Program-made: the position numbers and the translations under genes
Part shown: piece after piece, positions 1 to 34,767 of the stretch
How positions within the stretch are numbered: the first letter of the stretch is position 1
Layout of the letters: each line of letters begins with the position of its first letter
The notes under the pieces: model-generated
What the model saw: the letters and a program-made list of their open reading frames with translations, nothing else
Databases searched by the model: none
What the model was told of the DNA's origin: nothing
Assembly: GCA_001769505.1 (NCBI GenBank)
Contig: MEOF01000038.1
Coordinates: 1 to 34,767, forward strand
Length of the DNA stretch: 34,767 bases
Direction of reading: 5' to 3'
Origin: Bacteroidetes bacterium GWF2_33_38
GTDB lineage: Bacteria; Bacteroidota; Bacteroidia; Bacteroidales; GWF2-33-38

Positions 1-1
1 A

Positions 2-325
2 TTATGTCCTCTTAGATTATATTATAAAGTAGAAGATGTTGATGAAGAAGAATTGCAAACATCAAAAATATTTTGGGTGTATTTCCCTTCTATCAGACCT
101 CTGCTAGCAAATCACGAAGTTTTTAATGCTACTAATGATGCTGAACGCAGAACGTTTGACGATATTTTCTTTAAAAGAATGTTCAGTAGTTACATATTCC
201 AAGAAACAAATGTTTACGATAATCGTTTGATTAATCAGTACGCACTTGGCTTAGATGCTATTCTAGAGTCTGAAAAAATTAAGGAAGATATTTTTAGATT
301 AGAACACGACCTTTGGGAATATTAG
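2..325 (+). CDS. gldN: GldN/PorN C-terminal part (5' end outside window)
   Basis: The reading frame is open from the left edge, so this is the last 107 residues of a longer gene. GldN/PorN is a periplasmic component of the type IX secretion and gliding machinery; it forms a ring with the lipoprotein GldK/PorK at the outer membrane. The visible part matches the family's conserved C-terminal half by eye: a segment like FPSIRPLLANHEVFN, then RRTFDDIFFKRMFSSYI, then a final segment with LESEKIKEDIF and an end at HDLWEY. A TTG at 53 could be read as a start, but homology runs through it, so it is internal. Upstream gldK, gldL and gldM are expected just left of the window. A terminator follows directly at 341-366. 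Family assignment is from memory of GldN sequences; the truncated length prevents a size check. Confidence 0.85.
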   Translation, partial: LCPLRLYYKVEDVDEEELQTSKIFWVYFPSIRPLLANHEVFNATNDAERRTFDDIFFKRMFSSYIFQETNVYDNRLINQYALGLDAILESEKIKEDIFRLEHDLWEY

Positions 326-340
326 AAAGTCATACGTATA

Positions 341-366
341 AAAAAAGCCGCATTTGCGGCTTTTTT
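341..366. terminator. Bidirectional terminator between gldN and manC
   Basis: An 11-base arm AAAAAAGCCGC, loop ATTT, and the exact complementary arm GCGGCTTTTTT. A-tract and T-tract on either side make it usable in both directions, for gldN from the left and for the convergent manC from the right. The TAA stop of manC (366-368) touches the T-tract. Confidence 0.9.
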
Positions 367-1439
367 TATATGTATTTTTCCCCTTTCGATATCTTCACAT
401 CATTTACAATTTGCCGAATATACTGTTCGTCTTGCTTTTTGCATATTAAAAGCGTATCGTCAGATTCTACAACAATATAATCTTCAAGTCCATGTAATAT
501 AACCAGTTTTTCACTTGGGACATTAATTACACAATCTTTAGAATTATATAGCATTACGTTTTTTCCTGCAATAGCATTATTGTTCTCATCTTTAGCAGAA
601 TATTCGTATAGCGACCCCCATGTTCCTAAATCAGACCAACCAAAATCAGAACATAAAACATTAACATTTGAAGCCTTTTCCATTACGCCATAATCAATTG
701 ATATATTTTTGCACTCTGCATAAACTTCTTTTATGAAATCTGGTTCTGATTTATTTGATTTGGCAGCAAATAAAGAATATATTTCAGGTAAATATGTCTC
801 AAAAGCATTATTGATTGCAGCTAAATTCCAAATAAAAATTCCCGAGTTCCAAAAAAATTCGCCACTTTCAAAAAAGAATTTAGCCATTTCATATTCTGGC
901 TTTTCTGTAAAAGTTTTAACAATCTTAAGTTTTGAAATATTTTGTACGCTTTCGCTAGCTTGAATATAACCATAACCAGTATCAGGTCTTGTTGGTTTTA
1001 TTCCCAATGTTAACAATGCATTATTACTCTTTGTAAATTTTAATCCCTCTGCTATTGTTTCGAGGAATTCGTCTTCTTTCAGGATTAAATGATCTGAAGG
1101 AGTTACAACTATATTTGCATTTGGATTTTGTTGTAATAGCTTATAATTTGCATAAGCAATACAAGGAGCTGTATTTCTCCTCATTGGCTCGAGCAAAACT
1201 TGACTTTCAGATATTTGAGGCAGTTGCTTTAGAATTAATTCTTTATATTCTAAATTTGAAACGATAAGTATGTTTTCTGTAGGAATAATTCTATTGAACC
1301 TATCGAAGGTTTGTTGTAAAAGTGATTTTCCTATTCCAAGAATATCAAGAAATTGTTTTGGTCGAGACAACCTACTTAATGGCCAGAATCTACTTCCAAC
1401 ACCTCCGGCCATAATTATACAGTAATTGTTTTTATCCAT
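366..1439 (-). CDS. manC: Mannose-1-phosphate guanylyltransferase
   Basis: Makes GDP-mannose from mannose 1-phosphate and GTP in the cytoplasm, the precursor for mannose, fucose and related sugars in surface polysaccharides. At 357 aa it is the short, single-function form without the C-terminal phosphomannose isomerase domain. Visible motifs: the nucleotide-binding signature MAGGVGSRFWPLSRLSRPKQ at residues 10-29, LEPMRRNTAPC near 83-93, VTPSDH at 112-117, FTEKP at 177-181 and FWNSGIFIWN near 196-205, all in the family order. It lies 5 bp downstream of the flippase gene on the same strand, so the two are very likely cotranscribed and both serve polysaccharide export. The start codon is well placed for the N-terminal Rossmann strand. 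The stop lies at the edge of the bidirectional terminator. Confidence 0.93.
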   Translation of the reverse strand: MDKNNYCIIMAGGVGSRFWPLSRLSRPKQFLDILGIGKSLLQQTFDRFNRIIPTENILIVSNLEYKELILKQLPQISESQVLLEPMRRNTAPCIAYANYKLLQQNPNANIVVTPSDHLILKEDEFLETIAEGLKFTKSNNALLTLGIKPTRPDTGYGYIQASESVQNISKLKIVKTFTEKPEYEMAKFFFESGEFFWNSGIFIWNLAAINNAFETYLPEIYSLFAAKSNKSEPDFIKEVYAECKNISIDYGVMEKASNVNVLCSDFGWSDLGTWGSLYEYSAKDENNNAIAGKNVMLYNSKDCVINVPSEKLVILHGLEDYIVVESDDTLLICKKQDEQYIRQIVNDVKISKGEKYI

Positions 1440-1444
1440 ATGTG

Positions 1445-2941
1445 TTAACTAATTTTAAATTTATATAATTTATTTCGTTCAATTGCAAAAACAAAAACAA
1501 CGAAAATTAACAGATATAAAGTATTTAATGATAAGGAAATTAATTTACTCTCTGGGTGAATATTATCGCTAAAAATATATATCGCTATTGCCAAAATAAG
1601 GTAAATTGATATTTTTGAAACCGAATAAGGAATTTTCATATACCTCTGTCCCCATAAATATGAAACAACAACCATTGCAACATAGCAAATTAAAGTAGCC
1701 CAAGCCGATGCAATATAACCATATATTGGAATAAAAATTACATTTAATCCAACCGTAATAATTGCTCCCAAAATTGCGATAATTGCACCGTATTTTGTTA
1801 AATTTTTCAATTTATACCAAACCGATAAATTATAGTAAATACCTAAAAATAGGTTTGCCAATAGAATAATTGGAACAATATCCAATCCTACACGGTATTC
1901 TGGACCGATAAAATATTTTACTACATCCATATAAAGCGTAACAGAAAGAAATATCAACAATCCAAATATTGTAAAATACGTTAATAAATCAGCATATGTT
2001 TTATTCGAATTTTTTTCTTTTGCTTGAGCAAAGAAAAAAGGTTCGGCTGCATAACGAAACATTTGAATAAAGATAGTCATCAATACTGCAAGTTTATACA
2101 CTGCACCATAAACGCCTATTTGGCTCATTATATAATCTTTACTATTAACTACGCCATCGGGAATTATTAAAAAGTGCTTTAAAAGGATTTTGTCGGCATG
2201 TTCGTTCATAATACCGGCAACCCCAACAATTAATAAGGGATAGGTGTAGTGAAGCATTTTTTTTAAAAGCGGAAAATTAAAACACAACTTACTTGAAAAA
2301 ATAATAGGAATCAGAAATAGAAATGAAATTATAGAGGCGACCAAATTCGAAATAAATGCGTAGCCGACACCAATATTTTCCGAATAAATATACTGAACAA
2401 TTGAATCGGGGTTATCTGATAATATTTTAGGACAATATTTTAGAAAAAATAAGTTTAGACCAATATTTATGACAACATTAATAAGTTTTATGATAACAAA
2501 GGTTAATGCTTTGTTTTGTTGTCTTAGTTTTGCAAACGGAACCGCAGAAATTGCATCAAGACCAACAATCAAAATCATCCAAATAATATACTCACTATTA
2601 TTTTCGTAGTGAATTGAATTTGCAATCGGGTGTAAAAAGAATAATGTAAGAATAATAAAAATACTAGTAGTAAAAAGTAGTGAAATAAAAGCGGTGGAAA
2701 AAACTTGATTTTGGTTTTCTTCTTTTTCGGCAAAACGGAAATATGTTGTTTCCATTCCATAAGTTAAAATTACAACCAGAAAGGCTACATAGGCATAAAG
2801 CTCAGTTACAATTCCATAATTGCCTTGAGCAAAAATATACGTATAGAACGGTGTGAGCAATAAATAATTGAGGAGTCTAGGAACGATTGTTCCTAAACCA
2901 TAAATGGCTGTTTGACCCGCTAACTTTTTAAATTTATTCAA
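1445..2941 (-). CDS. Wzx-type oligosaccharide flippase (MOP superfamily)
   Basis: A 498-residue, very hydrophobic inner-membrane protein with about 12-14 predicted membrane spans. The N-terminus begins KKLAGQTAIYGLGTIVPRLLNY, a pattern typical of polysaccharide biosynthesis/flippase proteins in Bacteroidota: a short basic lead, then a first span containing a Gly-x-Gly turn. Proteins of this family flip undecaprenyl-linked sugar repeat units from the cytoplasmic to the periplasmic face. An internal stretch QMFRYAAEPFFFAQAKE (around residues 295-315) is a conserved feature of this branch. It is the first gene of an operon with the GDP-mannose-producing enzyme 5 bp downstream. A promoter candidate lies at 2979-3010. 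The substrate cannot be told from sequence, and a peptidoglycan lipid II flippase is an alternative, though the neighbour favours polysaccharide. Confidence 0.85.
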   Translation of the reverse strand: MNKFKKLAGQTAIYGLGTIVPRLLNYLLLTPFYTYIFAQGNYGIVTELYAYVAFLVVILTYGMETTYFRFAEKEENQNQVFSTAFISLLFTTSIFIILTLFFLHPIANSIHYENNSEYIIWMILIVGLDAISAVPFAKLRQQNKALTFVIIKLINVVINIGLNLFFLKYCPKILSDNPDSIVQYIYSENIGVGYAFISNLVASIISFLFLIPIIFSSKLCFNFPLLKKMLHYTYPLLIVGVAGIMNEHADKILLKHFLIIPDGVVNSKDYIMSQIGVYGAVYKLAVLMTIFIQMFRYAAEPFFFAQAKEKNSNKTYADLLTYFTIFGLLIFLSVTLYMDVVKYFIGPEYRVGLDIVPIILLANLFLGIYYNLSVWYKLKNLTKYGAIIAILGAIITVGLNVIFIPIYGYIASAWATLICYVAMVVVSYLWGQRYMKIPYSVSKISIYLILAIAIYIFSDNIHPESKLISLSLNTLYLLIFVVFVFAIERNKLYKFKIS

Positions 2942-2978
2942 GGTTCACTAATTCTTAAAAAAGAAACAATAAAGTCTG

Positions 2979-3010
2979 CAAAGCTATGGTAATTTGCGAA
3001 AATATCACAA
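2979..3010 (-). promoter_or_regulatory. Bacteroidota-type promoter for the flippase-manC operon
   Basis: Read on the minus strand: TTG at 3010-3008, a 21-nt spacer, then TAGCTTTG at 2986-2979, an exact match to the TAnnTTTG -7 box of Bacteroidota sigma ABfr. The predicted transcription start is about 30 nt upstream of the flippase start codon. Confidence 0.5.
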
Positions 3011-3113
3011 TCTGAATTTATGAATTTTTGTAAATCATTTTATAATGAAGAATATCGGCTTATATAAAAGATTTGCCAACAAAATAAACATCTACTAAAA
3101 ACGGAGTAAGCAA

Positions 3114-3851
3114 TTAATTTTTTCTTTTTGTGAGCCTATAGCCAACGGTCATTCGGAATACAGGAATTGCTTCGAAGTCAGAGGTTTCTAAAATCATTCC
3201 GGGAGCAACACCCAAATAAGTAGAAAAGCAAAAGCCCCAAGTTAAATTTAGTGATGTTCCAAGTGATAATGATGCCGCCATTCTATTGATAACATTTGTT
3301 GTCCCCGATGCCTCAACTCTCTCTCTCATATAAATAGCACCCGGGGCAATAAAAAATCGAAAGTTCCCGGTTCCTAATTTCCATGCACCTAAATAAATAT
3401 TCGAAAGTTCATTTTTATTTAACGAGTATCTAAAATCAATCCCAGCGTATAAATCTGAACTATGCAAATCTTTCCCAAAAGGAATCACTATACTTGATTT
3501 ATTTCCAAGAAAAAACTCTAAATCAGTTGAAACGACACCTCTTATTATCTCAAGAGCCTCTATAGATAAGGCTACATTTTTTAATTGATATTCTTTAACT
3601 TTTTTATTAGGGTCGGTGTATTTTATAATTTCACCATTAGGAAATTGTATTTCTTTAATTTCAAAATAAGGTATTGTATCTTTAACTTCAGTCGAAACAT
3701 CTTTTACAATTACATAATTTTTTGTGGTTTCAACGATTTTTGTTTTTGTTTCGGTTCCATCAACATATCGAATAATGTCTTGACTATAAGAATGAAAAGA
3801 AAGTAGAAACAACGCAATTAATATCAATAATATTTTATTCATACCTGTCAT
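3114..3851 (-). CDS. Exported protein of unknown function, possible outer-membrane barrel
   Basis: Not assignable to a named family. The 245-residue product starts with a signal peptide (hydrophobic stretch ILLILIALFLLSFHS, likely cleavage after SYS-Q near residue 24). Residues 25-80 form a short repeated-strand region (DIIRYVDGTETKTKIVET and similar), with alternating hydrophobic residues as seen in Bacteroidota proteins that read 'function of conversion of a residue to a path'. The C-terminal part has alternating hydrophobic and polar residues with many Gly and aromatic residues and ends FRMTVGYRLTKRKN, which suggests amphipathic strands of a small outer-membrane beta-barrel. The start could also be the Met at 3842, which gives a more usual signal peptide. 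It is monocistronic, divergent from the M1 peptidase gene. Confidence 0.6.
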   Translation of the reverse strand: MTGMNKILLILIALFLLSFHSYSQDIIRYVDGTETKTKIVETTKNYVIVKDVSTEVKDTIPYFEIKEIQFPNGEIIKYTDPNKKVKEYQLKNVALSIEALEIIRGVVSTDLEFFLGNKSSIVIPFGKDLHSSDLYAGIDFRYSLNKNELSNIYLGAWKLGTGNFRFFIAPGAIYMRERVEASGTTNVINRMAASLSLGTSLNLTWGFCFSTYLGVAPGMILETSDFEAIPVFRMTVGYRLTKRKN

Positions 3852-3985
3852 TTTATTAAAATAAAAGTATGAATTTTAAAATTAGTAACAAACTTAAAAT
3901 TAGCCCGAATTCAATAAATTTGGTGAAATGCTGTTATAGAGTGTTAAATTTTTAATAAATTTACTTAATTGTAAAATTCTACATC

Positions 3986-6739
3986 ATGTTTAAATATAAA
4001 ATATCAATTTTAATTGTCGTAATATTCTATTTTTTTAATAATGTTAATGCTTCATTAAAAAGCGATACAATTGACGTAATTCACTATACCATAAATCTTG
4101 ATTTTGCCAATAATATTCCATACACAATTTCGGGAAATACAGAATTGGAAACAATTTCTAAAATGCAAGGATTGAATTATGTTTGTTTAGATTTATTGAA
4201 ACTTACGGTTGATTCTGTCTTTATAAACGAGGTTTCAGCAACTTTTTCGCACAACGACACTCTTTTGAAAATTATTCTGCCATTAAGTTTTAATTTAAAT
4301 GATACATTTAAGATTCATGTTTATTATCAAGGATATCCTGCGATTGACCCATCTGGCTGGGGTGGTTTTTATTTTAGTTCAGGATATTCGTTTAATCTTG
4401 GTGTTGGCTTTGAAGATAATCCACACAATTATGGTCGAGTTTGGTATCCGTGTATCGACGATTTTATTGATCGAGCTAGTTACGATTTTATAATAAAAAC
4501 ATCTTCTGAACAAAAAGCAATTTGCGGAGGAGAACTAATATCAACAATTATAAACCCTGATAGCACAAAAACCTTTCATTGGCAATTAAACGAAGAAATT
4601 CCAACATATTTATCGTCGGTTGCTGTAGGCGATTATAAACTAGTTTGCGACACATTTCACGGAATAAATGGAGCGATTCCGATTAATTTATATGTTGCTC
4701 CAACAGATAGCGTAAAAGCGATAAATTCATTTATTAATTTAAAAACTATCCTTTCGGCTTATGAAAATTCGTTTGGTCCATATATGTGGAGCCGAGTTGG
4801 ATACGTTTCTGTTCCGTTCAACGGTGGAGCAATGGAACATGCTACTAACATTGCTTATCCCGCCTCTTCGATTGATGGAGGATTGGGCAGCGAATATTTA
4901 TATGCACACGAACTTGCACATCATTGGTTTGGGAATTTAATTACATGTAATGCCGCTGAAGATATGTGGATTAATGAAGGATGGGCTTCATTTTGCGAAT
5001 TTATATATATAGAAAATTTGTACGGAGTTGAAGAAGCAAAAAATTATATCAGAAACGAGCATGCTTATAATTTAAGATTACTTCATCATGAAGATAATGG
5101 ATTTAGAGCTGTTTATGGAATCCCGCACGAATACACTTATAGTACGACTGTTTACGAAAAAGGAGCGGGAGTTGCTCATTCGTTGCGTGGGTATTTGGGC
5201 GATAGCCTGTTCTTTTCGTCTGTAAAACAATTACTTGCCGAATTTGCTTATCAGCCAATCTCTAGTTTTCAAATGCGAGATAAATTTTCTGAATATTCGG
5301 GAATTGACTTAACTGCATTTTTCGACACGTGGGTATTTTCACCTGGCTTTCCTCACTTTTCGATTGATTCGTTTGCCGTTGCTCAAAACGGTGCATTATA
5401 CAATGTTTCAGTTTATATGAAACAAAAAAATCGTGGTGGGTATCATTTTGCTGATAACAACAGAGTTGAACTCACTTTTATGGACGAAAATTGGAATACA
5501 ACGACACGCATTGTCGAATTCTCAGGCGAAAGAGGAGGCGAAACATTTTCAATTTCTTTTGACCCTAAAATCGTGATGGTTGATATCGATGAAAAACTTT
5601 GTGATGCAACAGTTGATAATTACAAAATCATTAAATCGATAGGAGATTACGATTTCGACAAAACTTATTTTGTCGCAAGTGTTTCTAATATTGCCGACTC
5701 AGCTTTTCTGAGAGTTGAGCACAATTGGGTTGCTCCTGACAACTTTAAAGAACCGATAGACGGATTAATTCTTTCAGACACAAGATATTGGAAAGTCGAT
5801 GGAATTATACCCGAAACTTTCGACGCAAAAGGAAAGTTTTACTACAATAAACTTTCAAATACAAATGGATATTTGGACAATACTCTTATAACAAATTCGA
5901 TTGATTCTTTGGTTCTTTTATATCGCCCAAGCTCATCTTTTGATTGGAGTATATGCCCTTTTACCAAAGCAGGAAATGCGTATTATGGGTATTTAATTGC
6001 AGACTCGTTGTTACTTGGTGAATACACTTTTGGAATTTACGATTACGATAGATTATCTGCAATTATGAAAACTAATTACGATTGCAATCAAACCGCAACA
6101 ATAAGTTCACAAGTATCGGGAGGAATTCCTCCATATTCGTTTAGTTGGAGCGATTCTCTTGCTCAATCAACCAACTCGATTAATGTTGAAAACGCTGATT
6201 ATTATACAGTAACCATTTCCGATTCAAATAACGATACCATTATAGTGTCAAAGATTGTTGATGTTCCAACTGTTCTAGAAGTTTCTTCAATAATCTCGGG
6301 AAATCCGGAAGAATGCAGTGGTGCGATTGAATTGATAATCTCTGGAGGTTTTAAACCTTACAGCATTAATTGGAATAATTCAATAAATGTTCAGAATACG
6401 TTTGTTGCTGAAGATTTATGTAGTGGATTTTATCCTTACACCATTACAGACAACAATGCTTGTGGGGTTTCCGACACTATTATTCAAAGTATAAACGAAA
6501 TCGGAGTTTCTACTAGGATTTATCCAAATCCTGCAAACAATCAATTAATAATCGACAATAATCAATCGACAATAATCAATCAACAATTAACAATTTATAA
6601 TCTTACTGGGCAAAGAATAAGACAAATAAATTCAGCTAATAATAAGCCGATTTTGCTTGATGTTAGTTCGTTCCCGAATGGAATTTATATTTTACGGTTA
6701 AATAATGCTTTTTCGTACAAATTTAGCATTGTACATTAG
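3986..6739 (+). CDS. Exported M1 family metallopeptidase with type IX sorting domain
   Basis: A 917-residue secreted zinc aminopeptidase-like enzyme. After a signal peptide (to about residue 22) comes the M1 fold: GGAMEH at 280-285 (exopeptidase motif), HELAHH at 308-313 (zinc ligands H308 and H312, catalytic E309), E331 in NEGW exactly 18 residues after H312 (third ligand), and Y390 as the likely transition-state tyrosine. All key residues are present, so it should be active. After the enzyme come two SprB-like repeats (about residues 695-840; SGGIPPYSFSW and SGGFKPYSINW). The last ~75 residues are a type A sorting domain (STRIYPNPANNQLIID ... GQRIRQI ... FPNGIYILRL), sending the protein through the type IX system to the cell surface or medium. 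The sorting domain DNA contains short tandem repeats at 6540-6600. No terminator is obvious downstream. Confidence 0.92.
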   Translation: MFKYKISILIVVIFYFFNNVNASLKSDTIDVIHYTINLDFANNIPYTISGNTELETISKMQGLNYVCLDLLKLTVDSVFINEVSATFSHNDTLLKIILPLSFNLNDTFKIHVYYQGYPAIDPSGWGGFYFSSGYSFNLGVGFEDNPHNYGRVWYPCIDDFIDRASYDFIIKTSSEQKAICGGELISTIINPDSTKTFHWQLNEEIPTYLSSVAVGDYKLVCDTFHGINGAIPINLYVAPTDSVKAINSFINLKTILSAYENSFGPYMWSRVGYVSVPFNGGAMEHATNIAYPASSIDGGLGSEYLYAHELAHHWFGNLITCNAAEDMWINEGWASFCEFIYIENLYGVEEAKNYIRNEHAYNLRLLHHEDNGFRAVYGIPHEYTYSTTVYEKGAGVAHSLRGYLGDSLFFSSVKQLLAEFAYQPISSFQMRDKFSEYSGIDLTAFFDTWVFSPGFPHFSIDSFAVAQNGALYNVSVYMKQKNRGGYHFADNNRVELTFMDENWNTTTRIVEFSGERGGETFSISFDPKIVMVDIDEKLCDATVDNYKIIKSIGDYDFDKTYFVASVSNIADSAFLRVEHNWVAPDNFKEPIDGLILSDTRYWKVDGIIPETFDAKGKFYYNKLSNTNGYLDNTLITNSIDSLVLLYRPSSSFDWSICPFTKAGNAYYGYLIADSLLLGEYTFGIYDYDRLSAIMKTNYDCNQTATISSQVSGGIPPYSFSWSDSLAQSTNSINVENADYYTVTISDSNNDTIIVSKIVDVPTVLEVSSIISGNPEECSGAIELIISGGFKPYSINWNNSINVQNTFVAEDLCSGFYPYTITDNNACGVSDTIIQSINEIGVSTRIYPNPANNQLIIDNNQSTIINQQLTIYNLTGQRIRQINSANNKPILLDVSSFPNGIYILRLNNAFSYKFSIVH

Positions 6740-6748
6740 TTCCATTTT

Positions 6749-7096
6749 TCATCGTAATTTCTTAAAAAACCGACTTAACATTTCAGAACTGTCATTTTCT
6801 AAAATCCCATATTTCAACTCTATTGTTTTTGGAATAATTTCTTGGTTTATTTTCGAAAAACCTTTTTTATCATCTTTCGCTCCAATCACAACTCTGCCAA
6901 ACCTTGCCCAAGTAATTGCTCCAGCGCACATAACACATGGCTCAAGGCTTACATAAAGCGTACAGTCGTTTAAAAACTTGCTCCCAAGATATTCCGATGC
7001 CGAAGTTATAACTTGCATTTCAGCATGTGCTGTAACATCATTTAAAGTCTCAGTTAAATTATGTCCCTGTTCTTCGTAGTTTGTTTGGCGAAGCAT
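6749..7096 (-). pseudogene. Truncated tRNA adenosine deaminase (TadA) copy
   Basis: The frame encodes 115 residues. Residues 11-115 match residues 43-147 of the intact TadA encoded at 8527-8970 with only 5 substitutions; the first ten residues (MLRQTNYEEQ) are unrelated. The zinc and catalytic motifs HAE (24-26) and PCVMC (53-57) remain, but the first helix and two central strands, including PVGAVIV, are gone, so a folded deaminase is unlikely. The stop is TGA instead of TAA. No start signal is evident. Either an insertion displaced the original 3' end of tadA, or a segment was duplicated. The preserved reading frame and mostly silent changes argue that the copy diverged while still under selection, for example in another strain, before arriving here. 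Confidence 0.85.
6751..7066 (-). repeat. Partial duplicate of tadA 3' region (copy A)
   Basis: This stretch aligns without gaps to 8529-8844, the 3' part of intact tadA, with about 16 mismatches in 316 bp (about 95% identity). The left edge of homology is the base before the last codon; the right edge is at the Gly codon of GHNLTE. Most mismatches are at third codon positions. The two copies are in direct orientation and bracket 1.46 kb that carries two genes. Confidence 0.9.
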
Positions 7097-7104
7097 TCGC
7101 TTCG
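7089..7104. repeat. REP-like palindrome in cassette
   Basis: Arms CGAAGC and GCTTCG with loop ATTC, followed by a T-rich run (7106-7111 and beyond). It may be a weak plus-strand terminator or a REP-like element at the edge of the tadA-flanked cassette. Confidence 0.5.
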
Positions 7105-7257
7105 TCTTTTTAATTCTTTTAGCATTTATTAATTTTCAGCATTGTGTCATGTTTTGCAATATAATTTATATTATTTCGTGTAGCAAATGCTACATTAAAT
7201 TGATTGAGACAAGCTGTGGAAAACGAACTCCGAATCCTCGATAGATTTTCAGCGAAA

Positions 7258-7313
7258 TTTCATTATATTTGAAAACATTTCATTTTAAATGAAATATTTC
7301 ACTATATTTGAAA
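7258..7313 (+). promoter_or_regulatory. Direct repeats flanking a palindrome: candidate autoregulated promoter
   Basis: Two 17-bp direct repeats, TTTCATTATATTTGAAA at 7258-7274 and TTTCACTATATTTGAAA at 7297-7313, differ at one base and are 39 bp apart. Each contains TATATTTG, a full match to the Bacteroidota -7 box TAnnTTTG. Exactly between them is a perfect 19-bp palindrome, ATTTCATTTTAAATGAAAT (7277-7295). The block lies 130 bp upstream of the first cassette gene. It looks like tandem promoters around an operator, which would fit an autoregulated gene pair. No matching -33 boxes were clear. Confidence 0.45.
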
Positions 7314-7442
7314 GTGCAAATTTTGAAATATACACCTTCAAATTTTAGAACTTGGATAATTAAATTTTGATATTCAACAAATTAAATATTATTTTTTTAA
7401 ATAAAACAAAGGAATTATTCTTTAATATTTAATAAATAACCA

Positions 7443-7955
7443 ATGATGTTAAAAGAAAAATCTACTACAAAGAAGATTTCTTACAAAGAAGAAGACGTCC
7501 TTCATGATGACTATGATAAATGGTTTACTTGCTTTATTTCACATCTAAAGTCTGACCAAATACAATTATCATCTGGATTAGCTTCGCCAGAAAAAAAGGA
7601 GTTTTATGAAATTGTTATGTCGAATAACATTGAAAAAATGATTAATACTATTGATAAAGAAAAGCATAGACTATTAACGGAAACAGTCATATTAACGTAT
7701 ATAAATGAGTTAATTAACGAAAGAAAAACGGCTATTTGTAATTTGGCTTTTGACTCAAAATCAACAGGACTCAAAATATGGGCTGTTATTAATGACGATG
7801 ATGAATTAGCGGAAAGAAATCTTATTTTATCGGAAGCGAAAGCAAACTATTATGCACAAAAATACAATTATCATTTGAGCACCACAATTGTTGAAAAATC
7901 AGATAATTTTGAAATCCCTTCCCAATATAAACAAATGAAAATTGGCAAATTTTAA
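7443..7955 (+). CDS. Unrecognised cassette protein, possibly degenerate nucleotidyltransferase-like
   Basis: A 170-residue soluble protein not confidently assignable to a family. Residues 1-90 are mostly charged helix (KKISYKEEDVLHDDYDKW, later LTETVILTYINELINERKT). Residues 95-160 alternate strand and helix: a strand-like LKIWAVI followed by NDDDE, a helix LILSEAKANYYAQKY, and a strand ending in IVEKSDN and IPSQY. That strand-acid-helix order recalls the core of minimal nucleotidyltransferases (MNT), but the GSxxxG motif and DxD pair are not present, so activity is doubtful. The gene overlaps the next by 14 bp, and the partner is HEPN-like; MNT and HEPN proteins often form toxin-antitoxin pairs. 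The start may be either of two adjacent ATGs (7443 or 7446). Function is unknown; the MNT link is inference. Confidence 0.6.
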   Translation: MMLKEKSTTKKISYKEEDVLHDDYDKWFTCFISHLKSDQIQLSSGLASPEKKEFYEIVMSNNIEKMINTIDKEKHRLLTETVILTYINELINERKTAICNLAFDSKSTGLKIWAVINDDDELAERNLILSEAKANYYAQKYNYHLSTTIVEKSDNFEIPSQYKQMKIGKF

Positions 7956-8430
7956 CAGTCATCTATCACAAGCAAAAAGAAATCTTAAATTTTTAGGTGA
8001 AATCGATACTGGAAAATCTGTTGATTGGAAAGTTACGGTTGCTTTTTATACTGCATTACATCTTATTAATGCTCACGTTGCAATTTCTGCAAACCTTCAC
8101 TATATTACACATAGGGATTTAGACCTTTTTTTAAATCCTAATAATAAGATGTCTCTTTGTAAAGTTGATGATGACACATTTGTTAATTACAAAACATTGC
8201 TTAATCTATCTAGACGCTCAAGATACCTTCTCAACGATGGTACTCCTCATTTAGATTCTGAAAGTGAACATTTAACTTTTGAAAAACATTATAAAAAAGC
8301 ATTAAAAAATCTTAATCACATAATGGAATTTATGACAAATAAGTATGATAATGAGTTTAATGTCACCGAAATAACATCTATTAATTTTGAAGAATTAAAA
8401 TATTTCAAGAACATTTCTGTTAATGTGTGA
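7942..8430 (+). CDS. HEPN-like small helical protein of the cassette
   Basis: A 162-residue, all-helical predicted protein. The segment WKVTVAFYTALHLINAHVA (about residues 29-47), then HYITHRDL and later YKTLLNLSRRSRYLL, follows the order seen in many HEPN-domain proteins: an aromatic-rich helix (YYAAFH type), a conserved His, and a helix ending LRxxADY-like. The usual catalytic RX4-6H motif is not found; the nearest R-to-H spacing (RYLLNDGTPH) is too long. It may therefore be a non-catalytic or divergent member. The start is a TTG at 7942, because the frame has a stop at 7936-7938 and no earlier ATG; it overlaps the upstream gene by 14 bp, which suggests translational coupling. Together the pair may be a toxin-antitoxin or defence module, but this is inferred only from domain pattern and context. 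Confidence 0.6.
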   Translation: MANFNSHLSQAKRNLKFLGEIDTGKSVDWKVTVAFYTALHLINAHVAISANLHYITHRDLDLFLNPNNKMSLCKVDDDTFVNYKTLLNLSRRSRYLLNDGTPHLDSESEHLTFEKHYKKALKNLNHIMEFMTNKYDNEFNVTEITSINFEELKYFKNISVNV

Positions 8431-8526
8431 ATCTATATTTGGTTTCTGATATTGTTTTATACTCTCATAGCTCCCGCAAGGCTCTGCCTTGTGGTAAATA
8501 AAAGAGCATAACCCCTTGTTTTCGTT
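8431..8526. other. Gap between cassette gene and tadA with REP-like palindrome
   Basis: Contains a hairpin at 8474-8494: arms CCGCAAGGC and GCCTTGTGG with loop TCT, one G-T wobble. It lies between the second cassette gene and the convergent tadA, so it could terminate or protect either transcript, but no strong T-tract follows on either side. Together with the palindromes at 7089 and 7179 it marks the edges of the cassette. Confidence 0.5.
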
Positions 8527-8970
8527 TTATCGTAATTTCTTAAAAAACCGACTTAATATTTCGGAACATTCATTTTCTAAAATCCCATATTTTAACTCTA
8601 CTGTTTTGGGAATAATTTCTTGGTTTATTTTCGAAAAACCTTTTTTATCATCTTTTGCTCCAATCACAATTCTGCCAAACCTTGCCCAAGTAATTGCTCC
8701 AGCACACATAACACATGGCTCAAGGCTTACATAAAGCGTACAGTCATTTAAAAACTTGCTCCCAAGATATTCTGATGCCGAAGTTATAACTTGCATTTCG
8801 GCATGTGCTGTAACATCATTTAAGGTCTCAGTTAAATTGTGCCCTTTGGCAATTATTGTATTGTTTGACACAATAACAGCTCCAACAGGGACTTCGCCTT
8901 TATCGAATGCTTTTTGAGCCTCTTTTAAAGCTTCTTTCATAAAATATTCGTCGGAGAACAATTCCATCAT
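8527..8970 (-). CDS. tadA: tRNA-specific adenosine deaminase TadA (intact copy)
   Basis: Converts adenosine 34 in the anticodon of tRNA-Arg(ACG) to inosine, an essential step for reading CGN codons. The 147-residue product has the normal family length. Motifs: PVGAVIV at residues 28-34, HAE at 56-58 (zinc ligand H56 and proton-shuttle E58) and PCVMC at 85-89 (zinc ligands C86 and C89). Two start codons are adjacent (8970 and 8967). It is divergent from aspS, with 73 bp between; that gap contains a perfect 14-bp palindrome GAATTTTAAAATTC (8975-8988) just upstream of the start. The 3' 316 bp are nearly repeated at 6751-7066, so the present 3' end may have been supplied by an incoming element. 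Confidence 0.93.
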   Translation of the reverse strand: MMELFSDEYFMKEALKEAQKAFDKGEVPVGAVIVSNNTIIAKGHNLTETLNDVTAHAEMQVITSASEYLGSKFLNDCTLYVSLEPCVMCAGAITWARFGRIVIGAKDDKKGFSKINQEIIPKTVELKYGILENECSEILSRFFKKLR

Positions 8971-9043
8971 AATTGAATTTTAAAATTCCGAAAAATCATA
9001 TTTTCTTTATACTTTCGCAAAGTAATATAAAAATTAGAATAAA

Positions 9044-10792
9044 ATGTATAGAACACATACTTGTGGTGAACTAAGATTATCGGACAATAATAAAAAGGTA
9101 ACCTTATCGGGTTGGGTACAAAAAATAAGAGATAAAGGCTCAATGATATGGATTGATTTACGTGACCGATATGGTGTTACTCAATTGATTTTCGAAGAAA
9201 GCAAAACATCAGCCGAAGTTTTCAATAAGGCTAGAGAACTTGGACGAGAGTTTGTGATTCAAGCAAGCGGAAAAGTAATTGAGCGAGAATCAAAAAATCC
9301 TAAAATGTCAACAGGAGAAATCGAAATACTTGTTGATGAACTTAACATTTTAAACAAAGCTGCAACTCCTCCTTTTACGATTGAAGACAAAAGTGATGGT
9401 GGCGAAGAAATTCGCATGCAATATCGATATCTTGATTTGAGAAGAGAGCCATTAAAACAAAATTTAATTCTCCGACATAAAATTGCGATCGAAGTTCGTA
9501 AATATCTTGATTCGCAACACTTTATGGAAATAGAAACTCCGTATTTGATAAAATCAACTCCTGAAGGAGCCCGCGATTTTGTTGTTCCTTCGCGAATGAA
9601 TGCAGGTCAATTTTATGCTCTGCCACAGTCGCCTCAAACCTTTAAACAATTATTAATGGTTGCTGGGTATGACAAGTATTTTCAAATTGTTCGCTGCTTC
9701 AGAGATGAGGATTTACGAGCCGACAGACAACCAGAGTTTACACAAATCGATTGTGAAATGTCGTATGTTGAGCAAGAAGATATTTTGAATATGTTTGAAG
9801 GCTTAGCAAAACATCTTTTTATGGCAGTAAAAGGCGTTGATATTGGAACGTTTAAACGAATGACTTATGACGAAGCAATGAAATATTATGGCTCTGATAA
9901 GCCAGATATTCGTTTCGAAATGAAATTTATTGAGTTAAACGAACTCGTTAAAGGAAAAGAATTTAAAGTATTCGACGATGCCGAACTTGTTGTTGGAATT
10001 TGTGCGGAAGGATGCTCAGAATACACTCGAAAACAACTCGACGAACTTACAAATTTTGTTAAACGCCCACAGGTTGGTGCCAATGGTTTGGTTTATGTAA
10101 AATATAATCTTGACGGAACATTAAAATCGTCGGTTGATAAATTTTACAGCGAAACCGAGCTTAAAAAATGGGCAGAAGTATTCCAAGCAAAAAAAGGCGA
10201 TTTGATTCTTGTATTAGCTGGAAATAAAGAAAAAACACAAAAAGCCCTTAACGAACTTCGACTTGAAATGGGAAATCAACTTGGACTTCGGGATTCAAAA
10301 AAATACGCTCCACTATGGGTTGTGAATTTTCCTATGTTTGAATGGGATGAAGACACAAAACGCTTTTATGCCAAACATCACCCATTTACATCTCCAGTAG
10401 CAGAAGATATTGACAAACTGGATACAGATACCGCAAACGTAATGGCAAATGCCTACGATATGGTAATAAACGGTGTTGAAATCGGAGGTGGGTCAATTAG
10501 AATTCACAACGATAGTTTACAACAAAAAATATTCAAAACCCTTGGCTTTACCGATGAAGAAGCAAAAGAGCAATTTGGATTCTTACTCGATGCGTTTAAA
10601 TATGGAGCTCCACCACACGGAGGTCTTGCACTAGGATTTGATAGACTTTGTGCTATGTTTGGAGGGACGGACTCTATTCGCGATTATATTGCTTTTCCAA
10701 AAAATAATTCGGGTCGCGATGTAATGATTAATTCGCCGTCGAATATATCAAAAGCTCAGCTTGACGAATTAAATATTTTATTGAAAAAATAA
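9044..10792 (+). CDS. aspS: Aspartyl-tRNA synthetase
   Basis: Charges tRNA-Asp with aspartate in the cytoplasm. The 582-residue length is typical of the bacterial type. Domain order: OB-fold anticodon-binding domain (residues 1-110, starting [10 protein letters not shown]), class II catalytic core with motif 1 around 145-165, motif 2 [18 protein letters not shown] at 219-236, the bacterial GAD insertion domain (about 290-400), and motif 3 [10 protein letters not shown] ending at 535 with the catalytic Arg. All are intact. It is a single-gene unit read divergently from tadA. A -7-like box TATACTTTCG lies at 9008-9017. A strong bidirectional terminator follows at 10810-10847. Whether the enzyme also charges tRNA-Asn cannot be decided here. 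Confidence 0.97.
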
Positions 10793-10809
10793 GAGACTAA
10801 TTTTCTCAA

Positions 10810-10847
10810 AAAAAAATGGTCGGATGTTAAATTCGACCATTTTTTTG
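10810..10847. terminator. Bidirectional terminator between aspS and RND gene
   Basis: Arms AAAAAAATGGTCG (10810-10822) and CGACCATTTTTTT (10834-10846) pair exactly around an 11-base loop. The A and T tracts let it serve aspS from the left and the convergent RND transporter gene from the right. Confidence 0.88.
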
Positions 10848-10874
10848 TTTAATTGAAATTGCAAAAAAACATTT

Positions 10875-13800
10875 CTATTTTTGAGTGTTTCGATAAATTC
10901 GATTCGACTTATTTCGTTTTAATTTATTTTTTGATACGGTCATTAAATAGTACATCGCAGGAACCAAAACTAAGGTTAAGAAAGTTGCAAAAGTAAGTCC
11001 AAAAACAATTGTCCAAGCCAATGGACCAAAAAACATAGTGCTATCGCCACCAATGTGAATATGCGGATTTAAATCGGTAAACAAAGAAACAAAATCAATA
11101 TTAAAGCCTATTGCCAAAGGAATTAACCCAATAATAGTTGCTGAAGCAGTTAATACAACGGGGGTAATTCTTGTCTTTCCGCCTTGAATTATAGCTTCCC
11201 GGGTTTTCATGCCTCGTTCACGCAAAACATCCGTAAATTCGACCAACAGAATTCCGTTTCGAACCACAATTCCTGCCAAAGCAACAATTCCTAGCCCTGT
11301 CATAATAATCGAAATTGTCATTCCAAAAGCAATATATCCAATTAAAACTCCAATAACACTAAACAAAATTTGAGAAAGAATAATTGCTGTTTTTGTGAAC
11401 GATTTGAATTGTGTTACTAAAATTACCAAAATCAAACCTAATGACAATAACATTGCTTTTCCTAAAAATGCTCCCGTTTCTGCTTGGTCTTCTTTTTCAC
11501 CTGTCATTTTAATATCAACACTTTCGGCATTTTGGAATTTTGGTATTTCGCTTTCAATTTTACTTACAATTTCATTTGCTGTGTAGCCTGTTAATACGTT
11601 TGACGAAACTGTAATTACGCGTTTCAAATTTTTACGAGTTATTCCTCCATAAGTAGTTGAATATTGAATTTTCGCAACTGATGAAACAGGAATACTACGT
11701 AACATTCCGGTATTCATATCACGATACGTTATTTTCGAGTTCAAAATTTTATCAATGTTATCTCTAATATTTTTATTTAAGCGAACTTGAACTGGAAATT
11801 GATCTTCGCCTTCGCGATATTTGGTAATTTCTTTTCCAAAAATTGCCGTTCTGATTTCCATACCTATTTGAGCTGTAGAAACGCCTTCTCGATTCGCACG
11901 AGTTCTATCAATATCAATTACTATTTCTGGTTTCGATTTAACGAAATCTGATTTCAACTCTTCAATACCAGCAATGTTTAGCGAGTCAATATATTTTATT
12001 AATTTTTGAGATGTTGCTGAAAGTTCTTCCAAATCTTCTCCGGCTAATTCAATATTTATTGGTTTTCCGGTAGGAGGTCCCATTTGATTTTTATCAACAG
12101 TAATAATAGGACCAGGGATTCTTTTCAGCTCTTCACGAATTTTATCTAAATATTCTGTTGTTGAGATTCCTCCTCGTTTTGAAAAATCAACAAAATTAAT
12201 AGTGATTTTACTTCTGTTTGAAGTTTGTGTGAAATTATCGAAAGTGCTTTCAGCTGCACCTAAAGCAATATTTGACACAACTGATTCAATAACATTATTA
12301 TCTTTTCCTATGGTTTCATTTATTTTTTCTTCAATTATTTTTGTTACCGAATCAGTATGATTTACGCTGGTTCCAACTGGAAATTTGGCAAAAACAACAA
12401 TCGATTTTGGTTCATTATCTGGAAAAAACACAACTTTTGGTTTTGCAATTCCAGTTAAAATTATAGTTGAAAAAAATAAAACTACCATTCCAGAAAGTAA
12501 CCAAATCGGACGACGACCTTCTAAGGTCCATCGTAATAATTTTTCATATTTGTTTAACATTGTAGGTATTGCGTGGTGTTGAAACCAAATAATTGCTCTG
12601 TATCCCCAAATGTTATGGAAAATATAGAAAAGTGCTATAAAAATGGTGAAATTTCCAAGTCCAGACCAATGAATAATGTGAAAAACTACTGCAATTAGGC
12701 CGAAAATTATAGAATTTCGTATAATTATTTTCTTTTTTGGAGCTTCTTCATCTTCGTTGTGAGTCATAAACGAAACCGCAAAAACCGGATTTATAATATA
12801 AGCAACAACCAAGGAAGCAAACAGCGTAATAATTAACGTAACAGGAATAAAGTACATAAATTTACCCACAATTCCTGGCCAAAAAGCTAATGGAAAGAAT
12901 GGAGCAAGCGTAGTTAATGTTCCCGAAAGTATTGGCAAAAACACTTCTCCGGCTGCAAATTTAGCGGATTTTGTAATGTTCAGTTTACCTTTATTTTGCT
13001 TGAAAACACGGTGAGTATTTTCAATAACTACAATTGCATCGTCAACCACAATTCCAAGTGCAAAAATAAACGAAAACATTACCAACATATTCATGGTAAA
13101 ATCTATTCCTGGCATTACTATATAAGCCAATGCCATTGATAACGGAACCGATAAACCAACAAAAACTGCGTTGGTAAATCCCATAAAAAACATCAAAATA
13201 ATTGTAACTAAAATAAATCCAATAATAATTGTGTTATTCAAATCGGCAAGTGTTGTTTTTGTAAAACTAGATTGGTCACCGGTTACAACAATATTCAAAT
13301 CTTTTGGAAATTTGTGTTCTTTTAAATCGTCTAAAATTGTACTGATTTGATCGGCAGCATCGAGTAAGTTTTCTCCACTTTTTTTGATAACATTTAGTGT
13401 AATTACATTTTTTCCGTCTAAACGAGCGAAGCTTTCTTGTTCTTTAAAACTATCAACCACTTCGGCGATTTCTTTTAATACAACAATTGCACCGCCCGAA
13501 GTTTTAAAGGTTATGTTCTTTATTTCTTCAACATTGTTAAATTCACCAATGATACGAATACTTCGAGACATTCCTTTTATATCAATAGAACCACCAGAGA
13601 TGGTCATATTTTCATAGGCAATGGCTCGTTCTATATCGCCAAAAGTACAGTTTGTTGCCTGCATTCTATACATGTCGCAATTGATTTGTATTTCTCGACT
13701 CAATGCTCCGACGATATCTACTCGTGTAATTTGTTTTACGCTTTCAATTCGGTCTTGAGCCTCTTCGGCATATTTTTTAAGTCGGTCTAAGTCGTAATCG

Positions 13801-14258
13801 CCCGAAACATTTATTTGCATGATTGGAAATTCAGAAAAAGAAACCTCCATAACCGATGGGTCGGTTTTTAAATCGCTTGGGAGATTATTTTTCGATTTAT
13901 CGACCGCATCTTTTACTTTTTGTTTGGCATCAGTAACGTCAATATCGGGATTAAATTCAACTACAATTGTTCCAAAATCTTGAACCGAATTGCTAGTGAT
14001 TTTTTTAACTCCATTGATTGATTTGATATTTTTTTCGATGGGGCGAGTAATCAAATTTTCGATATCGCTTGGTGCGGTTCCTGGATAAATAGTGTTTACA
14101 ATTATGGTTGGGATTACAATTTCTGGAAATTGCTCTTTTGGAATTGAATTATAGCTAATTACACCAAATATGGCAACAATAACAGCCATCAAATATATGG
14201 TTGTTTTGTTATCGATTGCCCAACTTGTAGGCTTGAATTCTTTATATTTTTGGTTCAT
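10875..14258 (-). CDS. RND efflux transporter permease (AcrB/HAE family)
   Basis: A 1127-residue inner-membrane proton-driven pump subunit; with the adaptor and outer-membrane channel encoded upstream it forms a tripartite efflux system exporting drugs or other compounds. Visible features: first span with KTTIYLMAVIVAIFGVISY (residues 19-37), the large periplasmic loop with the PGTAPSDIENLITRPIEK motif, TM4 sequence GIVVDDAIVVIENTHRVF containing the proton-relay Asp pair, a second half with the large loop, and TM10 GIVVRNGILLVEF. In the last motif an Arg stands where E. coli AcrB has relay Lys940. An extra central membrane region of about 80 residues between the halves (around residues 495-575) makes it longer than AcrB. 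It is the last gene of the operon. Substrate unknown. Confidence 0.93.
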   Translation of the reverse strand: MNQKYKEFKPTSWAIDNKTTIYLMAVIVAIFGVISYNSIPKEQFPEIVIPTIIVNTIYPGTAPSDIENLITRPIEKNIKSINGVKKITSNSVQDFGTIVVEFNPDIDVTDAKQKVKDAVDKSKNNLPSDLKTDPSVMEVSFSEFPIMQINVSGDYDLDRLKKYAEEAQDRIESVKQITRVDIVGALSREIQINCDMYRMQATNCTFGDIERAIAYENMTISGGSIDIKGMSRSIRIIGEFNNVEEIKNITFKTSGGAIVVLKEIAEVVDSFKEQESFARLDGKNVITLNVIKKSGENLLDAADQISTILDDLKEHKFPKDLNIVVTGDQSSFTKTTLADLNNTIIIGFILVTIILMFFMGFTNAVFVGLSVPLSMALAYIVMPGIDFTMNMLVMFSFIFALGIVVDDAIVVIENTHRVFKQNKGKLNITKSAKFAAGEVFLPILSGTLTTLAPFFPLAFWPGIVGKFMYFIPVTLIITLFASLVVAYIINPVFAVSFMTHNEDEEAPKKKIIIRNSIIFGLIAVVFHIIHWSGLGNFTIFIALFYIFHNIWGYRAIIWFQHHAIPTMLNKYEKLLRWTLEGRRPIWLLSGMVVLFFSTIILTGIAKPKVVFFPDNEPKSIVVFAKFPVGTSVNHTDSVTKIIEEKINETIGKDNNVIESVVSNIALGAAESTFDNFTQTSNRSKITINFVDFSKRGGISTTEYLDKIREELKRIPGPIITVDKNQMGPPTGKPINIELAGEDLEELSATSQKLIKYIDSLNIAGIEELKSDFVKSKPEIVIDIDRTRANREGVSTAQIGMEIRTAIFGKEITKYREGEDQFPVQVRLNKNIRDNIDKILNSKITYRDMNTGMLRSIPVSSVAKIQYSTTYGGITRKNLKRVITVSSNVLTGYTANEIVSKIESEIPKFQNAESVDIKMTGEKEDQAETGAFLGKAMLLSLGLILVILVTQFKSFTKTAIILSQILFSVIGVLIGYIAFGMTISIIMTGLGIVALAGIVVRNGILLVEFTDVLRERGMKTREAIIQGGKTRITPVVLTASATIIGLIPLAIGFNIDFVSLFTDLNPHIHIGGDSTMFFGPLAWTIVFGLTFATFLTLVLVPAMYYLMTVSKNKLKRNKSNRIYRNTQK

Positions 14259-14283
14259 AATATTTGTTTTTTTAGAAATTCCA

Positions 14284-14305
14284 ACAAGGGAGCGTGCTCC
14301 CTTGT
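14284..14305. repeat. REP-like palindrome inside efflux operon
   Basis: Perfect inverted repeat: arm ACAAGGGAGC, spacer GT, arm GCTCCCTTGT. It lies in the 60 bp between the stop of the adaptor gene and the start of the RND gene. No T-tract follows on the minus strand, so it is more likely an mRNA stabilising or processing hairpin than a terminator. It resembles the CAAG...CTTG palindromes at 18951 and 19086. Confidence 0.7.
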
Positions 14306-14318
14306 CATAAGAAACATT

Positions 14319-15356
14319 TTATAATTTAACTAAATCGCCATCTTCAATTTCTAACAATCCTGAAGTTAAAACTTTGTCGCCATCTTCAAGTCCTGAGGTA
14401 ACTTCACAGATTCCATTATACGTTTGTCCGATTTTAACGGTTTGTTTCTTCGCAAGCCATCCATTTGCTTCTTTTTTGGCAACGAACACGTATTTTTCGG
14501 TTTCGGACGAAAGAATTAAATTTATAGGAAGCTTATAAACTTCGGTCGAAACATAATCTTTTATTTGAATGGTGGCCAACATATTGGCTCTATATTCCAT
14601 TTCGCTTGGATTAAGATATGCTTCAATTAAAAAAGTTCGGTTAACGGGATTAATATATCGACTTGCAAAATCAACTTTTGCTTTAACTTCTCGATTGATG
14701 TCAGGAAATTTAATTATCAATTCGTTGCCTTTTTTGATTTTGTCGCTATAACCCTCTGAAACATCGGCAACAACTTTAATTTTCGAAAAATTGATAACTC
14801 TGAAAGGAACCATAAGTCCCGGACTAACCATTTGTCCAATTTTTACTCCAATTTCTTCGATAGTTCCGTTTATTGGCGACGTAATTTTGTACATATCTAA
14901 CTGTTCTTGAAGAGTTTTAAGTTTATTTTCCAAACTTTCTTTGTTGTTTTTTGCCGACAAATATTGAATTTCGGAACCAATTTTTTGATCCCAAAGATTT
15001 TTTTGTTTGTTGTATATTTCGGTTAAAAATTCTAAAGAAACTTTCAATTCTTTCATGGTTTGAGCCAAAATTTGATCATCGAGTTGAGCCAAAACTTGAC
15101 CGCTTGACACATGGTCGCCAACATTTACAAAAATTTGAGTAATAACTCCTGGAGTTTTTGGATTTGCAACTACATTTTGGTCGCCATCGACTTTTCCTTG
15201 TACCTCAATAAAGTGATTAAATGTGTCTTTTTTAACTTCTAAAATTGTTACAGCAGTACCTGTATTTTCGTTTTCTGAAGTCGATTTCTGATTGTTGTTT
15301 TTGCCACAAGAAATAGCTAAAATGCTTATCAAAACGGCTAATAATTTTAATTTCAT
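14319..15356 (-). CDS. RND periplasmic adaptor lipoprotein (AcrA/HlyD family)
   Basis: Membrane fusion protein linking the RND pump to the outer-membrane channel. From the chosen start the product has 345 residues: lipoprotein signal MKLKLLAVLISILAISC with the lipidated Cys at 17, a Ser/Asn-rich linker, a barrel-lipoyl region (NPKTPGVITQIFVNVGDHVSSG), a short coiled-coil hairpin (LKVSLEFLTEIYNKQKNLWD to LKTLQEQLDMY), the second lipoyl half (ITSPINGTIEEIGVKIGQMV) and a beta-barrel/membrane-proximal domain. A longer frame from 15395 exists, but its extra 13 residues are encoded by tandem AACTTTA-type repeats and lack conservation features, so 15356 is preferred. It follows tolC and precedes the RND gene in the operon. 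Confidence 0.9.
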   Translation of the reverse strand: MKLKLLAVLISILAISCGKNNNQKSTSENENTGTAVTILEVKKDTFNHFIEVQGKVDGDQNVVANPKTPGVITQIFVNVGDHVSSGQVLAQLDDQILAQTMKELKVSLEFLTEIYNKQKNLWDQKIGSEIQYLSAKNNKESLENKLKTLQEQLDMYKITSPINGTIEEIGVKIGQMVSPGLMVPFRVINFSKIKVVADVSEGYSDKIKKGNELIIKFPDINREVKAKVDFASRYINPVNRTFLIEAYLNPSEMEYRANMLATIQIKDYVSTEVYKLPINLILSSETEKYVFVAKKEANGWLAKKQTVKIGQTYNGICEVTSGLEDGDKVLTSGLLEIEDGDLVKL

Positions 15357-15415
15357 ATTTTTAAGTTTAAAGTTCATCAAGTTTGTAAAGTTCATAAAGT
15401 TTTTAAAGTTGAACG
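15357..15415. repeat. Short AT-rich direct repeats upstream of adaptor gene
   Basis: On the plus strand the units AAGTTTAAAGTTCATC, AAGTTTGTAAAGTTCAT and AAGTTTTTAAAGTTGAA follow one another, each built on AAAGTT. They fill the leader of the adaptor gene and could alter translation initiation or vary in copy number by slippage. Confidence 0.6.
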
Positions 15416-15456
15416 CAATTTTTTACATTAGCATATTAGCAAATTATGTCATTAAT

Positions 15457-16878
15457 TTATTTAGTTAAAAGTTTTTCGAGTTTTGTTTTTGCACTTTGAA
15501 GTTGAATTATTGATGTGTAATACGTTGTTTGTGTTTGCAAATATTGATTTTGAGCTTGTGTTAATTCTAAACTGCTAGCAACTCCTTCTTTGTATTTGAT
15601 AATGGTTTTGTTATATATTTTTTCAGATAATTTAACATTGTCTTTATTGTTTAAATATTGGGCATAAGCTGTTTGTAAACTCGACTTAGCTTCGTTGTAT
15701 GACGTTAGTAAACCGGACGTTACTTGTGTTTTAACGTTTTCGATTTTTTCGAGACTTAGCTGAGCTTGTTTAGTTTTTGCCAATTTCATTCCACTTCCAA
15801 AAATCGGTATGCTCATACTAACTCCAACCATATTGGGGGGAGTAAACGAAAACGAATTTTTATTAAAATTTTCTTGATGTGAGTAAAAAGCTACGATATC
15901 GGGCAGAAAGGTCGATTTTTGATATTTCACATTCATTTGGGCAAGTTTTTCTTGCATTTCGAGTAATTTAAAATCAATGTTTCCTGTGGTGTTAAAGTCG
16001 CTCGAAATTAAGGATGTCATATCCGACGAAGTCATTAAATCGTCGAGTTTATCGGTTAGTTCAATACTATTTTCCATTGGATAACCCATTTGAAACTTCA
16101 ATAATAATTTTGCAACTTCGTTTTGTCGTCTAATCATTTCCAATGCGTTGTTAATATTGCTTATAGTAAGTCGCAATTGATCAACGTCGGTTTCTTCGAC
16201 AAAACCTTGTTTGTTCATTTCGGTAATTTGTTTCAACAATTCTGATGTATTTTTAAAAGTAGAATCTAAAAGCGTTTTATTTTCTTCAGTAATTAGCACA
16301 ATGTAATATGCATTTGTTACGGCTTCAACTACATCTATCTCTGATTTGCTTATGGCAATTTCCGACAAATTTTTATACGCTTTCGAGGTTTGTAATCCTA
16401 CTATGTAAGCTCCGCTAAAAATAAGCTGACTTACTGTTATGTCGGCTGTTAAACCCCAACGAATATCATCGATTGAGCTTTCTTCTTCTCCTTCCGATTC
16501 ATCGGCAAGGCTGTCGAGTTTCATCAATACCGACATGTTTCCGGTTTGTGCGGCTAAAGATGCAATCATTCCGTAAATATCGCCAAAGTACGCTCCTAAC
16601 GAAGAAAATTCCTCGAGTGTCGAAGGAACCGTAAGCATATATGTGCCTGATATTTTTCCACTAACCTGAGGTAAACCTATTGCGGTAGTTTCCCAAATTT
16701 TCTTTTTGGCAATTTCGAGGTCGAGTTTTGCATTTTTGACATTTGCACTATTCTCTTTTGCGTAATCAATAGCTTGTTGCAAAGCAAAACTGCTCTGAGC
16801 TTGTTCTTGCGAAAAACTGGTTGTTGCAAATTGAAAAATAAACATCAAAACGACTGATGTTAGGTTGATTTTATTCAT
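15457..16878 (-). CDS. TolC-family outer-membrane efflux channel
   Basis: A 473-residue outer-membrane factor. Signal peptide to about residue 23 (LTSVVLMFIFQFATTSFS-Q). The mature part has the two-fold repeat of long helices typical of the family: SSFALQQAIDYAKENSANVKNAKLDLEIAKKKI (30-60) and the matching second half LLEMQEKLAQMNVKYQKSTFLPDIVAFYSH; the final helix includes EGVASSLELTQAQNQYLQTQ, a hallmark of TolC proteins. An acidic insert (DESEGEEESSIDD, around 130-142) is unusual for the periplasmic loop. It overlaps the 3' end of the TetR-family regulator gene by 8 bp and heads the structural part of the efflux operon. Confidence 0.93.
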   Translation of the reverse strand: MNKINLTSVVLMFIFQFATTSFSQEQAQSSFALQQAIDYAKENSANVKNAKLDLEIAKKKIWETTAIGLPQVSGKISGTYMLTVPSTLEEFSSLGAYFGDIYGMIASLAAQTGNMSVLMKLDSLADESEGEEESSIDDIRWGLTADITVSQLIFSGAYIVGLQTSKAYKNLSEIAISKSEIDVVEAVTNAYYIVLITEENKTLLDSTFKNTSELLKQITEMNKQGFVEETDVDQLRLTISNINNALEMIRRQNEVAKLLLKFQMGYPMENSIELTDKLDDLMTSSDMTSLISSDFNTTGNIDFKLLEMQEKLAQMNVKYQKSTFLPDIVAFYSHQENFNKNSFSFTPPNMVGVSMSIPIFGSGMKLAKTKQAQLSLEKIENVKTQVTSGLLTSYNEAKSSLQTAYAQYLNNKDNVKLSEKIYNKTIIKYKEGVASSLELTQAQNQYLQTQTTYYTSIIQLQSAKTKLEKLLTK

Positions 16879-17488
16879 TGTGATTTTCGTTTTTTAATAA
16901 ATCTTCAAAAATTTTGATTCCTTTTTCGTTGGCTATACCACGTATGTGATAGGTAAAAATTTCTTTGGTAAATTGTGGTGAAGTAAATTCGTTGATTGTA
17001 AAATATTTGTTTTCTATTAAGCTATCAATTCTCGAAACGTGAAGTTTTGCAATAATTACTTCATCCATTTCTTTTCGATAAATACCTTCAATTTTTCCCT
17101 TTTTTAGATTTGCTAAAATAGCGTTGTGAATTTTTCCTCTACGTATTTTAATCATCTCATTGTGAGTTTCGGGATAATATTTTCTTAAATCATAAAACAT
17201 TGCAGGATTGTAATCTTTTAACATTTGATTTACGTGTTTATTTACATAAATTAGTTCCTCAATTGCATTCAAATGTTCGCTCAAAAAAATTGTTTCGTGC
17301 GATTTATTATCCAAAACTTCTGCAACAAACTTTTTTACCAAATCGTTTTTGTCGGTAAAATAGTTATATAATGTTTTTTTCGAAACCGACAATTCGCGAG
17401 CAATGTCGTCCATTGTAACGCTTTTTATTCCATATTTTTGGAATAATTCGGCAACTTTCGATAAAATATTTTTTCTATTTTCTTCCAT
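16871..17488 (-). CDS. TetR/AcrR family transcriptional repressor of the efflux operon
   Basis: A 205-residue DNA-binding regulator. The N-terminal helix-turn-helix is clear: ILSKVAELFQKYGIKSVTM, then DDIARELSVSKKTLYNYF (residues 27-44) with the recognition helix VSKKTLYNYF. The C-terminal 150 residues are the variable ligand-binding helical domain with no specific match. It is the first gene of a four-gene operon (8-bp overlap with tolC), so it most likely controls its own operon and dissociates upon binding a pump substrate. A 24-bp inverted repeat at 17517-17540 is the candidate operator, and a -7 box TATATTTG on the minus strand (17500-17493) lies only 4 bp from the ATG, implying a leaderless or near-leaderless transcript. 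Confidence 0.93.
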   Translation of the reverse strand: MEENRKNILSKVAELFQKYGIKSVTMDDIARELSVSKKTLYNYFTDKNDLVKKFVAEVLDNKSHETIFLSEHLNAIEELIYVNKHVNQMLKDYNPAMFYDLRKYYPETHNEMIKIRRGKIHNAILANLKKGKIEGIYRKEMDEVIIAKLHVSRIDSLIENKYFTINEFTSPQFTKEIFTYHIRGIANEKGIKIFEDLLKNENHNE

Positions 17489-17492
17489 GCTG

Positions 17493-17540
17493 CAAATATA
17501 TACAAAAATACTTTGGAAACTATTTTAATGTAAATAGTTT
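17493..17540 (-). promoter_or_regulatory. Candidate operator and promoter of the tetR efflux operon
   Basis: Inverted repeat with arms AAACTATTT (17517-17525) and AAATAGTTT (17532-17540) and a 6-bp spacer, a size usual for TetR dimer sites. On the minus strand it lies just upstream of the TATATTTG -7 box (17500-17493), in the region where the -33 box would be, so bound repressor would block RNA polymerase. Confidence 0.6.
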
Positions 17541-17587
17541 TTAAAGTTTTAACAAAAATTGTCGTTTTTGTGGGTATATGAAAAATG

Positions 17588-17622
17588 TTTTGTACATTTA
17601 TAAAAATAACCAGTACCTTTTG
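17588..17622 (+). promoter_or_regulatory. Promoter candidate for the RX4H protein gene
   Basis: TTTTG at 17588-17592, a 21-nt spacer and TACCTTTTG at 17614-17622 resemble the Bacteroidota -33/-7 pair (one base from TAnnTTTG). Transcription would start near 17628, which excludes an upstream ATG at 17585 and supports the start at 17666. Confidence 0.4.
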
Positions 17623-17665
17623 GTGTATGTATAAAAGAGTTAACAGCCATTATAAACACTCAACT

Positions 17666-18457
17666 ATGAGGCAATTTAAGAAAATAGAGTTATTACCGTT
17701 GACAGACTTCGCAAATTTGGATATTCACGTTGTTGACGAGAAACATTTTGACCTTACTAAATTAGGAATCAGTCAAGAAGCAACAAAAGAGCTATTATCT
17801 AAAATTTATTCGATTGCGAGTAAATCACCAGGAGTAATAATTGCAAGTAAAGTTGGCGATAGAAATTTTGTAAACACTCAAGTTAAGACATCGAGAGACA
17901 AGAAAAAATTATTTACTTTCCCTGAACCAAACCCAATTTGTATCTACTACAAATCTGCAAATGAGCACTTAGAAAAATCCTATTCAATAAAAAATAAACT
18001 TTACGCCGAAGAACAGCATTTTAACATAGATTATCATTACGAAAGTTTCATTGAATATTTTCAAGAGACTTCGGAGGGAATTATTCTATTAAGTACAACT
18101 ATAGAGGGATTTATAAATCAATTATTGGAGGACAATTTAGAACTGACTATTGACGGCTCATTAAAAACAAAAAGCGAAATAGAATGGTGTGACATAAATA
18201 CTAAACTTAGACAAGTAATTCCACAATTGACAGGAATCGATTTCCAACAAACAAATGGGAAAGATTATGACAATATTTGTCTGATTATTGAATTAAGAAA
18301 TGACCTTATTCACTTAAAGAGAAGTATAAAAGCTAATGTGACTAATTACCAGTTATTATTTAAACAACTTACGGAACTTGACCATATTGCTTGTTCTGAC
18401 AGTATTTTTACATTTATAAACACGATTATTCCTAATTATCTTATTGAGAGGGAATAA
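17666..18457 (+). CDS. Unrecognised protein with HEPN-type RX4H motif
   Basis: A 263-residue soluble protein not assignable by name. Its C-terminal third is helical and carries ELRNDLIHLK, with R211 and H216 spaced as in the RX4-6H catalytic motif of HEPN ribonucleases; the same 'LRNxxxH' form is frequent in Apea-like HEPN proteins. A preceding helix ISTTIEGFINQLLED-like stretch (ILLSTTIEGFINQLLED) fits the first HEPN helix. The N-terminal 140 residues have mixed alpha-beta character with no motif I recognise. HEPN RNases act in toxin-antitoxin, abortive infection and RNA maintenance roles. No partner gene is adjacent: the regulator of the efflux operon is divergent, and mobile-element remains follow 10 bp after the stop. 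The start at 17666 is chosen over 17585 because the extra 27 residues are poor in conserved character and a promoter lies between. Confidence 0.6.
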   Translation: MRQFKKIELLPLTDFANLDIHVVDEKHFDLTKLGISQEATKELLSKIYSIASKSPGVIIASKVGDRNFVNTQVKTSRDKKKLFTFPEPNPICIYYKSANEHLEKSYSIKNKLYAEEQHFNIDYHYESFIEYFQETSEGIILLSTTIEGFINQLLEDNLELTIDGSLKTKSEIEWCDINTKLRQVIPQLTGIDFQQTNGKDYDNICLIIELRNDLIHLKRSIKANVTNYQLLFKQLTELDHIACSDSIFTFINTIIPNYLIERE

Positions 18458-18466
18458 CGGCTGTTA

Positions 18467-18606
18467 GTCGAGTAGGAAAAGGGGAATTTCACCCCTAAAC
18501 CTCTCTCAAAACCGTACGAGAGGTTCTCTCATACAGCGGTTCGATTTGCGTACAAATTTGCTCTTTGCATCAAAATATGTTTTCTAGTAATTTAAAATAA
18601 GGCTAG
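18467..18606 (-). mobile_element. 3' remnant of a group II intron (domains V and VI)
   Basis: Read on the minus strand, 18542-18507 begins GAACCGCTGTATGAGAG and ends CTCTCGTACGGTTTTG, resembling intron domain V (GAACCG...GTACGGT with a capped hairpin). It is followed by a domain VI-like hairpin (AGGGG/CCCCT, loop 7 nt) and the terminal CCTACTCGAC, close to the CCTACTCGAT 3' end with bulged A known from bacterial class C-type introns. No reverse transcriptase frame is left; upstream (18543-18606) there is only a short fragment. The 3' end lies about 10 bp after the stop codon of the preceding gene. Assigned from memory of intron 3' ends; domain V pairing is imperfect, in line with decay. Confidence 0.55.
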
Positions 18607-18608
18607 TA

Positions 18609-18828
18609 ATACCAATTGCCAATAGTATAAAGATTAGAAATAAGCCTCTAGCTTTGTTTAGTAGTTAATTATCAGGCAGTTATGCTTGAGTTAGATAGAT
18701 TCTATTTCCATATGACATTTTTAGATTCCCTTTTTCAAGGGAATGTGCCTCAAAAAATTACCACATACCCGCAAAAGCGGGTATCTTATTTTTAAATTGT
18801 GTCGGTCACATTGAATCGTAATTGGTAT
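18609..18828 (-). repeat. Structured repeat copy 1 (interrupted)
   Basis: Reverse orientation copy of the repeat seen intact at 24113 and 27896. The terminal ATACCAATT is at 18609-18617, then 84 bp of unrelated DNA (18618-18701), then the rest of the element (18702-18828) ending AATTGGTAT. Compared with the 27896 copy, one 11-bp deletion removes the CACATATGTG palindrome; the hairpins GCGGGTAT/ATACCCGC and AAGGGAAT/ATTCCCTT are unchanged. Confidence 0.8.
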
Positions 18829-18950
18829 TACACATTAATATTAAGACAACAATAAAAGACCGTGCTATATATATATAATTTTTCATGCAAATAGATTTAA
18901 GGTGTTATAGTTACTTCTTGTAATTGTATTGATATTGTTTCCCTATTCTC
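18829..18950. other. Intergenic DNA, nothing recognised
   Basis: AT-rich sequence with a short TA dinucleotide run (about 18867-18879). No coding frame or structured element was seen. The whole of 18458-19134 is free of intact genes and is made of mobile DNA remains. Confidence 0.6.
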
Positions 18951-18970
18951 TCACAAGCGTCGGCTTGTGA
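18951..18970. repeat. REP-like palindrome left of transposase remnant
   Basis: Arms TCACAAGC and GCTTGTGA with tetraloop GTCG. It sits 7 bp from the stop codon of the transposase fragment and resembles the palindrome on its other side. Confidence 0.7.
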
Positions 18971-18976
18971 TTTTTA

Positions 18977-19085
18977 TTATTGTAGCAACTCAACATTTAT
19001 CATTCCTTTTTGTTCAACATAATCTAAAGCACTACTATATACATAATCTTCAGCATTGTTAACTATTCTAGCAACAAACTTACAG
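18977..19085 (-). pseudogene. C-terminal remnant of a Y1 (REP-associated/IS200-like) transposase
   Basis: The minus strand frame ending with TAA at 18979-18977 reads CKFVARIVNNAEDYVYSS followed by ALDYVEQKGMINVELLQ. This is the pattern of the C-terminus of REP-associated tyrosine transposases, where N-x-x-x-W/Y-x-x-SSAxDY is followed by a KGLLDVE-like end. Only about 35 residues remain; the HUH and catalytic Tyr parts are absent. It is flanked on both sides by REP-like palindromes (18951-18970 and 19086-19107), the arrangement expected for such an element. Identity as this family is from motif recall. Confidence 0.6.
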
Positions 19086-19107
19086 CTCACAAGCGGACGC
19101 TTGCGAG
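19086..19107. repeat. REP-like palindrome right of transposase remnant
   Basis: Arms CTCACAAGCG and CGCTTGCGAG with spacer GA and one mismatch. It adjoins the upstream end of the transposase fragment and is 28 bp from the stop codon of pcm. Confidence 0.7.
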
Positions 19108-19134
19108 AGAGGGGGATTGTTTTAGTTCCGAAAT

Positions 19135-19776
19135 TTATTTTACACCTTTTAACATAGGAACAAAAGAAAAATTACCGAAAGTTCTTTTTTCAAAATTTAC
19201 TTCATCAATTTTTTTAATCCAAGTCATAATCTGCTTATCATTTTCACCAACAGGTGCTACCAGAACACCTCCGATTTTTAATTGATTTAGTAATTCGGTT
19301 GGAATAATAGGTGCTCCAGCAGTAATTAAAATTTTATCAAATGGACTGTAAGTTGGCTTACCCTCATACCCATCTCCATAGAAAAAATGTGGATTATATC
19401 CGAGTTTTGGAAGAAGATTCATGGCCAATATATGTAATTCATGGATACGTTCAATAGTATAAACTTTTGCTTCCATTTCGATTAAAACAGCTGTTTGATA
19501 ACCAGAGCCTGTTCCAACCTCTAAAACTTTATCGAATTTTTTGAGTTGCAATAATTGTGTTTGAAAAGCAACGGTATATGGTTGAGAAATGGTTTGCCCT
19601 GAAGAAATAGGATACGCCTTATCTATGTATGCTAGATTTTCGAGATCTTCCATAAACAAATGGCGAGGAACCCTTCCAATTGCAGCAAGAACGCTTTCAT
19701 CGACAATTCCTTTTTTTTTAAGTTCTTCGACCAGCCGTTGCCTTTTTCCTTTATGTTGATAAGTATCTAATGACAT
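19135..19776 (-). CDS. pcm: Protein-L-isoaspartate O-methyltransferase
   Basis: Uses S-adenosylmethionine to methylate isoaspartyl residues in aged proteins and start their repair. From the chosen start the product has 213 residues, the usual length. The substrate-binding motif SSGQTISQPYTVAFQ (about 59-73) and the SAM-binding motif VLEVGTGSGYQTAVL (about 83-97) are intact, followed by acidic motif II (VYTIERI) and a Gly-Asp-Gly turn. A longer frame starts at 19800, but a perfect -7 box TAAATTTG (minus strand, 19796-19789) overlaps it and would put the transcript start about 7 nt before the ATG at 19776, so MSLDTYQ is preferred. Its stop is just right of the REP-like palindromes. It is transcribed alone. 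Confidence 0.93.
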   Translation of the reverse strand: MSLDTYQHKGKRQRLVEELKKKGIVDESVLAAIGRVPRHLFMEDLENLAYIDKAYPISSGQTISQPYTVAFQTQLLQLKKFDKVLEVGTGSGYQTAVLIEMEAKVYTIERIHELHILAMNLLPKLGYNPHFFYGDGYEGKPTYSPFDKILITAGAPIIPTELLNQLKIGGVLVAPVGENDKQIMTWIKKIDEVNFEKRTFGNFSFVPMLKGVK

Positions 19777-19908
19777 ATTCTGTAATTGCAAATTTAGCAA
19801 ACGTGCAATTTAAACCTATGTATATTAGCGAAATAGTATTAAAACTTTTCAACGTAAAATCGTTGATAAATTATAAGTTGATATAAAAATTAACAAAATA
19901 TTATAGTT

Positions 19909-19916
19909 TAGATTTG
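19909..19916 (+). promoter_or_regulatory. -7 promoter box for the oxidoreductase gene
   Basis: TAGATTTG matches TAnnTTTG exactly and lies 26 nt upstream of the ATG at 19943. No convincing -33 box at the usual spacing was seen. Confidence 0.35.
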
Positions 19917-19942
19917 TGATATAACACAATAAAGCATTAAGA

Positions 19943-20926
19943 ATGTTGAAAATTGGAGTATTTGGGGTAGGTCACTTAGGGAAAATTCATATTTCGATCT
20001 TAAAAAGAAATAAAAATTTTGAGTTGGTTGGATTTTACGATTCGGATAAGGTAAAAACGAAAGAAGTTGAAAAAGAATTCGGAATCAAGGCATTTAGCGA
20101 CCCCGACGAATTAATTTCAGCCGTTGATGCAGTCGATATTGTTACGAATACAATAGCACATTATAATTGTGCAGTAGATTCAATAAAAAAAACAAAACAT
20201 GTTTTCATCGAAAAGCCTCTAACATACACGGTTGAAGAGGCTGCAAGTTTGATAAAATTTGCCCAAGAAGCAAACGTAAAAATTCAAGTTGGACATGTTG
20301 AGCGTTTTAACCCTGCATTTAATGCCGCAAAATCGTATATTCAAAATCCAATGTTTATCGAAACGCATCGATTAGCCCTATTTAACCCAAGAGGGACAGA
20401 TGTTTCGGTTGTGCTTGATTTAATGATTCATGACATAGATATTGTATTGAGTACTGTAAAATCGAATGTAAAAAAAATAAGTGCAAGTGGAGTTTCTATT
20501 GTAAGTTCTTCGCCCGATATTGCTAATGCCCGATTAGAGTTTGATAATGGCTGTGTTGCAAATTTAACAGCAAGTCGAATCTCATTAAAAAATATGCGAA
20601 AAAGTCGATTTTTTCAGAAAGACGCATACATATCGGTAGATTTTCTCGACAAAAAAACAGAAGTAATTCGTATAACAGATGTTCTGGGCGAGCCAGACCC
20701 ATTAGCCATAAATGTAGATTTGGGTGAAGGTCGTGGCATAAAACAAATCAATATCGAAAAGCCAGAAGTTGTTCTGAACAACGCCATTGAAGACGAATTG
20801 AATAGTTTTTTCGATGCCATTGTTAACGATAAAAATCCGTTGGTTAGTGCAGAAGATGGTTTTAATGCATTGAATGTTGCACATGCCATTTTAGATAAAA
20901 TGAAAACGACGGTAAATCAATCCTAA
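19943..20926 (+). CDS. Gfo/Idh/MocA family NAD(P)-dependent oxidoreductase
   Basis: A 327-residue sugar-type oxidoreductase. The Rossmann fingerprint is GVFGVGHLGKIH (residues 5-16), and the family hallmark EKP occurs at 90-92 (HVFIEKPL). The C-terminal half has the GHVERFNP loop, a catalytic-type DLMIHDIDIVLS segment with the conserved Asp/His region, and a DGFNALNVAHAILD end. Members oxidise ring hydroxyls of nucleotide-activated or free sugars. The GVGHLGKIH start and the VGHVERFNP motif resemble the UDP-GlcNAc 3-dehydrogenase branch (GnnA-like), but no partner aminotransferase is adjacent, so the substrate is open. It is followed 60 bp downstream by the lipoprotein/sugar transferase pair, and could take part in precursor sugar synthesis for it. 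Confidence 0.88.
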   Translation: MLKIGVFGVGHLGKIHISILKRNKNFELVGFYDSDKVKTKEVEKEFGIKAFSDPDELISAVDAVDIVTNTIAHYNCAVDSIKKTKHVFIEKPLTYTVEEAASLIKFAQEANVKIQVGHVERFNPAFNAAKSYIQNPMFIETHRLALFNPRGTDVSVVLDLMIHDIDIVLSTVKSNVKKISASGVSIVSSSPDIANARLEFDNGCVANLTASRISLKNMRKSRFFQKDAYISVDFLDKKTEVIRITDVLGEPDPLAINVDLGEGRGIKQINIEKPEVVLNNAIEDELNSFFDAIVNDKNPLVSAEDGFNALNVAHAILDKMKTTVNQS

Positions 20927-20986
20927 TTTTTTGATTAAATTTGGCAATATTTTATTTATTTATCCGTTAGCTGTAACGAGTTAAAA

Positions 20987-21895
20987 ATGAATCAACATTT
21001 AATGCGAATAATTTACTTTTTCCACATTATATTTTTACTTTTTTTTTCTTTAGAAAGTTGCGACATCATCAATCCAGATGAGACTATTCCAGCTACGATA
21101 ACAATTGATAGCTTTATTGTTTCGTCAGATATTCTGACTCAAGGTTCAAATTCAAGCAAGATAACCGATGTTTGGATAAATATTGACGGAAATCTGCAAG
21201 GAATTTACGAGCTTCCGGCAACTTTTCCTGTGCTTGAAACTGGAGACCGAGCATTAATAATTCGTGCAGGAATAAAAAACAACGGAATAGCCGCAAGCCG
21301 CGAAATATATGAATTTTACAATTGGGAAGAAATGGATATAACCCTTACTTCGGGTGAAAATAAACATATAACCCCTCAAATTTCATATAAAGACAACCTT
21401 AACTTTATGTTAATTGAAGATTTTGAAGATCCTGGATTAAAATTCGTAACAACAGAAAAAAGCGATACCGATTTAATTCATTCGAATATTGATGTTTTCG
21501 AAGGTTATCGTTCAGGAATGATTGTACTTGATTCAAATCATACTTTTTTTGAATGCAAATCGTACGACTCGCTGTTTTTGCCAGTAAACATGACAAAAGT
21601 TTACGTTGAAATGGATTATAAGTCGGATTTAGATTTGAATTATGTTGGCAACAATCAGTTTGCTGTTGGAATTTTTGCAACTACAAGTACTAGTGTTATT
21701 CAAGATCCTGTTATCTATTTGAATGAAACTGGAGGAAAATGGAATAAAATATACATTGACTTGACTGATTTTTTGAATGAATATCAGACAGCTTTGTATT
21801 TTCATTTATTTATAGGAGCAAACAAAGAAAAAAGTTTTCCCGATGCTCAAATTAGCATCGACAACATTAAAGTTATCACATATCAAGATGAATAA
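20987..21895 (+). CDS. Lipoprotein of unknown function coupled to glycosylphosphotransferase
   Basis: A 302-residue exported lipoprotein: hydrophobic signal (IIYFFHIIFLLFFSL), lipobox LESC with Cys25, then DIINPDE. The mature part is predicted mostly beta: an N-terminal region with an immunoglobulin-like look (ITIDSFIVSSDILTQ, KITDVWINIDGNLQGIYELP) and a C-terminal half (FMLIEDFEDPGLKF ... VYVEMDYKSDLDLN ... WNKIYIDLTDFLNEY ... AQISIDNIKVITYQDE) that resembles a carbohydrate-binding beta-sandwich. It has no assigned family here. The last 8 bp overlap the start of the glycosylphosphotransferase gene, so translation is probably coupled, suggesting a role at the envelope in the same polysaccharide pathway. 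The true start may be the Met at 21002. Confidence 0.7.
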   Translation: MNQHLMRIIYFFHIIFLLFFSLESCDIINPDETIPATITIDSFIVSSDILTQGSNSSKITDVWINIDGNLQGIYELPATFPVLETGDRALIIRAGIKNNGIAASREIYEFYNWEEMDITLTSGENKHITPQISYKDNLNFMLIEDFEDPGLKFVTTEKSDTDLIHSNIDVFEGYRSGMIVLDSNHTFFECKSYDSLFLPVNMTKVYVEMDYKSDLDLNYVGNNQFAVGIFATTSTSVIQDPVIYLNETGGKWNKIYIDLTDFLNEYQTALYFHLFIGANKEKSFPDAQISIDNIKVITYQDE

Positions 21896-23303
21896 AAGAC
21901 TAGATACTTTTTTGTACGTATTTTTCGATATACTATCGTCAACATTAGCATGGACGTTATTTTTTATTTTCAGAAAAATATATGTTGAACCTCAAAAATT
22001 TGGATATGATATTCCCGTTTATTTTGATAAAAGTTTTTACTTAGGCTTGGTTTTTATTCCATTGTTTTGGGTGCTTTTATATTACACAAACGGATATTAC
22101 AAGAAAGTATATCGACGCTCACGACTTAAAGAATTAGGGCAAACTATTTTACTAACTCTTATTGGGGTTGTGTTAATATTTTTCATGCTCATTCTCGACG
22201 ATACTGTTTATTCGTACAAAACCTATTATTTTTCATTTTCAACTTTGCTTGGACTACATTTTGTGCTGACATATATTCCAAGAATTATACTTTCGACTAG
22301 AATAATACATAAAATTCGAGAAAAAACAATATATTTTAACACGCTAATAATAGGAAGCAACGAAAAGGCCTTAAACTTGTTTCTTGAATTCGAATCAAAA
22401 GAAGAATCAACTGGGAACAATTTTGTAGGCTTTATCAGTATTCACGATAAAGAAGAATATCTACTAGGAAGCAATCTGTCTCATTTAGGAAAATTATCTG
22501 CCATAAAAGAAATTATTGCTGAAAAAAAAGTCGAAGAAGTTGTTGTTGCCATTGAATCATCGGAACACGATGAGATAAATAAAATAATTCAAATTCTTGA
22601 CGAAACAAATGTGATTATTAAGGTAATTCCCGATATGTACGATATTTTAACAGGCTCGGTTAAAATGTCGAATATATTTGATGCTCCACTTATTCAAATA
22701 TCTCACGATTTGATGCCTGCATGGCAAGAAAATTTAAAACGAGTAATTGATGTTTTTGTTTCTATTTTGGCATTGACGGTTTTTTCTCCGGTTTATTTAG
22801 CTCTAATAGTTGGAGTAAAAATGTCGTCGAAAGGTCCAATTTTTTATAGTCACGAACGAATCGGGATTTACGGTAAACCATTTATGATTTACAAATTTCG
22901 GTCAATGTTTGTAGGCTCAGAACAAAATGGACCAGCTTTATCGAGTAAAAACGATAGTCGAATTACACGATTTGGTTTGTTTATGCGAAAGACTCGATTA
23001 GACGAAATGCCTCAATTTTACAATGTGCTTAAAGGCGATATGTCGTTGGTTGGTCCTCGACCTGAACGTCAGTACTTTATTGATCAAATTGTGCAACGAG
23101 CACCTCATTATTTTCACTTACAGAAAGTTAGACCAGGAATTACCTCTTGGGGGCAAGTAAAGTACGGATATGCCGAAAATGTTGACCAAATGATTGAACG
23201 ATTAAAATACGATATAATTTATATCGAAAATATGTCGTTGTATGTCGATTTTAAAATTATGATTTATACCATTTCAATAATTTTAGGAGCAAAAGGAAAA
23301 TAA
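21888..23303 (+). CDS. Polyprenyl glycosylphosphotransferase (WcaJ/WbaP type sugar transferase)
   Basis: Starts assembly of a surface polysaccharide by moving a sugar 1-phosphate from a nucleotide sugar to undecaprenyl phosphate. The 471-residue inner-membrane protein has four N-terminal spans (TLAWTLFFIFRKIY region to LHFVLTYIPRII), a Rossmann-like CoA-binding-type domain (YFNTLIIGSNEKALNL, about 135-245), one further span near 275-300 and the catalytic bacterial sugar transferase domain: KRVIDVFVS, KFRSM, RKTRLDEMPQFYNVLKGDMS, LVGPRPERQYF and RPGITSWGQV. A longer frame starting at 21843 is rejected because it lies inside the upstream gene; the ATG at 21888 overlaps that gene's stop by 8 bp. 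The sugar specificity is not clear from the sequence. Confidence 0.93.
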   Translation: MNKRLDTFLYVFFDILSSTLAWTLFFIFRKIYVEPQKFGYDIPVYFDKSFYLGLVFIPLFWVLLYYTNGYYKKVYRRSRLKELGQTILLTLIGVVLIFFMLILDDTVYSYKTYYFSFSTLLGLHFVLTYIPRIILSTRIIHKIREKTIYFNTLIIGSNEKALNLFLEFESKEESTGNNFVGFISIHDKEEYLLGSNLSHLGKLSAIKEIIAEKKVEEVVVAIESSEHDEINKIIQILDETNVIIKVIPDMYDILTGSVKMSNIFDAPLIQISHDLMPAWQENLKRVIDVFVSILALTVFSPVYLALIVGVKMSSKGPIFYSHERIGIYGKPFMIYKFRSMFVGSEQNGPALSSKNDSRITRFGLFMRKTRLDEMPQFYNVLKGDMSLVGPRPERQYFIDQIVQRAPHYFHLQKVRPGITSWGQVKYGYAENVDQMIERLKYDIIYIENMSLYVDFKIMIYTISIILGAKGK

Positions 23304-23322
23304 GCAACCCACAATACTTTGT

Positions 23323-23985
23323 ATGAAAAACGATATCAAATTTGCCGTAATTTTAGCTGGTTGTGGCGTTTATGACGGAGCCGAAATACACGAAGCAACA
23401 TTTACGTTGTATGGAATCGCAAAACATGAAGCAAGCTATGATATTTTTGCTCCTGACATTGAACAGTATCATGTTGTGAATCATTTATCGGGGCAGGTCA
23501 GCTCGGAAAAACGTAATGTGCTTGTTGAATCAGCACGAATTGCGAGAGGCAATATAAAACCGACTTCGGAACTTTTGGAAAAAAATTACGATGCTGTTAT
23601 TTTTCCTGGAGGATTTGGGGTTGCCAAAAATTTATCGGATTTTGCCTTTATAGGAGAAAAATGTTCTGTTAACGAAGAAATCGCTACCATAATTAAACAA
23701 TTTCATTCTAATAAAAAACCTATTGGAGCTTTATGTATTTCGCCAGTAATTGTTGCCAGAGTTCTTGGAAACATCGATGTAACTATTGGAAACGATACAA
23801 ATACCGCAAGTGCTATTAAATCATTCGGGGCAAATCACATCGAAACCAAACATGGAGAAGTTGCCATTGACAAGATTCATAAAATTTTTACGACTCCTTG
23901 TTACATGCTAGATTCAAGCATTGTACAAATTGCCGAAGGTGCTGAAAATATTGTGAAAGCGATGATAGTAACCATTAATAGATAG
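23323..23985 (+). CDS. elbB: ElbB-type isoprenoid biosynthesis/glyoxalase-like protein (DJ-1 superfamily)
   Basis: A 220-residue DJ-1/PfpI-like protein. The ElbB signature is plain: VILAGCGVYDGAEIHEATFTL at residues 9-29 (broken by no gaps), FAPDIEQYHVVNHLSGQ, and the nucleophile elbow GALCISP with Cys138. E. coli ElbB has glyoxalase III-like activity and is linked to isoprenoid metabolism, although its physiological role is unsettled. The gene follows the sugar transferase by 19 bp on the same strand and is probably cotranscribed, without an obvious functional link. No terminator was seen after it; the convergent rluF lies beyond the repeat at 24113-24257. Confidence 0.92.
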   Translation: MKNDIKFAVILAGCGVYDGAEIHEATFTLYGIAKHEASYDIFAPDIEQYHVVNHLSGQVSSEKRNVLVESARIARGNIKPTSELLEKNYDAVIFPGGFGVAKNLSDFAFIGEKCSVNEEIATIIKQFHSNKKPIGALCISPVIVARVLGNIDVTIGNDTNTASAIKSFGANHIETKHGEVAIDKIHKIFTTPCYMLDSSIVQIAEGAENIVKAMIVTINR

Positions 23986-24112
23986 GACTTTTGAATTGGC
24001 GTGCGTTTGACTGTGTTCTATTTGTAAAATCCAAATCTGAATGGTAAATAACTGTAAACCTACACATTGTCATTTCGGCGATAGGAGAAATCAAAATATG
24101 ACCGAACTATTA
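23986..24112. other. Intergenic DNA with short REP-like motif
   Basis: No gene or tRNA was seen. At 24069-24092 the sequence GTCATTTCGGCGATAGGAG followed by AAATC has short complementary ends (ATTTC/GAAAT); it resembles a dispersed motif common in Bacteroidota intergenic DNA. It may serve as a weak hairpin after elbB. Confidence 0.4.
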
Positions 24113-24257
24113 ATACCAATTACGATTCAATGTGGCCGACACAATTTAAAAATAAGATTCCCGCTTTTGCGGGTATGTGGTAATTTTTGAGGCACATTCC
24201 CTTGAAAAAGGGAATCTAAAAAATCACATATGTGTCATATGGAAATAGAATTGGTAT
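24113..24257 (+). repeat. Structured repeat copy 2 (145 bp, MITE-like)
   Basis: Begins ATACCAATT and ends AATTGGTAT, exact inverted ends. Internal hairpins: ATTCCCGC-TTTT-GCGGGTAT (one base weaker than copy 3) and ATTCCCTT-GAAA-AAGGGAAT, plus the palindrome CACATATGTG. It differs from the copy at 27896 by two substitutions and two single-base indels. It lies between the convergent elbB and rluF. Confidence 0.9.
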
Positions 24258-24322
24258 AATTTTACAAATCATCGAAAAGCAATTTTGATATTTCCCAAAA
24301 TGTTGAATCTCGCCAAAAATGT
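24258..24322. other. Short spacer before rluF stop
   Basis: No element recognised; no hairpin with T-tract for the convergent genes was seen here, so the structured repeat next to it may serve as terminator for elbB and rluF. Confidence 0.4.
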
Positions 24323-25045
24323 TTAAATCGAAGCTTCTTCGGTTTTACTCGAATCTTCTACCAGTGAAAGCAAGTCGTTTAATTCTTTTTTTGTAAATGC
24401 TCGATACTTTCCGACTTCAAGATTTCCGAGCGAAATATTCATAATTCGTGTTCGTTTCAGATTTACTACATCGTATCCAAGATATTCGCACATTCGCCGT
24501 ATTTGACGATTTAACCCTTGTGTAAGAATAATGTTGAATGTGAAATTATTTAGTTGACGAACGTCGCATTTTTGAGTTACTGTATCCAGAATGGGAACTC
24601 CGAAACTCATTTTTTTGATAAAATCGTTGGTAATGGTTTTGTTAACGGTTACGATATATTCTTTTTCGTGATTATTTTTTGAACGAAGAATTTTGTTTAC
24701 AATATCGCCGTCGTTTGTCAAAAAAATTAAGCCTTCGCTCATTTTATCGAGTCGTCCTACCGGAAAAATTCGTTCAGGATAGTTAAGGTATTTAATTATA
24801 TTTCCTTTCACACTTATGTCGGTTGTGCAGGTAATCCCAATCGGTTTATTAAATAGTAAATAAATATTATCAACTGTTTTATTTATAACTTTTCCGTTTA
24901 TGCTAATAACATCATTTTCATTTACTTGTAGTCCGATAGTTGCTTTTGTTCCATTTACCCAAACCTTGCCTTCTTCAATAAATTTGTCGGCATTGCGGCG
25001 AGAGCAAAATCCAGTTTCCGAAATGGCTTTATTGAGTCGTTTCAT
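24323..25045 (-). CDS. rluF: 23S rRNA pseudouridine synthase, RluF/RsuA family
   Basis: Isomerises a uridine in 23S rRNA (U2604 in E. coli for RluF). From the chosen start the product has 240 residues. The N-terminal S4 RNA-binding domain is visible (MKRLNKAISETGFCSRRNAD, residues 1-20; WVNGTKATIG). The catalytic domain has KPIGITCTT and GRLDKMSEGLIFLTNDG with the catalytic Asp100, then TQGLNRQIRRMCEYLGY. It assigns best to RluF because of the FCSRR start and the single short C-terminus, though RluB/RluE/RsuA relatives differ little. The longer frame from 25096 lies inside the upstream transporter gene, so the start at 25045 is preferred, with a 17-bp overlap with that gene. Third gene of the purA operon. 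Confidence 0.88.
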   Translation of the reverse strand: MKRLNKAISETGFCSRRNADKFIEEGKVWVNGTKATIGLQVNENDVISINGKVINKTVDNIYLLFNKPIGITCTTDISVKGNIIKYLNYPERIFPVGRLDKMSEGLIFLTNDGDIVNKILRSKNNHEKEYIVTVNKTITNDFIKKMSFGVPILDTVTQKCDVRQLNNFTFNIILTQGLNRQIRRMCEYLGYDVVNLKRTRIMNISLGNLEVGKYRAFTKKELNDLLSLVEDSSKTEEASI

Positions 25046-25904
25046 GTTTGATTTCTTTTTTTCGATTATCAAAAAATTGATAAAGGAGTACACCAAGCAT
25101 AATTAGTCCCATTCCCGATAATTCTTTAATCGAGAGCGTTTCGCCCAGAGCCAAATATGCAAAAAAAGCAGCAAATACTGGTTCGAGTGAAAAAACCAAG
25201 GCAACTTTAACCGAGCTTACATATTTTTGAATCCAAACCGAAACAAAATAGCAAAACAATGTTCCTACAAGCCCCAAATACAATAAGGCAAGCGTTGATT
25301 TTGTTGATAAAACAACATCAGTATCGCTGATTAAAAAAAATCCGATTAAGCTAAATAGCGTGCTGAAAAAAAATTGATACATGATTAATGGCATCACGGC
25401 AGTTTTTTGTACAAATTTACCCGCCGAAACAATGTGAAGGGCGTAAGCTGCAACCGTTATAAGCGTTATTAAATCCCCAATATTGAAATCGGTTTCAACG
25501 TCGTATGTAAGCAAAAACAATCCAAAAAATGTTATCAAAATCGAGAAAATCCCATTTCGAGACATTTTTTCTTTAAAAAACAACAATAAAATAAACGGAA
25601 CTACCACAACTGCCGAGCCTGTAATAAAAGCACTATGCCCCGAACTAGTATATTTTAATCCTATGGTTTGCGAAATGTAAGTCCCGAATAACAGAAATCC
25701 AATAATTCCGCCTTTTATGATAGCGTCTTTGTTAAAAAAATTTCTGCGGTCTTTGTAAAACACATAAAAAATCATCGGGATGGTTGCCAATAAATTCCGA
25801 ACAAATACCAAAAAGTATTCGTCAACACTGGCAACGGTATCTTTTACAATAAAAAATGTCGAGCCCCAAACAATCGTAACTAAAACGAGCCAAAACAAAT
25901 ACAT
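25029..25904 (-). CDS. DMT superfamily transporter (EamA family)
   Basis: A 291-residue inner-membrane protein with ten predicted spans in two EamA repeats of five. The first repeat begins LFWLVLVTIVWGSTFFIVKD, the typical 'WGSTF' start; the second includes MPLIMYQFFFSTLFSLIGFF and ends with VFSLEPVFAAFFAYLALGETLSIKELSG, the standard 'LEPVFAALFAxLxLGE' motif. Members export amino acids, nucleosides or other metabolites; the substrate is not predictable here. The start codon directly follows the stop codon of purA with no gap, and its 3' end overlaps rluF by 17 bp, so the three genes are almost certainly one transcript with coupled translation. Confidence 0.93.
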   Translation of the reverse strand: MYLFWLVLVTIVWGSTFFIVKDTVASVDEYFLVFVRNLLATIPMIFYVFYKDRRNFFNKDAIIKGGIIGFLLFGTYISQTIGLKYTSSGHSAFITGSAVVVVPFILLLFFKEKMSRNGIFSILITFFGLFLLTYDVETDFNIGDLITLITVAAYALHIVSAGKFVQKTAVMPLIMYQFFFSTLFSLIGFFLISDTDVVLSTKSTLALLYLGLVGTLFCYFVSVWIQKYVSSVKVALVFSLEPVFAAFFAYLALGETLSIKELSGMGLIMLGVLLYQFFDNRKKEIKHETTQ

Positions 25905-27167
25905 TTAGCGATAAATTGTCTGATTTCTATCGGGACCAAGCGAAACAATTGTAATAGGAACTTCTAACTCTATTTCAAGATATTTTATATAATTTTTTAA
26001 TTCTGTCGGCATTTCGACTTCCGATTTAATGTTGGTTGTATCGGTTTTCCAGCCTTTAAAATCCTTGTAAATAGGTTTTATTTCATCGCTTAATTCGTAA
26101 GGAATGGTTTTCGAAATATTTCCATTTATGTCGTATGCTGTGCAAACTTTTATCGTGTCAAATTCGTTCAATACATCGGCTTTGGTCATAATTAATTGAG
26201 TAACCCCGTTAATCATAATTGAGTATTTCAAAGCAGGAAGGTCAATCCAGCCGCATCTACGCGGACGACCTGTTGTGGCACCAAATTCATGACCTATTTG
26301 TCGCAATTTTTCTCCGGTTTCCTCCAACAGTTCAGTTGGAAAAGGTCCGCTTCCAACTCGTGTGCAATACGCTTTAAAAATTCCAAAAACTTCACCGATT
26401 TTTTGCGGAGCAATTCCGATTCCAGTCAAAGCTCCTGCCGTAACCGTATTCGACGAAGTTACAAACGGATAGGTTCCAAAATCAATGTCCAACATTGTTC
26501 CTTGAGCTCCCTCTGCCAATATTTTTTTATTTTCTTTCAATAAATTATTGACAAAATATTCGGAATCCACAATTTTTAGGGTTTTAATCAATTCAATTCC
26601 TTTAAACCATTCTTTTTCAAGTTCTTCAAGTTCGAACGCAAAATTTAAAAAGTTAATTAAATCAATATGTTTTTGCTTTAACGAATTGTATTTTTCGATA
26701 AAATTTGGAGTTAAAATATCGCCGATTCGCAAGCCGTTTCGGGCAATTTTGTCGGTATAAGTTGGTCCAATTCCCTTTAGCGTTGAGCCAATTTTGGCTT
26801 TCCCTTTGGCATTTTCTTGTGCAGCATCAAGAATTCGATGCGTGGGAATGATTAAATGAGCTTTTTTCGAAATATATAATTTTTGACTTACATCAACCCC
26901 AAGTTTGTTAATTGCCTCAATTTCTTTTTTCAAAATAGCCGCATCAATCACAACTCCGTTTCCTATCACATTAATAGAATTTTTATGAAAAATTCCCGAC
27001 GGAATTGTATGCAAAACGTGTTTTATATTGTTAAATTCCAGCGAATGTCCTGCGTTTGGACCGCCCTGAAATCGTACAACTGAATCATATTTTGGGGTAA
27101 TGGCATCAACTATTTTTCCTTTACCTTCGTCTCCCCATTGAAGACCTAATAAAACATCTACTTTCAT
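25905..27167 (-). CDS. purA: Adenylosuccinate synthetase
   Basis: Joins IMP and aspartate using GTP, the first committed step to AMP. From the chosen start the product has 420 residues, the normal size. MKVDVLLGLQWGDEGKGKIV is at residues 1-20, with catalytic Asp13; GGPNAGHS at 35-42 contains the catalytic His41. Both numbers match the E. coli enzyme. Further motifs include the IMP loop (GSTLKGIGPTYTDK), AEGAQGTMLDID, and GATTGRPRRCGW near the aspartate loop. A longer frame begins at 27191, but MKVDVLL is the conserved start. It is the first gene of an operon with the DMT transporter and rluF, separated from the Fur-family gene upstream by a terminator hairpin at 27259-27284. Confidence 0.96.
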   Translation of the reverse strand: MKVDVLLGLQWGDEGKGKIVDAITPKYDSVVRFQGGPNAGHSLEFNNIKHVLHTIPSGIFHKNSINVIGNGVVIDAAILKKEIEAINKLGVDVSQKLYISKKAHLIIPTHRILDAAQENAKGKAKIGSTLKGIGPTYTDKIARNGLRIGDILTPNFIEKYNSLKQKHIDLINFLNFAFELEELEKEWFKGIELIKTLKIVDSEYFVNNLLKENKKILAEGAQGTMLDIDFGTYPFVTSSNTVTAGALTGIGIAPQKIGEVFGIFKAYCTRVGSGPFPTELLEETGEKLRQIGHEFGATTGRPRRCGWIDLPALKYSIMINGVTQLIMTKADVLNEFDTIKVCTAYDINGNISKTIPYELSDEIKPIYKDFKGWKTDTTNIKSEVEMPTELKNYIKYLEIELEVPITIVSLGPDRNQTIYR

Positions 27168-27255
27168 GTGTTTTTGTATTAAAAAAATCATTTATAAACG
27201 GCTTGACAAGGTAATAATTTTTTGTTTTTTTTATCAATGATGTTAATAAGAATTA

Positions 27256-27290
27256 AAAAATCCCTTATTGCGAAATAAGAGATTCTTTTT
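27256..27290 (-). terminator. Terminator of the Fur-family gene
   Basis: Minus-strand hairpin: arms AATCTCTTATT and AATAAGGGATT with loop TCGC, one U-G wobble, followed by TTTTTTAA. It lies 28 bp after the fur-family stop codon (27312) and separates it from purA. Confidence 0.75.
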
Positions 27291-27311
27291 TATACAATGT
27301 TTCAACAATTT

Positions 27312-27758
27312 TTATTTTTTACATTCCTTGCAAATGCCATATATGTAAAGCGAATGATGCGAAATTGTAAAATCGGATTGCTGAGCAGCAGAATTTTCAA
27401 TTTCGTGTATTCTTGGGTCACAAAATTCATTTACTTTTCCGCAAATAGTACAAATTAAATGATCGTGTTGTTTACAATGATATGCCTTTTCGAATTGAGC
27501 AATATTTTTTCCGAACTGATGTTTAATCACAAGATTACATTCGAGTAAAAGCTCAATTGTGTTGTACAGCGTTGCTCGGCTAACCCTGTAATTTTTGTTT
27601 TTCATCATTATGTACAGCGTTTCAATATCGAAATGCGTATCGCGGGAATAAATTTCGTCTAAAATGGCAAATCTTTCCGGCGTTTTTCGATGTCCATTTC
27701 TTTCAAGATAATCGATAAAAAGATTTTTAACACTGCTCTTTGTTTCTTCGTTAATCAT
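27312..27758 (-). CDS. Fur family metal-dependent repressor
   Basis: A 148-residue member of the Fur/Zur/PerR family. The winged helix is visible ([16 protein letters not shown], then [21 protein letters not shown] with the recognition helix SRATLYNTI), followed by the dimerisation domain. Two CxxC pairs, C103/C106 (CTICGK) and C143/C146 (CKECKK), form the usual structural zinc site. The HDHLIC stretch and HEIE segment supply likely regulatory metal ligands. The exact metal or peroxide specificity cannot be assigned: the short regulatory ligand set and the H-x-H before the first CxxC fit Fur or PerR. It is transcribed alone; a promoter with TTGC (27808-27805), a 19-nt spacer and TATCTTTA (27785-27778) precedes it, and a terminator follows. 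Confidence 0.92.
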
Positions 27759-27777
27759 AGTTGTATTTTTTCTGAAA

Positions 27778-27808
27778 TAAAGATATACACTAAAAATGAA
27801 TCTTGCAA
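27778..27808 (-). promoter_or_regulatory. Promoter candidate for the Fur-family gene
   Basis: Minus strand TTGC (27808-27805), 19-nt spacer, TATCTTTA (27785-27778), one base from the TAnnTTTG consensus. The predicted start of transcription is about 15 nt before the ATG. Confidence 0.4.
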
Positions 27809-27895
27809 TTTTTATTTAGAATAATTAAAAACGATTTTAAAATTCTTAAAAACAACTAAATGTGTACACAATTACCTTAATGTTTTAAAAAAATG

Positions 27896-28042
27896 ATACC
27901 AATTACGATTCAATGTGACCGACACAATTTAAAAATAAGATACCCGCTTTTGCGGGTATGTGGTAATTTTTTGAGGCACATTCCCTTGAAAAAGGGAATC
28001 TAAAAAAATCACATATGTGTCATATGGAAATAGAATTGGTAT
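27896..28042 (+). repeat. Structured repeat copy 3 (147 bp, MITE-like)
   Basis: Inverted ends ATACCAATT and AATTGGTAT; hairpins ATACCCGC-TTTT-GCGGGTAT and ATTCCCTT-GAAA-AAGGGAAT with perfect 8-bp stems; palindrome CACATATGTG. It ends 149 bp upstream of the start codon of the giant surface protein gene. This copy looks like the least damaged of the three. Confidence 0.9.
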
Positions 28043-28191
28043 GATTTCGTTTTTGTTAAAATATCAATCTATTTTCCTTGAAAAAAATACGTAAACAACT
28101 AAAAATCAAATATATTTTATAAATTTTTTCAAGAATTAGTTTAAATTTGTTCTTTTAAGCTATATTTACAAGCATATTGAAACATTGTACC
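28043..28191. other. Leader and promoter region of the giant SprB-like gene
   Basis: Very AT-rich. A TATATTTA box at 28161-28168, one base from TAnnTTTG, lies 23 nt upstream of the first ATG and is the best promoter candidate. An inverted repeat CTTGAAAAAAAT (28077-28088) and ATTTTTTCAAG (28123-28133) lies further upstream; it may be incidental. Confidence 0.35.
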
Positions 28192-31100
28192 ATGATAATT
28201 CGTACAAAAGCAGAATTTATTAAAATGAACTTAAACTTACTGAATATGAATGCGTTCAGAACAATTATATCCATAGCCATAATTTTTATTTTTACTGCTT
28301 CTTCTATTGCTCAAGAAAGATTTTGGGTAAATGGTAGCGGAAATTGGAACGACCAGTCACACTGGTCAATACAAAGTGGAGGGGTCGGCGATGCATCTAT
28401 CCCTACAAAATTAAACGATGTAATTTTCGACGAAAACTCTTTTTTTTCTGATGGCAATGTTGTTGATTTCGAAACCAATATTGAATGCAAATCCTTTGTT
28501 TGGAACTCAAGAAATAATTATTTGCTTTCATCGGTAGAGAATAGCCTTTCGATTTTTGGAAAAAAATTCTATTCTGAATCAAATACTTTTGCCGAGTTTT
28601 TTGGAACAATTGCATTTAAAAATATTTCAGATGAACTACGCTTTTCAGTTGGAGGAACAATATCTGGTTCGATTCTTTTCGAAAATTGCAATTCTATTTC
28701 GATTGACAAAAATTTAACCGTATACGGGTATATTCAAAATTTAAACTCCACAATCAATAATAATTCCACAATTCAATGTAAAACATATTATACCGACACC
28801 GAAAATGATTTTAATATCTCAGCCTCCCAAGTGATTAATTCCACTGAGCTAGTTAATAACTCTTCAGATAGAGCCGTTTTTTCAATATCTTTATTATCAA
28901 CAACTCCATCTTGCCCAGGTTTGGATAACGGAACAATTACAATTGACATTTCGGGTAGTCCCACGTATCCAGTTATTCTTCGATTATATCATGCTACTTT
29001 ATGTCCTTTTGCTACCCCTTGCGTTCTTGATACGCTTGATGCAGTTGATTTTCCGCACACAATTACAGGAGTTGAAGGTTCTGCCACTGGATATTCGGTA
29101 CGGGTAACTGATGGCGATGCCAGTTCAAAAACTATTAACAACATTGGAGTAGTTAACCAAAGCCCAATGGAGATTAATCAAGATTTGATGGTTGAGCCTC
29201 TTTGCTCTGGAAACTCAAATGGGAAAATTTATTTGATTGACATTGGTAATGCAACATACCCTGTTAATTACGTATGGACAGGAGGAACAACTGGAGTTGC
29301 TGACATTGGTGATTCGGTAAAAATCGAAAATATTCCGTCGGGAAATTATTTTGTAACAATTGTTGATGATAATGGATGTGAAACCGAATTTGAATATAAT
29401 CTCGGAGAACCAATTGTACTTACTGCCTCAATCTCGTCAGCAAACATAACATGTAACGGAGATAACGACGGAACTGCTTCTGCTAGCGGAACAGGAGGAA
29501 TAACACCATATACTTACGAATGGTCTCCCGGCGGAGATATTACCCAAAATATATCAGGCTTATCGGCCGGAACGTATTACGTAACTGTTTTCGATCAAAA
29601 TAATTGTCAAGCAGTAGATTCTGTTGATGTTATTGAACCTGATGCTATTTCGTTACTAATGTCAAAAACCGATGAAACTTGCGGTGGAGCTTGCGATGGA
29701 ACAGCAACTGCAACCCCAAGCGGAGGAACAACTCCATATTCTTGGTTATGGGGCGGAGGACAAGCAACACAAACAATTTCCAGTTTATGTGAAAATACGT
29801 ATAATGTTACAGTTAGCGATGCTAATGGTTGCGATGTAAATTCAAGTATAGATATTGATGCTCCTGCAAGTGTTGTAATTAATATTACTTCACAAACAAA
29901 TATTCGATGTTATGGTGAAACCAATGGAGCTATTAATATTACAGCCTCTGGAGGAACTCCCGGATATACATATGATTGGGGCAGTGGTGTTACCGATGAA
30001 GATAGAATTAATTTAACTGCCGGGATTTACACCGTAACGATTTATGATTCACATAGTTGTTCCGAAAGTTTACCAATAACTATCACACAACCCGATTCCC
30101 TAATTGTTTCAACTGCGGGAACTGATCCAACTTGTAACAATGGTGCAAATGGCGAAATTACAGCTACCCCAACAGGGGGAACGTCTCCTTTTACGTATTC
30201 ATGGAGTTGTACAGGTCAAACAAGTCAAACAATTACAGGACTTTCTGCTGGTGCTTGTACGGTAATCGTTACCGACGATAGCCTTTGTACCGCAACAGAA
30301 ACAGAAATGTTAGACAATCCACCTGCTCTAAACATTGTTGTTTCAAAAACTCCTGTTACTTGTAATGGCGACTGTGATGGAACTGCTACTTTAGCACCAA
30401 GTGGAGGAACAAGCCCTTATACTTACGAATGGGACGATTTGCAAACAGCCCAAATGGCTACGGGTTTATGTGTAGGGCTTCACTCATATACCGTTACCGA
30501 TAATAATGGTGCCGGATGTTCTACCACAGGTTCTGTAAATATTTTAGGACCAACTGCAATCTCTGTCAATATAACATCAGCCGATGTTTCGTGTTTTGGG
30601 GATTGTGATGGAACAGCAACAGCTGTTGCTTCGGGAGGAAATGGAGGTTTTTCCTACATATGGTGCAACGGACAAACTCTTCAAACAGCAACAGGACTGT
30701 GTGCCGGAACTTGCGACGTAACCGCTACCGATATTTTGGGCTGCGAAGGAAATGCAACCGCTACCATAAACGAACCCGATGAAATTGTCATAACCGAAAC
30801 CATTACGAATGTTTCATGTGCAGGCGATACGGATGGCGAAATATCCATTAGTATGACAGGAGGAAGCACTCCTTATACCTATTTTTGGTACACAATTTCT
30901 GGAGGAACAGGGATTCTTCCCTTCAATCAAAATCAAACAGGGTTGAGCGAGGGAACCTTCGTGGTTAATGTCGAAGATGCTTCTGGTTGTATCGCCAAAG
31001 ATACGTTTGAAGTTTCTCATAACTCATCCTTGCCTCCTGCTACCGTTGATGTAACCGATGTTCTTTGTAACGGTGAAAGCACTGGTTCTATTAATGTAAC

Positions 31101-34100
31101 ATTAATAGGTGCTACTAGCCCTACGTATAGCTGGTTGCCTGGTGGCGAAACCACACAAGATTTGAATAATATTCCTGATGGAAACTACTGTGTTCATATA
31201 GAGGATAACGGTTGTGCATTCGACACCTGCCTGATTGTTGCAGAGCCTATTGCATTATCGCTGGTAACTACACCGACAAATCCAGGCTGTAGTGGAATAT
31301 GCGACGGCTCTATTGTTGCATCTCCATCAGGCGGAGTTACTCCATATTCTTACGATTGGAGTCCTAATGGACCACCATATACAGGAGATGGCTCTAATAC
31401 ATATTCTGATTTGTGCGACGGAACATACAACGTAACGGTAAGTGACGTTAACGGTTGTGAAATCACAGGTTCAGAAACCTTGGTCGAGCCGGGGGGAATG
31501 AGTTTTAATCCGCTTGTTAGCGACCCTCTTTGTATGGGGTCAAGCGATGGTTCAATCGAACTAAATGTTTCGGGAGGAATTACTCCTAGAACCTATATTT
31601 GGTCTCCTGATGGTGAAACTACTGAAGATATTTCAGGAAAACCTGCAGGAAACTATTGCGTAACCGTAACTGATGCAGGAGGTTGTCCAAAAGATACTTG
31701 CATTACATTAACTGACCCAGCAGGAATGGATGTTTCTGTCGGAACTCCATCGGCTTTCTTAATTGATGCTTCAACCGAAATTGAAGTTTGTTTCACAGCA
31801 ACACACACCTACGTTTCTGATTTAGGATATTATTTAATTGCTCCTGATGGTACAACGCTGGAGTTATCTAAAGCACCTGTTACCGCTTGTAATTCAGATC
31901 ATAATGTTGAAGATTTATGCTTCTCGACTACTGAAGTAACGCCTTTAAATGTTTGCAATACCTCATTACCAACTCCGTTAACAGGAAACTTTGCTTCATC
32001 AAACTCATGGAATATTTTCTATGGAATGGAACCGGGTCAAGGAAATTGGGCTGTTCAAATTTATGATTGTTATGGAGCAGATATCGGTTTTTTAACACAC
32101 GCAACCATGAGATTTACCGGAAACACAGTAAACGGGTCTGTTACGTATTTTTACGATTCGGGAGTTATCGCATCTAATATAAACGATAATTCATGCGATG
32201 CTCTTTTGGCTTCCATTTTTAAAGCTCCGGTAAATTTTCAAGTCAGTTGTTTTGGCGATTGCGATGCTACCATTTTTGCAAATACTACGAATGGTGTTGC
32301 CCCATATACATACGAGTGGGACGATGCATTATCAAGTACAAACGATACGCTGTATAATTTGTGTGTCGGTATTTACAATGTTACCGTTACCGATGACAAT
32401 GGTTGTCAAGGAACTTCTGTAGCAACTATTACCGAACCTCTTCCGCTAACTTCTGGAATTAGTTCGACCATCGAAATTTGCTCCGGTCTTTGCGACGGAA
32501 CTGCAACCGTAAATCCTTCGGGCGGAACTCCTCCATATTCAATTTTGTGGAACGATAATCAAACTACAACCACCGCAACCGGATTATGTTCAGGAGTCTA
32601 TACGGTTACCATTACCGATTCACGGTTGTGTACATTCGATACAACCATAACCATTGGTGTAAACAATGCTATTGTTGTAACCGAAACAAAAGTTAATCCT
32701 ACCTGTTATTACGATACTGATGGCTCGGTTACACTTAATGTTTCAGGGGGAACAACACCATATAGTATTGAATGGTGGAATGGAAATACGTCTAATTCGG
32801 CAAGTGGTTTGTCTGGAGGTAGCTATTGTTATACTGTAACAGATGATAATGGCTGTTTTATAGAAAATTGTGCTGTTCTTACAGCTCCCGATACAATACG
32901 TTTTAACGCAACGGTATCTGAACTTGAATGTTATGGCGATAATGACGGACAAATAAGTATATTGGTTACTGGAGGAATAGGAATTCCTACTTATACATGG
33001 AATCCGAATGTTTCGGTAACGAATACGGCGTCAAGTTTGGGTGGAGGAACTTATGAGTTTATTTACACTGATGGAAACGGTTGTACAAAAGATACTATTA
33101 TAATACTAAATGAACCAAGCGAAATTACATTTGATGTTACGCTACAATTCCAAACTTGTCCAAGTACGTGCGATGGTTATGCAGAAATTGGAAATATTTC
33201 AGGAGGAAATTCCCCATACAATATTGAATGGGAAAATGGTGAATCGGGCTTTTCGGCAATTGCCTTGTGCGTTGGCGATACAATTGTCCATGTCGAAGAC
33301 GTTAATGGATGTTTTGTTGATAGCACAATAACAACTACATCGCCAACCGAATTAATTATTACAGAAACCATTATTGATGCATCTTGCGGCGATTCAAACG
33401 GAGAAATTCATGTTGTAGTTTCGGGAGGAGTTTCTCCTTATTATTATACATGGAGTTCGGGAGGATCTGGAGATGGAACACCAGATTATATAAATTTAGA
33501 TGCTGATAACTATACGCTTACGCTTACAGATGATTATGGTTGCGTAAATCAAGAATCATATTCGGTTAGTAATCTGGGGGGACCAACAGTTACAATAGAA
33601 AATCAACAAGCTCCTTCTTGTGATGGTGTTTGTGATGGAGTAGTTACGATTTCTATTTCAGGTGGGGTTACTCCATACGATATTCAATGGTCAAATTTTG
33701 ATTCTGACTTAATTGCGGAAGATTTATGCGATGGCGTTATAAGCGTTGAGGTTACCGGAGACGATGGATGTATAGGAACCGAATCGGTTAATCTTGTTGC
33801 TCCTATTGCTCTTGCTCTTTCTTTTTCAAAATCAGATTTGTCTTGTTATCAAAGTGGAGATGGAAGAGATACCGTTTTTGTTATTGGAGGAACTCCTCCT
33901 TATACGTATAGTTGGAGCAATGGGAATAGCTCAGATATTGCTACCGAACTAGACACCGGACAAGTATGTGTAACAGTTACTGATTTTAATGGATGTCTGG
34001 CTATTGCATGTGATGCAATTTCTCAGCCAACAGAATTAATTGCCTCTATTACAGCACAAACCGATGCGACTTGTTTTGGTGGAAATGATGGTAGTTTAAC

Positions 34101-34767
34101 GGTTACCGTAAGTGGTGGAATACCAAACTACAACTATGCTTGGTCTGAAAGTACTATCGTTAACAATAGCCCTCTTACAACAAACACAATTAACAATTTA
34201 ATTGCAGACAATTACGATGTAACTGTGTCTGATGACAATGGTTGTCAAGATATTGCAACAGCAACTATAACAGAAGGAAGTGAAATTATTATTTCTGGAG
34301 TTGTAACTAATGCAAATTGCGGAAGTTCTGATGGTTCCATAACGATCTCGATTGTTGGAGGTTCTTCTCCATACACGACAAATTGGAGTCCTATTGTTGG
34401 TTCTGGAACAGGAACAACATACCCAAATTTGTTAGCTGGACCATATACGGTAACTGTTGAAGATGTTGATGGTTGCACAAATGACGAAACTTTTAATGTA
34501 AGCGAAAACGGCGGACCGACCATAACAGTTGAAAATATATCAAATGTAAGTTGTAATGGTTTATGCGATGGCGAAGCGACAATTTCGGCAACAGGCGGCA
34601 CAACACCATATACCATAGAATGGAGTTCATCAGCCAATACAGGAACAACCGAATCAAATTTATGTGCAAATACATATACCGTGAATGTAGAAGGAGCAAA
34701 CGGATGTCAAAGTTCAGAAGTAATAGAAATTACTGCGCCTGACGAAATATCCTTAAGTTTTACAAGT
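28192..34767 (+). CDS. Giant SprB-repeat surface protein (3' end outside window)
   Basis: An open frame of 2192 codons runs off the right edge. A signal peptide ends near residue 41 (IISIAIIFIFTASSIAQ); starts at 28192, 28225 or 28246 are possible, the last giving the shortest signal. Residues 44-60 (FWVNGSGNWNDQSHWS) are the module seen at the N-terminus of many type IX-secreted proteins. From about residue 334, 22 SprB-type repeats of about 75 residues follow, each like CxGxxDGxxxxxxxGG, PYxYxW, then LxAGxYxVTVxDxNGC. Between repeats 11 and 12, residues 1182-1343 are unlike the rest and match a proprotein-convertase P-domain (YVSDLGYYLIAPDGT ... GNWAVQIYDCYGADIGFL). SprB is the mobile gliding adhesin of Flavobacterium; this is probably a secreted adhesin, with the sorting domain expected beyond the window. 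Confidence 0.9.
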   Translation, partial: MIIRTKAEFIKMNLNLLNMNAFRTIISIAIIFIFTASSIAQERFWVNGSGNWNDQSHWSIQSGGVGDASIPTKLNDVIFDENSFFSDGNVVDFETNIECKSFVWNSRNNYLLSSVENSLSIFGKKFYSESNTFAEFFGTIAFKNISDELRFSVGGTISGSILFENCNSISIDKNLTVYGYIQNLNSTINNNSTIQCKTYYTDTENDFNISASQVINSTELVNNSSDRAVFSISLLSTTPSCPGLDNGTITIDISGSPTYPVILRLYHATLCPFATPCVLDTLDAVDFPHTITGVEGSATGYSVRVTDGDASSKTINNIGVVNQSPMEINQDLMVEPLCSGNSNGKIYLIDIGNATYPVNYVWTGGTTGVADIGDSVKIENIPSGNYFVTIVDDNGCETEFEYNLGEPIVLTASISSANITCNGDNDGTASASGTGGITPYTYEWSPGGDITQNISGLSAGTYYVTVFDQNNCQAVDSVDVIEPDAISLLMSKTDETCGGACDGTATATPSGGTTPYSWLWGGGQATQTISSLCENTYNVTVSDANGCDVNSSIDIDAPASVVINITSQTNIRCYGETNGAINITASGGTPGYTYDWGSGVTDEDRINLTAGIYTVTIYDSHSCSESLPITITQPDSLIVSTAGTDPTCNNGANGEITATPTGGTSPFTYSWSCTGQTSQTITGLSAGACTVIVTDDSLCTATETEMLDNPPALNIVVSKTPVTCNGDCDGTATLAPSGGTSPYTYEWDDLQTAQMATGLCVGLHSYTVTDNNGAGCSTTGSVNILGPTAISVNITSADVSCFGDCDGTATAVASGGNGGFSYIWCNGQTLQTATGLCAGTCDVTATDILGCEGNATATINEPDEIVITETITNVSCAGDTDGEISISMTGGSTPYTYFWYTISGGTGILPFNQNQTGLSEGTFVVNVEDASGCIAKDTFEVSHNSSLPPATVDVTDVLCNGESTGSINVTLIGATSPTYSWLPGGETTQDLNNIPDGNYCVHIEDNGCAFDTCLIVAEPIALSLVTTPTNPGCSGICDGSIVASPSGGVTPYSYDWSPNGPPYTGDGSNTYSDLCDGTYNVTVSDVNGCEITGSETLVEPGGMSFNPLVSDPLCMGSSDGSIELNVSGGITPRTYIWSPDGETTEDISGKPAGNYCVTVTDAGGCPKDTCITLTDPAGMDVSVGTPSAFLIDASTEIEVCFTATHTYVSDLGYYLIAPDGTTLELSKAPVTACNSDHNVEDLCFSTTEVTPLNVCNTSLPTPLTGNFASSNSWNIFYGMEPGQGNWAVQIYDCYGADIGFLTHATMRFTGNTVNGSVTYFYDSGVIASNINDNSCDALLASIFKAPVNFQVSCFGDCDATIFANTTNGVAPYTYEWDDALSSTNDTLYNLCVGIYNVTVTDDNGCQGTSVATITEPLPLTSGISSTIEICSGLCDGTATVNPSGGTPPYSILWNDNQTTTTATGLCSGVYTVTITDSRLCTFDTTITIGVNNAIVVTETKVNPTCYYDTDGSVTLNVSGGTTPYSIEWWNGNTSNSASGLSGGSYCYTVTDDNGCFIENCAVLTAPDTIRFNATVSELECYGDNDGQISILVTGGIGIPTYTWNPNVSVTNTASSLGGGTYEFIYTDGNGCTKDTIIILNEPSEITFDVTLQFQTCPSTCDGYAEIGNISGGNSPYNIEWENGESGFSAIALCVGDTIVHVEDVNGCFVDSTITTTSPTELIITETIIDASCGDSNGEIHVVVSGGVSPYYYTWSSGGSGDGTPDYINLDADNYTLTLTDDYGCVNQESYSVSNLGGPTVTIENQQAPSCDGVCDGVVTISISGGVTPYDIQWSNFDSDLIAEDLCDGVISVEVTGDDGCIGTESVNLVAPIALALSFSKSDLSCYQSGDGRDTVFVIGGTPPYTYSWSNGNSSDIATELDTGQVCVTVTDFNGCLAIACDAISQPTELIASITAQTDATCFGGNDGSLTVTVSGGIPNYNYAWSESTIVNNSPLTTNTINNLIADNYDVTVSDDNGCQDIATATITEGSEIIISGVVTNANCGSSDGSITISIVGGSSPYTTNWSPIVGSGTGTTYPNLLAGPYTVTVEDVDGCTNDETFNVSENGGPTITVENISNVSCNGLCDGEATISATGGTTPYTIEWSSSANTGTTESNLCANTYTVNVEGANGCQSSEVIEITAPDEISLSFTS

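Follow-up and report, generated by a model that had tools for sequence, protein, structure and literature searches.

The gliding and surface proteins of Bacteroidota are huge and must bear traction, and no account of how their repeat arrays hold tension was found in the literature searched. The question is raised by a giant open reading frame in the window, the 34,767-nucleotide stretch of DNA analysed here (Bacteroidetes bacterium GWF2_33_38, contig MEOF01000038.1). This frame of about 2197–2203 codons, encoding a surface protein with SprB repeats, is stop-free up to the window end, where the contig apparently ends as well, since the genome search shows the same open frame at that place. The SprB repeat is named for the gliding adhesin SprB of Flavobacterium johnsoniae, and the protein belongs to this family by the curated Pfam model (PF13573; E = 1.7e-165, 536.7 bits against a cut-off of 28, 20 stretches). 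It contains 22 full repeats in tandem, each a β-sandwich of about 75 residues; the profile match of the first starts at residue 340 (nucleotide 29194). Residues are numbered by the columns of a 72-column repeat, C8 being the cysteine before the DG turn and C58 that of the NGC motif. A preliminary description had these two baseline cysteines closing within each repeat, with three further matched pairs (sets 1 to 3) as alternative staples on the same fold that might make the repeats differ in stiffness. The features of the array are given below; the frame was defined from the open-frame listing, without a stop before the window end, and Pfam, the limits of repeat 0 were set by eye, those of the insert follow the HMM limits, and repeats 1 to 22 were aligned with MAFFT.

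28177..34767, + strand: open reading frame of the SprB-repeat protein
28894..29172, + strand: divergent repeat 0, C8 (TTPSC, residue 246), no C58 (VTDGDASSK)
29173..29421, + strand: repeat 1, C8 and C58
29422..29649, + strand: repeat 2, C8 and C58
29650..29877, + strand: repeat 3, C8 and C58, set 1
29878..30102, + strand: repeat 4, C8 and C58
30103..30330, + strand: repeat 5, C8 and C58, set 3
30331..30561, + strand: repeat 6, C8 and C58, set 1
30562..30786, + strand: repeat 7, C8 and C58, set 1 and set 3
30787..31035, + strand: repeat 8, C8 and C58
31036..31257, + strand: repeat 9, C8 and C58, set 2
31258..31500, + strand: repeat 10, C8 and C58, set 1
31501..31728, + strand: repeat 11, C8 and C58, set 2
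31729..32217, + strand: non-SprB insert of 166 residues, splitting the array between repeats 11 and 12
32218..32448, + strand: repeat 12, C8 and C58, set 1 (CDA)
32449..32673, + strand: repeat 13, C8 and C58, set 1
32674..32898, + strand: repeat 14, C8 and C58, set 2
32899..33126, + strand: repeat 15, C8 and C58
33127..33354, + strand: repeat 16, C8 and C58, set 1
33355..33588, + strand: repeat 17, C8 and C58
33589..33813, + strand: repeat 18, C8 and C58, set 1
33814..34041, + strand: repeat 19, C8 and C58, set 2
34042..34287, + strand: repeat 20, C8 and C58
34288..34521, + strand: repeat 21, C8 and C58
34522..34749, + strand: repeat 22, C8 and C58, set 1

As had been described, both baseline cysteines are present in 22/22 repeats, and the alignment places the three sets, as matched pairs, in exactly the repeats that had been named. 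Set 1 (columns 12/44) is confined to repeats 3, 6, 7, 10, 12, 13, 16, 18 and 22, neither half occurring in the others; set 2 (columns 49/63) is found only in repeats 9, 11, 14 and 19, and set 3 only in repeats 5 and 7. Given the counts, the chance of perfect matching is 2.0e-6, 1.4e-4 and 4.3e-3, respectively. The insert contains six cysteines, the last one 11 positions before repeat 12, and has a P_proprotein match under the cut-off of Pfam.

The pairing was examined in a larger sample. Thirty-six of 148 genomes matched, that of the window counted, and 40 stretches were taken among the best-scoring rows in 24 of the 35 others; 78 further loci came from the best 80 matches of a scan ordered by similarity to repeat 3. 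A search at the genus level sampled the window's own genome alone. The comparison set comprises 2191 repeats from other genomes, the window being excluded, and the own set 546 repeats, those of the window included. As repeat 3 carries set 1, the ranking inflated the frequency of this set in the 78 loci (407 set-1 repeats, against 12 in the 40 stretches); the pairing test should be unaffected.

Within a repeat, C8 and C58 are uncoupled: 2315 repeats have both, 4 neither, and 87 and 110 only one (odds ratio, OR, 0.97). Between C8 of repeat i and C58 of repeat i+1, the coupling is very strong, with 2206 junctions having both, 32 neither, and 4 and 48 only one (OR 368, p = 1.2e-45). The opposite arrangement, C58(i) with C8(i+1), shows a weak excess (OR 2.6, p = 0.02) and was rejected as the main pair. 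When offsets from −4 to +4 were scanned, +1 was by far the strongest, and the other offsets were also rejected. The signals at +4 (OR 26) and −2 (OR 7.9) are due for the most part to L113 and L118, two proteins with periodic patterns; when these are left out, they fall to OR 6.1 and 2.2 while +1 still gives OR 215. In permutations within proteins, the +1 concordance was reached by 0 of 2000 shuffles, and offsets 0 and −1 did not rise above the shuffles.

Where C58(i+1) is present without C8(i), a cysteine is found in the linker at 43 of 48 junctions, against 61 of 2206 where C8(i) is present. In all, 2278 of the 2290 scored junctions fit the inter-repeat rule, 131 of 2421 being unscorable because of gaps. 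Some of the 12 that disagree resemble truncations or small alignment shifts, and at least one, in protein L150, looks real. A model that rewards cysteines could have biased detection; this explanation was rejected, as the +1 coupling persisted when cysteines were masked in both model and targets, with a looser threshold, for detection and alignment (OR 119 at +1, 1.17 within the repeat). There, 39 of 2197 junctions disagreed, some of them through alignment slips, including those of window repeats 6 and 16.

The ends of the arrays behave likewise. C58 is absent from 31 of 143 first repeats and from 36 of 2181 inner repeats (p = 2e-21), C8 being retained in 128 of 131 first repeats; C8 is absent from 10 of 104 last repeats, against 76 of 2126 (p = 0.006). 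In an array of Flavobacterium soyae, the first repeat has C8 alone and each of the next 26 has C8 and C58. Repeat 0 of the window protein (about residues 240–332, of which 242–265 matched), with C8 and without C58, is what is expected of a first repeat under the inter-repeat rule. The window also encodes an M1 peptidase with two divergent repeats, a and b, with no SprB repeat detected before a or after b.

6062..6277, + strand: M1 peptidase SprB repeat a, C8, no C58
6281..6505, + strand: M1 peptidase SprB repeat b, set 1 and C58, no C8

These two had been described as following the pairing rule only in part; C8 of a and C58 of b fit the inter-repeat rule. As a separate observation, which counts against that rule, C58 is still present in 112 of 143 first repeats and C8 in 94 of 104 last repeats; their partners might lie in flanking domains or in divergent repeats that escaped detection.

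Mean-field coupling analysis, in which 9870 column pairs were ranked, placed C8–C58(i+1) third and C8–C58 of the same repeat 4734th. The inter-repeat couplings include the same-column echo W31–W31' (z 13.8), as high as C8–C58' (z 13.9), so that relatedness between neighbours was not fully removed. Weak couplings between residues other than cysteine were found for G10–G22', G46–D54', P69–N56' and L72–A60' (z 2.0–2.2). AlphaFold2 models of repeats 5–7 and 9–11 (pLDDT 97.2 and 94.8) show six strands in each repeat; the structure alignments were made with 100 triplets, chosen from 146 candidates so as to reduce redundancy. Couplings between strands A and G rise in parallel (3–64, 6–66, 9–71), and C8 and C58 of one repeat would thus sit at opposite ends of the domain.

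These observations make it very probable that disulfides link each repeat of an SprB array to the next, with optional staples within the repeats. The protein would be a surface filament of tandem six-stranded β-sandwiches. C8, at the A–B corner, would lie at the end of repeat i facing repeat i+1, and would be bonded to C58 in the F–G turn of repeat i+1, at the end facing repeat i; C8(i) would in some proteins be replaced by a cysteine in the linker.

Bonds could instead run between chains in a parallel bundle, C8 pairing with C58 of the following repeat in a neighbouring chain, and would then hold the filaments together laterally. Covariation does not show to which chain a residue belongs, and GhpA (grappling hook protein A, Aureispira sp. 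CCB-QB1; PDB 9flw, 9flp and others), an oligomeric appendage, is the best match of the three-repeat model among solved structures (Z 11.3, 209 residues aligned, 24% identity, r.m.s.d. 6.4; other Ig-like chains had Z of 8 to 10). By eye, GhpA cysteines 1301, 1328, 1385 and 1413 resemble the placement of C58, C8, C58 and C8. Its sequence similarity to SprB repeats is weak (profile E of 4e-6 and 0.003), and a phmmer search of the open reading frame against PDB chains found nothing at E values of 0.1 or below. The bundle is nevertheless very unlikely: the coupled partner belongs to the immediate neighbour, a repeat with which there is already an interface within the chain, and the weak couplings between other residues mark that same interface.

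Closure of the baseline cysteines within each repeat, alongside three alternative staples, is very unlikely as a whole, although every window repeat has both cysteines and the pairing of sets 1 and 2 is close to perfect elsewhere. Its central element is contradicted by the independence of C8 and C58 in one repeat, by first repeats losing C58 and not C8, and by the coupling of C8 with C58(i+1); the parallel A–G couplings also suggest opposite ends for the two residues.

The staples fared better. Among the 2191 foreign repeats, set 1 had 419 with both cysteines, 8 discordant and 1665 with neither, and set 2 had 30, 1 and 2092, so that the co-occurrence extends to homologues. Set 1 ranked first and set 2 sixth in the coupling analysis, and the modelled strand limits of repeats 9 and 11 put the set-2 cysteines at facing places of the F–G hairpin. 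Judged from sequence, sets 1 and 2 are likely intra-repeat disulfides, the former joining the A–B loop to the E–F loop and the latter spanning the F–G hairpin. Less frequent pairs, for example 17/39, would be further optional staples, as set 3 probably is. No cysteine was found at column 48 in the 2191 foreign repeats, hence no second case of set 3, which rests on two repeats and does not allow generalization.

That duplication copies repeat subtypes with fixed cysteines, making a bond unnecessary, is hardly credible: the repeats are related by duplication, losses are periodic in L113 and L118 and same-column echoes are visible between neighbours, but nearest relatives switch both cysteines jointly (179 joint against 6 single switches for set 1, 23 against 1 for set 2), joint losses of C8(i) and C58(i+1) are spread over 17 loci, the partner belongs to another repeat, loss of C8 is usually made up for by a linker cysteine, and a cysteine at column 50 (82 in relatives) has no partner column, so that cysteines are not paired by default.

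With inter-repeat disulfides, the covalent route past two repeats would shorten from about 150 residues to about 26, by simple arithmetic on a 72-column repeat (8 residues in strand A, 15 running from C58 to where strand G ends and about 3 in the linker). Owing to this short bypass, an oxidized array could stretch only slightly even with domains giving way. It would be a load-bearing, nearly inextensible cable, in which the extra staples lock local loops.

The consulted portions of the literature searched, including PMC12635249, PMC10994853, PMC8078820, PMC7698502 and PMC7073777, contain no mention of disulfides in or between SprB repeats. According to PMC7493085, the extender repeats of giant RTX adhesins are also tandem β-sandwiches, with junctions stiffened by Ca2+ in the linker, whereas a covalent cysteine pair between neighbouring domains is proposed here. 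For F. johnsoniae, experiments have shown disulfides linking SprF to GldK and PorG to GldK within the apparatus for gliding and export (PMC12635249); there the bonded partners are separate proteins at the periplasmic face, unlike the neighbouring repeats of one adhesin for which bonds are proposed here.

Export by the type IX secretion system is likely from the gene content: SprA is found in the genome, but the C-terminus of the SprB-repeat protein, where a sorting domain would be expected, lies outside the window. The M1 peptidase has a Por_Secre_tail match (Pfam). No Pfam match to a SprF/PorP-type carrier was obtained in the 10 scanned of 19 other window open reading frames of at least 150 residues; for this reason, and as the 3' side, where an orthologue would have its type B C-terminal domain, is missing, orthology with SprB of F. 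johnsoniae is not claimed. A Pfam scan of the genome for DSBA, DsbB, VKOR and Thioredoxin_4 gave no match.

Extended to the family, it is somewhat more probable than the contrary that SprB-repeat proteins across Bacteroidota are continuous disulfide chains, with two interleaved force bypasses and switchable staples setting local stability. If true, the next-neighbour rule followed by 2278 of 2290 scored junctions raises the questions of which oxidant serves a genome without a match to those four families, and of how a disulfide-chained array passes through the export pore. It would also correct annotations that draw the two conserved cysteines as a single intra-domain bond, and would give a simple answer to how these arrays bear tension.

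The window (G000:C38:1-34767) belongs to a genome of 3.93 Mb in which the SprA translocon of the T9SS is also present. The following features of the window are considered.

28177-34767: open reading frame of 2197 codons with no stop up to the window end, containing 22 full SprB repeats (PF13573)
31729-32217: insert that splits the SprB array, with six cysteines and a proprotein-convertase P-domain match under the curated cut-off
3986-6739: M1 peptidase with SprB repeats a and b

In the preliminary description, a baseline pair of cysteines (C8 and C58 in the column numbering used here) was placed within each repeat, and extra cysteines were assigned repeat by repeat to three matched sets, here numbered 12/44 (set 1), 49/63 (set 2), and a pair found in repeats 5 and 7 only (set 3). 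The three sets were borne out by a MAFFT alignment of the 22 repeats; with the observed counts, a perfect match would arise by chance with a probability of 2.0e-6, 1.4e-4 and 4.3e-3, respectively. The pairing of the baseline cysteines within a repeat is contradicted by the wider set of repeats, as detailed below.

A single 72-column model served as alignment frame for the repeats of the own genome and its relatives. From 36 stretches around SprB matches in G000, 546 repeats were collected in 43 open frames (L041-L076 and the window, whose repeats are counted in). Several G000 contigs start or stop within SprB arrays. An even set of 148 genomes of the phylum gave a PF13573 match in 36, the own genome included; 40 stretches from 24 of the other matching genomes and 78 named loci provided 2191 repeats from 118 loci of relatives.

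The set 1 and set 2 columns co-occur in the homologues as well. Among the 2191 repeats of relatives, set 1 cysteines were both present in 419, discordant in 4 + 4, both absent in 1665 and gapped in 99; for set 2, the counts were 30 both, 1 discordant, 2092 neither and 68 gapped. Of the eight discordant set 1 repeats, two (L150, L178) are unexplained and two have a cysteine in the loop after W in place of C12; the rest are three divergent domains and one repeat with partial masking. The 546 own-genome repeats comprised 68 with both set 1 cysteines, 17 with C12 only, 411 with neither and 50 gapped, and, for set 2, 9 with both, 520 with neither and 17 gapped. Many of these C12-only repeats are divergent domains of the CDGgSV type, in which the cysteine may substitute for C8. 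Switching was followed in 1161 disjoint pairs of nearest-relative repeats: joint and single changes numbered 179 and 6 for set 1, and 23 and 1 for set 2. Cysteines outside the baseline and set columns are rare, except at column 50 (consensus V; 82 in relatives, 5 in own-genome loci L041 and L046). A rare pair 17/39 was found in seven repeats from six loci (L152, L159, L161, L173, L207, L215). No partner column was found for the column-50 cysteine in the alignment of relatives, which provides a control that cysteines are not paired by default. This lone cysteine sits in strand F and is perhaps a buried free thiol.

The baseline cysteines are coupled between neighbouring repeats. With a slack of two columns in the scoring, C8 and C58 of the same repeat were both present in 2315 cases, single in 87 and 110, and both absent in 4 (odds ratio, OR, 0.97); among the 1161 nearest-relative pairs, only one of the two changed in 117, both changed alike in 4, and one appeared as the other disappeared in 3. 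In contrast, C8 of repeat i and C58 of repeat i+1 were both present in 2206 junctions, single in 4 and 48, and both absent in 32 (OR 368, p 1.2e-45). This offset of +1 was by far the strongest between -4 and +4. The runners-up, +4 (OR 26) and -2 (OR 7.9), arise mainly from two periodic proteins, without which the ORs were 6.1, 2.2 and, for +1, 215. Offset -1 had an OR of 2.6 (p 0.02). When repeats were shuffled within proteins, the +1 concordance of 613/670 (shuffle mean 565) was reached in 0 of 2000 shuffles, and concordance at offsets 0 and -1 did not exceed that of the shuffles.

A linker cysteine was present in 43 of the 48 junctions with C58 but no preceding C8, first at columns 70-73 in 39, and in 61 of the 2206 junctions with both. 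By eye, the other five comprise an NNC at the extreme end of the repeat, two slightly shifted cysteines, a divergent CDGG-type domain and a masked case. Overall, the rule fits 2278 of 2290 scored junctions, 131 of 2421 being unscorable. In the C8-less arrays of L155 and L064, the linker cysteine appears to replace C8 as partner of the next C58.

The result was similar when cysteines were masked in both model and targets (2718 repeats detected; OR 119 at +1, 1.17 at 0 and 5.7 at -2). Discordance was found in 39 of 2197 junctions; the two in the window, at repeats 6 and 16, come from errors of alignment, as their cysteines are clearly present.

Array ends were examined in runs of at least two repeats with at least 100 residues of flank. 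C58 was missing from 31/143 scored first repeats versus 36/2181 inner repeats (p 2e-21), C8 being retained in 128/131 first repeats, and C8 was missing from 10/104 last repeats versus 76/2126 (p 0.006). A simple end effect is, however, countered by the terminal cysteine being kept in 112/143 first and 94/104 last repeats; these cysteines may have partners in flanking domains or in divergent repeats that escape the model, such as window repeat 0. In Flavobacterium soyae (L221), repeat one has C8 only and the next 26 have both; in Aquimarina (L183), there are four places where a C8-only repeat comes directly after a C58-only one (three of these junctions scored). In the window, repeat 0 carries C8 but lacks C58. 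The M1 peptidase repeats had been thought to obey only partly: a has C8 without C58, and b has set 1 and C58 without C8. This is no failure, since C8 of a and C58 of b fit the neighbour rule.

Mean-field couplings were computed with a custom script from 2135 adjacent repeat pairs. Of 9870 ranked column pairs, set 1 came first (z 39.6), C8-C58' (prime, neighbour) third (13.9) and set 2 sixth (13.8), with C58-C8' at 223 and same-repeat C8-C58 at 4734. Same-column echoes between neighbours were also high (W31-W31' 13.8, V50-V50' 7.7), so that kinship of neighbours is incompletely removed from these values. The parallel A-G couplings (3-64, 6-66, 9-71) and antiparallel F-G couplings (47-65, 49-63, 53-59) would place C8 at the domain end toward the next repeat and C58 toward the previous one. 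Repeats 5-7 and repeats 9-11, modelled with AF2 from 101 rows each (pLDDT 97.2 and 94.8), show six strands per repeat; by DSSP strand limits, the two set 2 cysteines within repeat 9, and likewise within repeat 11, fall at facing positions of the F-G hairpin. Among solved structures, the closest is Aureispira GhpA, with Z 11.3 against 8 to 10 for unrelated Ig-like chains.

Searches of a literature collection with few subscription journals, and passages located by term in PMC12635249, PMC10994853, PMC8078820, PMC7698502 and PMC7073777, gave no mention of disulfide bonds within SprB repeats or from one repeat to another. No periplasmic oxidant was recognised in G000 with the DSBA, DsbB, VKOR and Thioredoxin_4 models, each of which matches control genomes, although the surface proteins of G000 have hundreds of apparently paired cysteines.

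What was observed is which cysteines co-occur, from which we infer the disulfide state and its effects. A disulfide at offset +1 would open a covalent route, A(i) - S-S - G(i+1) - linker - A(i+2), of about 26 residues per two repeats instead of about 150 residues of chain, and two such routes would interleave. With this shorter route, the array, once oxidised, would be almost inextensible.
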